From positions 17,153 through 81,152 of the IMG/VR virus record IMGVR_UViG_3300042691_032784: 64,000 nucleotides of DNA. One strand, 5' to 3'. The position numbers and the translations under genes were made by a program. Below the pieces are notes generated by a model. It ran no database searches. It saw nothing but the letters and a program-made list of their open reading frames with translations, and was not told where the DNA came from. Below, piece after piece: positions 1 to 64,000 of this stretch (its first letter is position 1; the number at the start of each line of letters is the position of its first letter). The stretch is from a virus.

Positions 1-3000
1 TTAAAATACAAAAATGTTTTTATTCAAGATGGTAATACTGTAAAAATTAATAAAGAATTTATTAAACAATTTGAAAAACAATATGAAGCTATTTTAAATA
101 ATCCTCAGTTAATTAATAGAACTAAAGATTGGTTAGAATCTATAGGTATTGTTATTCCTGATATTGTTCAAAATAATTTTATGCTTTATGGTATGTATAG
201 AGATGGACAATTACTTACTATGCATCAACATTTTGACTTATCTAATGGTATTTTTAAAAATATTAAAAATAGAATAGTTCAATTTGCTAATGATAATAAA
301 GAAGTAAATCCAGAAGTAGAATATGATATAAATACTTTAAATGTATTTTCAGATAGTTCTATTACTGATTTAGCTAAAACAGTAGCTAAATATAGAAATG
401 ATTTATTTCAAGATAATTTTAAAAATGGTAATGGTGATACTGTTCATAGTTATGTTAATAATAAATATGCTATTGATAGATTTTTTAAATTAAAAGATGA
501 TAATTTATCATTACAATATTTATTAGATATACCTTATAGTGCTGGTTCTATTTGGTTTAATAATTTAATTAAAACTAATGATGAGGGTATTAGATATTTA
601 AATAAAGAAGGTATTATGTATAAATATTTTAAATATTATACAGCTGATAGTATTAAATATCAAAATAATAAATTAGGTAAAGTTATTGATACTTTATCTG
701 AATCTCAATTAGAAGATTTTAAATTAGGTTTATTTTTAAATAGAGGACTTAAAGTAGGTAAAGGTAATAATAAAATTCCTATAATGAAAGTTTTATATCC
801 TACTATGTCTGATAAAAGTAATATTTTTATTTTTCAAGTACCTAGAGTAGAATATAAATTTCCTAATGGTAAGTTATCAGATAATGATAGACTAGATTTA
901 GTTAAAATATTATTTTATCCTGAAATAGATAGAATTAAACAATATCAACTTAAAAAAGGTAATTTTAATAATAAAGAATATAATAAAGGGGGTGGAAGAT
1001 TTATTAGTTTTCCTCTTTTAAATGATATAAAAGAATTATGGAATGAAGATGGTACTTTAAAAGAAGAAGTAGGAACTTTAGCTGAATATGATGTTATATT
1101 AACTAAACAATTAAGTAGAATATTATCTAATATTATTCAAGAAAAAAGACAAGTTTGGAAAGATGCAGGTATTATTAAAACTAATAAAAAAGGTGAAGAA
1201 TATCTTAAAATAGATAAAGATTATAAAAATGAATTTGGTAATAATGTAGATAGTATATTAAAAAATTATGTTATTAATACTACTATAGCTAATCTTAATT
1301 TTCAACAATTATTTATAGGTGACCCTGCTTTATTTACTAAAGATGCTAATATTAAATCTGATTCAAGTTTAATAAATGAAGTTGGTCAAAATATAGCTAA
1401 TTCTATTATTACTTCTGATAATCAAGGTAAACGTTTAGCTATGGATAATGCAGGTAAAGTTTCTATTATTGCTGAAGAAAATGAAACTTTAAATTGGTTA
1501 GTTATAGATGATGTTAAAATGAAAAGTACTGCTAGTACTTATATCGAATCTTTATTTAAAGGAACTAATGTTGTAGATAAATATAATTCTATTGATGCTT
1601 CTGATGCTCAAGAATATACTACTTTAGAAGAACATTTAAAAGTTATGTTTAAAGCAGGTAAAATTACTGAAGATAATATGAATAGAATATTAGATATTTA
1701 TAATAAAACTGGTAAAGTTGAATTATCTGATAAAAATATGATATTACAGCCTATGAAACCTGTATATGGTAATAATTTTTTATATAATGATATAGATACT
1801 AGACTTTATGTTAAATCATCTTCTATTCCTTTAATAGCTGAATTGACAAAAGATACTGCATTAGATGGATTACGTTTATTAATGGAAGGTAGTAGTGGAA
1901 CTAAAATTGATAGAGTTGCATTTGCTTCTGCTGTTAAAGTAGGTCAACCTGCTAATATTCCACAAGTATTTACTGATAATGGTAATACTTTTAAACTTCC
2001 TAAAGATTGGAGAAAAGGATTGTTATTAGGTATTCCTAGAGAAGGTCATGGTATACAACAAGAAGTTCCTTATGATGAAGATAAAAATGAAGTAAATGAT
2101 GGAACTCAACAAAGTAAGTTATTGTTTAATAATATATTAGATGTTGAAGGTTTTATACATCCTGAAACAGGAGAATCTGTAAATGGTAGAACTTTATTAG
2201 AAAGTTATAATAATAATTATAAACAATTATTTTTTAATAAATATGATAAATTATTAAAAGATTTAGATTTTAATACTGAATCTGGACAAATTGGTAATTT
2301 ATCTAAATTAAAAAATATATTAGTTGAAGAAGGATTAGCTAGAAATTATAATATTAATGATATTAATAGTTTTTCTTTAGATGAATTAGCTTTGAATTTT
2401 TCTGTTCCTATTTGGTTAAATAATTCTGAAAATAAAATTAGTGCTTTATTAAATTCTATTGTAGATAATAGAATTAGAAAAAGAAAAGTTAGAGGTAAAT
2501 CATTTGTATTAGCCTCACAAGTAGGATTAGGAACTATTGATAGTATTAATGAAAATAATATTATTAAACATCCTAATTGGGATGGTACTTTAAAAGCTAG
2601 TATGGAAAAAGATGGAACTATTACTTATGCAGAAGTTTTAGTACCTTTTAAATTTTGGAATAGTGAAGGTAATAGTTTAAAAATTCAAGATTTTATTAAA
2701 GATGGTGTTATTGATATTAATAAAATACCTGAACAATTATTAACTTCTTTTGGTTATCGTATTCCTACACAAGGTTTAAATAGTATGAGTACTATAAAAA
2801 TTGTTGGATTTTTACCTGATTCTTATGAAGATATTGTAATAGCTCCTGCAGATTTTGTAATTCAAATGGGTTCTGATTTTGACGTAGATAAATTATATAC
2901 TCATATGTATAAATCTACTTATAATGAAGATACTAAATCTTTAGAAATTATTAGTAAAAAACATTTAAATAAAAAGAATACTATTAAAAATAGTATTGAA

Positions 3001-6000
3001 ATTATTAATAAAAGACTTAAAGATTTACGAAATGAATTAGGTAGTAAAACTGCTATTTTAGATAAAAATAAAGCTTTAAGATTAAATACAGCTGAAAATA
3101 TTCAAAAAGAAATTGATATTTTACAAGTTAAAATATATGCTTTTGTATCTCAACGTAATATATTTTTATCTAATAATTTATTGAATATGGATATAGAAAA
3201 TTCTATATTAGAAAATAATATTTTAGATATTCATTTTTCTGTATTAAATAATCCTGCTAAAGAAGTACAAAAAGCTAGAATTAATCCATTAGGTTTTGGT
3301 AATTTACCATCTTTAGTTAATAAAGTATCTAAAAATATTAATAAAACTACTTTTAGTCCTTTTAATGATAACTACCAAAGTTATAAATATACAAATGCTA
3401 GGGCTGGTAAAAATGCAGTAGGTTTATTTTCATTAGATAGTGTTTTTAATGCAGTATTACAATATATTGAAGGTAATGTTAATTTTTATAAAACTACTAA
3501 AGAAGGTATTGAAATTGATTATAATTTAAATATAGCAGGATATAATAATGTTAATTTAAATAATCCTAATAGTAGTGTACCAGGAAAATATAAATCTGAT
3601 GTTATTTCTGCTTTTCAATCAGCCGCATTAGATAATGAAAAAGAACAATTATTAGGTAAATTAAATATAAATAGTAATACTTTTGATACTATTAGAGCTA
3701 TGTCTTTAATGGGATTTGATGAAAATATTATTATTGCTTTTATAAATCAACCTATAATTATAGAGTATTTTAATAAAGCTATTGAAATTCCTAGTTTTAA
3801 TGAAAATTTTAAAATATTATTAAAGAAAACTTCATTAGAAAAAATGTTTAATAATATTAAAGATGGAAATATAGATACTGAATATCAAAAAGCTGTATTA
3901 TATTATTTTAATGATTTAAGTAATAAAGGTGCTATATTAAAACAAATACAAAGTACTATTAATTCAGATAGTAGCGGTATTGGTAAAAATTTCTTTTATT
4001 CATTAACTAAAGGAGACCAAATTTTAACATTACCTAAATATGATAGTGATATTAGAAATATTAGTAAATTAATTGGAGATTATTCTACTTCCCCTTTAGA
4101 AGATAGTGTTGATTACAAAGGTACTTATATTAAACCTAATAGTATTAGTGGTTTTGCTTCTACTTTTGGAGTATTAACTAATAATAAATTATGGAATAAT
4201 TTTTATCTTTATAATAAAGGTAAAATTAGAGCTATATTTACAGCAATAATAGAAAGTCAAAATGAAACTTATAATACTATTCAGAAACAAGCTGATGCAC
4301 TTAATAGAGTTACTAATTCTTTTAAATCTTTCTTAAGTTCCAACACATTCCATCTATGGGGAAAAGACACACAAACTGTAAATGATTTAAGATATAATTT
4401 ATTATATGATACTGAAACTAATATGAGTTTAGGTTCTATAATTAATAATTTAACTCAAAAAGATAAACCTTTTACTAATCCATTATTAGATAGATTACAA
4501 ATAGGTAGAAATAATGTTACTAATACCTTTTTAGGTAGAATACCTACTGTTATTAATTATTATAATGCAGGAAGTATTGAAATGAATGAAGAAATTATTA
4601 TTAATAGTATTATTGATATGTTAGTTAATAATACTTATTTAGGTGTATATAATAATAAAAATTATACTACTCGTAATTTAGCAGAAGATTTAATAGCTTA
4701 TCAAATGATTACTAGTGGTATACAACAATCTAATAATTTTATTAAATTTATACCTATTGAGTATTTAAAAAATATAGGATATTATAATAATATGATTGCT
4801 AATTATCAATTATTTACTAATGAAGATTTTGTAAATAGTGTATCAGAAGCATTTTATACTCAATATATTCAACATAATCCTGATGAATTTTATAATGAAG
4901 AGATAGCTAAAAATTATGAAGTAGTTGATGGAAAATTATTTAGTAATGGTACTATTAAAAGACCTTTAGTAGTTTTATCTGGTTTAATGCCTAATAGTTA
5001 TAGAATTTTTAAATATAATAAAGATATTAAAGATTTTGTTGAATTAGACACTTTAGGATATAAAGGATTACAAGAGTATGATATGTGGTCTAGTTTCGCT
5101 GGTAAAAGTACTGTTTATATTCAACAAGTAAATAATAATATTGATGTATTAAATAAATCTAATTTACCTGTATTTATTAATAATAAATTTAAAGAACCTA
5201 ATACAGAATATATTCCGGATGAAAAAAATATTAATGATTTTCTTTCATTAGATAGAGATACTGAACAAGATAATTCTCCTTTAGTATATAATACTAATAC
5301 TTCTGATTTAAGTAAAAAATATTATTTAACTGATACATCTTTACCTATTGCAGAAAAATATAAACATATTTTACGTAAAATTAGAAAAAATTCTGATAAT
5401 ACTATTTTATCTTATTTTGCAGGTAAAGTTTCTGAAATAATACCAGTATTAAATGATATACCTTTATATGTAGATACTAATTTACAAGCTAAGGGTAGAT
5501 TATATAAAAGTAAAGTATTTGGTGAACCTTATCAAATTAGAATTAATCCTAATAAGATAAAAACAGAAGAAGAATTACAAAGAGTTTTATTAGAAGAAAT
5601 AGTTCATGCTATTACTGCTATGGAAGTTGATAAAGGTAACTCTACTTTTATTAAAAATTTAGAATTATTAAGACAAGATGCTATTAAATTTGCTAAATCT
5701 AAATATGGAGAAGGTATAATTGATATAGTTAATGATAAAGTAAAAACTAAAAAACCTTTAATTACTGGTACTGAAAGTAATATTATTTATAATTTAAGTA
5801 ATTTACAAGAATTTATAGCAGCTTCTATAAATAATGTAGAATTTCAGAAGTTTTTAAATAGTATTAATGTTTCTGATAAAACTAAATCATTATGGAAAAG
5901 ATTAATAGATGCTATTACATCATTATTAGAAAGTTTAGGAGTTAAAAAAGATAGTAATTTATCAGTAGCTTTACATGAAATTATTAATTTATTTGATAAT

Positions 6001-9000
6001 GTAATAAAACCTACTATATATAGTAATTTTAATAAACCTAAATTTGTAAGAACTGTAGAGTATCTTAATAATAAATTTAATTTAGTTAATAATGAAGGTA
6101 TTTTAATTCAAAAAGCTAATGCTGAACAAATTGTTAATTTTATTAATAATAATATCGTAAATGTAATAGCAAAAGAACAAAATGGTACTGTTATAATTGA
6201 ACCTAATAGATTAATTGATTATTCTTTTGATTCTAATTATGAAACTGAATATGAAATTATTGAATCTACTCCTGTTAATTTTCCTTCTTATAAACAAGCA
6301 TTAGAATTAAGAGTTAAAAAATTAAGAACTGCTATTAAAAAAGCAAAAGATGAAGATAATTTTGTTAGAGTAAGTCAATTAGACGAAGTCTATAAAAAAG
6401 ATAAAGATTTATTAAGTCGTATTGATGATATTAATTTTTTAGGAGATATTGCAGATAAAGGTGAACAAGATTTACAAGTAGTTAATGATATGTTAAAAAG
6501 ACCTTTAACTTCTGAAGATATTGTTTATGCTAGAAGTATTATTAATTTTTGGAAAAATTCTAAAGAGTTATTATTTAATGATATTGCTAAAAAATCTAAA
6601 ATATTAGTAGAAGCTTTTACTGATTTAGAAGTAGAAGCAGGATTTTTAGCTGATGAATTATTAAGAATTGAGAAAGAATTTTTACAAGAATTTGTTAAAA
6701 AATATATAGGTAAAGAAACTGATATAGATAAAATATTTGAAGATTATAAAGATATTAATTTTTTACAATCTAATTTTAGAGATATTAGTACTTATGATAA
6801 TGAAATTTTAACTTCTATTTGGAGTGCTGTTAAACAAGCTAATATTAATGCTCAAGATGAATTTAATCAAAAATTAGAAGGTTTTGATAAATTATTAGAT
6901 AAAGTACTACCTATATTAAAATCTTTTGGTAATAAAGAATTATTTGAAGTTTTTAGACAAAAGAAAACTAATGGTAAGTTAACTGGACATTTAGTTAATC
7001 CTTATTCTAATTTATTTTATAAAGATAAAAATAAAGTTATTAGTAATTTAATTAAAGATAATAAATTTGAAAATTATATTAATTTAACTAATTTTATTAA
7101 AACTGTTGGAGAAAATACTAATTTAAGTTTAATTTTTCCTGCTAATGGTGAAATAACTGATGAGGTTATTAAAGCAAGAGAAGAATTAAAAAATAAATTA
7201 GGTCAAGGTGCTTATAATCTTTATATTAAAAAACAAGAAAAAAGATTAAAATCTTATCAAGAACATAAAGATGGTTATATTGAAGTATTATTAGATAGAT
7301 ATAATTTAAAAGATAGAGAAGATATTTTAAATAATGAAGAAGCTAAAAGAAAATATGAAAATTGGCAACTAGCTAATAGTCCATATGAATTAGAAAAACA
7401 TTCATTTAATAAAATTAATAATAGATTAAGTAATTTTACTGATTTTCAATCTCATAAATTTTATGAAATTATACCTATTAAAGAAGATAAAACAATTAAT
7501 TATTTTGATAGTAATTTTGATATTATTAGTAATAATAATGATTTATATGAATTTTATTCTTTTATTGAAAGTACTTTTGATGACCTTAGAAAGTTTGTTC
7601 CTGATGAACAACAAAAAGCTTTAGCTTATGGTGGTTTACCTTATATTGAAAAGACTTTAATAGAGATGTTTAATGAAAGAGGTATGCATTTAGGTTATAA
7701 ACCTATTTATGATGCTTTTATTGAATCTATGCAAAGTTCATTTTCTGATAATACTAATGCTGTTCTTGACCCTGTTACCGGACAACCTGAACAAGATATG
7801 AGAATACCTATTATTAAAGATAATTATCAATTTGTTAAAGATTATATTAATAAAAGAACTATTGAATATGTATCTATTAATAAAAAACAACCTAGTGTTG
7901 AATATATACAAGAATTTGAAGAAGATGCAGTTCATGAATACTCTCAAAAGAAATCTTTTGATTTAGGTAAAGTAGTTAAATCTTATACTGCTTTAGTATT
8001 AGCTCATAAACATAAAGCTAAAATTGAAGATAGTATTAAAATTGCTAATACTGTAATAGATTCTTATAAAGAATCTTATTATAGACCTGATGGTATACCA
8101 ATTACTAATAAAAGTGGTATTATTATGAAAAAACAAGAATCTGAATCTTTTCTTAAATTAAAAGAAGCTTTAGATAATTATACTAAAGCTAATATTTATA
8201 ATGATATTAGAGAAGAAGAAGGTAAAGGTAAAAAGATATTAACACCTACTGAAAAAGAAGAGAAGAAAGATTTAGAAAATAAATTAGAGCAATTACAAGA
8301 AGATTTAGCTAATAATGTTATAACACAAGAAGATTATGATACTACATTTAATTTAATTGTAGAACAATTAGCTAATCAAGGTAAAACTTTTATATATTCT
8401 AAAGCAGGTGATAATATGCTTAAATATTTACAACTTAAATTAATGGGTTGGAATGTATTAGGAGGTATTAGTAATATGGGATTTGGTTGGATTGCTAATT
8501 ATATTGAAGCTGCTGATGGTAGATTATATAGTAAACGTAATTTAAACTATGGTTATAAATTAGTGTTAAATAGTATTGGTAAAAATGTAAGTTTTAATTA
8601 TAATACAGGATTATATAATTCTGAAACAGCCAATAAAATTAGAAGTGCTATGGATAAATGGGATGTATTAAAAGATGCTTCTAATGAATTATATACTAAT
8701 ACTACATCTAATAGTTTTAATAAAAGATTAAAATGGTTAGCTCCTTATAATATGCAACAACGTACTGAATATATAAATCAAGCACCTTTATTAATTGCTT
8801 TAGCTAAAGAAACTAAAGTTAATACAATTAAAGGAGAAGTTAGTATTTGGGATGCTATGGATAATGATTTTAATTGGAATACTGCTGAATATGGAGAAGC
8901 TCCAACTGAAGTTATTACTAAATTAAGACTTAAATTAGATCAAATAATTAAACGTAATCATGGTAATTATGACCCTTTATCTACTATTAATGCTAAAAGA

Positions 9001-9672
9001 ACTTTTTTAGGTAGAGCAGGATTACAATTTAGAACTTGGATGTTAGAAGCTATTGCAGTTAGAGCTGAAAAAGAAAGATTTGATGATATATTAGGAATTA
9101 CTGTAAAAGGTAGATATAGAAGTGTGGGTACTGTTTATAGTAATACTAATATAGGTAAATTTGCTTTAGAATTTTTTAAAGGTCTAATAAATAAATATAG
9201 TTTTGGTTTATATAAAAATGGTAATTTTGAAGGATTAGTAGATGGAGAAAATATTAAAGAAGTTGATGCTGCTAATATGAGAAAAGTTATTACTGAAGTT
9301 AGTATGGCTATTAATTTATATATTTTATTACTTCTTGCAGCAGGATTAAAAGATGATGATGATGAAAATAATGCAGCATTAAATGTATTAATGAATCAAG
9401 GTATTAGATTAAGAACAGATTTATTATTATATGTTAATCCTATGGAAGCAAGAAATTTAATTAGAGATATTATTCCTGCTACTGCAATTATTAAAGATAT
9501 TTGGGAATGGATTGAATCTGTTGGTACTTTAGTAATTGGAGAAGATGAAATTAAAGCTGGTGTACATAGTGGTAATAGTAAATTTGTTAAAGAAACTTTA
9601 CAAATGTTACCATTTGGAACTAAAGCATATTCATTATATAATTCAAGTACACAAGTATTTGAAAAACGATAA
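1..9672 (+). CDS. Giant virion RNA polymerase polyprotein, 5' end outside window
   Basis: The frame is open from base 1, so the gene starts upstream; the first ATG at 181 is only internal. More than 3200 codons are visible. The stretch ending in DFDVD (nt 2875-2889), preceded by RIPTQG near nt 2758, matches the double-psi-barrel loop of multisubunit-type RNA polymerases (NADFDGD class). crAss-like phages are known to package such a polymerase and inject it to transcribe early genes. Further on, EEIVH (nt 5593-5607) follows an IRINP strand as in zincin metallopeptidases, but the first catalytic His is Glu. A hydrophobic segment at about nt 9304-9348 lies near the C terminus. Long A/K/E-rich helices fill nt 6280-8350. 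The role of the C-terminal half is inferred: ejection or cargo protein fused to the polymerase. It converges on the minus-strand operon. Confidence 0.85.
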   Translation, partial: LKYKNVFIQDGNTVKINKEFIKQFEKQYEAILNNPQLINRTKDWLESIGIVIPDIVQNNFMLYGMYRDGQLLTMHQHFDLSNGIFKNIKNRIVQFANDNKEVNPEVEYDINTLNVFSDSSITDLAKTVAKYRNDLFQDNFKNGNGDTVHSYVNNKYAIDRFFKLKDDNLSLQYLLDIPYSAGSIWFNNLIKTNDEGIRYLNKEGIMYKYFKYYTADSIKYQNNKLGKVIDTLSESQLEDFKLGLFLNRGLKVGKGNNKIPIMKVLYPTMSDKSNIFIFQVPRVEYKFPNGKLSDNDRLDLVKILFYPEIDRIKQYQLKKGNFNNKEYNKGGGRFISFPLLNDIKELWNEDGTLKEEVGTLAEYDVILTKQLSRILSNIIQEKRQVWKDAGIIKTNKKGEEYLKIDKDYKNEFGNNVDSILKNYVINTTIANLNFQQLFIGDPALFTKDANIKSDSSLINEVGQNIANSIITSDNQGKRLAMDNAGKVSIIAEENETLNWLVIDDVKMKSTASTYIESLFKGTNVVDKYNSIDASDAQEYTTLEEHLKVMFKAGKITEDNMNRILDIYNKTGKVELSDKNMILQPMKPVYGNNFLYNDIDTRLYVKSSSIPLIAELTKDTALDGLRLLMEGSSGTKIDRVAFASAVKVGQPANIPQVFTDNGNTFKLPKDWRKGLLLGIPREGHGIQQEVPYDEDKNEVNDGTQQSKLLFNNILDVEGFIHPETGESVNGRTLLESYNNNYKQLFFNKYDKLLKDLDFNTESGQIGNLSKLKNILVEEGLARNYNINDINSFSLDELALNFSVPIWLNNSENKISALLNSIVDNRIRKRKVRGKSFVLASQVGLGTIDSINENNIIKHPNWDGTLKASMEKDGTITYAEVLVPFKFWNSEGNSLKIQDFIKDGVIDINKIPEQLLTSFGYRIPTQGLNSMSTIKIVGFLPDSYEDIVIAPADFVIQMGSDFDVDKLYTHMYKSTYNEDTKSLEIISKKHLNKKNTIKNSIEIINKRLKDLRNELGSKTAILDKNKALRLNTAENIQKEIDILQVKIYAFVSQRNIFLSNNLLNMDIENSILENNILDIHFSVLNNPAKEVQKARINPLGFGNLPSLVNKVSKNINKTTFSPFNDNYQSYKYTNARAGKNAVGLFSLDSVFNAVLQYIEGNVNFYKTTKEGIEIDYNLNIAGYNNVNLNNPNSSVPGKYKSDVISAFQSAALDNEKEQLLGKLNINSNTFDTIRAMSLMGFDENIIIAFINQPIIIEYFNKAIEIPSFNENFKILLKKTSLEKMFNNIKDGNIDTEYQKAVLYYFNDLSNKGAILKQIQSTINSDSSGIGKNFFYSLTKGDQILTLPKYDSDIRNISKLIGDYSTSPLEDSVDYKGTYIKPNSISGFASTFGVLTNNKLWNNFYLYNKGKIRAIFTAIIESQNETYNTIQKQADALNRVTNSFKSFLSSNTFHLWGKDTQTVNDLRYNLLYDTETNMSLGSIINNLTQKDKPFTNPLLDRLQIGRNNVTNTFLGRIPTVINYYNAGSIEMNEEIIINSIIDMLVNNTYLGVYNNKNYTTRNLAEDLIAYQMITSGIQQSNNFIKFIPIEYLKNIGYYNNMIANYQLFTNEDFVNSVSEAFYTQYIQHNPDEFYNEEIAKNYEVVDGKLFSNGTIKRPLVVLSGLMPNSYRIFKYNKDIKDFVELDTLGYKGLQEYDMWSSFAGKSTVYIQQVNNNIDVLNKSNLPVFINNKFKEPNTEYIPDEKNINDFLSLDRDTEQDNSPLVYNTNTSDLSKKYYLTDTSLPIAEKYKHILRKIRKNSDNTILSYFAGKVSEIIPVLNDIPLYVDTNLQAKGRLYKSKVFGEPYQIRINPNKIKTEEELQRVLLEEIVHAITAMEVDKGNSTFIKNLELLRQDAIKFAKSKYGEGIIDIVNDKVKTKKPLITGTESNIIYNLSNLQEFIAASINNVEFQKFLNSINVSDKTKSLWKRLIDAITSLLESLGVKKDSNLSVALHEIINLFDNVIKPTIYSNFNKPKFVRTVEYLNNKFNLVNNEGILIQKANAEQIVNFINNNIVNVIAKEQNGTVIIEPNRLIDYSFDSNYETEYEIIESTPVNFPSYKQALELRVKKLRTAIKKAKDEDNFVRVSQLDEVYKKDKDLLSRIDDINFLGDIADKGEQDLQVVNDMLKRPLTSEDIVYARSIINFWKNSKELLFNDIAKKSKILVEAFTDLEVEAGFLADELLRIEKEFLQEFVKKYIGKETDIDKIFEDYKDINFLQSNFRDISTYDNEILTSIWSAVKQANINAQDEFNQKLEGFDKLLDKVLPILKSFGNKELFEVFRQKKTNGKLTGHLVNPYSNLFYKDKNKVISNLIKDNKFENYINLTNFIKTVGENTNLSLIFPANGEITDEVIKAREELKNKLGQGAYNLYIKKQEKRLKSYQEHKDGYIEVLLDRYNLKDREDILNNEEAKRKYENWQLANSPYELEKHSFNKINNRLSNFTDFQSHKFYEIIPIKEDKTINYFDSNFDIISNNNDLYEFYSFIESTFDDLRKFVPDEQQKALAYGGLPYIEKTLIEMFNERGMHLGYKPIYDAFIESMQSSFSDNTNAVLDPVTGQPEQDMRIPIIKDNYQFVKDYINKRTIEYVSINKKQPSVEYIQEFEEDAVHEYSQKKSFDLGKVVKSYTALVLAHKHKAKIEDSIKIANTVIDSYKESYYRPDGIPITNKSGIIMKKQESESFLKLKEALDNYTKANIYNDIREEEGKGKKILTPTEKEEKKDLENKLEQLQEDLANNVITQEDYDTTFNLIVEQLANQGKTFIYSKAGDNMLKYLQLKLMGWNVLGGISNMGFGWIANYIEAADGRLYSKRNLNYGYKLVLNSIGKNVSFNYNTGLYNSETANKIRSAMDKWDVLKDASNELYTNTTSNSFNKRLKWLAPYNMQQRTEYINQAPLLIALAKETKVNTIKGEVSIWDAMDNDFNWNTAEYGEAPTEVITKLRLKLDQIIKRNHGNYDPLSTINAKRTFLGRAGLQFRTWMLEAIAVRAEKERFDDILGITVKGRYRSVGTVYSNTNIGKFALEFFKGLINKYSFGLYKNGNFEGLVDGENIKEVDAANMRKVITEVSMAINLYILLLLAAGLKDDDDENNAALNVLMNQGIRLRTDLLLYVNPMEARNLIRDIIPATAIIKDIWEWIESVGTLVIGEDEIKAGVHSGNSKFVKETLQMLPFGTKAYSLYNSSTQVFEKR
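4089..4114 (+). repeat. Dispersed CCCC-TAGA-TGTTG motif, copy 1 (C strand on plus)
   Basis: TTCCCCTTTAGAAG followed by ATAGTGTTGATT. It lies inside the RNA polymerase gene and is read as SPLEDSV. Paired with the inverted copy at 4337. Confidence 0.75.
4337..4366 (-). repeat. Dispersed motif, copy 2 (C strand on minus)
   Basis: The minus strand reads TTTTCCCCATAGATGG, then AATGTGTTGGAAC. It lies in the same gene as copy 1, about 270 bp away and inverted. It is read in a different frame (TFHLWGK). Confidence 0.75.
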
Positions 9673-9708
9673 GAAGTACTAACTAGGTTTGCAAATTTTT
9701 TACTAATA

Positions 9709-9738
9709 AAAGAGGCTCAATTAAGAGCCTCTTTTTTT
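9709..9738. terminator. Bidirectional intrinsic terminator between convergent operons
   Basis: AGAGGCTC (9711-9718) pairs with GAGCCTCT (9725-9732) around an AATTAA loop. T7 follows on plus and a shorter U-run (CTTTTATT) follows on minus. It ends the polymerase transcript and the long minus operon. The stop codon of the minus gene (9717-9719) lies in the stem. Confidence 0.9.
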
Positions 9739-10094
9739 ATTTCTTCTAATGATTGTAAATTAGTATTATTAGGATTTTCTTTAAATTTATTTAAACTAAT
9801 ATATAAATTTTGATTTTTAACTTTTAAATATAATTTACCATAAAATTTTACTTTAGGAGATTTATATCCTTCTCTAATTCTAACATAAGCATTACCACTA
9901 GAATCTACTGAAAAAACTTTATAGAATTTATTTTTAACAAAAATATAATAAGTAGTTTCATAATTTACTTTAGTATATTTTTTTAATAATTCTTTAGATT
10001 TTACATTATGTGATAAAGCTCTATTATTAAAATATAAAATTATTATTAATAATAACATTATAGCTATTATAATTATTAATATGTTATTACTCAT
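9717..10094 (-). CDS. Small single-pass membrane protein
   Basis: 125 residues. Residues 4-22 are almost entirely I/L/M, a single N-terminal transmembrane helix. The rest is soluble, basic and Tyr-rich, with no motif I recognise. It is the last gene of the leftward operon, 6 bp after a second N-anchored protein, and the two may act as a membrane pair. Its last codons form part of the terminator hairpin, so the transcript ends essentially at the stop codon. Function unknown. Confidence 0.7.
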   Translation of the reverse strand: MSNNILIIIIAIMLLLIIILYFNNRALSHNVKSKELLKKYTKVNYETTYYIFVKNKFYKVFSVDSSGNAYVRIREGYKSPKVKFYGKLYLKVKNQNLYISLNKFKENPNNTNLQSLEEIKKEALN

Positions 10095-10100
10095 ATTAAA

Positions 10101-10658
10101 TTATTTAATAGATTTATAAATATTTTTTATTAATTCAAAATCTTCATTTGTTTTAGTTTTATCAATATTATAATTTTCTATAAAAAGTTTAGAATTAAAA
10201 TAATCATTAATTATAGTTTTTAAAGATTTATCATCTAATTTAAAATCTATTTTATGTTCAATACTTTCTGAACCAAATGCATCTTTAATTATATAAGATT
10301 TTGTTTCTTTATCGTATATTACCCAAAATGATTTAGGAGTTCCTTCATTAAGATATTGAATAAATTTAGAAGGTTCTTGGTTAAAAGATTGTAATTTAAC
10401 AATTAACCATTTAAATAATAAAGATTCATTAGAATTATTTTTTCTACATTCATCTAAATTCTTATGATAAGTATTATAAGCATCATTAGCTTGCTTTTTT
10501 AAATTAGCATGAGTAATTCTTAATTCACTATATTCATTATGAAGAAATTGGTACTCATCAGTTTTTTTATTTATCAAATTTTCTTTTTGATTATTTTTAT
10601 AAGCTAATAATATAACTAATAAAGCTAATATTATTGTAACAATTATAAGTAAGTTCAT
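10101..10658 (-). CDS. N-anchored membrane protein with coiled-coil segment
   Basis: 185 residues. A hydrophobic helix at about residues 2-19 is followed by a charged stretch (about 25-80) with heptad-like spacing, then a compact C-terminal domain. This is a type II topology with most of the protein periplasmic or cytoplasmic. It sits between two small genes with 4-6 bp gaps, so it is translated from the same message. A spanin-like role is possible from topology alone, but the lysis genes lie elsewhere (58.7-59.9 kb). Function unknown. Confidence 0.65.
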   Translation of the reverse strand: MNLLIIVTIILALLVILLAYKNNQKENLINKKTDEYQFLHNEYSELRITHANLKKQANDAYNTYHKNLDECRKNNSNESLLFKWLIVKLQSFNQEPSKFIQYLNEGTPKSFWVIYDKETKSYIIKDAFGSESIEHKIDFKLDDKSLKTIINDYFNSKLFIENYNIDKTKTNEDFELIKNIYKSIK

Positions 10659-10662
10659 AGTA

Positions 10663-11202
10663 TTAATGTATTAAATATGATATAAAATTTTCTTTAGTTT
10701 TTAATGTAGGTAATATAATAAAATCATCTATAACTCTAATATAATAATTTCTTATATTTAAAGTATTAGCATTTATAGGATTATTATTAACTTCATCTAC
10801 TAATTCATTAGTAGAAGTTATAATAAGTGATTCAAAATAACTTTGAATTTCATCAAAATCTTTAGTAATACTAATATTATCTAATTTATATAATATACTT
10901 AAATAAGTTATTAATAAAATAAGTTTTTTATTATCTAATTTATTTTGTATATAATATTTTAATAATGTATTAATATTATGTTTACAATGATTTTGTATAA
11001 TTTCTTTATTCCATGAAACAAATAATCTTTCTGATATTTTAGTAATTTTTTCATCTAAAGTATCAGGTAAAATATTTACTAAATGGTTTGCAACATCAAC
11101 TATTTCTAAGGGGGAAAATTCATCAAGTAATTTTCTACCTTCAAATGTACTAGAATCTTCAAGACTTCTAATAATAATATTAAGTCTCTCTTGTCTTTCC
11201 AT
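10663..11202 (-). CDS. Hypothetical protein
   Basis: 179 residues, predicted mostly helical, starting MERQERLN. No signal peptide, membrane segment or catalytic motif is visible. Its start codon shares one base with the stop of the upstream DUF932 gene (TAATG), which indicates translational coupling. The FSPLEIVDV segment is encoded by a copy of the dispersed GC-rich motif. Function unknown. Confidence 0.65.
   Translation of the reverse strand: MERQERLNIIIRSLEDSSTFEGRKLLDEFSPLEIVDVANHLVNILPDTLDEKITKISERLFVSWNKEIIQNHCKHNINTLLKYYIQNKLDNKKLILLITYLSILYKLDNISITKDFDEIQSYFESLIITSTNELVDEVNNNPINANTLNIRNYYIRVIDDFIILPTLKTKENFISYLIH
11091..11118 (-). repeat. Dispersed motif, copy 3 (C strand on minus)
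   Basis: The minus strand reads TTTTCCCCCTTAGAAATAG, then TTGATGTTG. It is inside a hypothetical gene and is read sense. The inverted partner is at 11410, about 300 bp away. Confidence 0.75.
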
Positions 11203-12227
11203 TATAATTTTAATAATTGATTAAATACATCTTGTCTAATAGTAGCATCTCCACTATTAAATGTATTTTTAAATTTAGCATCATTAGTACGATATTCTTT
11301 AACATTTTGAAAATAGCCAGTAATACCATTATACACTCCCCAAGCTGTACCTACTATATTTTCTTGTCCTATACCTTCATGGTAATAAGTAAGTGCTTTA
11401 TTTAATAGATTTTCCCCCTTAGAAGATAGTGTTTGTTTTGAATCTCTGACTAAACCTAATGCAGTTTCAATAATATCATAAGCAGTATCATCATTAACTT
11501 GCTTTTTACCTAATATACCAAAAGCTTCTTGATAAGCTAATGTATTTTGGTCTACAATACCTAGTATTTTTTTACTAAGTTCTAATTTAGTTTTAGCATT
11601 TTTAGTATGCATAATACTAACTTTAGTTTTGTTACCTCTTGTAGCAGCAGTTAATGTATTATTACAAACTACTCTTATTGGAGTAAACATAACTTGAATA
11701 CTACTAGTACCATCATGTGACATAGTTAATAATAAATATTTATCAATTAAATCTTTATTAATTACTAATTCTTCTGTTACTTTAGCAGTAATAAATATAA
11801 TTTCTCCATTACCTAATGCTCCTACTGTTTCATAAGATGCAAATTTACCAATAATACTATCCATAAAATCAAAAGCTTCATAATTTTGAATAATATTATA
11901 TTTTGCTCCTACTATTCCTAAGTACTGATTAGTATCATTTCTAACAGTTATAAATTTATCAGGAACTATAAATTCTTGTTTATAAATATTAGAATCTTTA
12001 AGTTTAACTCTTGAAATAGTATTATACTTTTTAGCATCATCAAAAGAAATATGTTTATTATCATGATAATAAATTTTTCTTTTTTCTACTTCAAAATCTA
12101 ATCCTCCTAATTTAATAGCTTCTTCAGAAGTCATAGCATCTACAACTTTACCTAAGCCATGCCATGGTACTTCTTTTTTACTAGCAAAACTAGCTCTATT
12201 ATTTATAATATTAAGATTGTGTGCCAT
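11202..12227 (-). CDS. DUF932 / phage-plasmid-like protein
   Basis: 341 residues. The start MAHNLNIIN and the segment KKEVPWHGLGKVV (about residues 18-30) are the signature of the DUF932 (TIGR03299, phage/plasmid-like) family. Members are common in phages and plasmids, often expressed early, and have no firmly established biochemical role. Length is usual for the family. It overlaps the upstream gene by 17 bp and the downstream gene by 1 bp, so it is embedded in the operon. The family call is confident; the function is unknown. Confidence 0.85.
   Translation of the reverse strand: MAHNLNIINNRASFASKKEVPWHGLGKVVDAMTSEEAIKLGGLDFEVEKRKIYYHDNKHISFDDAKKYNTISRVKLKDSNIYKQEFIVPDKFITVRNDTNQYLGIVGAKYNIIQNYEAFDFMDSIIGKFASYETVGALGNGEIIFITAKVTEELVINKDLIDKYLLLTMSHDGTSSIQVMFTPIRVVCNNTLTAATRGNKTKVSIMHTKNAKTKLELSKKILGIVDQNTLAYQEAFGILGKKQVNDDTAYDIIETALGLVRDSKQTLSSKGENLLNKALTYYHEGIGQENIVGTAWGVYNGITGYFQNVKEYRTNDAKFKNTFNSGDATIRQDVFNQLLKL
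11410..11435 (+). repeat. Dispersed motif, copy 4 (C strand on plus)
   Basis: TTTTCCCCCTTAGAAGATAG, then TGTTTG. It lies inside the DUF932 gene, antisense to it (read as LSSKGENL). It pairs with copy 3. Confidence 0.8.
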
Positions 12228-12720
12228 TTTCTCCTATTTGTTTAATTAAAGTATCTATTTGACTATTAATATTTTCTTTTTTAGATTCTAATATAAGAAG
12301 TTCATCTTTTAATAATTTATTAAGTTCTTGTTTTAAATCATTAAAATCTATAGCAAAATCATAAAATTTATTTATAATAGTATTATTTCTTGAAATATAA
12401 ATAATACAACCATTATATATTATAAAACTATCTGAATCAATATTAATTGAATCAATTTTATTTAAATTAATAATAGTTTTAAATTCTTCAGTATTATAAA
12501 TAAGTTTATTAAAAAAATTAGTATATTTTTCATATACTTTTATATCTATATTGCCTTGATTAATTAAATTAAAACCAAATAAAGTAAATTGTTTATATTT
12601 AAAAATAAAATGACATTCAAATATATTAAATCTAGATTCAATTAATCCATCAATTCTATTATCTCTATTAATTTGATATAATCTAGTACCTATTTTACCT
12701 TCTATATAATTACTTTTCAT
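12211..12720 (-). CDS. Hypothetical protein
   Basis: 169 residues. The N-terminal half looks β-rich, with alternating hydrophobic and polar residues; residues 125-165 look like a charged helix or coiled coil. No catalytic motif is visible. It overlaps DUF932 by 17 bp downstream. Its own ATG overlaps the stop of a 55-codon ORF upstream by 11 bp. Function unknown. Confidence 0.6.
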   Translation of the reverse strand: MKSNYIEGKIGTRLYQINRDNRIDGLIESRFNIFECHFIFKYKQFTLFGFNLINQGNIDIKVYEKYTNFFNKLIYNTEEFKTIINLNKIDSINIDSDSFIIYNGCIIYISRNNTIINKFYDFAIDFNDLKQELNKLLKDELLILESKKENINSQIDTLIKQIGENGTQS

Positions 12721-12877
12721 TTTCTTTAATTTGTTTTAAAATAACTTTCCATCTAGTAATACAACTTTGAACATTATCACAATATTCTTCAAATTCTTCT
12801 TTACTAGTATAAGGTTCTGCTTTATCAATTGATGCTTCTAATTGACCAATAACTTGTTTAACTTGTGTTTCTGTCAT
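12710..12877 (-). CDS. Small helical protein (55 aa)
   Basis: The minus strand from ATG at 12877 encodes 55 residues beginning MTETQVKQVIGQLE and ending QIKENEK. It is strongly amphipathic and acidic, with a single Trp. The overlap with the next gene and its filling of an otherwise empty 170 bp gap support it as real. No family recognised. Confidence 0.6.
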   Translation of the reverse strand: MTETQVKQVIGQLEASIDKAEPYTSKEEFEEYCDNVQSCITRWKVILKQIKENEK

Positions 12878-12891
12878 ATTTACTTTATTTT

Positions 12892-13170
12892 TTACGTATC
12901 AATCTTTAACTTAATAACAACAATACTATCAATAATATAATGTCTTAATTTAATCTTAGTACCAAATAAATGATTATACATAAATTCTAGTCTTTTATTA
13001 ATCTTATGAAGTAAATGATGCATACCACTACTAGTATTACTATGGTCTACTACAAGAATTTCATGACTTTGATGTAATAAATCAATAGCAGTATCTACTT
13101 GCCTAGTAGTATTACCTACTACTCTACCTTCTCTAATAAGATGTTTAGTTTCTTCTAATAAATTAAGCAT
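12892..13170 (-). CDS. Small P-loop-like NTPase fragment
   Basis: 92 residues. GRVVGNTTRQVDTAIDLL (about residues 15-32) followed by the strand EILVVDHS resembles a phosphate-binding loop and following strand. The canonical GK(T/S) Lys is replaced (GNTTRQ), so ATP binding is uncertain. It starts 8 bp inside the dNMP kinase gene and is translationally coupled to it. This may be a reduced or regulatory nucleotide-binding protein. No specific function is assigned. Confidence 0.5.
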   Translation of the reverse strand: MLNLLEETKHLIREGRVVGNTTRQVDTAIDLLHQSHEILVVDHSNTSSGMHHLLHKINKRLEFMYNHLFGTKIKLRHYIIDSIVVIKLKIDT

Positions 13171-14116
13171 TAATAATTTTCTCTTTAATTAATATTTTTT
13201 TTATTTTTTCAATTAAATCTTCAATATTACCATTATTATCAATAGTATAATCAAATTCAGCATTATCTAATGCTGTTTCAGATTCGTGTTCTTTAATTAA
13301 CCAATGTTCATCAGCATAAGTTTTTAAAGGATATTCTCCAGTATCTTTATGTATTTGATGAAATAATTCTTTAAGTGTTAATTTATCTCCTAAATAATCA
13401 TATAAAGGTTCTTTAAATCTATTAACTCTAATATTAATACCTCCTCTACTTTTAACAGCTTCAAGTTCATTAGGAAATCTCATATCTGTAATAATCCAAT
13501 TAGATTCTGATATTTCTGAAATTCTTTTTACAGAATTATTAGACATATTCATTATATCTAAAGCTCTCCAAGTATTATTATATTCACTAAATAAACTATT
13601 AACCCAAATATTAGGATGTATAATATCTCTACCACAATTAGTACCTAATAATTGTAGTAATAATCTAGGAGTTAATACTTTTGAAACAATCTGATAACCA
13701 TTTAATTTAAGATTTTTAAAAAAATCAGAAGATTCATATCCTAATAAAGCTTCTTTTGATGAATATATTTTACCTATTCTACCTTCATTATTATTATTAG
13801 ATAATTTATAATGAATTATATACCATATTCTCCATTGTTCTCCAAGTTCTTTATTCTTAAAATCATGGTCTTCTAATTGTTCTCTAGTACAACTTATAAG
13901 AATACATACCATATCTTTAAGAGTATCAGCAAACTTTTTAATTTCATAATCAGATTCATTTAATATACTAGTTATAGCATTATTATTTTTATCAAAATGA
14001 AATTTCCACATATTACAATGCACTTTATCTGATTTATTAAGAATAGTAAGAAATTGTATAATCTTACCAACAGTATCTTTACCACTTCCTATTTTACCAC
14101 TAATTCCTATTATCAT
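13163..14116 (-). CDS. Deoxynucleoside monophosphate kinase-like P-loop kinase
   Basis: 317 residues. GKIGSGKDT at residues 7-15 is a clear Walker A motif. Near residue 210, WIITDMRFPNELEAVKSRGG has the arrangement of phage dNMP kinases (T4 gp1 type), where the strand and Arg contact nucleotide. The expected role is phosphorylation of dNMPs to dNDPs for replication. It is longer than T4 gp1 (241 aa), with insertions around residues 95-130. It sits near ThyX and an NTP pyrophosphohydrolase, forming a nucleotide-supply cluster. The exact substrate is not readable from sequence. Confidence 0.75.
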   Translation of the reverse strand: MIIGISGKIGSGKDTVGKIIQFLTILNKSDKVHCNMWKFHFDKNNNAITSILNESDYEIKKFADTLKDMVCILISCTREQLEDHDFKNKELGEQWRIWYIIHYKLSNNNNEGRIGKIYSSKEALLGYESSDFFKNLKLNGYQIVSKVLTPRLLLQLLGTNCGRDIIHPNIWVNSLFSEYNNTWRALDIMNMSNNSVKRISEISESNWIITDMRFPNELEAVKSRGGINIRVNRFKEPLYDYLGDKLTLKELFHQIHKDTGEYPLKTYADEHWLIKEHESETALDNAEFDYTIDNNGNIEDLIEKIKKILIKEKIINA

Positions 14117-14283
14117 ACTATTTCAGTTTTAGTTATTTTAAGTTCGTCAATATACATTTTTTCTACTTTAGTTCCTATTTTTTTTGTTATACTTTTTAGT
14201 ATTAAACTATCAGTAACACTAGGTTCTTTATTATCTTCAGATGTAATTACAACTTCTATTTCTAATTCTATTTTTATTTTCAT
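14113..14283 (-). CDS. Small acidic/basic hypothetical protein (56 aa)
   Basis: ATG at 14283 opens a 56-codon frame that ends in TGA overlapping the kinase start (ATGA). It begins MKIKIELEIEVVI, a probable β-strand pair. It fills a 170 bp gap in the operon. No family recognised; the coupling overlap supports expression. Confidence 0.55.
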   Translation of the reverse strand: MKIKIELEIEVVITSEDNKEPSVTDSLILKSITKKIGTKVEKMYIDELKITKTEIV

Positions 14284-14288
14284 AATAA

Positions 14289-14633
14289 TTAATATTTTAA
14301 ATTATTATAAATAATATTTCTATTAGTTTGATTATCAATATCAGTATAAGCTTCTTCTCTACTGTAAATATAAGCATATTCTATATTAAATTCTATAATT
14401 TCAATTAAATCTTTAATTTTAATTAGTATTCTATTAATAAATTTAGAATGAGCATATTCTAATAAGAAATATATATTATTTTTATCAGATTCAATATCTA
14501 GTGGTTCAATTTTATATAATTCTTTATGTAGTGGTTCAATTTTATATAATTCTTTATGTAGTTGTTGAGATAATAGTTGAAGTACTAATTCAAATTTATC
14601 CTCATCTTGAACTTGTATTTTAAGTTTTAACAT
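14289..14633 (-). CDS. Hypothetical protein with internal 10-residue duplication
   Basis: 114 residues. Residues around 26-45 contain HKELYKIEPL twice in tandem, from a perfect 30 bp DNA duplication. The rest is helical and acidic with no recognised motif. It is in the leftward operon, 4 bp below the next gene. Function unknown; the duplication looks recent because it is exact. Confidence 0.55.
   Translation of the reverse strand: MLKLKIQVQDEDKFELVLQLLSQQLHKELYKIEPLHKELYKIEPLDIESDKNNIYFLLEYAHSKFINRILIKIKDLIEIIEFNIEYAYIYSREEAYTDIDNQTNRNIIYNNLKY
14499..14558. repeat. Perfect 30 bp tandem duplication (2 copies)
   Basis: The unit begins TAGTGGTTCAATTTTATATA and continues AATTCTTTATG with no differences between copies. 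The unit length is a multiple of three, so the frame of the host gene is kept. Confidence 0.9.
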
Positions 14634-14637
14634 TTTT

Positions 14638-14892
14638 TTATTTTTTACTATTATTTAATTTCTTTTTAAAATCTTGAATTATTTTAATTAATTCATCAGA
14701 TGAACAAAATTCTATACTATATCCATCAGTTTCTTTATCTAAATCTTCATCAATAACAGATATTTTAAATGTAGAAGTTTCTGTACTATCTTGTCTTAGT
14801 TCTAATAATCTACCATAAACAGAATAAAGAACAACAAGACCAACAGAATAGATATGTATATTTTCATCTTTTGTATCTTGTTGTATCTTCAT
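14638..14892 (-). CDS. Hypothetical protein
   Basis: 84 residues, beginning MKIQQDTKDENIHIYSVG. It has alternating β-like segments and a C-terminal helix. No recognisable domain. It lies 16 bp downstream of the ThyX-like gene and is co-transcribed with it. Confidence 0.5.
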   Translation of the reverse strand: MKIQQDTKDENIHIYSVGLVVLYSVYGRLLELRQDSTETSTFKISVIDEDLDKETDGYSIEFCSSDELIKIIQDFKKKLNNSKK

Positions 14893-14908
14893 ATTTTTAT
14901 TTAATTAA

Positions 14909-15949
14909 TTAATCAATTAAAGCACGTTGTTGAATAAATCCTTTAAAGTTTCTACACCAACCCCTTTCACTATATATACCTCCATTTAAAGGTCTTCCAT
15001 GTAAATAACTATTATATTCATATTCAGTCATAACTCTAGCAACATGTTCAAAAGGACTCCAATGACCTGATTTACTTAAAACTTCATAAAGTTCTAAATC
15101 TTTTTCATAATTAATTTCAGGATTATCTCCTAATGTTTGATATGAAAGTCTAGCACATCTTGCTACAGAAATTTTACATACTATTTCTGTTATAGATATA
15201 TCTAATTTTGTTGATATACTAGCTATTTTACCCATATCAAAATTATCTCCATAAGGAATATGCCATTCTCCTTCTTTAAGTTTTCTAGGAGTTGATTCTT
15301 GTATAGCATCATAAATTGCTTCTGCTAAAAACATCATATGAATATCAGCTTGTCCTTTATTATGTTTTAATCTAAAAAGAGTATTAGTTTGATTTACTTC
15401 ATAAGCATTTTCTAATAAAGAATCTCGTTTTCTTTTAACTAACATATCTTCTAAACTTTTCCAACTTTTAGTAGTATATGTTTCTCCTTCAGCAATGTAT
15501 TCATATTGAGGACATCTAAGATTAAAAAAGTTTTCCCATTCAGTTCCTGATACAAGTACTTTATGATACATAAAAGGTTCAAGTAATCTATTACATAATT
15601 GTTTAGTTACATTACCAACATGATTCATATTTTCTGCAACTTGTATTGCAATATTTCTAGCTTCTAACCACTGTAATCTATGTTCGGATATTTGTTCTTC
15701 ATCAGTAAAATAATTACTACCTTGCATACCTTTATGATCAATTTGCCAAGCATAAGGAATGAAAGGATTTTCTTGTACATTCTTAACCATTTTATTAAAT
15801 GGTATAGCTCTACTACTTGCACTATTTTTACTCAATATCCTATGAGTATTAAATTCAGCAAGTATATATCTAGGCATTACAACTTCTAAAGTTGTTAATC
15901 TATGACCTTGTGGACTTAATGAATCTGCCACTATTTTTGCTTGTATCAT
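14909..15949 (-). CDS. thyX: FAD-dependent thymidylate synthase-like protein
   Basis: 346 residues. THRILSKNSASSR at residues 35-47 matches the ThyX signature RHRxxSxNxxSxR except that the first Arg is Thr. ThyX makes dTMP from dUMP with FAD and methylene-tetrahydrofolate. It is longer than cellular ThyX (about 220 aa), with a C-terminal region ending near RGWCRNFKGFIQQR. Neighbouring genes include a dNMP kinase-like protein and an NTP pyrophosphohydrolase, consistent with thymidine supply for an AT-rich genome. The Thr replacement leaves some doubt about activity. Confidence 0.85.
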   Translation of the reverse strand: MIQAKIVADSLSPQGHRLTTLEVVMPRYILAEFNTHRILSKNSASSRAIPFNKMVKNVQENPFIPYAWQIDHKGMQGSNYFTDEEQISEHRLQWLEARNIAIQVAENMNHVGNVTKQLCNRLLEPFMYHKVLVSGTEWENFFNLRCPQYEYIAEGETYTTKSWKSLEDMLVKRKRDSLLENAYEVNQTNTLFRLKHNKGQADIHMMFLAEAIYDAIQESTPRKLKEGEWHIPYGDNFDMGKIASISTKLDISITEIVCKISVARCARLSYQTLGDNPEINYEKDLELYEVLSKSGHWSPFEHVARVMTEYEYNSYLHGRPLNGGIYSERGWCRNFKGFIQQRALID

Positions 15950-15952
15950 TAT

Positions 15953-16624
15953 TTAATTAAAAGTTTTAATTTGTTTAATTTCTTCTGTTATATATTTATT
16001 ATCTATATAACTTAATAATTCTTGTAAATCATTACTATAAAATCCTCCACAAGAATCTATTACTTCTTCTTCAATAAATGTATCTTCAATAAATGTATCT
16101 TTAGATAATTCTTCTTTATTTTTAAATAAATATAATTTTTTATATTTTTTAAAATTAACTAATTCAAATCTATATACATTTCCAGCTAAATAATTATTCC
16201 AATTAGTAATTAAATTATTAGCATAATATTTAGCAATTTCTTCATCTGATAAATCTTTTAATTCATCATTATGTTTTCGTTGTAAATCAAAATCAAAATC
16301 ATTTTTATCAACTAATATAAATCCTGTTGAACTTACATCAAATTTATCACCTTGATGAGATAATGATAATAAAATCCCACTATGTATATAAGCATATACA
16401 GTAAATATATAATAATTATTTAATTTATAATTTTCATAATTATTATATAAATAATTATATATATCAATAGGTTTATAGCCTTCTATTTCTACATAAAAAT
16501 TAGGATGGTCATAAACTAAAAATATATCACTATTTCCCCAATCTCTAGGACTTTCAGAATTATCATCAGTATAAATTCTTAATTCTTTATTAAATTTTAA
16601 AGAATATTTAGCTATTAGATTCAT
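15953..16624 (-). CDS. Hypothetical phage protein with ESPRDWGN motif
   Basis: 223 residues. The N-terminal LRIYTDDNSESPRDWGN (about residues 15-31) resembles a conserved start seen in unnamed proteins of many phages. A Tyr/Asn-rich middle is followed by an acidic C terminus. Residues near 180 repeat DTFIE twice from a 15 bp tandem duplication (16069-16098). It overlaps the pyrophosphohydrolase gene by 17 bp. Function unknown. Confidence 0.55.
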   Translation of the reverse strand: MNLIAKYSLKFNKELRIYTDDNSESPRDWGNSDIFLVYDHPNFYVEIEGYKPIDIYNYLYNNYENYKLNNYYIFTVYAYIHSGILLSLSHQGDKFDVSSTGFILVDKNDFDFDLQRKHNDELKDLSDEEIAKYYANNLITNWNNYLAGNVYRFELVNFKKYKKLYLFKNKEELSKDTFIEDTFIEEEVIDSCGGFYSNDLQELLSYIDNKYITEEIKQIKTFN

Positions 16625-17144
16625 TAATGAATTGTTTTAAATTAGCCGGAGAATAATTAATTGATTTAAGAACTTTATTATCTTTATCTCTATAAGTAAT
16701 AAATTTACCTTTTATTTCTTTAGCTGTACATTCTATACTTTCTTTTTGGTATTTTACACAAGTATCTAAAGCTTCTTCTTTACTATTAGATACTTTACTC
16801 ATATTACTTCTATGTACTTCTTCAAAAGCATCATCAAAAATATTAGTAAAACCATGTTCAATAATAGCACCTGATAGTACATATTGTAAATCACATAAAG
16901 CATCAAGCTGTTCTACTACATTATATTGATTTTTATCAGGATTATAAGCTTTATGATAATCATAACATAAATCTGCAAAATGATCAGATAATCCACTAGC
17001 TTCAGCATATTCTTTTAATTCTTCAAATATTAATTCAATACGAAGTTTATTTCTATCTTCAGGAATATTAATAATACTTTCATGTACAGGTTGTTCAAAT
17101 AAAGTCATAAATTCTTTAACTTTATTAATATAACTAATAACCAT
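16608..17144 (-). CDS. MazG/PRA-PH-like nucleoside triphosphate pyrophosphohydrolase
   Basis: 178 residues from ATG at 17144. A longer frame to 17213 exists, but its first 23 codons overlap the upstream gene, and ATG 17144 follows that gene's stop by one base. FEELKEYAEASGLSDH and EQLDALCDLQYVLSGAII give the ExxE and D-rich helices of all-α NTP pyrophosphatases, followed by FEEVHRSNMSK typical of phage members. It probably hydrolyses non-canonical or host (d)NTPs to monophosphates. Substrate not predictable by eye. Confidence 0.7.
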   Translation of the reverse strand: MVISYINKVKEFMTLFEQPVHESIINIPEDRNKLRIELIFEELKEYAEASGLSDHFADLCYDYHKAYNPDKNQYNVVEQLDALCDLQYVLSGAIIEHGFTNIFDDAFEEVHRSNMSKVSNSKEEALDTCVKYQKESIECTAKEIKGKFITYRDKDNKVLKSINYSPANLKQFINESNS

Positions 17145-17145
17145 A

Positions 17146-17727
17146 TTATTTATTTTTATCAAATGAAACTTTAACTCCTTCTTTTTGTTTTTTAATAGGA
17201 GCACTAACAACACAATCTTGTCCTAATTCAGTCCATTCTAAACTAGGCATTCTATCAATAACTTTAGTAGCAGTAGGAATTCTTAAATCATTATTATTAG
17301 GAATTAATAATTTTAATTCATCTTCTCTATCTTTAATTAATTGTTTAACTTTTTCTTGTATATCATACAATTCATTAAGATATATATCATTACATTCCCT
17401 AAAATCATAATAAGTATATGTAGCGGCTACAGATAAACTAGCTCCAAACATTTTAACAGTTTTAACATTACCTGAAAGATTTTTTCTAACTTCAGATATT
17501 ATAATATCTTTAGCATCATCATTCTTACTAACAACTTCTACTAATTTTTCCATTCTTTTCATTGCTAAATGAAATTGAATAGGATTTATATAACCTTCTC
17601 TTAATTTATCTACTAATGCATCTGCAACTGCTATATGGTCTGCATTATAAACATTAAGAAATTTAGTAAGTCCTTGACTTACATTATCATCATCGATAAT
17701 TTCTTCATTGTCAATATTTTCTGACAT
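17146..17727 (-). CDS. Hypothetical conserved phage protein
   Basis: 193 residues. An acidic N terminus is followed by helical segments, then VKMFGASLSVAATYTYYDF near residue 96 and a coiled-coil-like stretch VKQLIKDREDELKLL. This pattern is familiar from uncharacterised phage proteins of similar size near replication genes. It is the first gene downstream of the 17728-17848 gap and may lead a transcript. Function unknown. Confidence 0.55.
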   Translation of the reverse strand: MSENIDNEEIIDDDNVSQGLTKFLNVYNADHIAVADALVDKLREGYINPIQFHLAMKRMEKLVEVVSKNDDAKDIIISEVRKNLSGNVKTVKMFGASLSVAATYTYYDFRECNDIYLNELYDIQEKVKQLIKDREDELKLLIPNNNDLRIPTATKVIDRMPSLEWTELGQDCVVSAPIKKQKEGVKVSFDKNK

Positions 17728-17848
17728 AATTTTTGAATTTAAAATTGATTTTAAGCGTGTGTATTAAATCAAAATATAAAAGTAATATATTTGTATTACT
17801 TATGTTAGATAATTAAATCTTAATAAGCTGTATGCGTGTAGTGGCATT
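17728..17848 (-). promoter_or_regulatory. Intergenic regulatory gap with inverted repeat
   Basis: A gap of 121 bp in an otherwise packed operon. AAGTAATA (17780-17787) and TATTACTT (17794-17801) form an inverted repeat around TATTTG, suitable as an operator or small hairpin. On the minus strand TATATTTTG is close to the Bacteroides -7 element (TAnnTTTG), but with one extra T and no TTTG at -33. It is a likely start region for the 17727-9717 transcript, not proven. Confidence 0.4.
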
Positions 17849-18709
17849 TTAAAAGATATATCTTATTGTATTCCAAGCAATTAAAGAATTATGAACTTTA
17901 ATAAATTCATTAATAGCATCTCTTTTAATATTAACTTCATATCTTATATTAGTACCACCATATTGTGAAACTTTAGTTTCTTGTAAATTAGGAACCCATA
18001 GCAAGTTTTCCCCTTTAATATTTTTTTCTAAATTATAATAATGTTTAGCTTCATTATGAGTAAGAAATATAACTTCACATTTAACTTTATGTTTATATTC
18101 TTCTTTAACATAAATATCTAATAACATAAATAATTCAGCATAATGTTTTATCCAATTATTAAATAAAATAACAGGACTAAAATTAACATGAACATCATAT
18201 CCTGATTCAATAAAATCATTAATAGCTTTAATTCTATCAAGAATTTTAGCTGATTTAGGTTCAACTATATTAGCAATAAGTTGAGGCATTAAACTAAATC
18301 TAATTCTAATTTTATTATTAGGATTAAAAGTAAGAAGTTTTTTAGGAACTATTTTAGTAGCAAGTGTAGCTTTAGCTCTAGGATGTTGTTTAAAAAAAGT
18401 AAAAATTTTATACCAATCATGATGAGGTAAATGTAATGCAAAATCTTCATTACAACTTATATCATAAGTTATATATTTTTCATCAGTTTGATTAGGTTTA
18501 ATAATTTTAGTTTTTTTAGAATGTTTATCTATTGCTAATAATATATCATTAACATTATTATATAAAGTAACTCCTTTAGGAGTATTACGTTTCATATAAC
18601 AATATGAACATTCTAATAAACAACCAGTGGCAAAAGAAGGACTAATAAAATCACTACTTCTACCACTAGGTTTAATAGTTAATATTTTAAGATTATTATA
18701 AATTATCAT
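17849..18709 (-). CDS. Spore photoproduct lyase-like radical SAM protein
   Basis: 286 residues. GCLLECSYCYMKR has the CxxxCxxC iron-sulfur triad at C30, C34 and C37. Further features fit the SPL/SplB family: a Cys at C86 (DISCNEDFALH), about where SPL keeps its hydrogen-donor Cys, then ATLATKIV, then KIRIRFSLMPQLIANIVEPK and a GYDVHVNFSPVIL strand. SPL reverses a UV thymine lesion (5-thyminyl-5,6-dihydrothymine) by S-adenosylmethionine radical chemistry. A DNA-repair role fits the neighbouring ligase and GHKL ATPase, but a different nucleic-acid substrate is possible. Overlaps the upstream gene by 14 bp. Confidence 0.7.
   Translation of the reverse strand: MIIYNNLKILTIKPSGRSSDFISPSFATGCLLECSYCYMKRNTPKGVTLYNNVNDILLAIDKHSKKTKIIKPNQTDEKYITYDISCNEDFALHLPHHDWYKIFTFFKQHPRAKATLATKIVPKKLLTFNPNNKIRIRFSLMPQLIANIVEPKSAKILDRIKAINDFIESGYDVHVNFSPVILFNNWIKHYAELFMLLDIYVKEEYKHKVKCEVIFLTHNEAKHYYNLEKNIKGENLLWVPNLQETKVSQYGGTNIRYEVNIKRDAINEFIKVHNSLIAWNTIRYIF
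18006..18030 (+). repeat. Degenerate dispersed motif, copy 5
   Basis: TTTTCCCCTTTAATATTTTT inside the radical SAM gene. The CCCC half is good but the TGTTG half is missing. It is unpaired and the weakest copy counted. Confidence 0.35.
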
Positions 18710-18905
18710 CTTTTATAATAGGAATATTAAAATCTATTTTAATATCAATACTTAAATTATTATAACTAGGACTTTTAAGTTTATTTAATCCTTCATCAAT
18801 TTTTTGTAATAATAAATTTCTAATAGAATCTAAATTTTCTATTGCTTTTTTTTTATTATTTTTATCAGTTATTATAAATCCTGAATCTAATTTTTGTATA
18901 AACAT
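18696..18905 (-). CDS. Small hypothetical protein (69 aa)
   Basis: 69 residues, starting MFIQKLDSGFIITDKNNKKK, with a charged central helix and a C-terminal strand-rich tail. It overlaps the radical SAM gene by 14 bp and lies between it and the GHKL ATPase, so it is likely coupled to both. No recognised domain. Confidence 0.5.
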   Translation of the reverse strand: MFIQKLDSGFIITDKNNKKKAIENLDSIRNLLLQKIDEGLNKLKSPSYNNLSIDIKIDFNIPIIKDDNL

Positions 18906-18920
18906 ATTTATTTAATTAAT

Positions 18921-20003
18921 TTAAAAGATTAATTCATCTGAAGTATCATTTAATGTAATACCTAATTTATTTAATATAATATCAAAATCTTTTTTAGCTT
19001 CTTCACTATAACAATGTTTATTTCTAAATTTAATTAGTAATTCTTTAATACCAAATTTAGAAGCTATAAAGTTTTTAATACCATTAATTGCTTTTTGAAA
19101 AAAACTTTGTTGTTTAAAATGTTCTTTCATACTTTGATTAGTAATAAGAACTTCTTTAATTTCATTAGTTTCTTTATCTACTACTTTTGCAATAAACTCT
19201 ATATTTTCTCCTACTGCTCTAGCTTTAATAGAAGGATAATAAGTACTAGGAATATGACTTACGTATCTATAATCATCATAATTTTGGTCTACAAAATTAA
19301 TTTCAGCTTGTGCTTCATTAATTTTAGAACTATGATAACTAACTTCAAAACTTCCAGGTACTTTTCTATCTCTATCTAGTTTAAGTCTAGCAGGTGGAAA
19401 GTTATAAGATTTTTTAATATTTTTAAGATTACATACAAATAATTTACCTGAATAAATATTACCTACTGGTTTATCTACTATATCTCCATGATATTCATTT
19501 GAATATATAATATCTTTCTTTTTAATTAAGTTATTATTAAAATAATCAAAATCAGATTTAGGTATAGTAAAACCAAGATAAAAATTAGTATTTGATTCAA
19601 AAGGTTTAAATTCTAAAGCTAATGTAGTACCTAATATAGCTTGTTCTTGCCAAATAGGTTTTATTATATGATTATTAGCTTTAAGTTCAATAGGATAATT
19701 AAGACGTAAAAATATAAGAAAAGCCATTTTAAGTCCTTCTCCGTGTTGTCCTATTGAATTTTCTTTATCTTCTTTTTGTGATTCTCCTATTTTAAGAAAA
19801 GAAAAATTATCAGGTTTAAAATCATTTTTAAGAGTAATACTAATATATTCAATATTATTGACAATAGCAGAAATACCTATTTGTTGAGTAAAATTACCAT
19901 AATCAATAAAGTTTTGATATATTTCTCTAAGAGCTTCTTGAATACCCCAATCTTTAAGATAATTTTCTCCTATACCATAATTTATAGTAATATTATTATT
20001 CAT
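18921..20003 (-). CDS. GHKL (HATPase_c) family ATP-binding protein
   Basis: 360 residues. REIYQNFIDYG near residue 26 is the N-box (Glu...Asn). SIGQHGEGLKMAFL near residue 93 is the G2 lid motif of Bergerat-fold ATPases (gyrase, Hsp90, histidine kinase, MutL). The intervening G1 motif is degenerate (FLKIGES). There is no transducer or kinase domain; the C-terminal 150 residues are unrecognised. It overlaps the DNA ligase gene by 8 bp. It may be a DNA-repair or chaperone-like accessory; function not established. Confidence 0.7.
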   Translation of the reverse strand: MNNNITINYGIGENYLKDWGIQEALREIYQNFIDYGNFTQQIGISAIVNNIEYISITLKNDFKPDNFSFLKIGESQKEDKENSIGQHGEGLKMAFLIFLRLNYPIELKANNHIIKPIWQEQAILGTTLALEFKPFESNTNFYLGFTIPKSDFDYFNNNLIKKKDIIYSNEYHGDIVDKPVGNIYSGKLFVCNLKNIKKSYNFPPARLKLDRDRKVPGSFEVSYHSSKINEAQAEINFVDQNYDDYRYVSHIPSTYYPSIKARAVGENIEFIAKVVDKETNEIKEVLITNQSMKEHFKQQSFFQKAINGIKNFIASKFGIKELLIKFRNKHCYSEEAKKDFDIILNKLGITLNDTSDELIF

Positions 20004-21324
20004 AGTCTCTTACAATATTATCAATTACATGAAAAGGTATCATATCTTCAGTATATTCATAAAATGTACAAGTAAGCATTTTATTAATAAATAAATGTTT
20101 TTGAAATAAAACTAAAGATTTAAAATTATTATCTCCTTTAGGATTTACTTGAAATTCTTTACCTTGTTTAGTTCTACAAACAAATAAACCTAAATCAGGA
20201 TTTTTATCTTGAGGAATAATATCAATAATTTTAAATTCTTCATCTATAACTCTTTTAAGTTTTACCATATCCATAGGACGTTTACCAAATTGATAAAATC
20301 CTTCAGGATTTCTTAAAATAGAACCCTCATAACCATCTTTAATATAATTATCAGTAAGTGTTTGAACTGTAGCATCACTTTTAATTTTATAAGTAGTTAC
20401 AACATCTATTGAATTAGTAAAATCTTTTTCTTTAATTTGATTTATAATATCTTTAAGAATTGTAAATCTTGAAATATTATTAAGATTTTTAACACCTAAA
20501 TCAAATGCAATAAATTGAACTCTATTTGTATCTAAATTAGGAGCTTTAACAGCAGAAGATATAGTTTGTAATTTTTCTCCATGAATATATAATTCACCAT
20601 CGAAAAATATATCATCTAATTCAAGTCCATAACCTTTAAGATTTTCATCTATTAAAGTTTTGTTACCAACCAACACAACTTCTAAGTGGGGAAGATTATA
20701 TCTCTTACCTTCTTTACTAAGTATTTGTACTTTATTATTAATAAAACTAATAGTACATCTAACTCCATTAATTTTAGGTTGTATTAAACAAGGAAATTTA
20801 ATAATAATTGCTCCTTTTTCTTTAGGTTCATAAGGATTAAGTAAATAAAAATATTTTCTATCATCCCATAATTTACCATTAGGGTCAATCCAATCTTTTT
20901 TACTACGATAATATTGTTGAGCTTTCATAGGTTTAAGATTACCAAGAGCATCAGTATTATCAATAGGTAAATGTTTTTTTAAATATTCCCCCATAGAAAT
21001 TGTGTTGGTTGTAGAAGATAATCCAAAATCCTCATTTTCTTTAAGATAATTATTATATCCAATATCTTCTAAACTTTTATAACCTAAATCTTTTTTACGT
21101 CTATAAAGACTTTCTACTTCTAAAGTAGCTTGTGTTAAAGGAGATGTTTCATTAGATTTTCCAATGTTTTTTCCTTTAATATTATTTCTAGTAGTTTCTA
21201 CTATTTTTCCTTCTAATTCTCCTGCTTTAAGTATAATTTGTATACCTTGTATATTTTTATTAACTTCTGCTGACCATTGAAGTACTTTACCTTTACTATC
21301 TTTTTTATATAAAATTTCTGTCAT
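19996..21324 (-). CDS. ATP-dependent DNA ligase with N-terminal WGR-like domain
   Basis: 442 residues. Residues 1-85 look like a WGR DNA-binding domain (W17; GKNIGKSNETSPLTQA). The adenylation core follows: QPKINGVRC (motif I, Lys nucleophile; the usual Asp of KxDG is Asn), FFDGELYIHG (motif III), GYEGSILRN (motif IV) and DMVKLKR (motif V). An OB-like domain ends the protein. It seals nicks in replication and repair. It overlaps the GHKL gene by 8 bp. Two inverted copies of the dispersed GC-rich motif lie within it. Confidence 0.88.
   Translation of the reverse strand: MTEILYKKDSKGKVLQWSAEVNKNIQGIQIILKAGELEGKIVETTRNNIKGKNIGKSNETSPLTQATLEVESLYRRKKDLGYKSLEDIGYNNYLKENEDFGLSSTTNTISMGEYLKKHLPIDNTDALGNLKPMKAQQYYRSKKDWIDPNGKLWDDRKYFYLLNPYEPKEKGAIIIKFPCLIQPKINGVRCTISFINNKVQILSKEGKRYNLPHLEVVLVGNKTLIDENLKGYGLELDDIFFDGELYIHGEKLQTISSAVKAPNLDTNRVQFIAFDLGVKNLNNISRFTILKDIINQIKEKDFTNSIDVVTTYKIKSDATVQTLTDNYIKDGYEGSILRNPEGFYQFGKRPMDMVKLKRVIDEEFKIIDIIPQDKNPDLGLFVCRTKQGKEFQVNPKGDNNFKSLVLFQKHLFINKMLTCTFYEYTEDMIPFHVIDNIVRDYE
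20668..20694 (-). repeat. Dispersed motif, copy 6 (C strand on minus)
   Basis: The minus strand reads CTTCCCCACTTAGAAG, then TTGTGTTGGTT. Inside the ligase gene, sense (LPHLEVVLVG). Inverted partner at 20986. Confidence 0.75.
20986..21010 (+). repeat. Dispersed motif, copy 7 (C strand on plus)
   Basis: TTCCCCCATAGAAATTG, then TGTTGGTT. Inside the ligase gene, antisense (read TNTISMGEYL). About 300 bp from copy 6. Confidence 0.8.
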
Positions 21325-21332
21325 AATTAAGC

Positions 21333-21358
21333 ATAAAAAAGGGAGTATAAAACTCCCT
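21333..21358 (-). terminator. Intrinsic terminator after the 74-aa gene
   Basis: AGGGAGT (21340-21346) pairs with ACTCCCT (21352-21358). On the minus strand a run of T follows. The TAG stop of the upstream gene (21357-21359) overlaps the stem. Confidence 0.85.
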
Positions 21359-21581
21359 ATATTAATATTTTAAAATGTCTTTTAAACCAACTATTATAAT
21401 TAATAATATTATCTTTAATTAATACTTTACCACTATTAAATAAAATAGTTAAAGTATTATTTAATTCAATTCTATTAATTATATCAACTTCTTCAAATTG
21501 AAAACTAGTATCTTTGTTGGTTCCATTTACATTTTTTCTAAATTGAACTACATTTCCTTCATAAAATACTGTATTTTTCAT
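21357..21581 (-). CDS. Small hypothetical protein (74 aa)
   Basis: 74 residues, β-rich, beginning MKNTVFYEGNVVQFRKN; it may be a small barrel. It ends in TAG, rare in this window, inside a terminator hairpin. Read-through would add only about ten codons, so it is treated as a true stop. Function unknown. Confidence 0.55.
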   Translation of the reverse strand: MKNTVFYEGNVVQFRKNVNGTNKDTSFQFEEVDIINRIELNNTLTILFNSGKVLIKDNIINYNSWFKRHFKILI

Positions 21582-21598
21582 AGTATTATAATTTATAT

Positions 21599-22126
21599 TT
21601 AATTTTCTGTTACTATTTTTAATAATAATCCAAAATTACTACCTACTTTTCTTATTGCAGTTTTCCAACTAATATCTGCTGTAGGAGCTGTGTTAACTAA
21701 AGACATAATATTCTTTTGTTGTTCTAATGTTTTACTATAATCTCTAAATCTTTCAGGTCTATTATTTTTTATATCTACTCTTCTTTGAGGAAATTTATAT
21801 ACAATTTCATCAGTAGCAGTATAATTTCTTAAATCACCACAATAATAAACAACTTTAACTTCTTCTCTTAATTGAATAATATTATTATCTTTAAGAAATT
21901 GAAGTACTTTTTCTGTTAATTTTTCTTGTTGTTTAATTTTTATAGTTTCTTCTTCATTAGATTTAACTAATACTATTTGTACTGTAGCTGGAATTTCAAT
22001 AAGTCTTTCAGTAGTAGGTTTAAGTTTAGTTTTATATTTTCTTAAAACTACTACATTAGTTTGTTGTATAAATTTATTTTGCTTTTCATTAAAAGCATTA
22101 ATTTTATTTACTATTTCGTTAGCCAT
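21599..22126 (-). CDS. Hypothetical protein downstream of primase
   Basis: 175 residues. Basic and helical at both ends with a β-rich middle (TERLIEIPATVQIVLV). No catalytic motif. Its start overlaps the primase gene by 16 bp, so translation is coupled to it. A primase accessory role is possible from position only. Confidence 0.55.
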   Translation of the reverse strand: MANEIVNKINAFNEKQNKFIQQTNVVVLRKYKTKLKPTTERLIEIPATVQIVLVKSNEEETIKIKQQEKLTEKVLQFLKDNNIIQLREEVKVVYYCGDLRNYTATDEIVYKFPQRRVDIKNNRPERFRDYSKTLEQQKNIMSLVNTAPTADISWKTAIRKVGSNFGLLLKIVTEN

Positions 22127-23241
22127 GATAATAATCGTTTGTTTTCATTAGTAATATAATCTAAAATATGTTCATGAGTATTATATATAGTTTTAATTAA
22201 ATTTACAGTTTTTTCATGACCAAATGTTTCTCTAAATTCACTAAAATCTTTTACACCAAAATCAGGTTGATTAAATCTACCTCTAGTAAACATTAAAGGA
22301 TAACAATTATGTATTCTTTTATATTTACGTGCTAATATAATTCCTGCTTTATCATAATCAAAATTAGTAATTACAATATCAGCAAGTGATTTTAATTTAA
22401 ACATAAGGTCTTTAGAAATTACAAAAGTTTCTGAAGGTACACAAATAGCAGTTATTCCATACATTTTATAACATAATACATCTTTATAAGATTTAGTTAT
22501 TATAATAATTCTACTTGCTTTAAGTAAATGTACTCCTTGAACAAAAGAATAATTAGTTATAAATTTTTTAGTTTTATCTTTAGTTAATGGTATATATATT
22601 TTCCATAATATAATACCATTAATTTTACCACCATAATATGCAAATGCTGGATTATAAGAGTTATAAGTATAAATTTGAGTTAAATATCCTTCTTTATTTT
22701 CTATGTGTAATTCTAATACTGGAATTACTTTACCTAATTTTAAAGTTTCTAAATCAATTCCATATCTTTTTTGCCAATAATTAGCATCATATTTATTAAA
22801 TACACGAGGTACTACTTTGAATACTTTTAATTCTCTAGTAGTTAAATGTTGTTGATAAAGGTTATTAAATTTTTTTCTTTCTTCATCAGTAGCATATTTA
22901 TGTATCTTAAAATCATAAGCTATTTTATTAAGCAATAATTTAAATCCTTGAGAAGTTTTAATATTAATTTTAGTAAAATAACTAGCAACATCAAAACAAT
23001 CTCCTTTAAAAGAACCATTCCAATCTCTTACTCTAAGTTTACCACTATCTGAGTAATAATAATTGCAAGTAGGATTAACATCAGGATTAGATTCACTTCT
23101 AAATTTAGATAAAAAGGAACTGCCTTGTAAAGTTTTATCATTAACAGGAACATTAAGATAAAATTCCATTATTTCCTCTTGACTTACCCTATCTAATATA
23201 TAAGGTTTTGTTAATTCAGGTAATACTTTTAAATTTAACAT
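22111..23241 (-). CDS. TOPRIM-domain DNA primase
   Basis: 376 residues. The N-terminal part (CNYYYSDSGKLRVRDWNGSFKGDCFDVASYF, residues 46-76, is the core region) matches phage primases that keep the fold but lack a full zinc finger. The TOPRIM core follows: IIIITKSYKDVLCYKMYG, then ADIVITNFDYDKAG with the DxD metal pair. The T-K-S-x-K-D form replaces the canonical Glu of TOPRIM. It makes RNA primers at the fork with the DnaB-like helicase (25877-26902). The 60 bp upstream of the start contain a terminator, so it may have its own promoter or depend on read-through. Confidence 0.82.
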   Translation of the reverse strand: MLNLKVLPELTKPYILDRVSQEEIMEFYLNVPVNDKTLQGSSFLSKFRSESNPDVNPTCNYYYSDSGKLRVRDWNGSFKGDCFDVASYFTKINIKTSQGFKLLLNKIAYDFKIHKYATDEERKKFNNLYQQHLTTRELKVFKVVPRVFNKYDANYWQKRYGIDLETLKLGKVIPVLELHIENKEGYLTQIYTYNSYNPAFAYYGGKINGIILWKIYIPLTKDKTKKFITNYSFVQGVHLLKASRIIIITKSYKDVLCYKMYGITAICVPSETFVISKDLMFKLKSLADIVITNFDYDKAGIILARKYKRIHNCYPLMFTRGRFNQPDFGVKDFSEFRETFGHEKTVNLIKTIYNTHEHILDYITNENKRLLSWLTK

Positions 23242-23244
23242 AAT

Positions 23245-23278
23245 TAATAAAAAAAGCAGGTTATTTCTAACCTGCTTT
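23245..23278 (-). terminator. Intrinsic terminator after the ssDNA-binding-like gene
   Basis: AAAGCAGGTTA (23253-23263) pairs perfectly with TAACCTGCTTT (23268-23278) around TTTC. T-run on the minus strand. Confidence 0.92.
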
Positions 23279-23302
23279 ATTACTACTATTATTATTTAAA
23301 TT

Positions 23303-24013
23303 TTATACATCAGGTAAATCATCTGCAAAATTAGAACTAAATGAACTTTCAGATGGATATCCAGCATCATGTGCACTTCCTGCTTGTCCTGCTTTAGGTT
23401 TAGATTTAGGTTCTAAAATATCATAAGTTGTATTAATTCTAAGTTCACAAGGTCTATAATTTTCACCTTGTTTAGCTTGTTGAATAAAATTAGGATATTT
23501 AGGAAGTTGAACTCTAGTATTCCAAAAAGTAACTTTAAGATAAAGTTCTTTAGAAGCATAAGTTTTACGAGGTTTATCATCTTTAGTATAAACAATACTA
23601 TTAAAAGCTTTACTTACATTATCATAAAATTCAGAAAAACTTTTACCGGACATAGCACCATCAGGTAATTTATCAGCTCCAATAGTTTCATCCCAAATAT
23701 GTTTAATTCTTCCTATTAAAGCAGATTGAAGGTCTTGTGCACTATCAGAAGTCATATCAATAGGATATTCCCAATGTTGTAATTGTCTACCTTCTTTATC
23801 TTTAAATAAAAATCCAAGAGCAGGTACTTTTTCAGTTACATCATTTCTAGTAACTTCTTTTTCAGGTTCAAAAGATACTTTAACTAGAAAAGCAGTAGGA
23901 AACTCATATTTATAAGGAAAAATAGAAGTAGCAACTTGAAGTTGTCTAGCAGTTTGAATTGGAACAGCATTAGTTCCTTGAGTATCTTTATTAATACTTA
24001 AATTTAATTCCAT
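23303..24013 (-). CDS. Probable single-stranded DNA-binding protein
   Basis: 236 residues. A β-rich N-terminal domain is followed by a low-complexity Gly/Ser/Pro linker (about residues 205-225) and an acidic tip ending NFADDLPDV. This resembles the DDLPF tip by which SSBs recruit partners, although the last Phe is Val. It sits between the primase and an acidic protein and has its own terminator, consistent with separate high expression. OB fold not provable by eye. Confidence 0.55.
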   Translation of the reverse strand: MELNLSINKDTQGTNAVPIQTARQLQVATSIFPYKYEFPTAFLVKVSFEPEKEVTRNDVTEKVPALGFLFKDKEGRQLQHWEYPIDMTSDSAQDLQSALIGRIKHIWDETIGADKLPDGAMSGKSFSEFYDNVSKAFNSIVYTKDDKPRKTYASKELYLKVTFWNTRVQLPKYPNFIQQAKQGENYRPCELRINTTYDILEPKSKPKAGQAGSAHDAGYPSESSFSSNFADDLPDV

Positions 24014-24061
24014 TGTAATAATAATTAGGAAAGGTTTAATAAATAGCTATTATATTAAATC

Positions 24062-24092
24062 AAAAAAAAGCGTCTACAATAGCAGACGCTTT
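24062..24092 (-). terminator. Intrinsic terminator after acidic-tail gene
   Basis: AAAGCGTCT (24067-24075) pairs with AGACGCTTT (24084-24092). The minus strand continues into a T-run (complement of A62-A69). Confidence 0.9.
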
Positions 24093-24113
24093 ATTAGTAT
24101 TATCTAGAAGATA

Positions 24114-24761
24114 TTATACTTCTTCTTCTTCTTCTAAATCTTCTAAATCTTCTTCTTCAAAATCTTCTGCTTCTCCAACAGAATGAGATTGTGAATTATT
24201 TTCATTATTTTCTTCACCTTCTACTTTAGCTTTTACAGCTCTTTTTTTAGCAGGTTTAGATTCTTTGAAAATTAATTCATAAGCAACTGTTTCACACATA
24301 ACAGTTTCTCCGGCTTCATTTTTTAATTCAGTTTCAAGAGATACAGGAATACCTTCACCTAAAGTAAAATATTCAACAGAATCTGATTTTCCTGATAAAA
24401 TATTCCATGCACCGGCAGCAGTAAGTTTAAATAAAGAACTTCCTTCAGAAGCAGGTCTAGTTAAAGCACCAAAACCTGTATTTTCTTTATAAACAACTCT
24501 TCCTCTACCATCACGAACTTCTTTACCATTTTCGTCTAATTGTGGTTCTCCTTTTAAACCTTTTGCAAGATATACAGATACTTTTCTTGTTTCTGGGTCT
24601 TCAGTAGTTAAAACTACAATAGAATCATTTTCACGAATATCTAATTTTTGTTGAACTTTAGGAGTTAAACGAAATTCTCCTTTAGTAGTTACCGCCATAA
24701 CTACTTCATGATTAAAAGTTTTTGCTTCTTTTTTACCTGTAATGTTTTTAAATACTAACAT
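24114..24761 (-). CDS. Acidic-tailed protein, possible DNA-binding accessory
   Basis: 215 residues. Residues 24-50 (KGEFRLTPKVQQKLDIRENDSIVVL) resemble an AbrB/SpoVT swapped-hairpin segment, but the rest does not follow that family. The last 30 residues are nearly all Asp/Glu. The tail and the individual terminator parallel the gene downstream, suggesting two abundant DNA-metabolism proteins. It lies directly downstream of RecT. Function not assigned. Confidence 0.55.
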   Translation of the reverse strand: MLVFKNITGKKEAKTFNHEVVMAVTTKGEFRLTPKVQQKLDIRENDSIVVLTTEDPETRKVSVYLAKGLKGEPQLDENGKEVRDGRGRVVYKENTGFGALTRPASEGSSLFKLTAAGAWNILSGKSDSVEYFTLGEGIPVSLETELKNEAGETVMCETVAYELIFKESKPAKKRAVKAKVEGEENNENNSQSHSVGEAEDFEEEDLEDLEEEEEV

Positions 24762-24787
24762 AATACTTTATTTAATAAATTTTGTTG

Positions 24788-25723
24788 TTAATTTTTTACT
24801 CTTTCTTGTAGAGTAGCATCAATAGTATAAGGAGTATTATATTCATCGGCAAGTTCAGAAATAGACATCATACCTAATAGTATATCATCTGCTATTTCTC
24901 TTGCTCCAATATTAAATGCTCTAGCATCTAACATTCTAGCAGGATGATTAATCCAATTATCTTTATCTAAAAATCCTGCTGTTCTAGCATCTGAAATTTT
25001 ATATTCAGCATATATTACTAAATCTTCATAACTACCATCAATTTGTTTTACTTTTCTTTTAAATTGATATTTAGTTATTCTATCTATAGATACATCACCT
25101 TTTATATGTAATTCTTGTGGAGCATCTTTAGTAGTAAATGTGCCTAAAATAACAGGTACTTGTTTATCTACATTATTAACTTTAATTGTTCTAGTAACTA
25201 CTACTAATTTATCTTCTACTTTTTTAGCTTTAGCATACTCAAACATAGGTTCATAATCATAGATTTTAGTAAACATAATTTTATTCCTTAAAATAAGACC
25301 TCTAATAATATGAGTACCCATAGAAGGTCTACCATTAATAGGATATATATTAGCAATACTAGCCATAAAAGGTAAATTATATTGATTACCTGTAATAATT
25401 GCTAAAATAACATCATTTGCATTTTTTAAAGGACTAAGTTTACTTTTAATTATAACATTAGCTATCTGAGTCATATCATTAATATGACGTGCAGTATCTC
25501 TAATAAGAGCAAAGTTTTGAGTTTTGTTAGAATCATTACTAAAAGAAAGAGTAGGTATATTATTAGATTTTGCTATTAATTCTTCTTCCATCCCTGAAAG
25601 TTCAGCTTCAATAACTTCATCATCATTAATAATATCACTACTCTCTACTTTTTCAGTGATAACCTTTCCTTGATTATCTTGTGTTTCTACATTTTCAACT
25701 TTCTCGTTGTTTTCGTTTATCAT
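24788..25723 (-). CDS. RecT-family ssDNA annealing protein
   Basis: 311 residues. The middle (SMGTHIIRGLILRN, residues about 132-145) and the C-terminal NWINHPARMLDARAFNIGAREIADDILLG match the RecT core, including W..HP..ML..RA...GAR. RecT proteins anneal complementary single strands in phage recombination. The N-terminal 50 residues are acidic and probably disordered. No partner RecE-type exonuclease is adjacent; a PD-(D/E)XK nuclease occurs in the late operon (43867-44802). Driven by the promoter at 25795-25825. Confidence 0.8.
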   Translation of the reverse strand: MINENNEKVENVETQDNQGKVITEKVESSDIINDDEVIEAELSGMEEELIAKSNNIPTLSFSNDSNKTQNFALIRDTARHINDMTQIANVIIKSKLSPLKNANDVILAIITGNQYNLPFMASIANIYPINGRPSMGTHIIRGLILRNKIMFTKIYDYEPMFEYAKAKKVEDKLVVVTRTIKVNNVDKQVPVILGTFTTKDAPQELHIKGDVSIDRITKYQFKRKVKQIDGSYEDLVIYAEYKISDARTAGFLDKDNWINHPARMLDARAFNIGAREIADDILLGMMSISELADEYNTPYTIDATLQERVKN

Positions 25724-25794
25724 AATCTCTATTAAGAGTTTTAGTACTTTCGATTAAATATACTCGAATTGCCTTGTACTTGTTAAATGTGATA

Positions 25795-25825
25795 CAAATA
25801 TAAGTCAATTATACGAGTTTACAAA
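25795..25825 (-). promoter_or_regulatory. Bacteroides-type primary sigma promoter
   Basis: On the minus strand TTTG (25825-25822) is followed by exactly 19 bases and TATATTTG (25802-25795). This matches the Bacteroidetes consensus TTTG-N19/21-TAnnTTTG. About 65-70 nt separate the expected start from the ATG of the RecT gene at 25723. Host polymerase can therefore read the recombination/primase/ligase block without phage polymerase. Confidence 0.8.
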
Positions 25826-25876
25826 ATAAATAGTAATTTATTTTACTAAATTTTTATAATTTTTTTCATCAATTTT

Positions 25877-26902
25877 TTAAGTATTACTTTCCGGCTCAAT
25901 TTCAAAGAATTTTCCTCTTTCAAGGGCATTTTCAAACCAAACACTACCTACATTACTAAATCTATTTTTTAATAAAAGAAGATGTACTAATTTACTTGTT
26001 TTAAATCTTTTTCTACCATATTCAAGAATACCTAATAATTCAGGTTGATGAATAACAGTAACAATATCACAAGCATTATATAATTGAGCTTGTGCATATA
26101 CATCTGATTTTATAGGAAAATGACCTTGAACATTTTTAATTCTTTCAAGTTTTTCTATTTCATTATTTAATTGACCTATAAATAATACTAAATATCCTTT
26201 CTTTTTAAGATGTATAGCAAGTGAAGCTAAACCAAACATAGTATCTATAATAGAATTTCCTTCTTTTCCTACTACTAAAAGTGTATGGTCAAGAGCAACA
26301 ACAACTTTAGGAAAAAGAGGTTTAGTTCCATTTTCAATTTCTAATGCATATTTATCTTGATAAAATTTAATAGCTACTTTAATATTTTCAATAATACCTG
26401 ATAATGTTGTAGGTTCATCAAAATAATAATGGTCATCTTTATCATCTTCTGTTAAAATATCTTTAATAGTTTGAAACTCAAAATCATTAACTCTATTATA
26501 TTTTCCTGTTTCTTTATTAATTTCAGAACTAAGTAAATATAAATGTGATTTTTCTACTTTAGAACTAATACCTCTAATTACTTCATCAGAAGGTATCATT
26601 TCCCAAGTATTATGAACTATTACAAGAGGTTCTTCAAAATTACCATTAATTTTAGGATTTTTAAAATCTTCTAATAACATATTTAAAAATGAAGATTTTC
26701 CATGACCTGAAAGACCATTAATAGATACTACTTGTTTAAATCTAAAATATTTACCAATAGCTGTATTTAATTTACCAAAACGAGTTCTTAAACCAAGTTG
26801 TTTACCACTTCTTTCTAATTCTATAGTTTTAAGTGCTTCTTCATTAATATCTTTTTTAGTTTTTAATGTAGGTACATATAAATCTTTAGCTTTAGAAGTC
26901 AT
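25877..26902 (-). CDS. DnaB-like replicative helicase ATPase
   Basis: 341 residues. VVSINGLSGHGKSSFLNMLL (about residues 58-77) is a RecA-fold Walker A. KVVVALDHTLLVVG is the Walker B strand. VLFIGQLNNEIE is the sensor strand typical of SF4 helicases. The N-terminal primase-interaction domain of cellular DnaB is absent, as in other short phage versions. It should unwind the fork 5'-3' with the primase. It overlaps the next gene by 11 bp. Being promoter-proximal to a gap, it is the last gene of the 35388-25877 transcript. Confidence 0.78.
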   Translation of the reverse strand: MTSKAKDLYVPTLKTKKDINEEALKTIELERSGKQLGLRTRFGKLNTAIGKYFRFKQVVSINGLSGHGKSSFLNMLLEDFKNPKINGNFEEPLVIVHNTWEMIPSDEVIRGISSKVEKSHLYLLSSEINKETGKYNRVNDFEFQTIKDILTEDDKDDHYYFDEPTTLSGIIENIKVAIKFYQDKYALEIENGTKPLFPKVVVALDHTLLVVGKEGNSIIDTMFGLASLAIHLKKKGYLVLFIGQLNNEIEKLERIKNVQGHFPIKSDVYAQAQLYNACDIVTVIHQPELLGILEYGRKRFKTSKLVHLLLLKNRFSNVGSVWFENALERGKFFEIEPESNT

Positions 26903-27449
26903 GGTCTATTTTAAGTAATGTAGTTTCTTTAATTTTACCTTCTAATCTTTTTGGTCTAATTATTAACCAATATTTACTTTTAAGAAATTTTTCAATTCCT
27001 ATATTAAGGATATTATTTTCTTTTGCATATTGTATATCTTTAATTACTTCTAAATGTTCTAATATAGAACTTTGAATATAAGTATCATATAAATTAGCAA
27101 AAATATTTCTATCCATAGCAGTAAGAGGTATATCCATTCCATCTTTATTATAATGTGTAGGATATACACTAAAAATTTGCTCACAAGCTTCATGTTTATT
27201 AATAAATATAGAAAGAAATTTAGTACTTAAAGTAATTTTATCTTCTTTAGATTTAATTAATAAACCTTTTTTAATTAAATCATCTGTATAATATTGACCA
27301 ATCATAGTACCATCATCACTAGGAAATTTTTCTTTATATTTTCTAATTAAATCAGGTCTATTTTTATATATAAGATAAAGTAATAAAAATTGAGCTTGAG
27401 TAATATCATGTTCTATTAAAAAAGATACATAAGAATCTTCTACTATCAT
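26892..27449 (-). CDS. Hypothetical protein adjacent to helicase
   Basis: 185 residues. N-terminal helices (SFLIEHDITQAQFLLLYLIYKN) and TDDLIKKGLLIKSKEDKITLSTKF resemble a winged-helix unit. The C-terminal half is helical (KYWLIIRPK). Overlap with the helicase gene suggests a helicase loader or replication-initiation role, an inference from position and fold impression only. Confidence 0.5.
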   Translation of the reverse strand: MIVEDSYVSFLIEHDITQAQFLLLYLIYKNRPDLIRKYKEKFPSDDGTMIGQYYTDDLIKKGLLIKSKEDKITLSTKFLSIFINKHEACEQIFSVYPTHYNKDGMDIPLTAMDRNIFANLYDTYIQSSILEHLEVIKDIQYAKENNILNIGIEKFLKSKYWLIIRPKRLEGKIKETTLLKIDHDF

Positions 27450-27452
27450 CTT

Positions 27453-28862
27453 TTATAAGTCATTAGTTGTAAATTCTATATTAGCAGGTGGTATATATGA
27501 AATATCTTCAATAGAATTTACCCAAACAATTTCATGTTTAGAATTTTCTTGTCTTTTTCTTAACCACTTTTCATCTTGAGTTCCTACTACATATAAATTA
27601 ACAAGTAATACTGGAACATCTCCAAAAATATTATGTTCTTTTCTTCCTGTTCTACCTCTACGTTGTTTATATTGAGTAGGATTTTGAGTACCACTAGTAG
27701 TTAATCCAAATCTTAAATCTTCAATATCTAAACCTCTATCAAGAGATTTAGCAGTACATAAAACTCTAGCAGTACCTTTTTTAATACTATTAATAGCTAG
27801 AGTTTTTAATCTTACTTTACCAAGTTTAATAAGTTTACCTGTTTTTTCAGATGTAACTACTTTAGTTTGTATTTTACTATGGTAAATAACAGTAGGATGA
27901 TTATTAGTATTTAATATATCTCCTAACTTATCAGCAAATTCAGCTGATTCAGAAAATACAATAGTTTTAACTTTATTAAATTTATTAATAAGTTCTAATG
28001 AAGCTGTATATTTACTTTCTACTTGATTAAGAAGTTCTTTTCTAAACCTAATAGCATTCATTACACTTCTTGCATAACCTATAATATGATTAGGATTCCA
28101 AAGATTATTAAGTTCTTCGTGTTGAGGTATAGATAGATTTAAATCTTGTTTCCAACCTTTTTTTAAAGCAAATGATAATGCCCAACTTGCACCTGCAAAA
28201 TATCTTTTATTATTATCATAACCACCAGATATTATTTTTTGTGCTAAATCAAGTTTATTTTCTAATCTAGGAAGATAATCATTTATTTTTGCTGTATATA
28301 TATCATACTTCTCTTGTTCTTTTTCTGTTAGAGTTAATCCATAATTATATTCAACAAAATCTGCAATAAATCCTTTTTCTTTAGCTTCTTCAACATCTAT
28401 AGTATCAATAATATTATAATAATTAAGAATAGGTTTAAAATTCTTATCATCACAAGATGCGGTTAATCCTATAAACATTTTAGGTTTTACTAAAGTTTTA
28501 TTAATAACTTTAATTCGTTCAGGAGAAGAAAATTCATGTAATTCATCAATAATTAAAACATCTACTTCATATATTTGATTTTCAAGTAATAATTGTTGTA
28601 CTGTTTTAACTAAGATTCTTTCATAAATATATTTAGGAAAAGTTTCTTTAAGTTTTTCTTCCCATTGTTTAACTAATGCACTTCCTGGAACTAATACTAA
28701 ATAACTATGTTTTTTAATAGTTTCTAGTTGTTTAATACAAAGAGAAGCAGTAAATGTTTTACCAACACCTGTAGCATAATTAAATATACCATTACAGTTA
28801 TTATTAAACCATTTATCTTTACCTTCTAGTTGTCTCTGTAATTTATCTTCATTTATTTGCAT
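27453..28862 (-). CDS. SF2 DNA helicase (UvsW-like)
   Basis: 469 residues. GIFNYATGVGKTFTA (motif I), VLVPGSALVKQWEEKL (Ia), VLIIDELHEF (motif II, DELH), IGLTASCDD (III), then TARVLCTAKSLDRGLDIEDL and QYKQRRGRTGRKE (motifs V and VI) form a complete helicase core. Phage homologues branch-migrate recombination intermediates and remodel stalled forks. It overlaps the neighbouring 28853-29341 gene by 10 bp. Confidence 0.85.
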   Translation of the reverse strand: MQINEDKLQRQLEGKDKWFNNNCNGIFNYATGVGKTFTASLCIKQLETIKKHSYLVLVPGSALVKQWEEKLKETFPKYIYERILVKTVQQLLLENQIYEVDVLIIDELHEFSSPERIKVINKTLVKPKMFIGLTASCDDKNFKPILNYYNIIDTIDVEEAKEKGFIADFVEYNYGLTLTEKEQEKYDIYTAKINDYLPRLENKLDLAQKIISGGYDNNKRYFAGASWALSFALKKGWKQDLNLSIPQHEELNNLWNPNHIIGYARSVMNAIRFRKELLNQVESKYTASLELINKFNKVKTIVFSESAEFADKLGDILNTNNHPTVIYHSKIQTKVVTSEKTGKLIKLGKVRLKTLAINSIKKGTARVLCTAKSLDRGLDIEDLRFGLTTSGTQNPTQYKQRRGRTGRKEHNIFGDVPVLLVNLYVVGTQDEKWLRKRQENSKHEIVWVNSIEDISYIPPANIEFTTNDL

Positions 28863-29341
28863 AATTGAAGTCTACTTGCAATTTCTAAATCACCGTCATT
28901 TAATTCTGCAATAATAGCAGTTCTATCATTTAAAGATTTTAAATATAAATCTTTAACAGTTCTAGGAATATTAATATCTTTTGCATATTTAGGTTTTAAT
29001 ATAACAATATCACCTATATTTACATAAGTTTTTAATTCTCCTGTTCCTTTATTTACAAATTCTAAAAATAAAGGAGGGTCAAAACCATAAATTAGATTAG
29101 GATTTTTTTTATCTAATTCTACAATATCTTGTAAAGTTTTAAGATGAGAATAATCTTCTTCTATATTATTTACAAGTTTTACAGTAACACCTTTTTTAAG
29201 TTTTACATGAATTAAATCTTTATTAGGAATAGGATTATATTTAGTTCCAACACTATTATCTATGGGGGAAACTTTTTTACCTGTATTACCTGATAAAGGT
29301 TTAAATTTAAGTTCTTTATTATCTTCCATTATTTTAGCCAA
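28853..29341 (-). CDS. Hypothetical replisome-operon protein
   Basis: 162 residues with repeated β-strand pattern (LIHVKLKKGVTVKLV; LKTYVNIGDIVILKPKY). It is probably a small β-barrel, possibly nucleic-acid binding. It starts inside the polymerase gene end (13 bp overlap) and ends inside the helicase start. KVSPIDNSVG is encoded by a copy of the dispersed motif. Confidence 0.5.
   Translation of the reverse strand: MAKIMEDNKELKFKPLSGNTGKKVSPIDNSVGTKYNPIPNKDLIHVKLKKGVTVKLVNNIEEDYSHLKTLQDIVELDKKNPNLIYGFDPPLFLEFVNKGTGELKTYVNIGDIVILKPKYAKDINIPRTVKDLYLKSLNDRTAIIAELNDGDLEIASRLQLCK
29244..29272 (-). repeat. Dispersed motif, copy 8 (C strand on minus)
   Basis: The minus strand reads GTTTCCCCCATAGATAATAG, then TGTTGGAAC. 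Sense within the 162-aa gene. Inverted partner at 29444. Confidence 0.8.
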
Positions 29342-31659
29342 TAAGGTTTTGTTTCTAATTCTACTTTAATTTTTACATTATTAAGGTATCTATTAGCTAC
29401 TTCTTCAAGTACTATTTTAATTACTTGTGGTAAATTATCTAATTTTTCCCCCTTAGAAAAAGGATGATTGATTTGATTACCTAATGAATTAAATAATATA
29501 TATTCATCTGAATATCCATCTAATTCTTTAGTTATCCTAATAACAAATTCATCATGTACCCAAGCTAGTTGATTAGCATCTATTTTATTTTTAATAAAAT
29601 ATTTATTTAATACAACAGCAGCTTCTTTAAGAAATGTAGCTTGTGTTCCTTGAATACGTTTATTACGAGCGGCAGATAAAGCTTCAGATATTTCAATAAA
29701 ATTATCTTTTTCATTAATTTCTTTTTTAAGAAGTTTAATTAATGAAGGAAACCAAGCTCTAGCATTAGTTCTTGAGTCAAATATTACAAAACCATTCTTT
29801 TTAGCAAAAGCAGATGCTTCTTTAACCATTTTAATAGTATTAGGAATTTCTGATTCAATAGTTTGTATTACAATTTTACCTTCTTCAGTTGGTATATTTA
29901 AAGTATTACCTGCTTTTTTAGGATACATACCATAAATAACTCCAAATGTCATTGGTTTAAAAGCATTACGAATATCTCCAAGACTTTTAGTAACTAAATA
30001 TTCTTTAGTTAATCTTACATACTCACGATATTGGTCTTTTAATTTATCAGTAACTCCTTTACTATTAACTGTAAAAAATTCTAATAATTTTTTAGCTCTA
30101 TAATAATAAATATTTCTCCAACAATTAGTAGCCATATGACTATGCATATCTTGTTCAGATAATTCAATAAGTCTAAAATCTTGAGCATGAGAAGCCATAA
30201 CAATTAATTCTGCTCCACTATAATCAGCAGTAACTAAACTATATTTTTCTGCATCAACAGTAAAACAATTTCTATATTCATTACTACGTGGAATATTTTG
30301 AGCATTATATTTATCAGGTTCATTATCTCCACCTCCGGATTGATATCTACCAGTAACTGCTTCACATTGTCTAAAAATAGTATGAATTTTATTAGTAACA
30401 GGATTAATTTTATTTATAAAATTTTCTCCATAAGTACTTAAAGATTTTTCTAATTTACTATGTTTAATAAGTAATTTTATAAAGTCCTTCATTAAACAAT
30501 CAGGTTTTAAAATTAAATATCTTTGTAATAAATCAGCTTTAATACTATAAGCATCTACTTTACCAATAAGTTTACCTTTATTATCAAATTGTGGAATAGC
30601 AAAAGTTTCATCAGGTTTAATCATAGGTTCTTGTAAAGCAGCAAATATATGAACTATATCTTTTTTAGATTTATAATTTATATTTCCTGTTTCAACAGTA
30701 AGTTTCTTTTTAAGACCAGAAAAACTTTTAGAAGTCATTGGGTCACCAAATAAATCTTTTTGATTTACAGTACCATCAGAATTAATAAAAGAATCTAATT
30801 CAGAAGGTTTTCTTTCTTTATTAAATTTTTGACCTCCTAAAGATACTTTAATATCTATTTTAAAATCATTATTAAAATTAATTTTAAATTCTTTAAGTTT
30901 ACGAACTTCATTATCTAGTTCTACTTTAATATTAAATAATTCTTGTTTTTCTTTTATTATTCTTTTTCTCCATAATTCAGTATCAAATACAAAACCTTCT
31001 AATTCTGCTTTTGCAATGATATTAATTAATGGAAATTCAATACCATAAATTAAAAAAGGAACTTGATATTTTTTAATTAATTTTTGTTGTACTTTTCTAA
31101 CATCAAATAAATCAACTAAATCTCCTTTAAGATAATATAAATGTGATGCAGTTATTTTAAATTTTGTAATATCAGCACCAATAAATTCATCTCTAGTAGT
31201 TTTTAATATAACTTTATTTAAATGTCTTTTAACAACTTCAGAATAACTAAAATTATAACCAAGTCCCATAAATAATCTTTGGTCTGCAATCATAGTATCA
31301 TACAATTTTGTAAATAAAATATTATATTGTACTTTTACTATTTTAATATCATATTTAAGATTATGACCTAGTAATATTGTATTGTATTTAATAAGATTAT
31401 TAAATATATATTCAATATTAATAGTCCAATCAAACATAATTTGCTTTGATTTAGTACCAAAACCATATAAGATAGGAGTTAATAAATATGCATCAAGACC
31501 ATTAGCTTCAATATCAAAAGCTAAAATTTTTCTTTTACTAAAGTATTGATAATATATATTTTTACCTTCATTTTCATCTAAAATTATAATATCGGGAAAA
31601 ATAGATTTATTAATACTTTTAGTATAATATTCTTTATTATTAGTTACAAAGTATATCAT
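29329..31659 (-). CDS. Family A DNA polymerase
   Basis: 776 residues. The 3'-5' exonuclease domain is visible from ILAFDIEANGLD (DxE) and LLGHNLKYDIKIV. Polymerase motifs: A, SLVTADYSGAELIVMA; B, RNAFKPMTFGVIYG; C, LAWVHDEFVI. All three catalytic carboxylate positions are present, so both activities look intact. This is the main replicative polymerase, grouped with helicases and exonuclease in one leftward transcript. An insertion at about residues 255-345 (GGQKFNKERK to DPMTSKSFSG) is longer than in bacterial Pol I. Confidence 0.93.
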   Translation of the reverse strand: MIYFVTNNKEYYTKSINKSIFPDIIILDENEGKNIYYQYFSKRKILAFDIEANGLDAYLLTPILYGFGTKSKQIMFDWTINIEYIFNNLIKYNTILLGHNLKYDIKIVKVQYNILFTKLYDTMIADQRLFMGLGYNFSYSEVVKRHLNKVILKTTRDEFIGADITKFKITASHLYYLKGDLVDLFDVRKVQQKLIKKYQVPFLIYGIEFPLINIIAKAELEGFVFDTELWRKRIIKEKQELFNIKVELDNEVRKLKEFKINFNNDFKIDIKVSLGGQKFNKERKPSELDSFINSDGTVNQKDLFGDPMTSKSFSGLKKKLTVETGNINYKSKKDIVHIFAALQEPMIKPDETFAIPQFDNKGKLIGKVDAYSIKADLLQRYLILKPDCLMKDFIKLLIKHSKLEKSLSTYGENFINKINPVTNKIHTIFRQCEAVTGRYQSGGGDNEPDKYNAQNIPRSNEYRNCFTVDAEKYSLVTADYSGAELIVMASHAQDFRLIELSEQDMHSHMATNCWRNIYYYRAKKLLEFFTVNSKGVTDKLKDQYREYVRLTKEYLVTKSLGDIRNAFKPMTFGVIYGMYPKKAGNTLNIPTEEGKIVIQTIESEIPNTIKMVKEASAFAKKNGFVIFDSRTNARAWFPSLIKLLKKEINEKDNFIEISEALSAARNKRIQGTQATFLKEAAVVLNKYFIKNKIDANQLAWVHDEFVIRITKELDGYSDEYILFNSLGNQINHPFSKGEKLDNLPQVIKIVLEEVANRYLNNVKIKVELETKPYWLK
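29444..29470 (+). repeat. Dispersed motif, copy 9 (C strand on plus)
   Basis: TTTTCCCCCTTAGAAAAAGG, then ATGATTG. Antisense in the polymerase gene (HPFSKGEKL). The 3' half is weaker. About 185 bp from copy 8. Confidence 0.65.
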
Positions 31660-31661
31660 AA

Positions 31662-31964
31662 TTAAAATACATCAAAGTTAGTATCTCCTTTTTCAAGTTT
31701 ATTAAATGCTCCTATAACAGAAGTTTTTAATAAATCCCAATATTTTAATGAAGGATGTTCATAATGGTAATAATTAATAATATTATTAATATTTAGATTT
31801 TTAGATTCTAAATAACTAATATAATATTTAATACAAGTTTCTATATTAGAACTTTCAATTTTAAGTAATAATTCTTTATTACCTAATGCTTGTAATAGAT
31901 ATAATCTACATTCTTTAAAAGTATTACTATTTTTTGCTATTGCTTGTATTAAAGCATTATGCAT
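31662..31964 (-). CDS. Small hypothetical protein (100 aa)
   Basis: 100 residues, helical, beginning MHNALIQAIAKNSNTFKECR. It lies between the SF1 helicase (8 bp overlap) and the polymerase (2 bp gap), so it is surely co-translated. No motif recognised. Confidence 0.5.
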   Translation of the reverse strand: MHNALIQAIAKNSNTFKECRLYLLQALGNKELLLKIESSNIETCIKYYISYLESKNLNINNIINYYHYEHPSLKYWDLLKTSVIGAFNKLEKGDTNFDVF

Positions 31965-33306
31965 AAATAATATTAAGTTTAGAAGTTCTAGAAAGAGCTA
32001 CATAAATAAGTTTACGTCTTTCACTAGCAGTTCTATTTTTTAATAAATCACTAAGTAATATAGATACATTTTCATAAGTACTTCCTTGAGATTTATGTAC
32101 AGTTATTGCATAACCGTAGTCTAAATCTTTACTAGCAACTAAAGAACCATGTTCATCAATAATATCTTCAAAAAGACAAATAGGGTCTTTAAAATCATAA
32201 AATTGTTTCCATCTTCTTTGAGTTTTACCAATATTAAGTCTAATATTATATTCTTTAATAAAATCTTCATAACTATCTGGATGTAAAATAAATACAGGTA
32301 AAGAACAATCTTTAAATTCTACTGAATATCCTTTTAATTTTACTCCTAAAATAACATTATCGATAATTCTTACTTGAGATACAATATAATCTGCTGAATT
32401 TTCAATTATAGGAATATAATAAGGAGCTACTTTAATCTCTTTAGTAATAGATTTATAACCCATTAAAATATCACCTACTTCAATTAATTCATTTGATTGA
32501 ATAATTTTACCTCTAATATATCTGTTTAAAACTTTAACAGTTTTATTAGTCCAAGCAATAGTTTTAACAATATCAGGATTTTGATTATATTCTGCATCAT
32601 AATATTTTTCTACAGTAGCATCATAAAATTCAGCTTTTTCTAATCTTTTAAATCCTTCATTTTCATTAATATCTATTTTAATATCTGTAAGATATTGCAT
32701 AATATTATCTGTTTCATCTCGTACATCATTTCTAGCAATCTCAATTAATTTTTGATTAGGATTACTATTAGATTGTCTAACAATAGTTTCTAAATTAACT
32801 ATATTAGTTAATAAGAATACTTTACTTATTTTTTCGTTTACAGGAGGTAATTGATATTTATCTCCCATAAATATTACTTTTACTTTATGTTTAACAGCTT
32901 TTTCATATATTAAATCAATAATAGCACTATTAAGCATAGATGCTTCATCTATTACTAATATTTGATAATATTGAATTGTTTCTTCAGCTAGTTGCATAAA
33001 GATTGGTTTATTAGGATTGAAATCTTCTATTTCAACATTAGGTCTTAATCCTAATAATTTTTGAATCGTCTCAGCAGGACGATTAGTAGACTTAGCTATA
33101 ACTTTTTTAGCTTTATGAGTAGGGGCAGAAACTACAACTTTTTTATGTTTAAGATTTTGTAATATAATATTCATTACAGTAGTTTTACCTGTTCCAGCAT
33201 AACCACTTAATGTAATAAAATAATCATCTTCTCTTTTAAAAATTCTATTTTCTGCCCAACTTTTAATAGTATTAGCCGCTACTTCTTGGTCTGGGGTTAA
33301 TATCAT
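31957..33306 (-). CDS. SF1 DNA helicase (RecD/Dda-like)
   Basis: 449 residues. GYAGTGKTTVMNIIL (motif I), VVVSAPTHKAKKVI (Ia), ILVIDEASMLNS (motif II), VIFMGDKYQLPPV (III) and YAITVHKSQGSTYENV (V) followed by VALSRT (VI) are all present. These match the Dda/RecD2 class of 5'-3' helicases used in phage replication and recombination. It is one base from the DnaQ-like gene. Confidence 0.88.
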   Translation of the reverse strand: MILTPDQEVAANTIKSWAENRIFKREDDYFITLSGYAGTGKTTVMNIILQNLKHKKVVVSAPTHKAKKVIAKSTNRPAETIQKLLGLRPNVEIEDFNPNKPIFMQLAEETIQYYQILVIDEASMLNSAIIDLIYEKAVKHKVKVIFMGDKYQLPPVNEKISKVFLLTNIVNLETIVRQSNSNPNQKLIEIARNDVRDETDNIMQYLTDIKIDINENEGFKRLEKAEFYDATVEKYYDAEYNQNPDIVKTIAWTNKTVKVLNRYIRGKIIQSNELIEVGDILMGYKSITKEIKVAPYYIPIIENSADYIVSQVRIIDNVILGVKLKGYSVEFKDCSLPVFILHPDSYEDFIKEYNIRLNIGKTQRRWKQFYDFKDPICLFEDIIDEHGSLVASKDLDYGYAITVHKSQGSTYENVSILLSDLLKNRTASERRKLIYVALSRTSKLNIIYA

Positions 33307-33307
33307 A

Positions 33308-33976
33308 TTAATATATATCTTGAATTTCTCCTTTTATCCAAGATTGAAATTTAACATCAGTTAATAACATAATTAAAACAACATCTGTTGTTGCTTCTAC
33401 ATCCTGCATAGCATCATGAGCATTATATTTATCACTTAATTTAGTTTTAAAGTAATATTCATATAATGCTTCTAGTTTAGGAAATTTATAAGTTCCTGGA
33501 TAACTAGGATTAGGAAGTTTAACAATATTAGTATTATATTTCATAGTGCAAAAAGCTCTACAATTTTTTTTAGCAAGAGGTGTAATACCAAGTCTTAATA
33601 ATTCAGATGCCATAACATTTCTATCAAATTGAATATTATGAGCAATAATAAAATCTACAGAATTAGTATAACCTTGAAACATAAAAGCTACATCAATAAT
33701 ATTTTTACCTTCTTCAAAAGCTTTATCAAAAGATATATTATGTACTTTAAATGCTTCTTTATCTTGTTTTAATTCTTTATTTTCTCTAATAGGTAATATT
33801 AGATGATTAAAAGTATGAATTACTTTAGGATTAAAATCATTAACTGTTTCGTCAATTTCAATAATTTTACCTGCAAGTTGTAAAACATGAGGATAATTAT
33901 TTAAATCATCTTCTGCTTTTGAATAATGTTTTGGTTTACCGTTTGTTTCAGTATCAAAAATAAGTATTTTTTTCAT
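33308..33976 (-). CDS. DnaQ-like 3'-5' exonuclease
   Basis: 222 residues. ILIFDTETNGK (ExoI, DxE), DFIIAHNIQFDRNVMASEL (ExoII) and YNAHDAMQDVEATTDVV (ExoIII, HxAxxD) are complete, so catalysis is expected. The polymerase already has an exonuclease domain, so this may act in recombination, repair or RNA/DNA degradation. Confidence 0.87.
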   Translation of the reverse strand: MKKILIFDTETNGKPKHYSKAEDDLNNYPHVLQLAGKIIEIDETVNDFNPKVIHTFNHLILPIRENKELKQDKEAFKVHNISFDKAFEEGKNIIDVAFMFQGYTNSVDFIIAHNIQFDRNVMASELLRLGITPLAKKNCRAFCTMKYNTNIVKLPNPSYPGTYKFPKLEALYEYYFKTKLSDKYNAHDAMQDVEATTDVVLIMLLTDVKFQSWIKGEIQDIY

Positions 33977-33980
33977 AGTA

Positions 33981-34148
33981 TTATTTGTTTTTTAATCGTT
34001 TAGTTAAATAACATACAACACAAATAATACCTGTTTTAGAATAAGTAGTATTAATAACTTTAACATAAGTTTCTTCGTTATTAAGACTATTTAATTCATT
34101 TTCTACTTCATTTGGAATGCCTGTAATTACTTTAAATTTACCTTCCAT
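33981..34148 (-). CDS. Small hypothetical protein (55 aa)
   Basis: ATG at 34148 opens 55 codons, from MEGKFKVITGIPNEVENE to YLTKRLKNK, with paired Cys in IICVVCYL. It stops 4 bp before the exonuclease start, so it fits the operon. No family recognised. Confidence 0.55.
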   Translation of the reverse strand: MEGKFKVITGIPNEVENELNSLNNEETYVKVINTTYSKTGIICVVCYLTKRLKNK

Positions 34149-34185
34149 TTGTTTTATTTTATTTTGGATTAAAATTAAGTTAGTT

Positions 34186-34440
34186 TTAATTAGATTTATA
34201 ACAAGTAAATTCTTTAGGAATTTTATTAATATTAGTAGTAATATGAGTCATTGGTTCAGCAATGTCTTTACATTCATTTTTACCTACAAAATATGTAGTA
34301 TGTACAATTTGTCCTTTATCATTAGTAGATTGCCAAGTTACTGGGTCTGTAACTAATATACAATCACAAGGATTATAATCAGGACAATCATGAGAACAAC
34401 TTATAGTAATTAAACTTAATAATACAAATACTTTTTTCAT
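34186..34440 (-). CDS. Small Cys-rich lipoprotein
   Basis: 84 residues. MKKVFVLLSLITISC is a lipoprotein signal peptide with a lipobox Cys at residue 15. Four more Cys follow in the exported part (HDCPDYNPCDCILV; ECKD), then FTCY near the end. A lipidated small surface protein in a replication operon could serve superinfection exclusion; this is inferred from type only. Confidence 0.7.
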   Translation of the reverse strand: MKKVFVLLSLITISCSHDCPDYNPCDCILVTDPVTWQSTNDKGQIVHTTYFVGKNECKDIAEPMTHITTNINKIPKEFTCYKSN

Positions 34441-34736
34441 CTTTTTTTCTTTTTTTTAATTACTCTTTTAATTGGTTTAGAACTTAATTTTTGTTGTTTT
34501 AATTTTTCAACTAATTTATTAAATTCCTCAACATATTTAACTTGTTTAAAAATTAATCTAGTTTTATAAGCATATTCTGCTTTTAAATCATTAAGATAAT
34601 CTGAATTAATTTCTGTTCTAGTTATTTTTTCTATTTGAGTTTTTAAATAACCAATAGACATATCTTTAATAGGATATTCTCTATTAAATACTTGAGGGTA
34701 ATTTTCATGTTCTAATTTAATTTTATCTAAACTCAT
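34437..34736 (-). CDS. Small basic hypothetical protein
   Basis: 99 residues, helical, ending in a Lys/Arg block (RVIKKKKKR), which suggests nucleic-acid or membrane-surface binding. ATGA overlap with the lipoprotein gene. No recognised domain. Confidence 0.5.
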   Translation of the reverse strand: MSLDKIKLEHENYPQVFNREYPIKDMSIGYLKTQIEKITRTEINSDYLNDLKAEYAYKTRLIFKQVKYVEEFNKLVEKLKQQKLSSKPIKRVIKKKKKR

Positions 34737-34748
34737 AGTACTATTATA

Positions 34749-35090
34749 TTAATTAGTTTCTTGTTCAATAAAAGTTAATAATACAAAATCTTCTTTTACA
34801 ATAGTAAAAAGTATATTATATTTAACTTTTTCTTTAGGACGATTAAGAGAATCTTTTAATTGAAGAACTAATGGTATTTTATTTTCAATATCATTAGTAT
34901 TTTTATAGAAATAAATTAATCTAGGATTTTCATGTTTACTAAAGTAACCTTCTCTAATAGTAAAATTTTCAGATTCTTTATTTAATCTGTTTAATAATTT
35001 ACTACGATGAGCATCTTTATAATAACTATGATTTTTAGCTAAAATTTCTCCTTGTTCTACTAAATATTTAATTATTAGAGGATTCTTCAT
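34749..35090 (-). CDS. Hypothetical protein
   Basis: 113 residues. Helical N terminus, β-rich C-terminal half (NILFTIVKEDFVLLTFIEQ). It begins 23 bp inside the upstream gene, the largest overlap in this operon. Function unknown. Confidence 0.5.
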   Translation of the reverse strand: MKNPLIIKYLVEQGEILAKNHSYYKDAHRSKLLNRLNKESENFTIREGYFSKHENPRLIYFYKNTNDIENKIPLVLQLKDSLNRPKEKVKYNILFTIVKEDFVLLTFIEQETN

Positions 35091-35388
35091 AATTGATAAT
35101 ACCTATAATATAATCAGATTTAATAGTTTTAAGATTTTCATAACCTTCTACCGGTAAATCAAAACGGTCTACACTATTAAACTGATAAATAATAATAGTA
35201 TCAACTGTATAAACAGAACTATGTGATTTAATAACTTTACCTATTCTAAGAAATTTTTCTTTTTTAAGTTTATCAATAGTTTCTTGTGGTAATCTAACAC
35301 CTCCTTGTGTTTCTTGAACTTGTACAGGTTCTTCTTCTATTAATAAGAAGCTTGGTTTTAATGAAATTTGTTCTAATTTTAATGACAT
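35068..35388 (-). CDS. GroES-like co-chaperonin candidate
   Basis: 106 residues. The order PSFLLIEEEP, a mobile-loop-like variable segment (EETQGG region, residues 24-36), GKVIKSHSSVYTVDTIIIYQF and a terminal SDYIIGIINYEE strand follows the GroES/gp31 β-barrel. If correct it would replace host GroES to fold large phage proteins. Sequence identity is low, so the call is tentative. First gene after a 240 bp gap, hence promoter-proximal. Confidence 0.45.
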   Translation of the reverse strand: MSLKLEQISLKPSFLLIEEEPVQVQETQGGVRLPQETIDKLKKEKFLRIGKVIKSHSSVYTVDTIIIYQFNSVDRFDLPVEGYENLKTIKSDYIIGIINYEESSNN

Positions 35389-35628
35389 AATTTATATTAC
35401 TTTTTGATTTAACAATAACAGTTTTACACACTAGATTTTCTTTTAGTGTAACTTATAATCCTCTAATACATTTAGTTGTATTATCTATTTCTAGCATTAT
35501 TATAAGAAATTGTTTCAACTTTTATTTATACACGTTTAAGTCACTATTAATTGGCATCACAATAGGCGTGAATTATAATAGTTAATCATCAGATTGTTTT
35601 CGTGTTTGATTATAAGAATCTTTTAAAT
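35389..35628 (-). promoter_or_regulatory. Non-coding gap upstream of the replisome transcript
   Basis: Contains inverted repeat ACACTA (35428-35433) / TAGTGT (35444-35449) with a 10-base loop. No TTTG element occurs on the minus strand, so any promoter here is not the Bacteroides host type. It may be read by the phage polymerase. Confidence 0.35.
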
Positions 35629-35892
35629 TTATTTTACTTTTATACTTTCTAAATAAGTACCAATAGTATAAAATAATACTTCTAATGATTCATCTGTTAA
35701 TCCAATACAAGTATTAATTATATCATCTTTTACAAAAGTATCTGCACATTTTATATCTAAATTTTCATATTTAGTTAAAGGTCTTTTAATTATAATTAAA
35801 TTACCTTTAGGTTTTTTAATTACAATAACTTCTCTTTTTCTCTTAAATTTACTAATAACTCCATTAGGATGGGTAGTTGTATTTATTTTCAT
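35629..35892 (-). CDS. Small hypothetical protein (87 aa)
   Basis: 87 residues. A basic N-terminal half (ISKFKRKREVIVIKKPKGNLIIIKRP) is strand-rich and the C-terminal half is helical. No motif recognised. Confidence 0.45.
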   Translation of the reverse strand: MKINTTTHPNGVISKFKRKREVIVIKKPKGNLIIIKRPLTKYENLDIKCADTFVKDDIINTCIGLTDESLEVLFYTIGTYLESIKVK

Positions 35893-35914
35893 AAATTATG
35901 ATTTATTAATTATA

Positions 35915-36202
35915 TTAAATTGCTATTTTTAAAGCTAATTCAAATTCTTCTTTAGATTGAATAAGTGTATTAGACAATGATTTTCTTGTATTCCAATTAG
36001 CAGTTATAGAAAGAAATATACCATATTTATCATCTCTATTAAATACTAATTGTCTATAATCTTTACCTAATTTACCATAACTTCTTGATTCTACAACCCA
36101 ATGTTTATTATTATAAACACCATATTGACCATCATCTTTTATTTTATAATAACCTAAAGAATCTAAATATTCTTCAGTTAAATATGTATTATCTATATTC
36201 AT
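35915..36202 (-). CDS. Small hypothetical protein (95 aa)
   Basis: 95 residues, MNIDNTYLTEEYLDSLGYYK at the start, rich in Tyr/Asn, possibly a small α/β fold. It lies 9 bp after the upstream gene. Function unknown. Confidence 0.45.
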   Translation of the reverse strand: MNIDNTYLTEEYLDSLGYYKIKDDGQYGVYNNKHWVVESRSYGKLGKDYRQLVFNRDDKYGIFLSITANWNTRKSLSNTLIQSKEEFELALKIAI

Positions 36203-36211
36203 ATTTATTAA

Positions 36212-36610
36212 TTATAATTTATTAGTTATAATTAAAGCATCAGTTAATATCATAGAATTATTTGCACTATAATGCAAAGGAAGAATATTATATATTTTAT
36301 ATCCTTTATTTGTTAATTCAATAATTTTATCTTGAATTGTAATAAATCTAGGAATAGATATAGAATAATGATGTAATTCTTTTTCTTGATTGTTAATATT
36401 TACTGGATTATCTAAAAAATTAGATTGTAAAACTTCAATTAGTTTTATAACTGATTCATTATCTAATTCAATATAAGATTCACTAGCTTGAATAAGTAGT
36501 GATTTACCTCGTATTTTTTCCCCGTAGAAGGAATGTAGTGTTATGTTTGAACCAACTGATATTTTTTCTTTATCAGTAATTCCATAAAATTTAGCTAATT
36601 GTGTACTCAT
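36212..36610 (-). CDS. Hypothetical protein (132 aa)
   Basis: 132 residues. The first half is β-rich with SVGSNITLHSFYGEKI, a segment imposed by a dispersed-motif copy. The second half is helix-strand. Another copy of the same motif lies 34-60 bp upstream of the start on the coding strand, in promoter-like position. Confidence 0.5.
   Translation of the reverse strand: MSTQLAKFYGITDKEKISVGSNITLHSFYGEKIRGKSLLIQASESYIELDNESVIKLIEVLQSNFLDNPVNINNQEKELHHYSISIPRFITIQDKIIELTNKGYKIYNILPLHYSANNSMILTDALIITNKL
36516..36550 (+). repeat. Dispersed motif, copy 10 (C strand on plus)
   Basis: TTTTCCCCGTAGAAGG, then AATGTAGTGTT and ATGTTTGAAC. Antisense in the 132-aa gene. Longer spacer than other copies. 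Confidence 0.7.
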
Positions 36611-36643
36611 AGTATTATAATTATTAGTTAATATTTATTTTAA

Positions 36644-36670
36644 GTTCCAACACTATTTCTAAGTGGGAAA
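36644..36670 (-). repeat. Dispersed motif, copy 11 (non-coding)
   Basis: The minus strand reads TTTCCCACTTAGAAATAG, then TGTTGGAAC. Located upstream of the 36610 start. About 140 bp from copy 10 and inverted. Confidence 0.7.
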
Positions 36671-36772
36671 TATTCATAATTTTATATTTTAGATAAAATT
36701 ATAAGACTTTAAATTAAGCGATTTAAGACATTCATTTTTAAACTAATATTATAATATTATATAGGTACTAAA

Positions 36773-36815
36773 ATGCAAAGCCGGTAAGCTATGTGGCTGT
36801 ACCGGCAAATTGCAT
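36773..36815. other. Strong stem-loop, candidate structured RNA
   Basis: ATGCAA/TTGCAT (36773-36778/36810-36815) encloses GCCGGTA/TACCGGC (36780-36786/36800-36806) and a 3 bp AGC/GCT tip. It is much more GC-rich than its surroundings, with no U-run, so it is not a standard terminator. Confidence 0.7.
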
Positions 36816-37045
36816 CTTAAAAACAAACGAAATCAGACATAACCAAAAGTAATATATTGTATTATCATTAAAATCTTTAGCACCATCTCAATTTGTATCT
36901 CTCCCAATTTTAGATTTATTAATTCTAAAAGATACTCTTATTAATGGTCTAGCTGGTAACTCCTCACACGTCAACAGTTTATATAACTACGGGATCATGT
37001 AGTTATTAGACTTATGTTCACTCTCAAATACCATATCAAGTGCTG

Positions 37046-37054
37046 TGTGGATAA
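37046..37054 (-). promoter_or_regulatory. Single DnaA-box 9-mer
   Basis: The minus strand reads TTATCCACA, the exact DnaA consensus. Only one was seen; roughly one chance match is expected in a window of this size. Confidence 0.25.
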
Positions 37055-37124
37055 TCTTATACATAAATTAGTTTATATGCTTTCGAATTATCTTTATTAA
37101 GGTCATAGGTTTAACCTGTATTTA

Positions 37125-37325
37125 TTATTCTTTTATTTTAAATTGCCAATTTTGAGAATCAGCTAATTTTGAAGCATTTTTAGCTTCATTAATAGCATTT
37201 TCTCTTTCTTTACTACTTAAATCACTTATTTTAGTATAAGTAATTGATGTTGTAATTGCTGGTGCAGTATTACCTGTTTTACTACAAGTTGGAATTACTA
37301 CTACGAATTTAAGTTTTTTCTTCAT
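37125..37325 (-). CDS. Small hypothetical protein (66 aa)
   Basis: 66 residues. A basic start MKKKLKFVVVIPTCSK is followed by a Thr-rich stretch and a charged helix (SSKERENAINEAKNASKLAD). The N terminus is not hydrophobic enough for a clear signal peptide. Function unknown. Confidence 0.45.
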   Translation of the reverse strand: MKKKLKFVVVIPTCSKTGNTAPAITTSITYTKISDLSSKERENAINEAKNASKLADSQNWQFKIKE

Positions 37326-37391
37326 TTTGTTGTTTTAATTTATTAATAATATGTTTTAAGAACAATATTTTTTATTTATTAGGTTTTTATA

Positions 37392-37541
37392 TTAATGTTT
37401 TACTACTCGTTTAATACGAGTATAATTATCAGGATTATAACAATGTAAAATACATAAACTTCTAATACAACTTTGTTGTATACTATTAGTAGAATATACT
37501 AATTGTCCTACTGCAATTCTAGGTCTTTTACTTTTAGACAT
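37392..37541 (-). CDS. Small basic Cys-containing protein (49 aa)
   Basis: ATG at 37541 lies one base after the stop of the upstream gene (TAATATG). It encodes 49 residues, MSKSKRPRIAVGQLV... ending RIKRVVKH, with three Cys in the middle. The tight spacing supports translation. No family recognised. Confidence 0.5.
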   Translation of the reverse strand: MSKSKRPRIAVGQLVYSTNSIQQSCIRSLCILHCYNPDNYTRIKRVVKH

Positions 37542-37542
37542 A

Positions 37543-37917
37543 TTATATTTGTTTAGTTAAACAATTAATAATATATAAAGCAAATTGATTTTGAATAGAT
37601 TTAGCTTTATCTGCTCTAAGATTGTGACCATCTGTACCAGTTAAATTACCCCAACCACGTAAAATAATTAATACTTTACTACCTGATTTAATTAAACTAC
37701 CTTCAACAGATAAATCAGGAAAATATTGTTGTACTTTAAGATTATTATTAATAGCATGAAGTACTTCTTTTTTAGTTTCATTAGAAAGATATATACCATT
37801 AGTATCATCTTCTTCACTGAATTGAAATGCCATTTCATTATCTTTAGTTAGAACAGTATCATCTAATACTAAATCTTGTTTTAATGGGAATTTGTAATAC
37901 ATTTTAAATGCTTCCAT
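37543..37917 (-). CDS. Hypothetical protein (124 aa)
   Basis: 124 residues: α/β, with VEGSLIKSGSKVLIILRGWGN and an acidic patch (FSEEDDTNG). It heads a short run of three small genes below a structured non-coding region that could be its 5' leader. Function unknown. Confidence 0.5.
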   Translation of the reverse strand: MEAFKMYYKFPLKQDLVLDDTVLTKDNEMAFQFSEEDDTNGIYLSNETKKEVLHAINNNLKVQQYFPDLSVEGSLIKSGSKVLIILRGWGNLTGTDGHNLRADKAKSIQNQFALYIINCLTKQI

Positions 37918-37943
37918 GATTATGTTAGTTTTCGTTATTAATT

Positions 37944-38152
37944 AGAAGGTCTATTTTACCTTCTCGCACAATGCTATAAAATTATAGCTACTTACATTAA
38001 TATTAGCATTATGGTTTAGCTAATAAAGTATTGCTACTTGTAAGGCAATTATCTACTTAACGACTTATAGTAAAATAATTGCTGCCACTTCTATTACTCG
38101 TTTCCGGCATAAAGTAATAGATTTATTAACTCCAGTAGCTATGAGTCTACTG
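37944..38152. ncRNA. Cluster of five stem-loops, candidate structured RNA
   Basis: Consecutive perfect stems: AGAAGGT (37944)/ACCTTCT (37958); AATGCTA (37970)/TAGCATT (38004); GCAATTAT (38045)/ATAATTGC (38075); CTATTACT (38091)/AGTAATAG (38113); CAGTAG (38133)/CTACTG (38147). No ORF fits. The strand is unknown, but minus transcription would place it in the leader of the 124-aa gene. Confidence 0.5.
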
Positions 38153-38513
38153 TGTTTAATGTTTTAATATAATTCTTTAATATTTTATCAAATCTACTTA
38201 ATGTTTTAGTACATTTTCGTAGACAATAATATTTAATAAGAGAATCAGTAATATGTTTATATGTTTTTTCTAAATCATCAAACATACTAGGAATGTTTTT
38301 AACTCTTTGAAGTTCTTCTTCAGGAACTTTAGAATATTTATTATAAATAAAACTACTTTCACTAAGAAATAATTTTGCTTCATCAATACTAGAAGTAGCA
38401 TAAACATTTCTAATTTTATCTGTAACTTTATAATAATTATCTTTAAGTTCTATAGTAAAATTATTAGATTCTAATAATTCTATTAATTTAAGACCTGATA
38501 TATGAGTAATCAT
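38139..38513 (-). CDS. Hypothetical helical protein (124 aa)
   Basis: 124 residues. ISGLKLIELLESNNF, a β-hairpin, then long helices with RKCTKTLSRFDKILKNYIK at the C terminus. The C-terminal codons overlap the last stem-loop of the downstream cluster. Function unknown. Confidence 0.5.
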   Translation of the reverse strand: MITHISGLKLIELLESNNFTIELKDNYYKVTDKIRNVYATSSIDEAKLFLSESSFIYNKYSKVPEEELQRVKNIPSMFDDLEKTYKHITDSLIKYYCLRKCTKTLSRFDKILKNYIKTLNTVDS

Positions 38514-38519
38514 AATAAT

Positions 38520-38942
38520 TTAATTTAGTGTTGGATAATTATCTATTAAAGTTAAAGGTTTAATGTATTTACCTGCATATACTATATTTATAGGATGAAG
38601 TTTATCTGTAGTATAAATATATTTATAATAAATACCTTTAGCTAAAATAATATCATCTGGTACTATTGAAAATTCATCAGTAATACATTGAGGTATAATA
38701 GGTTTATTATTATCAATATATAAACTTGTATATTCATAATATAAATTCTTATAATTAGAATCAAATTTAGAAGAATTAGATAATTTAAAAATTATAATTT
38801 TAATAGTATCTGATTTAATAGTATCTGATTTAATACTATTAATATTTTTTTCTTCTAATATAGGAGCTTTTTTAATATTGTAATAAAATACAATAAATGA
38901 TGTTATCATCAATACTATTAATATGATTATGATTGTTTGCAT
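38520..38942 (-). CDS. Single-pass membrane protein with short repeat
   Basis: 140 residues. A transmembrane helix at about residues 3-21 (TIIIILIVLMITSFIVFYY) is followed by SDTIKSDTIK, a 5-residue repeat from a 15 bp tandem duplication near 38800-38832, then a soluble domain. Topology suggests a periplasmic or cytoplasmic anchored protein. Function unknown. Confidence 0.55.
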   Translation of the reverse strand: MQTIIIILIVLMITSFIVFYYNIKKAPILEEKNINSIKSDTIKSDTIKIIIFKLSNSSKFDSNYKNLYYEYTSLYIDNNKPIIPQCITDEFSIVPDDIILAKGIYYKYIYTTDKLHPINIVYAGKYIKPLTLIDNYPTLN

Positions 38943-38946
38943 TTGT

Positions 38947-39222
38947 TTAAGGATTAAAAGTTATAATTGATTCATATCTTATTATTCCATCTATTTCATA
39001 TCTTTTTGATATTTTAAAAGGTATATTAAAATCTTTAGCATCAAATAAGTTATGTATTAATTCTTTAGCTTTATTATGTGGTAATATAATAGATTTAAAG
39101 TTTATATCATTACCTGCTATAAAATTAATAAGTGGAAGGTCTGATGTAATGTCTACTTCATATACTTGGTCAGTAGATATTGATAGTTTTGTGTAAAGTT
39201 TGTCTGATTTATTTAAGTACAT
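38947..39222 (-). CDS. Hypothetical protein (91 aa)
   Basis: 91 residues, β-rich, MYLNKSDKLYTKLSISTDQV at the start. It lies immediately downstream, in leftward transcription, of the extraordinary C-free segment, so its expression depends on that leader or on a promoter within it. Confidence 0.45.
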   Translation of the reverse strand: MYLNKSDKLYTKLSISTDQVYEVDITSDLPLINFIAGNDINFKSIILPHNKAKELIHNLFDAKDFNIPFKISKRYEIDGIIRYESIITFNP

Positions 39223-39240
39223 GATTAAGTTAATTTGTAC

Positions 39241-39471
39241 TGTTAGTATTATGTTTTGTGGTGTAGGTAAGTGGTTGATATTGAGTTAATAAGGGTTTAG
39301 GTGGTTTTTTGGGATTAATAGAATGAGTTAATGTATTATTAGAGTGATTAATATGGTTATTATTGGGTTTATGAGTGTGTGTAGGATTAGAGTTATGGTT
39401 GTTAGGATTAGGGAGATTTTGGTGTGAATTAGTAGGTAGATGAGTAGATGAATTATTATATGTTGTTATTA
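39241..39471 (+). other. 231 bp cytosine-free, G-rich stretch
   Basis: No C on plus over 231 bases while G is about 30 percent (69 counted). A leftward RNA over it would be G-free and C-rich, the character of a Rho-utilisation site. Confidence 0.85.
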
Positions 39472-39547
39472 CTATGAGTTATGGCAACTTAAGTAATTAT
39501 ATAAATAACGGTACATATAACTCAGGGTCTACGTGCTTATGCCTATG

Positions 39548-39646
39548 TCTTCTTTTACTCTTACAATCAACTCTAACACTACAACCCCATCTACTCCAAC
39601 ACCTAATCTCCCCTCTCCATTTTAACCAATAACTAATCAATCAACA
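39548..39646 (+). other. 99 bp guanine-free, C-rich stretch
   Basis: No G on plus. A rightward RNA would be C-rich and unstructured. It mirrors the left arm across the central hairpin. Confidence 0.8.
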
Positions 39647-39764
39647 GTACTATGCCCATAATAAATCAAATTACCTAGTTAGTAATTTAATAATCAATCA
39701 ATAGTAATATAACCACAATATTCTACTGCCCAAACAATAGAATTTAATCAATCTTTAGTAATAT
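39635..39764 (+). repeat. Three iteron-like direct repeats
   Basis: Copies at 39635-39653, 39692-39710 and 39746-39764, consensus AATCAATCAAYAGTAMTAT (third copy has TTT for AAY). Spacing is 57 and 54 bp, close to five helical turns. Confidence 0.6.
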
Positions 39765-39777
39765 ATCAAACTTAATA

Positions 39778-40227
39778 TTATGTAGGCTTATTAGCCTTTA
39801 AATTATCAGGATAATTACTATTATCTTCTTTTTTAATAAACATATCACCATGACCTTTAAAAGATTCTTCCTCAGTAACAGGTCTAGTTCTTAAATCACT
39901 TAATGGTCTATTCATATCATGATTACGTTTATCTTTTTTATCTTGTAATATTTTATTCATAACATCAGCAAAATCTTTAATATCTTTTATTGCTTTATTT
40001 AGTTTAGTATAATACATAATAATATTATGTAAACATACTGCACCTAATGTTAAATTAACAACATTAAGAATAATTAAAGCAATTAAAGCATAAAGTCTTG
40101 CTAAAGTGGTTCTAACATTAACATCATCAAGAGTGATAATATTAAATGTGTGTGTTAGAATTAATACTTCGAATAGTAATACTAATAATAGTATTGAATA
40201 GAATGGAATAAGTTTATGAATTTTCAT
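39778..40227 (-). CDS. Two-pass membrane protein
   Basis: 149 residues. Hydrophobic helices at about residues 8-28 and 45-72. A charged cytoplasmic tail follows, with KDIKDFADVMNKILQDKKDKR and a C-terminal disordered stretch. It is transcribed leftward toward the C-free segment. Possibly a host membrane modifier; function unknown. Confidence 0.55.
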   Translation of the reverse strand: MKIHKLIPFYSILLLVLLFEVLILTHTFNIITLDDVNVRTTLARLYALIALIILNVVNLTLGAVCLHNIIMYYTKLNKAIKDIKDFADVMNKILQDKKDKRNHDMNRPLSDLRTRPVTEEESFKGHGDMFIKKEDNSNYPDNLKANKPT

Positions 40228-40284
40228 TTTGATTATGTTTTAAATTATTTGTTTTATTAATACTTCGTTTACTTTTACAACCAG

Positions 40285-40318
40285 AAGCATACTCGCCACA
40301 TATGTAGCGAATATGCTT
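40285..40318. other. 11 bp stem-loop in intergenic gap
   Basis: AAGCATA (40285-40291) and TCGC (40293-40296) pair with GCGA (40307-40310) and TATGCTT (40312-40318), one C/A mismatch. The loop holds ACATATGT. No U-run. It lies between 39778-40227 and 40350-40982, possibly an mRNA processing or stabilising structure. Confidence 0.6.
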
Positions 40319-40349
40319 GATTGTTATAGCCCGTACCTATTGTATGAGC

Positions 40350-40982
40350 TTATTTTTTGTTACCTTTTCCGGCAGGTTTACCAAAAGCTTCTGTTTCTAC
40401 TTCATCTTCTTCTTCAGCTTCAGAAGTATAACCTGCAAAAGGATTAGGTTGAGCAACAGGTTGAGCAACAGGTTGAGCAACGGCACCAAAAGAACTAATA
40501 CCCATAGATGCTAAAAAGCCTTTACCAATGGTATTAGCAATAGCTAAACGAGTTAGTTCCATATCAGTCAATGGAATATCCATAAAACCTTCAATACGTT
40601 GTCCGTCTTGTTGATAAGCAACTCTATCACCAATCTTTACTTTACCACTCAATTCATGAGTAGTAGTAGTAATAGCAGGATGTTTTTCATCGATAATATA
40701 AGTATCGCCTGCTTTATGATAAGAGATTTCAGTAGTTGCAATAGCACCTCTACAAGCATGTAATTCAGCTGTAAATTGAGGGTCTTCAACACTCACAACA
40801 CCAATAGCTCTACCGCTGTTTTGAAGAGAGATAAGAGCTTGTTGAGGATTAACAACAATATCCGGATGTCTAGTAACCATACCATTAGTAACTTGGTCAA
40901 CTGCAAAAATAACAACAGGACGTTTAACTTTAGTGTTCATAGGAATGATACGAACTCCATTAATTCTAAATTGTGTTTTCAT
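40350..40982 (-). CDS. Conserved-looking soluble protein with AQPV repeats, unusual GC
   Basis: 210 residues from ATG at 40982 (MKTQFRINGVRIIPMN); an upstream ATG at 41024 would add a hydrophobic, AT-encoded 14 residues and is rejected. The main domain (about residues 15-150) is α/β with VNPQQALISLQNSGRAIGVV. Then come AQPVAQPVAQP, an acidic stretch and a basic GKPAGKGNKK tail. Codons are visibly richer in G/C than neighbours, suggesting high expression or separate origin. It has a long structured leader. I do not recognise the family; a DNA-binding or early host-takeover role would be a guess. Confidence 0.6.
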   Translation of the reverse strand: MKTQFRINGVRIIPMNTKVKRPVVIFAVDQVTNGMVTRHPDIVVNPQQALISLQNSGRAIGVVSVEDPQFTAELHACRGAIATTEISYHKAGDTYIIDEKHPAITTTTHELSGKVKIGDRVAYQQDGQRIEGFMDIPLTDMELTRLAIANTIGKGFLASMGISSFGAVAQPVAQPVAQPNPFAGYTSEAEEEDEVETEAFGKPAGKGNKK

Positions 40983-41014
40983 AATAAAATATATAAATAA
41001 ATAATAAAAGATTT

Positions 41015-41118
41015 TAGTAGCCACAAGGACTACTACAGAACGTGGTTAATGCTTAAACAAACAAGCAAAGCTATGTGTTAACACAAAATCTAAGCGAGTA
41101 TTATTAATTTAAGCATTA
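41015..41118 (-). promoter_or_regulatory. Structured 5' leader of the 210-aa gene
   Basis: TAATGCTTAAA (41047-41057) pairs with TTTAAGCATTA (41108-41118). Inside is the palindrome TGTGTTAACACA (41074-41085). Nearer the gene, TAGTAG (41015-41020) pairs with CTACTA (41030-41035). A folded leader controlling or stabilising the mRNA is likely. Confidence 0.55.
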
Positions 41119-41212
41119 TGCTTTGTAGAGATTTAAGCAAAGTAGTACGGGTACTTCAAAACCTCCAAAACTTAGTAGGGGTCTTTATTAGGGTGGGTTC
41201 ACGTATACGGGG

Positions 41213-41403
41213 TTAACTATATATTCCTATTAATCCACATACAACTCCTCCTCCAACAATCAACTCCATCAAACTAACCTCCTCCTAAACCAACATCACC
41301 AAATCTAACCAAACTAATCCTACCAAAACCTCATCAACTTAACCAAATAAAACCTTTATCAACATTACAAACTTTTACAACTCTACCATCACTACTAAAA
41401 AAA
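41213..41403 (+). other. 191 bp guanine-free, C-rich stretch
   Basis: No G on plus over 191 bases; C about 32 percent (62 counted). It has CTCCTCC blocks. Rightward RNA would be an ideal Rho-utilisation segment upstream of the late operon. Confidence 0.85.
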
Positions 41404-41630
41404 GTTATATTAGTGAGTTACTATACAGCATTAACATATTAACTACTATTACCATTATCACCACTATTAAAAATTTTGTTAATATTATGTTAAAATATTA
41501 TTAATTATTTGTATATTACATTTTATTTATTATATTAAGATTATATAATACTAATTATTAATCAATAAAACAAATATATATATATAATTTAACAAAAATT
41601 TAACAATTAAATATAGTCGATTTAAGAGAT

Positions 41631-41658
41631 TTTTCCCCTTAAATGATAATGTTGTTGT
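41631..41658 (+). repeat. Dispersed motif, copy 12, at the late-operon leader
   Basis: TTTTCCCCTTAAATGATAAT, then GTTGTTG. One of two non-coding copies. It lies about 180 bp upstream of the first late gene in sense orientation. Partner at 42103. Confidence 0.7.
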
Positions 41659-41839
41659 CGAGTAAAAAATTATTAAATAGACGGTCTGAAAATGCCTATA
41701 TATCAATTATTATTCATATATTTGTAATTGAATATAAAGTATTTTTATATAAGGTATTAATAATACTGGTTATATTGTTAATATAACTTTTTTTAGTAAA
41801 GATACTATTAGTAATAATGAACAACAAAATAATAATGAT

Positions 41840-42358
41840 ATGAAAGAAACAATTAATCCTATTAATGTTAAAGTTCCTCAAGAACTTATTAACTATCGTC
41901 TTCAAGCTAAATCTATATTAGCTTTTTGTACTAATCAAGCTTATGCTAATAATCAAAAATTTTCATATAGTATTGAATTTAAAAAAGGAGAACAAGCTAT
42001 CACTTATGATAATGTAAATTATATTAAACATTATTATACTTTTAGTTTAATACTTCTTAATAAAAATACAAGTATTATTGGTCAAAGAATTGAATTATAT
42101 GTAACACACTACCCAATTTCTATGGGGGAAAATAGTATTACTTTAGAAAAATTAGCATATAAAGATTTCTTTACTAATGCTATTGCTTCTCTTATTAATA
42201 ATACTTATGCTATGTATATAAATTCTTTACAAAAAGATTTAGTTAAACCAGAAGATGTAACTTCTGAAGATGCTGAAAGAGAAGCTGCTATTATTAAAAA
42301 TAGAATTGAATCAGGTATTACTGAAGAAGAAAAACCAAAACTTATTATAACTAAATAA
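41840..42358 (+). CDS. First late-operon protein, unknown
   Basis: 172 residues. α/β N-terminal part (KVPQELINYRLQAKSILAFC), then β-rich YYTFSLILLNKNTSIIGQRIELYV, and a helical acidic C terminus. Start at ATG 41840, since the upstream ATG at 41818 is out of frame and stops. Likely a conserved crAss late-module protein. Function unknown. Confidence 0.6.
   Translation: MKETINPINVKVPQELINYRLQAKSILAFCTNQAYANNQKFSYSIEFKKGEQAITYDNVNYIKHYYTFSLILLNKNTSIIGQRIELYVTHYPISMGENSITLEKLAYKDFFTNAIASLINNTYAMYINSLQKDLVKPEDVTSEDAEREAAIIKNRIESGITEEEKPKLIITK
42103..42132 (-). repeat. Dispersed motif, copy 13 (C strand on minus)
   Basis: The minus strand reads TTTTCCCCCATAGAAATTGG, then GTAGTGTGTT. Antisense to the first late gene (YPISMGENS). 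About 490 bp from copy 12. Confidence 0.7.
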
Positions 42359-42364
42359 ATTATT

Positions 42365-42817
42365 ATGGCTTTAGATAATACTATGATAGAAATCTTTACT
42401 ACTGTTAAGAAAGAAGTAGAAGAAAAATTTGGTATAGTTTTATCAGTAGAAGAAATTCATTCTGTTTGGCATACACAAGTTGAAGCTTTTAAATATGCTA
42501 TTATTAAAGGTTTAACTATTAATTTTTTTAGATTTGGTAAATTTGTTGATGTTAAACGTAAAGAAACTGCTAAAGAATCTACTAAATTTGTTTCTAGTTT
42601 ATCTGTTTTTAAAGAATTATATCCTGAATTAGATGAAGTAACTCTTAGAAAACAATATGCTATTATTAAAGCTAAACAAAAAGCTGAATTTTTAAAAAGT
42701 AAAACTAGAGTACAAGGTATGAGTGTTAATGAAGTTTTAGATACTCCAAATAAAGGTACATATAATCCATTATTTTTTAAAGTTATTAATAAAAAAATAA
42801 TTAAACCAAATGAATAG
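42365..42817 (+). CDS. IHF/HU-like DNA-binding protein
   Basis: 150 residues. GIVLSVEEIHSVWHTQVEAFKYAI followed by KGLTINFFRFGKFVDV (about residues 22-63) follows the HU/IHF pattern of helix-helix then the GxFxxG-type turn. The DNA-binding β-arm part is modified and a helical extension follows. crAss-like phages encode such proteins near the packaging genes. A role in bending DNA for packaging or transcription is inferred. Confidence 0.6.
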   Translation: MALDNTMIEIFTTVKKEVEEKFGIVLSVEEIHSVWHTQVEAFKYAIIKGLTINFFRFGKFVDVKRKETAKESTKFVSSLSVFKELYPELDEVTLRKQYAIIKAKQKAEFLKSKTRVQGMSVNEVLDTPNKGTYNPLFFKVINKKIIKPNE

Positions 42818-43511
42818 AGATAATAGTAATAGTATATTTAGTATTAATGAAAGAGGTTTATTAGAAATTAACAAACCTGAAGCTAGAGAAGTACCTGAAT
42901 ATAAAGCTCTTATTGCTAGAGATAAAGGTTCAGAAGGTGATGCTGATGGAAAAAAGAAGTTAAAAGCTTTTTTAGAGTTATTATATATTTATTTAATTTT
43001 AGACCCTAGAAGTATGTATTATAATTTTTCTATTCAAGAAAGAAGAGAAAAAGCTGTTAAACATTGTGGTCTTAAATCAGGAACTAAAGCTGAATGGAAA
43101 GAAGATGATTTAATTAGACAAGCAATGATTAGATATGAAATGGATTTAAAATTAGATTCTACTGCTAATGCTTATCTTGCTGCTGAAAAAAATCTACATA
43201 ATACTGCTGAAAGTATTCATGATATTCAAAATAGTTTAGCTGATTTAAAAAGACAAACTAAAAATTTTATTAATAAATTATCTATTCAAGGAGAAGGAGG
43301 ATTAGGAGATGTAGAAAGAATTAATAATATTACTCAAGTTAATGCTTTATTGAATGAAATGATTAAAATTCAATTAGATACTAATAAAATTATTAAAGAA
43401 CTTCCTAACATGGATGAAATCAAAAACAAATTATATGCTTCTTATGCAGAAACAGGAGGAAGTAAAAAATTAGTTATTGGTAATCGTGAATTAGGTAATA
43501 GAGAATTATAA
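42810..43511 (+). CDS. Late-module helical protein, possible small terminase
   Basis: 233 residues. YKALIARDKGSEGDADGKKKLKAFLELLYIYLILDPRS, then long helices (residues 100-200) with coiled-coil character, and a C-terminal direct repeat GNRELGNREL. It overlaps the IHF-like gene by 8 bp and is upstream of TerL. Position and helical oligomer character would fit a small terminase subunit, but no DNA-binding motif is clear. Confidence 0.5.
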   Translation: MNRDNSNSIFSINERGLLEINKPEAREVPEYKALIARDKGSEGDADGKKKLKAFLELLYIYLILDPRSMYYNFSIQERREKAVKHCGLKSGTKAEWKEDDLIRQAMIRYEMDLKLDSTANAYLAAEKNLHNTAESIHDIQNSLADLKRQTKNFINKLSIQGEGGLGDVERINNITQVNALLNEMIKIQLDTNKIIKELPNMDEIKNKLYASYAETGGSKKLVIGNRELGNREL

Positions 43512-43514
43512 AAT

Positions 43515-43862
43515 ATGGTACCATTAATTTTAATGCCTGTTAAAGTTATAAATAATATAACTAATAAGTTTAATGGAGATATAGTTATTAAAGCTATTTC
43601 ATTAAATATTGCTGTTATTAAAAGTATTTCAGAAGATGAAGATAGTGGTCATGCTAATATTGAACTGTATAATAATATGTCTGACGTAGAAAATCCTAAT
43701 ATTAAAACTGCTATTCCTTTTATTACTTTTATTAATCATTTAAATAATATGCAATTAGTAGATTTTACTTTTTATAATTATTGTATGTCTTATAGTGATG
43801 CTGTAGATGATTATATTAAAAAAGGAATAGAACTTAGTAAACAACAAGACCTTAATAAATAA
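43515..43862 (+). CDS. Hypothetical protein (115 aa)
   Basis: 115 residues, α/β, beginning MVPLILMPVKVINNITN. No membrane segment or motif. It sits between the possible TerS gene and the nuclease with gaps of 3-4 bp. Function unknown. Confidence 0.5.
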   Translation: MVPLILMPVKVINNITNKFNGDIVIKAISLNIAVIKSISEDEDSGHANIELYNNMSDVENPNIKTAIPFITFINHLNNMQLVDFTFYNYCMSYSDAVDDYIKKGIELSKQQDLNK

Positions 43863-43866
43863 TAAA

Positions 43867-44802
43867 ATGGAAAATATATTATTTAATGAAGCAGAACATA
43901 AATATTATGATACAGAAGGAAAAATATATACTTCTGTAACTACTCTTATAGGTCAATATACTAATACTTTTGATGAAGATTTTTGGGCTATTTATACTGC
44001 TTTAAAAGAAAAGAATTTTAAAGTTAAACCTCAACCTGAAGTTAGACAAATTTATGTAAATAATGTTTTATTTAAATCTGATGATTTAATTAGAGATGCT
44101 AGATTTAAAAATTGGTATGATGAAATTAAAGCTAGATGGAAAAGTATTAATTTTGAAGCTTGTGAAAGAGGAAATAATACTCATAATGAATTAGAATTAG
44201 GTATTAATCAAAGTAAAGGAGATTTGTTTGGTTTAACCAACAACAACATATCTTCTAAGGGGGATAAAGTTTTAGCTACACAACATGATTTAGATAATAC
44301 TATTATTAAATCTAAATATCCTGAAGTTTATATTAGACTTTCTGGATATATTAATAATGGTTTTTCTATATTTGCTGAAAAGAAAGTTTTTCTTAAAGAA
44401 TTTTTATTAGCAGGTATGATTGATGTTCCTTTAGTTAAAAATAAACATTTTTGTATTCTTGATTGGAAAACTAATAAAGATGAACTTAAAACTAAAGCTG
44501 GATATTATAAAAAGTCTAAAATTGGAAATACTTGGGTTAAAACAGATATATTTGTTGAAACAGGAGAATGTTTTAAGTTTCCTCTTAATCATCTTGAAGC
44601 TAGTAAATTTAATATTTATTCATTACAACTTAGTACTTATGCTTATATTCTTGAACAATGGGGATATATATTAGTTAATAATGGACTTGAAATAATACAT
44701 TTTCCTTTAGGTTCTTCACCTAAATTAATTAAAATTCCTTATTTAAAAAGAGAAGTAGAAATTATGTTAAATCACCATAAACAAAATATATTATGCAATT
44801 AG
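43867..44802 (+). CDS. PD-(D/E)XK nuclease (RecB/Cas4-like exonuclease fold)
   Basis: 311 residues. KYYDTEGKIYTSVTTLIGQY at the start, ACERGNNTHNELE (about residues 98-110) supplies the H/E helix, and LAGMIDVPLV plus FCILDWKTNK (about residues 182-205) give the catalytic D...DxK pair. This is the usual architecture of phage exonucleases in the RecB family. It could process ends for RecT recombination or packaging. ATG of the next gene overlaps by 10 bp. Confidence 0.8.
   Translation: MENILFNEAEHKYYDTEGKIYTSVTTLIGQYTNTFDEDFWAIYTALKEKNFKVKPQPEVRQIYVNNVLFKSDDLIRDARFKNWYDEIKARWKSINFEACERGNNTHNELELGINQSKGDLFGLTNNNISSKGDKVLATQHDLDNTIIKSKYPEVYIRLSGYINNGFSIFAEKKVFLKEFLLAGMIDVPLVKNKHFCILDWKTNKDELKTKAGYYKKSKIGNTWVKTDIFVETGECFKFPLNHLEASKFNIYSLQLSTYAYILEQWGYILVNNGLEIIHFPLGSSPKLIKIPYLKREVEIMLNHHKQNILCN
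44235..44265 (-). repeat. Dispersed motif, copy 14 (C strand on minus)
   Basis: The minus strand reads TATCCCCCTTAGAAGATATG, then TTGTTGTTGGTT. Antisense to the nuclease gene (TNNNISSKGDKV). No close partner seen. Confidence 0.7.
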
Positions 44803-45257
44803 GTTTATTTATAACACTAGATAATACATTAATTACTACTAGAAGTGGTAGAACTCATGCATTACATAGTGAAGATTGGAAATTTATTTCTGAAACTATT
44901 TATGCTATAAAAGATTATTATGATAAAGGTTATAAAATTTTTATTATTTGTAATCAATTTCAAATATCTCAAGGATTTACTCCTAAACTTGCTTTTGTTA
45001 AAAAATTAGAAGATATTATTGAAACTATTGAAAAAGATTTAAAACTTAAAAAAAATTCTATATCTTACGATTATAATATTGAAGAAGGTTTATATAGAAC
45101 TTTACCTAATCCTGGTATTATTTATGAACTAGCAACTGATTTTGAAATAGATGTAGTTAATTCTATTTTAATAGGAAGTTGTTATGCTGATAAACATACA
45201 GCTATTAATTCAGGAATAAAAAATTATATAACTGTTACTGATTTAGTTTATAATTAA
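44793..45257 (+). CDS. HAD/PNKP-like phosphatase with missing nucleophile
   Basis: 154 residues. The layout follows polynucleotide 3'-phosphatases: FITLDNTLI (residues 6-14; motif I), YYDKGYKIFIICNQ (motif II strand), and SILIGSCYADKHTAINSGIK (motif III/IV). In motif I the nucleophilic Asp of DxDGT is Thr (TLDNT). Motif II has Cys for Thr/Ser and GD is GS, so catalysis is doubtful. It lies between nuclease and TerL, where an end-binding protein would make sense. Confidence 0.65.
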   Translation: MQLGLFITLDNTLITTRSGRTHALHSEDWKFISETIYAIKDYYDKGYKIFIICNQFQISQGFTPKLAFVKKLEDIIETIEKDLKLKKNSISYDYNIEEGLYRTLPNPGIIYELATDFEIDVVNSILIGSCYADKHTAINSGIKNYITVTDLVYN

Positions 45258-45267
45258 ATAAAATTAT

Positions 45268-47553
45268 ATGAGAGCAATTACTTCACAAGCTTTTAATATT
45301 GTTAATTCTTTATCTGAGGAGACTATTAATAATTTAAGAACTCCTAATAATATTCATGTATATAGAACTCCATATAAAGAAGTTCCTTTACAGGCTATTA
45401 ATGTAGATACTGATAAGCTTACTATGTTTAATGCAGAAGATATTGCTTTTGTTAATACTTCTGGTTTTACAGAAACAGGTAGGAATTTTATTAAAACAGG
45501 TAAATATACTAATGCTCATCCTAAATTTGATAAAAGAGAATATAATGCATTTTGGGATAGAGAAGAAGACCGTTGTAAAAATGGTATGAGTTTGCCTGGA
45601 AAATTAATGAAACGTGAAGATGGTACTCTATGTTTACAAAAAGTTCATATTACAGGTGAACATTATGGTTATCTTAATTTTGCTGAAATAAAACGTTCTA
45701 AAGAATTTGAAGTTAAAAAAGGAGCTCTTTATGGACCTGGTAGTGAATTACTTAATTCTACACATAATGGTGGTCATACTAAATCTTTTAGTTTACCTTC
45801 TTTTTGGGATGGAGATTATTACTTTTTTAAAGCTATTGAACTATGCAGACAAATTGGTAAACATTTAGTTGTTGGTAAAGCTCGTCGTAAAGGATATTCT
45901 TATAAAAATGGTTGGCTTGTTGCTAATTTAGCTAATTTTATTAGAAGAAGTACTTCTGTTGTAGGTGCTTATGATGCTGCATCTTTATTTGATGATGGTA
46001 CTATGGTTAAAGTAATGAATTACCTTAACTTTATTAATAAACATACTGATTGGAGTAAAGGTAGATTAGCTAATACATTAGAACATATAGAAATTGGATT
46101 TAGATATAAAGGAGATGAAGCTAAATATGGTTTCTTATCTAATATATATACTGCTGTTCTTAAAACTAATCCAGGTGGAATGAGAGGTAAAGATGCTGAT
46201 TTACTTCTATTAGAAGAAGCAGGTAAATGTCCTAATCTTTCTGCTGTATTAGATGCAACTCTTAAAACTCTTACTGACGGTGCTTTTATTACAGGTCTTA
46301 TGATTATATTTGGTACAGGTGGTGGTGAAGATAATTTATGGCAAGGTTTTGAAGATTTATTCTATGAATGTTATGCTAGAAATTTTGTAATGTTTAATAA
46401 TGTTTGGGATGATGAAATGGAAGGAACAGGATGTGGATTTTTTCATGCTTCTTATATGAATAAACCTGGACTTATTGATAAACACGGTAATAGTGATATT
46501 GCTGGTAGTTTAGCTTTTGATGATTTTGAAAAAAGTTTATTAAAAAATAGTCCTGCTAAACTTAATGCTCATGAAATGGAAGAACCTAGAAAACCTAGTG
46601 AAGCATTTAGTCGCTCTGTAAATAATATATTTCCTGCTAAAGAAATTAATGAACAATTAAGAAGATGTTTACATGAACCTTCTTTACAAGGTATTGGAAG
46701 ACAAGGTTTCTTTTTACAAAAAGAAGGAAATAAAATAGCATTTATAGATAATAATAATGCTAATGCTTATGAAAAACAATTTATTTATCCTGAATTAAAT
46801 AATTATCCTCTTAGACAAGAAGATAATGATTTAAGAGGTTGTTGGGTATTAGTAGAACAACCTTATAGAGATGCTAATGGTAATATTCCTGAAAATTTAT
46901 ATCATATTTGGAATGACCCTTTTGGTATTAGTAAAGAAAAAGGAGAATTTAAAATTAATAAAGATTCTTTAGCTTCTTGTTTTTTATATGAAGCTGCTAA
47001 TAATTTAACTCCAACTAAAGGAGATAGAATTATAGGTTGGTATCATGGTAGAACAGAAGAAACTAAAGATTATGATGAACAAATGTTTTTAGCAGCTTTA
47101 TATTTTAATGCTAAAATACTATTTGAAAATGATAGAGGTGATGTTTTTAATAACGCTAAAAATAGAGGACTTTTACATATTCTTAAAGAAGAAACTGAAT
47201 TTCAATTTCAAAAAGAATTAACTGGAGGCGGTAAAGGTAGAAAAAAAGGTATATCTATTGCTGCTAATATGAATAGGAAGGCTACCGGTGTTATATACCT
47301 TAAAGATTGGTTACTTAGTAAGCGTGGAACTGATAAAAACGGTAATCAATTACTAAATTTGCACTATATATATGATATAGGTTTATTAAGAGAATTACTT
47401 AAATTCACTAATAAAGGTAATTTTGATAGAGTTTCATGTGCTATTGTTGGTATGTTTGATATTAAAGAAACTTTATTTAAAAATATAGTACCAACTAATA
47501 CTGCTGTTGATGAAGAAGAAGATGAATATTTTAGAAATCCTTTAAATAGTTAA
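45268..47553 (+). CDS. terL: Terminase large subunit
   Basis: 761 residues. VVGKARRKGYSYK (about residue 205) is the crAss-type Walker A-like loop. ADLLLLEEAGKCP is Walker B with catalytic Glu. The nuclease half has HIWNDPFGI, AKILFENDRGD and NFDRVSCAIVG for the RNase H-like metal site. It packages DNA through the portal encoded next. Length exceeds classical TerL (about 500-600 aa) but is usual for crAss-like phages. Confidence 0.92.
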   Translation: MRAITSQAFNIVNSLSEETINNLRTPNNIHVYRTPYKEVPLQAINVDTDKLTMFNAEDIAFVNTSGFTETGRNFIKTGKYTNAHPKFDKREYNAFWDREEDRCKNGMSLPGKLMKREDGTLCLQKVHITGEHYGYLNFAEIKRSKEFEVKKGALYGPGSELLNSTHNGGHTKSFSLPSFWDGDYYFFKAIELCRQIGKHLVVGKARRKGYSYKNGWLVANLANFIRRSTSVVGAYDAASLFDDGTMVKVMNYLNFINKHTDWSKGRLANTLEHIEIGFRYKGDEAKYGFLSNIYTAVLKTNPGGMRGKDADLLLLEEAGKCPNLSAVLDATLKTLTDGAFITGLMIIFGTGGGEDNLWQGFEDLFYECYARNFVMFNNVWDDEMEGTGCGFFHASYMNKPGLIDKHGNSDIAGSLAFDDFEKSLLKNSPAKLNAHEMEEPRKPSEAFSRSVNNIFPAKEINEQLRRCLHEPSLQGIGRQGFFLQKEGNKIAFIDNNNANAYEKQFIYPELNNYPLRQEDNDLRGCWVLVEQPYRDANGNIPENLYHIWNDPFGISKEKGEFKINKDSLASCFLYEAANNLTPTKGDRIIGWYHGRTEETKDYDEQMFLAALYFNAKILFENDRGDVFNNAKNRGLLHILKEETEFQFQKELTGGGKGRKKGISIAANMNRKATGVIYLKDWLLSKRGTDKNGNQLLNLHYIYDIGLLRELLKFTNKGNFDRVSCAIVGMFDIKETLFKNIVPTNTAVDEEEDEYFRNPLNS

Positions 47554-47557
47554 TATA

Positions 47558-49861
47558 ATGATATTACCTCCACAAAAACTTTCTTATGCTGATAAAGTAA
47601 AAAGAAATGAAGTTACCGGAAAGAATAATATTGAAGAAACTGCTGATTATTATATTAGTCAATGTACTTGGGGAACTCAAACTACAGAAATTGCTAATTT
47701 ATATGCCGCTATTGAAGGTATTATTCATCCTAAAGAATATGAATATGTTCAAAATCCTTTTAACATAAAAAATAATGATGGTTCTTTACCTAATTATGGT
47801 GCTAGATTAAGAAATTATAATATACTTAAAGGTATTGCTAATTTATTAATGGGTGAATTTGGTAGAAGGAGTCATGAATATACTGTTTTTACTTTTAATC
47901 CTACTGATGAAGTAATATATAAAGATGGTTTATCTGTTTTAATTAAAGGTTATTATAGTCAACAAATTGCTAATGAATTAAAACAATTAGGATTAGATTT
48001 TGGACAAGAAGTTGTAGACCTTCCCCCCTTAGAAGAATATGTTCAAGGTTATAAAGATAAATATAATGATACTAGAGTTATATCAGGTCAAGATGCTATT
48101 GATTATATTAGATATAATTGTGATTTAGATAGTAGATATATTGATTTATATTGGGATTGGATTATAACTGGTAGAGCTTTTTCATTTAAAACTGTTAATC
48201 ATGATGATGTATATTGGGAACCTGTTCCTGCACATGAATTATTTATTCCTAATGAACAAGGTAGTAGATATGTAGAAGATAAATCTTTTGTAGTACGTCG
48301 TCAAATTATACCTATATTTAAAGTTGTTGATATGTTTAGGGGTAGAGTTCCTGAAGAATTAATTAATGATTTTGAAGCAGGAGTAGTAAAAGGATTTGAA
48401 GTAAATTTTACTGATATTCATGCTACTGGACGTAATGGTATTATTTCTTTACCTACTAATTATTTAAGTGCTAATTATACTAATGCTTTTGGTGTTAGTA
48501 ATTCTTCAGGTGTTGAATTATTTCATGTTCAATATAGAACTTGGAGAAAATATGGAGAACTTACTTATTTAGATGAATTAGGACAAGAAAGATTAATGGA
48601 AGTAGATGATACTTATATACTTGATAAAAAACTTGGTGATATTAGTATTGAATGGAAATATGAAAGTCAAATTATGGAAGTTTATAAGTGTCTTGATTAT
48701 TATCTTGATGCTAAACCATTAGAACCTAATAGAGCTGATTTAAATAGTAATGGTAGTCAAAAACTTTCTTATAATGGTATTATTGAAAGAAGTTTTACAG
48801 GTGAATTACAATCTATTATTAAAGAAGGATTACCTTATCAAATATTAGTTAATGTATTACATTATAATACAGAAAAATTAATTAATAAAAATAAAGATAA
48901 ATTAATGGTTATGCCTTATGGTTTAATCAATAAAAAAGGAGGAATGAATACTAAAAATACTATGTATCATGCTGATGCTACAAGTATTTTATGGGTTGAT
49001 GAAACTGCTCCTAATGCTTCTTTTGCTGCTCAAATGATTAAAGCGGTAGATATGGGTTTAGGTAATCATATTAGTACTACTATTGAAATAATGAAATTTA
49101 TTAAATCAGAATATTGGGAAGCTATTGGTATGAATGCTCAAAGATATGCTGATGTAGGTCAAAATGCAGGTAAAGCTGTAACAGAACAAGCTATTGTTCG
49201 TAGTGCTATTATTACATATGAACTTACTAGACAGTTTGATAAATTTATTGAAAAAGATTATGCAGGTTTATTAGATTATAGTAAAATAGCTTGGATTAAT
49301 GGTAAAAAAGCTAGATATATTAGAAGTGATGGTAGTTTAGCTTTTCTTAATATGACTGCTGAAGAAAGTTCTAATAGAACAGAAGCTAGTTTTGGAGTAT
49401 TTGTAAAAGATGCTTCACTTAATACAGAAGCTATTACTGCAATAAGACAACAAGCTATGAATCTTATTCAAAATAATGCACCTTATCAAAGTTTAAGTTC
49501 TATTTATAGTACTAATAATTTAAATAAACTTGATAAGATATTATCTAAGATGCAAGATTTAAAAAATCAGCAAGATATGTTGTTACAAAAACAACAAGAA
49601 GAAGCTCAAATAAAATTACAAGAACTTGTTAATGAAAATGATGAAAAGAATCGTGAATTAGAATATTATAAAATTGATACTGATTATGATAAAACAGTAG
49701 ATAGTGCTGAAATTAGAAGTAATAATAATAGTAGAAATGAAGAAAGACCTTCTAATGAAGTAGAAAGAAAATTAGCTGACCATAAAATTGCAAATGATAC
49801 TAGAAATGCTGATATAAAAGAAAAAGCTCTTAATATTAAAAAAAATAATAATAACAAATAA
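47558..49861 (+). CDS. Portal protein
   Basis: 767 residues. Position after TerL and the stretch LRNYNILKGIANLLMGEFGRRS (about residues 85-106) followed by a long α/β wing region fit the crAss portal. The C-terminal 130 residues are a charged coiled coil (QDLKNQQDMLLQKQQEEAQIK) ending in Asn/Lys repeats. It forms the dodecameric vertex ring for DNA entry and exit. Confidence 0.87.
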   Translation: MILPPQKLSYADKVKRNEVTGKNNIEETADYYISQCTWGTQTTEIANLYAAIEGIIHPKEYEYVQNPFNIKNNDGSLPNYGARLRNYNILKGIANLLMGEFGRRSHEYTVFTFNPTDEVIYKDGLSVLIKGYYSQQIANELKQLGLDFGQEVVDLPPLEEYVQGYKDKYNDTRVISGQDAIDYIRYNCDLDSRYIDLYWDWIITGRAFSFKTVNHDDVYWEPVPAHELFIPNEQGSRYVEDKSFVVRRQIIPIFKVVDMFRGRVPEELINDFEAGVVKGFEVNFTDIHATGRNGIISLPTNYLSANYTNAFGVSNSSGVELFHVQYRTWRKYGELTYLDELGQERLMEVDDTYILDKKLGDISIEWKYESQIMEVYKCLDYYLDAKPLEPNRADLNSNGSQKLSYNGIIERSFTGELQSIIKEGLPYQILVNVLHYNTEKLINKNKDKLMVMPYGLINKKGGMNTKNTMYHADATSILWVDETAPNASFAAQMIKAVDMGLGNHISTTIEIMKFIKSEYWEAIGMNAQRYADVGQNAGKAVTEQAIVRSAIITYELTRQFDKFIEKDYAGLLDYSKIAWINGKKARYIRSDGSLAFLNMTAEESSNRTEASFGVFVKDASLNTEAITAIRQQAMNLIQNNAPYQSLSSIYSTNNLNKLDKILSKMQDLKNQQDMLLQKQQEEAQIKLQELVNENDEKNRELEYYKIDTDYDKTVDSAEIRSNNNSRNEERPSNEVERKLADHKIANDTRNADIKEKALNIKKNNNNK
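48021..48050 (+). repeat. Dispersed motif, copy 15 (C strand on plus)
   Basis: TTCCCCCCTTAGAAGAATAT, then GTTCAAGG. Sense in portal (LPPLEEYV). Six C. No close partner. Confidence 0.65.
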
Positions 49862-49869
49862 TTAAAATT

Positions 49870-51180
49870 ATGGATGATAAACTAAAACCTATTGAAGGAC
49901 AAAGTGATAGCCCCATTCCTAGTCTTGGTGATATTATTGATGGTAATCCCATTATAAATACTCCACCTGCAACTCCACCTGCAACTCCACCTGCAAGTAA
50001 TAATAATACTCCTCCTAGTACTCCTCCTGATACAACACCTCCTTCTACGGGGGAAAATTTAGATACTTTTGAAGGAATAATTTCTGCTTTTACAAATGAA
50101 ACTATTTCAGATGATGCTAAAGGATTACGTTCTGAATTATTAAATATGTTTAAAGCAAGTAATATTGATAAACAAGGTAATCTTTTAAATGATGCTAATG
50201 AAGTATTATTTACAGCAGAACAAATAAAAGAGTATATTGAATCTGATAAATTACCTTTAAATGATAAAGGAGAATTAGTAAATTCTAAAGGAGAAGTTAT
50301 TAATATTACTCAGGAAGATTCTAGACCTATTGTAGATGTTATTAGAGAAGATTTAGGAGTACAATTAGGAATTGAATTACCTCAAGATTTTGTAGTAGAA
50401 GATAATTTAGAAGGAATTACTAAATTAGTGCAAGAAGCTATTAAAACTGCTAATACTAAAAGTATTGTTAATTTTTTAGATAGTAATCCTATTATGAAAG
50501 ATTTTTATCAACATTTAAAATTAGGATATAATCCTTCTGATTTTACTGCTGAAAATATTGATTATAAAAGTATTGATACTACTACATTAGATAATATTGC
50601 TAAATTAGATTTTATTAATAAATATTATAAAAAACAAGGAATTATAAATACTAGTAATTTACTTGAAGCTTTGAAAAAAGGAGGAGATGATGTAGTTAAT
50701 GCTGAATTAACAACTGCTCTTACTTATTTAGATAATAAACAAAAAGAAGAAAGAACTAATAGAGATAATCTTTTAAAACAACAAGCTTTAGATGAAGCTA
50801 AACAAGTAGAAGATTATTGGGATAAAGTTAATAATACTATTACTAAAGGTAAACTTGGTAATATTAATATTCCTATTAAAGAAAGACAAGCATTTTTTGA
50901 TTATTTATCAAGACCTATTGATAAAGAAGGTAATAGTGCTGTTATGAAAGATATTGAAAATGAAGATTTAGAATTTCAATTAATGACAGATTTTTTAAGA
51001 TTTAAAAAATATAATTTATCTGAATTAGTTGCTGTTCTTGCTAAAGAAAATAAAGTACTTAGTTTAAGAGATAAATTAGAAAAATCTAAAAAAGAATTTC
51101 AAACAGGAAAAGGTGTACCTACAACTGGAGGTTCTAATAGAGATACTAATGTACATCCTACTCTTGATACTATTGCTTAA
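49870..51180 (+). CDS. Probable capsid scaffold or head-assembly protein
   Basis: 436 residues between portal and MCP, the usual scaffold position. The N terminus is disordered, with Pro/Thr repeats (PPATPPATPPAS, from a 12 bp tandem repeat near 49960-49995). It is followed by an acidic helical body and a coiled-coil C-terminal third (KEERTNRDNLLKQQALDEAKQ). Composition and place support scaffold; no sequence motif proves it. Confidence 0.55.
   Translation: MDDKLKPIEGQSDSPIPSLGDIIDGNPIINTPPATPPATPPASNNNTPPSTPPDTTPPSTGENLDTFEGIISAFTNETISDDAKGLRSELLNMFKASNIDKQGNLLNDANEVLFTAEQIKEYIESDKLPLNDKGELVNSKGEVINITQEDSRPIVDVIREDLGVQLGIELPQDFVVEDNLEGITKLVQEAIKTANTKSIVNFLDSNPIMKDFYQHLKLGYNPSDFTAENIDYKSIDTTTLDNIAKLDFINKYYKKQGIINTSNLLEALKKGGDDVVNAELTTALTYLDNKQKEERTNRDNLLKQQALDEAKQVEDYWDKVNNTITKGKLGNINIPIKERQAFFDYLSRPIDKEGNSAVMKDIENEDLEFQLMTDFLRFKKYNLSELVAVLAKENKVLSLRDKLEKSKKEFQTGKGVPTTGGSNRDTNVHPTLDTIA
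50032..50057 (-). repeat. Dispersed motif, copy 16 (C strand on minus)
   Basis: The minus strand reads TTTTCCCCCGTAGAAGGAGG, then TGTTGT. Antisense to the scaffold-like gene, in its Pro-rich region (PPSTGENL). Confidence 0.75.
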
Positions 51181-51219
51181 TATACTCTAAATTAATATTA
51201 ATTTTAAATTCAATTTATT

Positions 51220-52731
51220 ATGATTGGTACACCTAACAGTACTTTTGCTTTACAAGGCTCCGCTCCTTATAGAATTGTACAACATGAAACTTTTGGAGAT
51301 GAAGGATATACAAATAATCTTTCTCTTACTAAAGCTCGTATGACAAATCCTGATACTCTTAATCCTGTTATTACTCATATGATGGGTAAAGAGAGTAAAA
51401 AATTCCCTCTTTTGTTTTTAACTGAAGGACAAAAAAAAGGTGTTAAATATGTAGAAATTCAAGATGTTGAATATGACTGGCCTGTATTTGGTCGTTTAAG
51501 ACGTACTGATGCTGTTGCTAGTACTGATTATGTAGCTGGTGATAAACCAGGTCTTGGAGGTACTCCTGTTTATGTTACTTTTAAAACTCGTTGGTTAAAA
51601 TATCAACATAATATTGTTTCTCCTCTTGGAATTAAAGCACGTATTATGTCTAGACCTGAAAAAGTAGCTAATGGTTATAGATATCAATTAGATATTATTA
51701 GAAATAATAATACTACTTTTATTCCATTAAGTGAACTTGCTCCAAATACTCTTTGGGCTATGTCAGGTGGTGCTAACGTTTCTGAAAGTTATTCTGTTGG
51801 AAATGAAAGTAATAAACAATTTCCTGGAAAAGTTAAAAATCAATTAGGTATTCTTCGTAAATCTTATGAAGTAGGTGGTAATGTTAGTCAACGTATGATG
51901 ACTTTTCATTTTCCTAAAAGTGGTGGTGGTGAAAGTAGCTACTATTTACCATTTGAAGAATGGCAACATGAGATGAATTTTAAACAAGATTGTGAAGAAT
52001 CTTTATGGGAATCTGAATATAATAGAGATGAAAATGGTACTATTATGAATATAGACCCTGATACTCAACTTCCTATTCCTTATGGTGCTGGTGTTAAAGC
52101 TCAAATTCCTAATAGAGATACTTATGGTATTTTAACTGCTAGAAAAATTAAAAGTATTGTAAGTGAAGTTATGTATGGAGCTACTGATACTGATAATATG
52201 AATATTACTTTATTTACTGGTATGGGTGGTAAAGAAGAATTTTCTAATGCTATTATGAATGAAATGAGTGGATGGTCTGCATACGATGGTGCTTTAAATA
52301 GTACTGTTACTGGTGGTCCACGTAATTTAGTTTATGGTGCTTTCTTTACTGGATTTAGACACGTAGATGGTCATATTATTAATGTTGCACACCTTCCTTA
52401 CTTAGATTTTGGAGGTACTGCTGAAAATGCTCCTAGACATCCTATTTCCGGTAAACCTATTACTTCTTATGAAATGCACTTTGTAGATATGAGTGTATAT
52501 GATGGAGAAAATAATGTTCAATTAGTAACTCAAAAAGGTCGTTCTTTAATTAGAGGTATTGAACAAGGTATGACTTTATTAAAAGGTCTTAATTACGGAG
52601 ATTATAGAGGTAATCAAATGGATATTCAATTATCTACTTCACAAGATAAAACTGCTATCCATTATCTTAAAACTCTAGGAGTTGCAATTAGAAGAAATAC
52701 TCATTGTTTTTCATTATATTGTTCATTATAA
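51220..52731 (+). CDS. Major capsid protein
   Basis: 503 residues. MIGTPNSTFALQGSAPYRIVQHETFGDEGYTNN and DVEYDWPVFGRLRR are typical of the crAss-like MCP, which has the HK97 fold. Codons favour more G/C and Cys is rare, as for a highly expressed protein. It is followed directly by an intrinsic terminator, which would raise MCP mRNA relative to distal genes. Confidence 0.88.
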   Translation: MIGTPNSTFALQGSAPYRIVQHETFGDEGYTNNLSLTKARMTNPDTLNPVITHMMGKESKKFPLLFLTEGQKKGVKYVEIQDVEYDWPVFGRLRRTDAVASTDYVAGDKPGLGGTPVYVTFKTRWLKYQHNIVSPLGIKARIMSRPEKVANGYRYQLDIIRNNNTTFIPLSELAPNTLWAMSGGANVSESYSVGNESNKQFPGKVKNQLGILRKSYEVGGNVSQRMMTFHFPKSGGGESSYYLPFEEWQHEMNFKQDCEESLWESEYNRDENGTIMNIDPDTQLPIPYGAGVKAQIPNRDTYGILTARKIKSIVSEVMYGATDTDNMNITLFTGMGGKEEFSNAIMNEMSGWSAYDGALNSTVTGGPRNLVYGAFFTGFRHVDGHIINVAHLPYLDFGGTAENAPRHPISGKPITSYEMHFVDMSVYDGENNVQLVTQKGRSLIRGIEQGMTLLKGLNYGDYRGNQMDIQLSTSQDKTAIHYLKTLGVAIRRNTHCFSLYCSL

Positions 52732-52750
52732 TACTTTTGGTTTAAACTTA

Positions 52751-52785
52751 AATAAGGTTACTAATTATTTAGTAGCCTTATTTTT
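52751..52785 (+). terminator. Intrinsic terminator after MCP
   Basis: AATAAGGTTACTAA (52751-52764) pairs with TTAGTAGCCTTATT (52769-52782, one G-T), then a T-run. Downstream genes remain in the same direction with no clear promoter, so read-through is presumably partial. Confidence 0.85.
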
Positions 52786-52816
52786 ACTTTTAATAATATA
52801 AAAATAAATAAATTTT

Positions 52817-53911
52817 ATGGAAAATAATGCACAAAGTGGTACAGCTACAAGCAATCCTGAAAAAACTATTAATCCTAATACTTTAAGTGTTAAAGATATT
52901 TTAAGTGCTAATATTAATAAACAAACTAATTCTCATTTAATTACTATTGAAGTAGCTCTTAGAAGAAGACCCGGAATGACAGGTTTACCTGGTCTTGACC
53001 CTGCTGAAAGAATTTATTGGTTAGGTGCTGCTTTAGATATAAGAACTAAAGGTAATTTAAAAGGAATTGTAGGAGAATTAGAAAAAACTTTTATGCCTAG
53101 TATTGTAGGTCATAGTCATAATGCACCTGAATTTAAAGCTAAAGTAGAAGAATATTGGTCTTCTTTTGGAGTTAAAGTTCCTCATGATGAAGAATTTTTA
53201 AAACCTCATAAAAGAGGAGTTCCTATTAAAATTCAAGTTAATGTTACCGGTAGTTTACTTAAAAATAGAATAGATAAAGTTTCTAGTATAGAAACAAAAA
53301 TGGAAATTATTAATGAAGCTTTAGTAACTTTAAATACTAATACTAATAGTAATTTTGCTTCTTTATTAGATGAATCTATCTCTGATTTTTTACTTCTTAA
53401 TTTTGCTTTAAAACATTCTAGAGTTGCTAATAATTTTGAAGATATTGGTAAATCTCCTAAAATTGAATTTTATATCTATGAAAAATCTAATGCAATAAAA
53501 GCTGCTGATAAAGATATTAAAAATAAAACTAAAGCAATGGCTTTATATCAAAGTTTAACAGGAGATGATAGAAAAATTGATGCAGTTCTTATTTTATTTA
53601 AAGAATCTCCTGGAGATTATGATGATGAAATGGAAAAATTAATTAAGATTTTTGAATTATATAATTTATCTAGTCAAAATCTTAATAATTTTATTTCTTT
53701 TGTTCAAGATGAATCTTGGGAAACTAAATATTTAATTAATTTAGCTGTAATTAAAGGAAAATTATCTAATCCTGTAAATACTACTGCTTACTATTATAAT
53801 CAAACTATGATAGGTAGAACTTTAGAAGATGCTGTATTAGAATTAACTTCTGATAAAGAAAATATGAAAGCTATTAAAAATACTTTATTAAAAGAAGTAG
53901 GTTTAGTATAA
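52817..53911 (+). CDS. Late structural-module protein, unknown
   Basis: 364 residues. A disordered Thr/Asn-rich start, then VALRRRPGMTGLPGLDPAERIYWLGAALDIRTKG (about 47-80) and helical remainder. It lies between MCP and a connector-like gene, as do head auxiliary genes in crAss-like phages. No motif gives the exact role. Confidence 0.55.
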   Translation: MENNAQSGTATSNPEKTINPNTLSVKDILSANINKQTNSHLITIEVALRRRPGMTGLPGLDPAERIYWLGAALDIRTKGNLKGIVGELEKTFMPSIVGHSHNAPEFKAKVEEYWSSFGVKVPHDEEFLKPHKRGVPIKIQVNVTGSLLKNRIDKVSSIETKMEIINEALVTLNTNTNSNFASLLDESISDFLLLNFALKHSRVANNFEDIGKSPKIEFYIYEKSNAIKAADKDIKNKTKAMALYQSLTGDDRKIDAVLILFKESPGDYDDEMEKLIKIFELYNLSSQNLNNFISFVQDESWETKYLINLAVIKGKLSNPVNTTAYYYNQTMIGRTLEDAVLELTSDKENMKAIKNTLLKEVGLV

Positions 53912-53927
53912 ATTAATAATTAAATTA

Positions 53928-54977
53928 ATGACTACACAAGAGTTACATATAAATATAGATTTACTTTTACAAAAAGTTTCTAGTAATTGGAATAGTAATT
54001 TTTTGCCACAAGAAAAAGATATATTTATAAATAAAGAAATATTAAAATTTGTTAAACAACGTATTAATCCTTTAAGTAATATTAAATTAGAAGGAAGTTA
54101 TGATACAATTAAAAGAACTCAAGATATTAATAGTTTAACAAAAACTGTACCTCTAAATGTAATTGATTTAAATCAAAAGGAAGCTATTGTACAGCTTCCT
54201 TTTGATTTTTTATATTATGTTAGTGGTAGTTTAGATGTGTGTTGTAATTGTAATAATATTAATATTTCTACTTTTACTAAATATATTGCTACATTTTCCC
54301 CCATAGATGATAGTGTTGAGGATTTAAGTAGTGAAATATTAAGTCAATTAGACACTCTAATAGAAGGAGAAGATATTATAGATTTAGTTAATACTGTTAA
54401 TTTACCTGAAAATTATTTTCCTAGTGATAATTTACCTAATTATCGTAAATATTTTATTTATAATAATTTAATATTTAATAGTATTAAACGAAATCTTCCT
54501 ATTGGTTATGAAATTAAATATGATAAATTTAATAATAAATTTATTATTAGTTCTAATACTCCATTCGAAATAACTTTTTCTATGGGGGAAATAGATTTTG
54601 ACATAACATATACTCAAGAAATTAATAATACTTATAATTTAACTAATTCATTAGAATCTGAATTACGTATTATAGATGAAGAATTTAAAACTCATGTTAA
54701 AAAATCTTATTTATCAGGTAATAAAGATGAAAGTAGAATAGGTTATTTAAGAAATAATAGTATTATTTTACCAAAGTCACCTAATGTTATACTAGATACC
54801 TTAAATTTAACATATCGTTGTTATCCTAGTAAAGTAGATGTATTTTTACAATATAATTCAGAACTTACTGATGAAGCACTTGATGAAGTAATTAATAATG
54901 TTGCTCAAAATTTAAAAGGTGTTATTTCTGATGATGGTTATGAAAAATTTATTAGAGAAAATTTATTAATTGAATAA
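53928..54977 (+). CDS. Probable head-tail connector/ring protein
   Basis: 349 residues. A helical start (NIDLLLQKVSSNWNSNFLPQEKDIFINKEILKFVKQR) is followed by β-rich segments and a Cys cluster (DVCCNCNN). The start resembles the later gene at 63186 (helix bundle then β domain), typical of connector-type proteins. Contains two inverted dispersed-motif copies. Role inferred from order and fold impression. Confidence 0.5.
   Translation: MTTQELHINIDLLLQKVSSNWNSNFLPQEKDIFINKEILKFVKQRINPLSNIKLEGSYDTIKRTQDINSLTKTVPLNVIDLNQKEAIVQLPFDFLYYVSGSLDVCCNCNNINISTFTKYIATFSPIDDSVEDLSSEILSQLDTLIEGEDIIDLVNTVNLPENYFPSDNLPNYRKYFIYNNLIFNSIKRNLPIGYEIKYDKFNNKFIISSNTPFEITFSMGEIDFDITYTQEINNTYNLTNSLESELRIIDEEFKTHVKKSYLSGNKDESRIGYLRNNSIILPKSPNVILDTLNLTYRCYPSKVDVFLQYNSELTDEALDEVINNVAQNLKGVISDDGYEKFIRENLLIE
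54294..54320 (+). repeat. Dispersed motif, copy 17 (C strand on plus)
   Basis: TTTTCCCCCATAGATGATAG, then TGTTGAG. Sense, read SPIDDSVED. Partner at 54566. Confidence 0.8.
54566..54592 (-). repeat. Dispersed motif, copy 18 (C strand on minus)
   Basis: The minus strand reads ATTTCCCCCATAGAAAAAG, then TTATTTCG. The CCCC half is perfect and the 3' half is weak. About 286 bp from copy 17, inverted. Confidence 0.6.
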
Positions 54978-54990
54978 TTAAATTTAACTT

Positions 54991-55914
54991 ATGGAAAATG
55001 TTTTTATTGTTAATGCTATCGGAACTAAAGAATCTTCAACTACTGCTAGTATTGAAGGTTTAGCCGCTAGAGAAGTTCTTGTAATAGGAACTAATAATGT
55101 TGTACTTGCTACTCCTGCTGATTGTGTAGGTGTAGATGGTTTTTATTTTGTAACTAAATTAACTAGTGGTAAATTTAGAACTAGTGCTGTTATTAAAAGA
55201 CGTAATGTTACTTCTATTAAAAAGAAAGACTATGTTGCTTTTACTTTGCCTCAATGGCGACTTGCATCAGGAAGTAATGGACTTAATGTAGAAACTACAG
55301 GAGAAGCACAAATTGGTATTACTAATAAATCTTATAATAGAACTATTAATTACCAAAGAGTAAATGTAAATGTAGTTAAATTAGCAGGAGAAAGTACTGC
55401 TACTTATTTAGCTAAAGTAGTTGCAGCTTTAAATGCTGAAAATAGTAAATTATCTCAAACTTTATTTACAGCTACATTAGGTAATACCAGTTCTAATTAT
55501 TTTATAACTATAGCTTCTACTAATAGAAATGCAGATATTTCTATTACAATGGATGGTATGTTTGCCGGTACTGAAATTACTAATACTGTTGTTGCTGTAA
55601 CAGGTAATGGTTTTGGTGCTGATATTGTAGCTCTTGAAAAAGACCATTCTAAAAATTTAGGTAATCAAGGTTATGAAAGATTAACAGAAGCTTGGTATAA
55701 TGCTCCTACTGAATCTTTAGCTACTGAAAATTATGATATTCTTAATTTAGCTTGGAAAGGTGAATCACCTACTGCAAGTTCTAGTATGACTGTAGCTAGT
55801 AATACTATTACTTTAGGATTTCCTACAGGAGGTACTGTAATTGATAATGTAGAAACTTTACTTAGATATTTATCAGGAGATACTTATATTGATGAAACTC
55901 CTATTGAACCATAA
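54991..55914 (+). CDS. Virion structural protein, β-rich
   Basis: 307 residues. Small-residue, Thr/Asn-rich β pattern throughout (AREVLVIGTNNVVLATPADCVGV; AQIGITNKSYNRTINY), few charges, resembling tail-tube or head-decoration proteins. It is followed by a strong terminator, like MCP, so probably abundant. Specific role not assigned. Confidence 0.5.
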   Translation: MENVFIVNAIGTKESSTTASIEGLAAREVLVIGTNNVVLATPADCVGVDGFYFVTKLTSGKFRTSAVIKRRNVTSIKKKDYVAFTLPQWRLASGSNGLNVETTGEAQIGITNKSYNRTINYQRVNVNVVKLAGESTATYLAKVVAALNAENSKLSQTLFTATLGNTSSNYFITIASTNRNADISITMDGMFAGTEITNTVVAVTGNGFGADIVALEKDHSKNLGNQGYERLTEAWYNAPTESLATENYDILNLAWKGESPTASSSMTVASNTITLGFPTGGTVIDNVETLLRYLSGDTYIDETPIEP

Positions 55915-55940
55915 TATTTTATTTATTTGTTGTTAATCCT

Positions 55941-55980
55941 AAAACTACTGATACTGATTATCTTTATCAGTAGTTTTTTT
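55941..55980 (+). terminator. Intrinsic terminator
   Basis: AAAACTACTGATA (55941-55953) pairs perfectly with TATCAGTAGTTTT (55965-55977), then T-run. It separates the capsid block from the adhesin/lysis/tail-fibre block. Confidence 0.93.
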
Positions 55981-55993
55981 AATTTAAACTAAT

Positions 55994-58255
55994 ATGAACA
56001 CAATAATAAATAATATTCATTATACTTTAAAAAAAATAACTAATAATTATATTATTACTAAAAATACTAATAATTTAGTAGTATTATCTTATAAATTTAG
56101 TATTTATAATTGTAATACTAATTTATTTGAAATTACTAATGAAGGTATTTTAGAAGATTTTAATGAAGTTGCAGAAATTACATTAATTAAAGATGGTAAA
56201 TATAAATTAGAATTTAATATTGAATCTGATGTAATAGGAGATTCTAGTATTGCTAATACTTTTATAGGTTTTTATCATTTCAATAATTTAAAAACTCAAT
56301 TAGTTAAAGAATTAAAAGCATTTTTATGTGATGATTGTAATTGTAAGTGTAAAGATAATTCTGATTGTACTTCTAAAGAAGCTAAATTTTGTTTAAAACA
56401 TAAAAAATTATTTAGTAAATTAGAAACTTATAGATATAATTTATCTGGATTTTTAATTAATTCTTATGTTATAGATAATATTAAATTATTTAGATTTATA
56501 CAAACAGTTATTTCTAATAATAGTTGTTTATTAACAAAAGAATTATGTAAAGAATTATTAGAAATTAGTTTAGGTAAACCTTATACTAATGAAAAAACTT
56601 ATAAATTTTATATAGCTTTATATTATTTAGGTATTTATTTTACAGAAAAATATATTGATACTGAATTATCAGAAGCAGATAATTTAATAAGATTAAACTA
56701 TTTAAATACTAGTTATAATTATAATGAAATTATAAATTGTATTTGTGGATTAGGTTTAGATATTAATACATTAGAACAATTATATAATAATATTTCTGGT
56801 GTTATTAATGATAATATTAATATTAATTTACCTCCTATTCAAGCTAGTTTAATTACTATTTTTCCTTTAATAAATGAAAGTGAAACTCAAACTTTTATTT
56901 TAACTGCTGATAATTTTTTAGATAATTATTCTGACCCTGAAGATAATGCACCTTTTTATATAAGAATTAGTAATTTTACTTTACCTAATACTATTAGATT
57001 ATTATTAAATAATAATCAAGTAGAACCTAATAGTATAATTAATTTTGCAGATATTTATAATGGATTATTATCTATTGAAGTAGATGAAATTACTAATCCA
57101 ATTGTATATAATATTCCTTATAATATTGCAGATGAAGGAAGTAATCAATTAGGAGCAGGTAATGTAATAAATATATTAGTATCTTCAGAAGATACCTATG
57201 AAAATTTACCTCCTATATCTATAGGAGATATTAATGTATTAGTTGAAACTAATGATGATTATTTTTTAACTATACCATTTCAACAAGCATTAGATAATTA
57301 TATTGACCCTGAAAATGATGAAATAGAAAATATTATTTTTACTCAAAATTATCCTAGTAATATTAATATTTTAAATATTATAAGTGAATTAGGTATTCCT
57401 TCTCAAACAGATATTCCTTATAATATTATAACTCAAGGACAATTAGGATTATTTGTTAGTTCTACTAAACCAGAAGGAGAATATATATTACCTTTTAAAG
57501 TATCTGATATAGGTTCTAGTACTTACGGTGCTACTGGTAATATTAATATTACTGTTAAAAGACCTGCTACATATGATGTAGTTATTAATTCTGTAAATGG
57601 TATAAATGTAATAGATAATATTATAACTTTACCTAATAATATAACATTAGCTAATATTATTGCTACTGAAACTTCTAACATTAATACAACTAGTATAAAT
57701 TGGACTTTAATATCTACACATAATCATGTAATTACTATAAATAATAATACTACTTTATTTCCTACGGTTGTAGGATTACAACAAGGTAATACTTATACAC
57801 TTAGATTAACAGTAATTAATGATGGTAATACTTATATAAAAGAGATTAAAATAATTGTTACAGCAATTATAACTACTCCTTTTCAAAAAAGTACTGGCAT
57901 AAATTTACAATTACAATCTGAAGGTAGTAATAGAGTTGGAATTACTGAAAATTTAATGAATACTTTACTTAATAATTATTTTCATCCTAATGGATTATTA
58001 CCTACAAATATTATTATTGTAACTACACCAGGTATTGGATTTTTAGAAATAGATGGTGGTTTATCTCCTATTAATGCAAATAATACTATTATATTAGATT
58101 ATAATCCTGGACAAACTAATGATAGATTTCAATATGTTTTTGATTATCCTATTGCTGTTTCTGTTCCTTTAAATACTAATTTTTATTTTTATTTTACTGA
58201 TATTAATGGAAATATTAGTAATATTGCTTTATGTCAAATTAATTTACTTACTTAA
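55994..58255 (+). CDS. Adhesin-like protein with Ig/cadherin-type repeats
   Basis: 753 residues. The N-terminal 250 residues are helical with a Cys-rich knot (LCDDCNCKCKDNSDCTSKEAKFC, about residues 113-135). Then come two similar β-sandwich repeats opening LPPI..., with NFLDNYSDPEDNAPF and QALDNYIDPENDEIE (about residues 275-400 and 400-515). A third Ig-like domain and a C-terminal domain follow. It probably projects from head or tail and binds host surface glycans. Confidence 0.6.
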   Translation: MNTIINNIHYTLKKITNNYIITKNTNNLVVLSYKFSIYNCNTNLFEITNEGILEDFNEVAEITLIKDGKYKLEFNIESDVIGDSSIANTFIGFYHFNNLKTQLVKELKAFLCDDCNCKCKDNSDCTSKEAKFCLKHKKLFSKLETYRYNLSGFLINSYVIDNIKLFRFIQTVISNNSCLLTKELCKELLEISLGKPYTNEKTYKFYIALYYLGIYFTEKYIDTELSEADNLIRLNYLNTSYNYNEIINCICGLGLDINTLEQLYNNISGVINDNININLPPIQASLITIFPLINESETQTFILTADNFLDNYSDPEDNAPFYIRISNFTLPNTIRLLLNNNQVEPNSIINFADIYNGLLSIEVDEITNPIVYNIPYNIADEGSNQLGAGNVINILVSSEDTYENLPPISIGDINVLVETNDDYFLTIPFQQALDNYIDPENDEIENIIFTQNYPSNINILNIISELGIPSQTDIPYNIITQGQLGLFVSSTKPEGEYILPFKVSDIGSSTYGATGNINITVKRPATYDVVINSVNGINVIDNIITLPNNITLANIIATETSNINTTSINWTLISTHNHVITINNNTTLFPTVVGLQQGNTYTLRLTVINDGNTYIKEIKIIVTAIITTPFQKSTGINLQLQSEGSNRVGITENLMNTLLNNYFHPNGLLPTNIIIVTTPGIGFLEIDGGLSPINANNTIILDYNPGQTNDRFQYVFDYPIAVSVPLNTNFYFYFTDINGNISNIALCQINLLT

Positions 58256-58257
58256 TT

Positions 58258-58734
58258 ATGAAATTAAATATTAATAATAGAATTTTTGATATATTTAGAT
58301 TACCACTTAAATTATTAAAAATTCCTTTAGCAGATGATAATGAAGATAATAAAATATTAGTAGTTAATCCTAAAGGAGAAGTTAGATATACTAATAATTT
58401 ACCTTCTAATTCTAATACTGAAACATTTACTAAATTAGTTTATTATGTAAATAGCCAAGATGCAACAGGTTTACTTAATATAAGTAAAGTAACATCTAAT
58501 GTTGATATTGATTTTTCTTTTCCAAGACAAGAAGTTGGTATTTTTAGTTTAAATTTTGATTTTCCTGGAGATTTTTATATAGATTTTAAAGGAGCAGTTC
58601 AAGGCAGAAATGATTGTATTGAATATAATAAAGAAGAAAATAATTTTAAAACTTATGATAATTTAGGAAATTTAAGTGATTTTTATGCTTTTGAATTTGG
58701 AGGTTGGATTATTATACATTTATTAAATAATTAA
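58258..58734 (+). CDS. Hypothetical virion-associated protein (158 aa)
   Basis: 158 residues, β-rich. Contains ILVVNPKGEVRYTNNLPSN, a pattern often seen at the base of phage fibre proteins. It is 2 bp after the adhesin gene, probably part of the same appendage. Function unknown. Confidence 0.45.
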   Translation: MKLNINNRIFDIFRLPLKLLKIPLADDNEDNKILVVNPKGEVRYTNNLPSNSNTETFTKLVYYVNSQDATGLLNISKVTSNVDIDFSFPRQEVGIFSLNFDFPGDFYIDFKGAVQGRNDCIEYNKEENNFKTYDNLGNLSDFYAFEFGGWIIIHLLNN

Positions 58735-58754
58735 TTAATTTAAAATATTATTAT

Positions 58755-59090
58755 ATGGAAGGAATTTTTGTAAAATTATCATTAAGTATTTTAAGTATAT
58801 TATTATATACTTTATTAAAAGCTTTACCTTATATTCAAAATAATAGTTTTGATATTAAATATTTTTTAAATCATAATTATAAAAAATGGATATGGTCTTT
58901 AATTACTATTATTATAGTAGTTATTATTATTAGTTTAGAACCTGCTACAGGAGAATTAATAAAAGTATTTTTAGGATTAGATATATTAGATACTCCTGCT
59001 TCTTTTTTTACTTTAGGTTTAGGTATATCTAATCTCGTTCAAGATGTAAGTAAAAGTAATAAAAAACAATTAGAAAAACATGATGGATAA
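58755..59090 (+). CDS. Holin-like membrane protein
   Basis: 111 residues. Hydrophobic segments at about residues 4-24, 44-62 and 80-95 (borderline), with a charged C-terminal tail (SKSNKKQLEKHDG). It lies directly upstream of a second small membrane protein and the amidase, the usual holin place. Overlaps the next gene by 11 bp. Confidence 0.6.
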   Translation: MEGIFVKLSLSILSILLYTLLKALPYIQNNSFDIKYFLNHNYKKWIWSLITIIIVVIIISLEPATGELIKVFLGLDILDTPASFFTLGLGISNLVQDVSKSNKKQLEKHDG

Positions 59091-59319
59091 TTCAGATTTT
59101 ACTATTACAAGTATTAAACCTTTAATAGTATCTTTACTTGGATTAATTATTAGTTATGTTAATATTAATCAAATTCTTAGTATTATTGTATTAATTTTAT
59201 CTATTATATATACTGGTTATAAAATAGAAGAAATGCATAATAAAAGAAAAACTAGATTAAAAGAAGAAAAAGAAGTTAAATCTAAATTAGAAGAAAATGA
59301 TAACAACAATAATAATTGA
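59080..59319 (+). CDS. Second holin-like membrane protein
   Basis: 79 residues. Two closely spaced hydrophobic segments (about residues 13-28 and 31-46), then a highly charged tail ending in Asn repeats. A holin/antiholin pair with the previous gene is plausible. It overlaps the amidase start by 23 bp, coupling their translation. Confidence 0.6.
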   Translation: MMDNSDFTITSIKPLIVSLLGLIISYVNINQILSIIVLILSIIYTGYKIEEMHNKRKTRLKEEKEVKSKLEENDNNNNN

Positions 59320-59935
59320 TAGAGGTCATGGTTTATTAGATAAACAAGGTAATTATGTTACTCCTGGTAAAAGAGCTACTCTCCCTGATGGGAGAGTAGT
59401 TTTTGAAGGTTTAGAAAATAATAAATATGCAAAAGCTATTGCTAAAGCTGCTAAAGAAGCAGGATTTAATGTAATTTTTACTGTACTTACTACTGATTTT
59501 AAAGATGTATCTTTAGTAGAAAGAGTAAATAAAGCTAATAAACATCCTAATAAAAATAGTGCTATATTTTTATCATTACATAATAATGCCGCTAATGGTA
59601 AAGCTTTTGGAACAGAATTATTTACTTCTAAAGGTCAAACATTATCTGATATATATGCACAACATATTATTGATAGATATAGAATTAGTTTTCCTAACAG
59701 ACGTATGAGAACTGATAAAACAGATAAAGATTGTGATAAAGAATCTAATTTTTATGTTTTAGCTAGAACTATTATGCCTTCTATATTATTTGAATTTGGA
59801 TTTTTTGATAATCCTACTGATTATGATTGGTTAAGTAATGAAAAAAATATAGATTTATTAGCAAAATGTACAATAGATGGTATTGTATCTGCTAATATTG
59901 ATTTATATGGAGAGCATATATATCCACTTAAATAA
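59297..59935 (+). CDS. N-acetylmuramoyl-L-alanine amidase endolysin
   Basis: 212 residues. TIIIDRGHG (His 11), VVFEGLENNKYAKAIA (Glu), IFLSLHNNA (His) and ILFEFGFFDN (Glu) are the zinc and catalytic residues of Amidase_3. Single domain, no binding module or signal peptide, so release needs the holins. A 10 bp hairpin inside the coding sequence (59376-59399) is unusual. It cleaves the peptide from glycan at lysis. Confidence 0.9.
   Translation: MITTIIIDRGHGLLDKQGNYVTPGKRATLPDGRVVFEGLENNKYAKAIAKAAKEAGFNVIFTVLTTDFKDVSLVERVNKANKHPNKNSAIFLSLHNNAANGKAFGTELFTSKGQTLSDIYAQHIIDRYRISFPNRRMRTDKTDKDCDKESNFYVLARTIMPSILFEFGFFDNPTDYDWLSNEKNIDLLAKCTIDGIVSANIDLYGEHIYPLK
59376..59399. other. Perfect 10 bp intragenic hairpin
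   Basis: CTACTCTCCC, loop TGAT, GGGAGAGTAG, followed by T5 (59400-59404). It reads ATLPDGRVV in the amidase and resembles an intrinsic terminator or attenuator. Confidence 0.85.
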
Positions 59936-59941
59936 TTAATT

Positions 59942-61261
59942 ATGAATGATTTTTTAAAAGTACTTAAAGGTAATTTACAATTTCCAAATATTAATATTTT
60001 TAATAGAAATAAAACTACTAATAATATTAAATTTCTTTGTATTACTAATGAAGGAAAACTTTTAATATTAGAAGATATAAATACTTTTAATGAAATTGTA
60101 AAGTTTTATAAAAATGTAGAATTTCATAATTCTAATTTAATATTTTATAATAATTTAGGAAAAGAAGTTGCTGCAATAACATTAAGTAATGGAGTTTTAG
60201 ATTTATTATCTAATGATGTAGCTAAAGTAAATGGAGCTAATATTATTACAGATATTAATGGAATTACTGCTGATGCTAATGGTTCTGTTACTTTAAATTT
60301 AAATTCAGCTCCTAGAGTAGTAAATTCTAACACTACTGCTATAAATGATGAAACTATTATTATAGTTGCTGATAGTACAATTTCTAATCCTTCTATACCT
60401 GTAGAGGGTAAAGGATATAAAGTTATAATAGTTAACGGTATAGCTACTATTAATGGAATTAATTATGGAGAAGGTAGAATTATTACTAGATTTTTTCATA
60501 GTGGTTCTTGGAGAACAAAAGTTTATGTAGATGAAACAATTATTGGAAGTGCTGTACAAACAGCTTTAAATAATAAACAAAATACATTAGGTTATACTCC
60601 TGAAAATGTAATAAATAAAACTAATTTAATTACAAGTGGAATAGGGACTTATCCTAATACCCCAACTGTTAAAAATTATGTTGATTTAGATGAATCTTCA
60701 TTTGGAGTTAAAAATAGATATGTTAGTGTATTGTCTATACAATCTACAATTACAACTTCAAATTTAGGTTCTAGTGCCGCTAATACAAATAATAGAGTAA
60801 CTTTTATACCTTTTAGAGTAGGTAAAGATATAAATATTAAAAATATTGCAATTTTACAAAATGCTGAAAATAATGGAGCAAATTCTAATTTAACTTTTTA
60901 TATATATAATGATAGTAATGATGGATTACCAGGTATTAAACTTCATCAAGTTATAAGTTCAAATGGTATATTTATAGGAGCAACTAAAGTAATAGATTTA
61001 CTAACTAATTTTAATTTAGTTAGAGGAAATTATTGGATAGGTATACATTTAAGAAGTTTAAATACAGTAGGTACTAATCCTACATTTGTTGGAGGAAATG
61101 TAACTTGGAATAGTGTATTAGAAGATACTTTAATCTATTCAAATAATAGAAATAATGTTTTAGTAGTAGCTAATCAATCTACTGATTTAGGAAATAATCC
61201 TATCTTATCTAATAGTTTATCAGCAACTATTTCTTTACCACAAATTTTTATAAAATTATAA
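59942..61261 (+). CDS. Tail fibre / receptor-binding protein
   Basis: 439 residues. DINGITADANGSVTLNL (about residues 100-116) and ALNNKQNTLGYTPENVINK (about 208-226) are typical of phage tail-fibre shafts. The last 180 residues form a separate β-rich domain likely carrying receptor binding. It is placed after lysis genes and before a small companion gene, as is common for fibre/chaperone pairs. Confidence 0.78.
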   Translation: MNDFLKVLKGNLQFPNINIFNRNKTTNNIKFLCITNEGKLLILEDINTFNEIVKFYKNVEFHNSNLIFYNNLGKEVAAITLSNGVLDLLSNDVAKVNGANIITDINGITADANGSVTLNLNSAPRVVNSNTTAINDETIIIVADSTISNPSIPVEGKGYKVIIVNGIATINGINYGEGRIITRFFHSGSWRTKVYVDETIIGSAVQTALNNKQNTLGYTPENVINKTNLITSGIGTYPNTPTVKNYVDLDESSFGVKNRYVSVLSIQSTITTSNLGSSAANTNNRVTFIPFRVGKDINIKNIAILQNAENNGANSNLTFYIYNDSNDGLPGIKLHQVISSNGIFIGATKVIDLLTNFNLVRGNYWIGIHLRSLNTVGTNPTFVGGNVTWNSVLEDTLIYSNNRNNVLVVANQSTDLGNNPILSNSLSATISLPQIFIKL

Positions 61262-61282
61262 TGAAATTATAATTAAATTATA

Positions 61283-61714
61283 ATGAAACATATAGTTAAT
61301 ATAACAGGTAAATATTTAGGAATAGCAGGGTCTAAAACAATATTAATTGATGGACAAATAGAAGTTCCTAATGCTCCTCCTAGTAATTTAATAAAACCTA
61401 TTTGGGATTTTAATAATAATATTTATTATGAATCTGCAACAGAAGAAGAAATTCTTTTAAATAGAGAAATTCCTAATGAAGTTCCTTTATGGGCATTAAA
61501 GATTATTCTTAATGAAATGAAAATTATTAATAATGTAATTAATGCTTTTAATTTATTAGAAGAACCTACTAAAAGTAGAGTTAATTTTGTATGGGAATAC
61601 GGTAATTCAGTAGAACGTAATAGTAATACAGTTAATTTTATTAAATCTGTATTAAATTTATCAGATATTACTTTAGATACTATTTTTATTGAAGCAAGTA
61701 AAATTAAACTTTAA
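61283..61714 (+). CDS. Tail-fibre companion protein, possible chaperone
   Basis: 143 residues. N-terminal β-strand module, then VPLWALKIILNEMKIINNVINAF and RVNFVWEYGNSVERNS. It resembles small proteins often encoded next to phage tail fibres, some of which help fibre folding. Function inferred from that context. Confidence 0.45.
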   Translation: MKHIVNITGKYLGIAGSKTILIDGQIEVPNAPPSNLIKPIWDFNNNIYYESATEEEILLNREIPNEVPLWALKIILNEMKIINNVINAFNLLEEPTKSRVNFVWEYGNSVERNSNTVNFIKSVLNLSDITLDTIFIEASKIKL

Positions 61715-61718
61715 GATT

Positions 61719-62144
61719 ATGAAATATATAAATAAAATTATTGAATTTTTTAAATATGTAACACAAACTTCTAATTGGTTATTACATATTATATTAGGTA
61801 TAGGTATTGGTAATATGTTACTTTGTTATGTTAGAAATACTTTTCTACAATTAATAATTGCTGTTTTATTTACTACTGTTATTGCAGGACTATTAGAAAA
61901 AGGACAAAGTATAGTACTAAAAGTAAAACCTGATATTAGAGATGTTATTGCTACTGGTATATTAGGAGGTTTTATTAGTTTTTTAATTAATATTACTTTT
62001 TATGGTATTCATTTTGATACTGCTAAAATTGAAAATAAAGAATTTCTTTCTATAATATTTTATAGTGGAGTTATTTTAGTTATTTATTCTATTATACATT
62101 GGACTATTATTCAATTTATTAAATTAAAAAAAGAAAATAAATGA
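61719..62144 (+). CDS. Multi-pass membrane protein
   Basis: 141 residues from ATG 61719, four bases after the previous stop. A longer frame from 61689 would overlap that gene and is not preferred. Four hydrophobic helices at about residues 20-37, 40-56, 75-95 and 110-130. Ends in TGA overlapping the next ATG. Function unknown; additional lysis or superinfection role possible. Confidence 0.6.
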   Translation: MKYINKIIEFFKYVTQTSNWLLHIILGIGIGNMLLCYVRNTFLQLIIAVLFTTVIAGLLEKGQSIVLKVKPDIRDVIATGILGGFISFLINITFYGIHFDTAKIENKEFLSIIFYSGVILVIYSIIHWTIIQFIKLKKENK

Positions 62145-62509
62145 TTTGGATATTATTAACTTTAATAGCTTATATACTATTTAATATTCTATTTATAGTT
62201 AATTTTTTTGCAGTAATTTATAAATATGGTTTTAAATGTTCTGTAATTATTGGTTTTTTTAAACAAACAGCTATTGATTTAGATAGATATGGAAATCATA
62301 ATTACAGAACTTTATTTAATATTGCATTAAAAAAAGAAAATGGTTATAAATTTGGTAATGTTAATGAAACTATAAGTAGTGTTTTAGGTAAAAATAAAAG
62401 AGATAGTACTTTATCTAAAATAGGTATAATTGTTTGTACTATTTTAGATTTTTTAGATGAAAATCATTGTATAAAAAGTATTAATAATAATATATATAAT
62501 TATGAATAA
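62141..62509 (+). CDS. N-anchored protein of unknown function
   Basis: 122 residues. Helix at about residues 3-28 (WILLTLIAYILFNILFIVNFF). The cytoplasmic part has IDLDRYGNHNYRTLFNIAL, NVNETISSVLGKNKRDSTLS and ENHCIKSI, a pattern I associate with a widespread unnamed family of small phage proteins located near lysis genes. Function unknown. Confidence 0.55.
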   Translation: MIWILLTLIAYILFNILFIVNFFAVIYKYGFKCSVIIGFFKQTAIDLDRYGNHNYRTLFNIALKKENGYKFGNVNETISSVLGKNKRDSTLSKIGIIVCTILDFLDENHCIKSINNNIYNYE

Positions 62510-63185
62510 AAATATTAAAAATATAGCAAGAATTGTAATAATAATAATTTTATTATTATTTGTATTTCATTTAGCAAAAGATTGGTTAAGACCTAAAATT
62601 ATTAAAACTTTAGGAGGTTATACTGATAAAGAAGTATCTAGTAAAATTGATACTTTAGAAAGACGTTATGATACTTTATATTTTGATTATCAAAATATTA
62701 TTAGTAATGCTAGTATTAGTAAAAGAGATACTCTAACTAATTATGTTATCAAATGGGAAACTAAATTTATAAATTCCGGTCAAATTTTTACTAAGGACAC
62801 GATTACACGCATTTCGGAAGCGTATATTTCATTCAATACCATAGATGATACTTTAATATCAGGAAAGATAAAAACCGTTATAAACGCTTCAAATTGCGAA
62901 ATTGTTGAACAAAATTTGGATTATAAACCTAAATTCCCTACATTAGTAAAAGAATATATTACTGTTAAAGAAACTATTACTGAAACTTTAACTAATGAAC
63001 CTAAAATTAAATTAGGTATTGGTGCAGATGCTACTTTTAATAGAGATTTTAGTTTATTTGGAGTATATCAAAGTAAAAATAATTGGCAAATTCAAGGTGG
63101 TTATCAATGGAATACTGAAACATTTGATAGAAATAATATTAGAAATACTGGTGCTATAAAAGTAGGATTAGTTAAATTATTTTAA
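62502..63185 (+). CDS. N-anchored periplasmic protein, mosaic; possible spanin
   Basis: 227 residues. Transmembrane helix at about residues 9-27 (ARIVIIIILLLFVFHL), helical segment, then a β-rich C terminus (KLGIGADATFNRDFSLFGVYQ; WQIQGGYQWN) resembling outer-membrane strands. Such inner-to-outer spanning could suit a spanin. Bases about 62775-62935 use G/C-ending codons and frequent CG, unlike the rest of the gene, which suggests a recently acquired patch. Confidence 0.55.
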   Translation: MNKNIKNIARIVIIIILLLFVFHLAKDWLRPKIIKTLGGYTDKEVSSKIDTLERRYDTLYFDYQNIISNASISKRDTLTNYVIKWETKFINSGQIFTKDTITRISEAYISFNTIDDTLISGKIKTVINASNCEIVEQNLDYKPKFPTLVKEYITVKETITETLTNEPKIKLGIGADATFNRDFSLFGVYQSKNNWQIQGGYQWNTETFDRNNIRNTGAIKVGLVKLF

Positions 63186-63929
63186 ATGAAAACATTAAAT
63201 CAAATAGCAGAAAATATTGCTTTTAAATTAGGAGATCAATTTAATCATACTTTACAAGAAAGTATAAAAGATACTCTAATAGATTGGAGAGCTAAATTTT
63301 TAAGAGATGATGCAGATAGAAATTTTATATCTGATATTCATTTTTCTCAAACTATTACTATACAATTTCAAAAAGTTAATTTATTAACTGAATTTAATGC
63401 TAATTTTGATTGTATTAATAGTATATGTAGTGGTATTCAAGAACAAGAAGAATATATGATTCTTAAAAGTACTAAAAAAATACCATTACCTATAAGAACT
63501 AAAATTAGTCATACAAATCCATATAATTATATAGGAAGTATTGATGGTTTTAGAAGTTTTAAATATACTACTATTGATAAATTTCCTTATTTAAAACATT
63601 TAAAATATAATAGTAGAGTTATTTATTATATTATTATAGATGGATATTTATATATAATAAATAATTTAGATTTGTGTGATATTAATAATACTTTAAATAT
63701 TTGTAATGTTATGATTCGTGGAGTTTTTGAAAATCCTAGAGAAGTATTTAAAGTTTGTTCTGTTAATAATGGATTTGCAGATGATGCTATTTTCCCCATA
63801 GGTGTTGATATGTTGATGCAAATTAGTAATGGTATTGTAAGAGGTGAATATCCTCTTAAATCTAGTAAAGGTGAAGAAATAAATATTAAGAATAATGATA
63901 ACAATCAAAACAATGTTCGAACTTCATAA
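63186..63929 (+). CDS. Probable head-tail connector/ring protein 2
   Basis: 247 residues. MKTLNQIAENIAFKLGDQFNHTLQESIKDTLIDWRAKFLRDD is the helical opening of connector/adaptor proteins; a β domain with Cys residues follows. It resembles the 53928 product in layout. The FPIGVDMLM segment comes from a dispersed-motif copy. Role inferred. Confidence 0.5.
   Translation: MKTLNQIAENIAFKLGDQFNHTLQESIKDTLIDWRAKFLRDDADRNFISDIHFSQTITIQFQKVNLLTEFNANFDCINSICSGIQEQEEYMILKSTKKIPLPIRTKISHTNPYNYIGSIDGFRSFKYTTIDKFPYLKHLKYNSRVIYYIIIDGYLYIINNLDLCDINNTLNICNVMIRGVFENPREVFKVCSVNNGFADDAIFPIGVDMLMQISNGIVRGEYPLKSSKGEEINIKNNDNNQNNVRTS
63790..63818 (+). repeat. Dispersed motif, copy 19 (C strand on plus)
   Basis: TTTTCCCCATAGGTGTTGAT, then ATGTTGATG. 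Sense in the 63186 gene. Any inverted partner would lie near or beyond the window edge. Confidence 0.65.
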
Positions 63930-64000
63930 TACATTAATTAATGTAGAACTTGAAGAATTAGATAAAGAAGTTAAAAAACTTAAAGTTACATTAAAAAGTA
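63913..64000 (+). CDS. Start of next late gene (cut by window edge)
   Basis: ATG at 63913 overlaps the end of the previous gene by 17 bp and stays open to base 64000. First residues are MFELHNTLINVELEELDK, an amphipathic helix rich in Glu/Lys. Too short to assign. Confidence 0.5.
   Translation, partial: MFELHNTLINVELEELDKEVKKLKVTLKS

Follow-up and report, generated by a model that had tools for sequence, protein, structure and literature searches.

Divergent crAss-like phages share an island of atypical codon composition at the same domain of a spanin-like gene

The DNA analysed here is a stretch of 64 kb (hereafter the window, from the genome denoted G000) that makes up most of a virus record of 81,152 bases. 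Matches to the major capsid protein (PF23898), ring protein 2 (PF25702), the terminase and the portal assign it to the crAss-like phages. It is strongly AT-rich, with a GC content of 0.237, a genome-wide GC at third codon positions (GC3) of 0.054 and a CpG observed/expected ratio of 0.25, and its noncoding DNA is likewise AT-rich (GC 0.225). The depletion of CpG extends to three relatives (G002 to G004, ratio 0.27-0.39); the ratio is 0.91 in a homologous contig with 35% GC (L036). The gene under study lies 3' of an amidase endolysin and immediately 5' of ring protein 2, in the following order:

59297-59935, plus strand: endolysin (Amidase_3, Pfam), which gives the lysis context
62141-62509, plus strand: small membrane-like protein upstream (phrog_3342)
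62502-63185, plus strand: island-bearing gene, 227 amino acids, predicted from sequence searches and a structure model to be N-terminally membrane-anchored, beta-rich and spanin-like
63186-63929, plus strand: Crassvirus tail ring protein 2, which serves as anchor gene on the downstream side

Within the last 4 kb of the window, the sole DNA match to the phage collection was found at 62351-62476 (126 bp), which is 72.7% identical to a small gene beside a holin and an amidase in the Flavobacterium Muminvirus phages. This similarity may hint at a Flavobacterium-like host.

Codon composition changes sharply inside the gene at 62502-63185. With Met and Trp set aside, all 16 of its GC-ending codons fall within codons 83-145, and the edges of this island are abrupt because such codons are absent from codons 1-82 and from codons 146-227. 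The island and its halves are as follows:

62748-62936, plus strand: island, codons 83-145, which takes in every one of the 16 GC-ending codons, with 8 CpG and a GC3 of 0.27
62775-62850, plus strand: 5' half, with the highest surprisal per codon, a poorly conserved protein sequence and indels between relatives
62850-62940, plus strand: 3' half, ending at the conserved motif YKPK(F/N)P; in each of the four genomes the anomaly stops close to this motif

GC3 was 0.278 in the patch (codons 92-145), compared with 0.035 in the remaining gene and 0.054 in the genome, and the GC content at codon positions 1 and 2 was unchanged in the window (0.324 versus 0.333). The patch has a GC content of 0.30, which is not extreme alone, as 9% of 161-base windows are equally high. 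The anomaly sits in third codon positions and CpG, with overall GC only modestly raised. An earlier note on this DNA had pointed to a patch of GC-rich codons at 62775-62935, with about eight CG dinucleotides that are rare elsewhere, the codons ACG, CGC, TCG and GCG, and flanks that revert abruptly. All of these features are real: the patch holds 8 CpG (as does 62750-62910), the maximum for any 161-base window in the 64 kb (the runner-up has 5), and the named codons are codons 100, 103, 105 and 107. The codon-usage scan that the note had proposed, run with 53-codon windows over 59 ORFs, placed the island first with a z of 8.05 (second best, 4.75). A segment scan of GC3 scored the island 30.9 and gave one other segment of similar score, the first 18 codons of the ORF at 16611-17213 (31.0), which contains no CpG. 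A different IMG/VR record (contig G001) is 100% identical to the window through the patch, and a local assembly error is unlikely, barring a common source of both records.

Homologs of the gene were found by IMG/VR scans in four other viral records besides the identical contig G001. Three of them belong to diverged crAss-like relatives, namely G002 (L003, 71% protein identity), G003 (L009, 34%) and G004 (L010, 37%), and L036 is a short contig of a different phage. Relatives were sought in IMG/VR with the gene, ring protein 2, ring protein 1 and pair alignments, which named only G001 to G004, L036 and a few further records, and two scans of genome contigs yielded no further relatives. A profile of the gene matched five of the eight records searched, leaving G005, G006 and cr127_1 without a match, and the phage collection contained no homolog for three versions of the protein.

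An AlphaFold2 model built from five sequences was poor overall (mean pLDDT 59, pTM 0.30). Much of its better confidence is held by a beta unit, with block-mean pLDDT values of 63-81 over residues 71-140; residues 147-168 were modelled as disordered and residues 170-225 as C-terminal strands. The parts of the model that matter here are listed below:

62508-62609, plus strand: predicted N-terminal transmembrane helix, residues 3-36 (structure model)
62727-62930, plus strand: predicted beta unit, residues 76-143, which coincides with the island (structure model)
62943-63005, plus strand: low-confidence linker, residues 148-168, with genome-typical codons again (model and codon count)

A predicted N-terminal anchor followed by a periplasmic domain, with endolysin-type genes upstream in the window, L009, L036 and L010, are traits of an i-spanin. 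Such genes lie shortly upstream in G003 and L036 (glucosaminidase and M23 peptidase by Pfam), and the one in G004 was judged amidase-like from the likeness of its sequence to the window amidase. By position and topology, the product is likely a spanin-like lysis protein anchored in the inner membrane, and the envelope-spanning protein suspected earlier thus looks probable from lysis context and structure model. A unimolecular spanin was considered and rejected, as the model has a long membrane-type helix at the N-terminus and beta strands at the C-terminus, not a lipobox and a C-terminal transmembrane segment. Among the BFVD matches was a phage protein of the DUF6808 family (A0A8S5PJU3; E 4.4e-3, rank 5), a weak fold match, yet with TM-scores of 0.21 and 0.25, and Pfam gave no sequence match. 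A PHROG match to residues 83-142 (phrog_28853, E 0.0024) was not relied on, since the relatives match other PHROGs weakly.

A similar island was present on the same segment of the gene in all three diverged crAss-like genomes that carry it, so that it is not absent from the orthologs, whose GC3 in the corresponding segment is 0.25-0.43. For these comparisons 80,000 bases of each of the three records were scanned, with the last 3-5 kb outside the scan. GC3 in the patch and in the genome was 0.278 and 0.054 in G000, 0.29 and 0.085 in G002, 0.338 and 0.09 in G003, and 0.444 and 0.085 in G004. Among the codon anomalies of each scanned genome the island ranked first in G002, second in G003 and first in G004. 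The segment scores of 30.9, 31.5, 31.2 and 47.1 (G000, G002, G003 and G004) compare with maxima of 20.0, 21.4, 20.8 and 16.9 in 200 resampled genomes each. In all four genomes the onset of the anomaly falls inside the variable stretch of the domain or immediately ahead of it, and its end lies close to YKPK(F/N)P.

We further compared 51 window ORFs that have a match in another genome, 30 of them in all four (groups with fewer than two partners were skipped). Over these 51 ortholog groups and 5,018 windows, the island was by a wide margin the strongest GC3 anomaly shared by position, with z values of 9.6 (G000), 6.8 (G002), 9.1 (G003) and 10.1 (G004); the next best shared window, in the terminase gene, reached 5.8, 2.7, 4.7 and 4.2 in the same order. 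Counting only selected tracts (segment score of at least 22 and at least 6 CpG), the chance of the tracts of the other three genomes falling on the same segment was 3.7e-7, and for G003 and G004 alone about 1.3e-4, the fairest figure because G000 and G002 have common ancestry; inclusion of the high-scoring tracts with 0-2 CpG that were left out (three in G002, two in G004) would raise the chance value several-fold. Several of these left-out tracts lie at ORF starts and are possibly miscalled. Rather than an isolated accident, the island is something that recurs or is kept in this segment of the protein. Among the titles that searches of one library of open PMC papers listed, none dealt with an island of this kind in crAss-like phages.

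The terminase anomaly (47224-47382, about codons 654-707 of the gene at 45268-47550) lies near the C-terminus, is weaker, and is present in all four genomes; it surrounds an NRKxxGV-like stretch, is strongest in G003 (codons 626-670) and could mark a homing or packaging-related site. The gene at 40353-41024, on the minus strand, shows a mild GC3 excess in all four genomes (codons 25-69) that is spread over the gene, and perhaps encodes a highly expressed protein. In cr127_1, another crAss-like phage, the unrelated gene gp_26515 (L051 19333-19659, minus strand) carries a GC3-rich tract at codons 9-51 (GC3 0.40, 5 CpG); its product is short, membrane-anchored and coiled-coil-like, and it lies near probable lysis genes.

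Synonymous sites are nearly saturated between the distant genomes. Synonymous identity, with the saturation expectation in brackets, was 0.763 (0.687) for G000-G002, 0.711 (0.681) for G000-G003, 0.680 (0.666) for G000-G004, 0.694 (0.646) for G002-G003, 0.665 (0.638) for G002-G004 and 0.638 (0.630) for G003-G004. One ancient import would have faded by now between distant genomes. Between these genomes, GC-ending sites fall at matching positions about as often as expected by chance, indicating that the composition is shared and not the sites. Since noncoding DNA in the window is also AT-rich, an unmaintained tract should decay; the persistence of the island implies renewal or selection. G000 and G002 have rare codons in common at the same places (for example TCC-GGT, TGC, TTG and TTC), and a single import before these two split is possible. 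Given these common codons, the 3' half of the island seems older than the split. At 62910-63020 (codons 137-173), which overlaps the 3' end of the island, all 30 codons at which the two proteins have matching amino acids are identical between G000 and G002, the genome-wide maximum, tied with two other places; this perhaps reflects exchange between the two lineages.

The two halves of the island differ in protein conservation. No part of the gene varies more than the 5' half (amino acid identity 0.10-0.53 across six pairs), whereas the 3' half belongs to the better conserved regions of the protein and is still rich in GC-ending codons. Tract identity was 0.69 for G000-G002 (flanks 0.63 and 0.87), 0.36 for G000-G004 (0.38 and 0.38) and 0.33 for G000-G003 (0.40 and 0.42), so that divergence from the orthologs is no greater in the tract than in its flanks, in a set with too few sequences for a tree comparison.

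The patch is supported as compositionally foreign. In dinucleotide composition the pooled patches lie at a delta of 0.10 from L036, compared with 0.20-0.21 from their own genomes, and their CpG ratio is 1.31 versus 0.24-0.39. The codons of the patch were likelier under the usage of L036 than under their own in four of four genomes, and the reverse held for the rest of the gene, again in all four. Elsewhere, tracts confined to a single lineage were found in five other genes, two in G003 and three in G004 (40-67 codons, GC3 0.36-0.49, 6-9 CpG):

L024 16014-16148: single-lineage tract of G003
L027 16896-17015: single-lineage tract of G003
L029 6633-6833: single-lineage tract of G004
L031 17767-17928: single-lineage tract of G004
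L028 8689-8841: single-lineage tract of G004

GC3 in the orthologs of these five tracts is 0.02-0.18, and in three of the five the GC content at positions 1 and 2 is raised relative to every ortholog. Because the orthologs lack them, short imports probably do occur, and the five tracts are probably such imports.

The explanation we favour, to which we give about even chances, is that island composition has been imported repeatedly into one domain of the lysis protein. A domain-length tract of about 60 codons would have brought in the codon composition of less AT-biased phages through short-tract recombination with a related, higher-GC phage. This would have happened more than once, in separate lineages, and each time on the same beta unit in the periplasmic part of the spanin-like protein. 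The domain might keep acquiring or retaining such tracts under diversifying selection, as the protein would serve different host envelopes. At lysis, the protein would disrupt the outer membrane. The recent recombination with another source that the earlier note had proposed is upheld in its foreign composition but not as recent or as one event, as the island lies at the same place in three diverged relatives; the sequence search that it had suggested found no donor of the window's island in IMG/VR or the phage collection. The note had also reasoned that relatives with the same codons would speak for long-standing composition. The relatives share the composition, with mostly different codons.

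However, several observations count against import. Both limits of the island agree in four of four genomes, which is unexpected from repeated import without a reason; the better conserved 3' half is still rich in GC-ending codons; and positions 1 and 2 are hardly shifted in G000. The tract diverges from its orthologs much as the flanks do, which also fits the main rival, that selection keeps non-AT codons on the segment as position-specific conserved rarity, for example to slow translation during export of the membrane-anchored chain and formation of its beta unit. We regard such maintenance as possible, though tentatively so. It is favoured by the same position and limits in all four crAss-like genomes with the gene, by persistence near synonymous saturation (G000-G003, G000-G004 and G003-G004), by the coincidence with one predicted beta unit, and by a rarity that is common to the genomes when codon identity is not, the pattern under test in PMC5438181, which reports it in genes of cells. 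Against maintenance, the rare codons that cluster at the same aligned position in all four AT-extreme genomes have no counterpart in L036, where the segment has no rare-codon excess (mean surprisal -0.12 versus -0.06 in the rest of the gene). Moreover, C-ending and G-ending codons are both raised about sixfold, which looks like a change of whole composition, and the single-lineage tracts would then require a second process. A proposal that we hold slightly more tentatively still is that in these AT-extreme phages the beta unit of the lysis protein is selected for non-AT synonymous codons, as a programme conserved in position but tied to no particular nucleotide site, which would pace synthesis or export and perhaps lysis.

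Other explanations are less probable. A DNA or RNA element within the gene (packaging site, origin, antisense RNA or regulatory site) that constrains third positions is unlikely: the anomaly does sit at a fixed place and the window folds slightly better than shuffles, on its plus strand only (z -2.1), but this fold is lacking in the other three genomes (z -0.33, 0.42 and -0.34), none of the four loci has an Rfam match, GC-ending sites are common to distant genomes only at about chance, and no terminator-like site was found. In addition, the crAss-like contigs G005 and G006, incomplete and carrying the ring gene without a match to the gene, have no tract of such strength; promoters and terminators were the same as in shuffles. 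Targeted hypermutation by a diversity-generating retroelement, or co-conversion by a homing endonuclease, appears very improbable as the origin of the island. The hypervariable 5' half would suit it, as would a GIY-YIG match in G002 and an HNH match in G003; yet none of the four records has a reverse transcriptase, no near-copy of the island that could act as template or repeat occurs elsewhere in its own genome, and the nuclease matches are separated from the gene by over 30 kb, with neither in the window genome. Slightly less probable again, and the least of those considered, is an overlapping gene, such as an embedded Rz1-type o-spanin, that constrains codon choice. The island has about the right length for an embedded o-spanin, but in each of the other frames stops interrupt the island in one or more of the four genomes. 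O-spanins embedded inside i-spanin genes are a known architecture, as outlined in PMC6139136, but no same-strand frame of at least 25 codons with a lipobox-like motif occurs in the five genes, the sole motif being on the opposite strand in G004 only. The -1 antisense frame, open for 46, 51 and 45 codons over a large part of the island in G000, G004 and L036, was rejected, as it is interrupted in G003 and just as open in other parts of the gene.

Taken together, what seemed a single recent import recurs, in phages that are near synonymous saturation, at the same domain of a single gene. Either exchange is concentrated at a hot spot in the spanin-like protein, which would mark its host-envelope-facing part, or strong selection acts regionally on the synonymous codons of a lysis gene. 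Both readings are testable, and both caution against dating an import from the composition of one genome.

Intragenic mosaicism by short-tract recombination is known in phages, and the island resembles it in its abrupt limits, its donor-like composition and the single-lineage tracts of G003 and G004. It differs from the usual form in that the same segment is hit in four divergent genomes and no donor was identified. The protein itself resembles the two-component and unimolecular phage spanins outlined in PMC6139136 in its predicted N-terminal anchor, its periplasmic part and its position near endolysin and holin-like genes. Unlike in the spanins outlined there, neither a lipobox nor an embedded second gene was found; the protein follows neither the unimolecular layout nor that of an embedded pair, and, unlike in the T1 gp11 layout, its C-terminal half is predicted to form beta strands and ends in Phe. 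Compared with the conserved rare codon clusters as outlined in PMC5438181, the island covers a whole predicted beta unit (about 60 codons), occurs in phages, relieves CpG depletion, has a foreign-like composition and is missing from one homolog; like them, it keeps the same position in homologs, retains rarity and not codon identity, and lies inside a domain, as those clusters mostly do.
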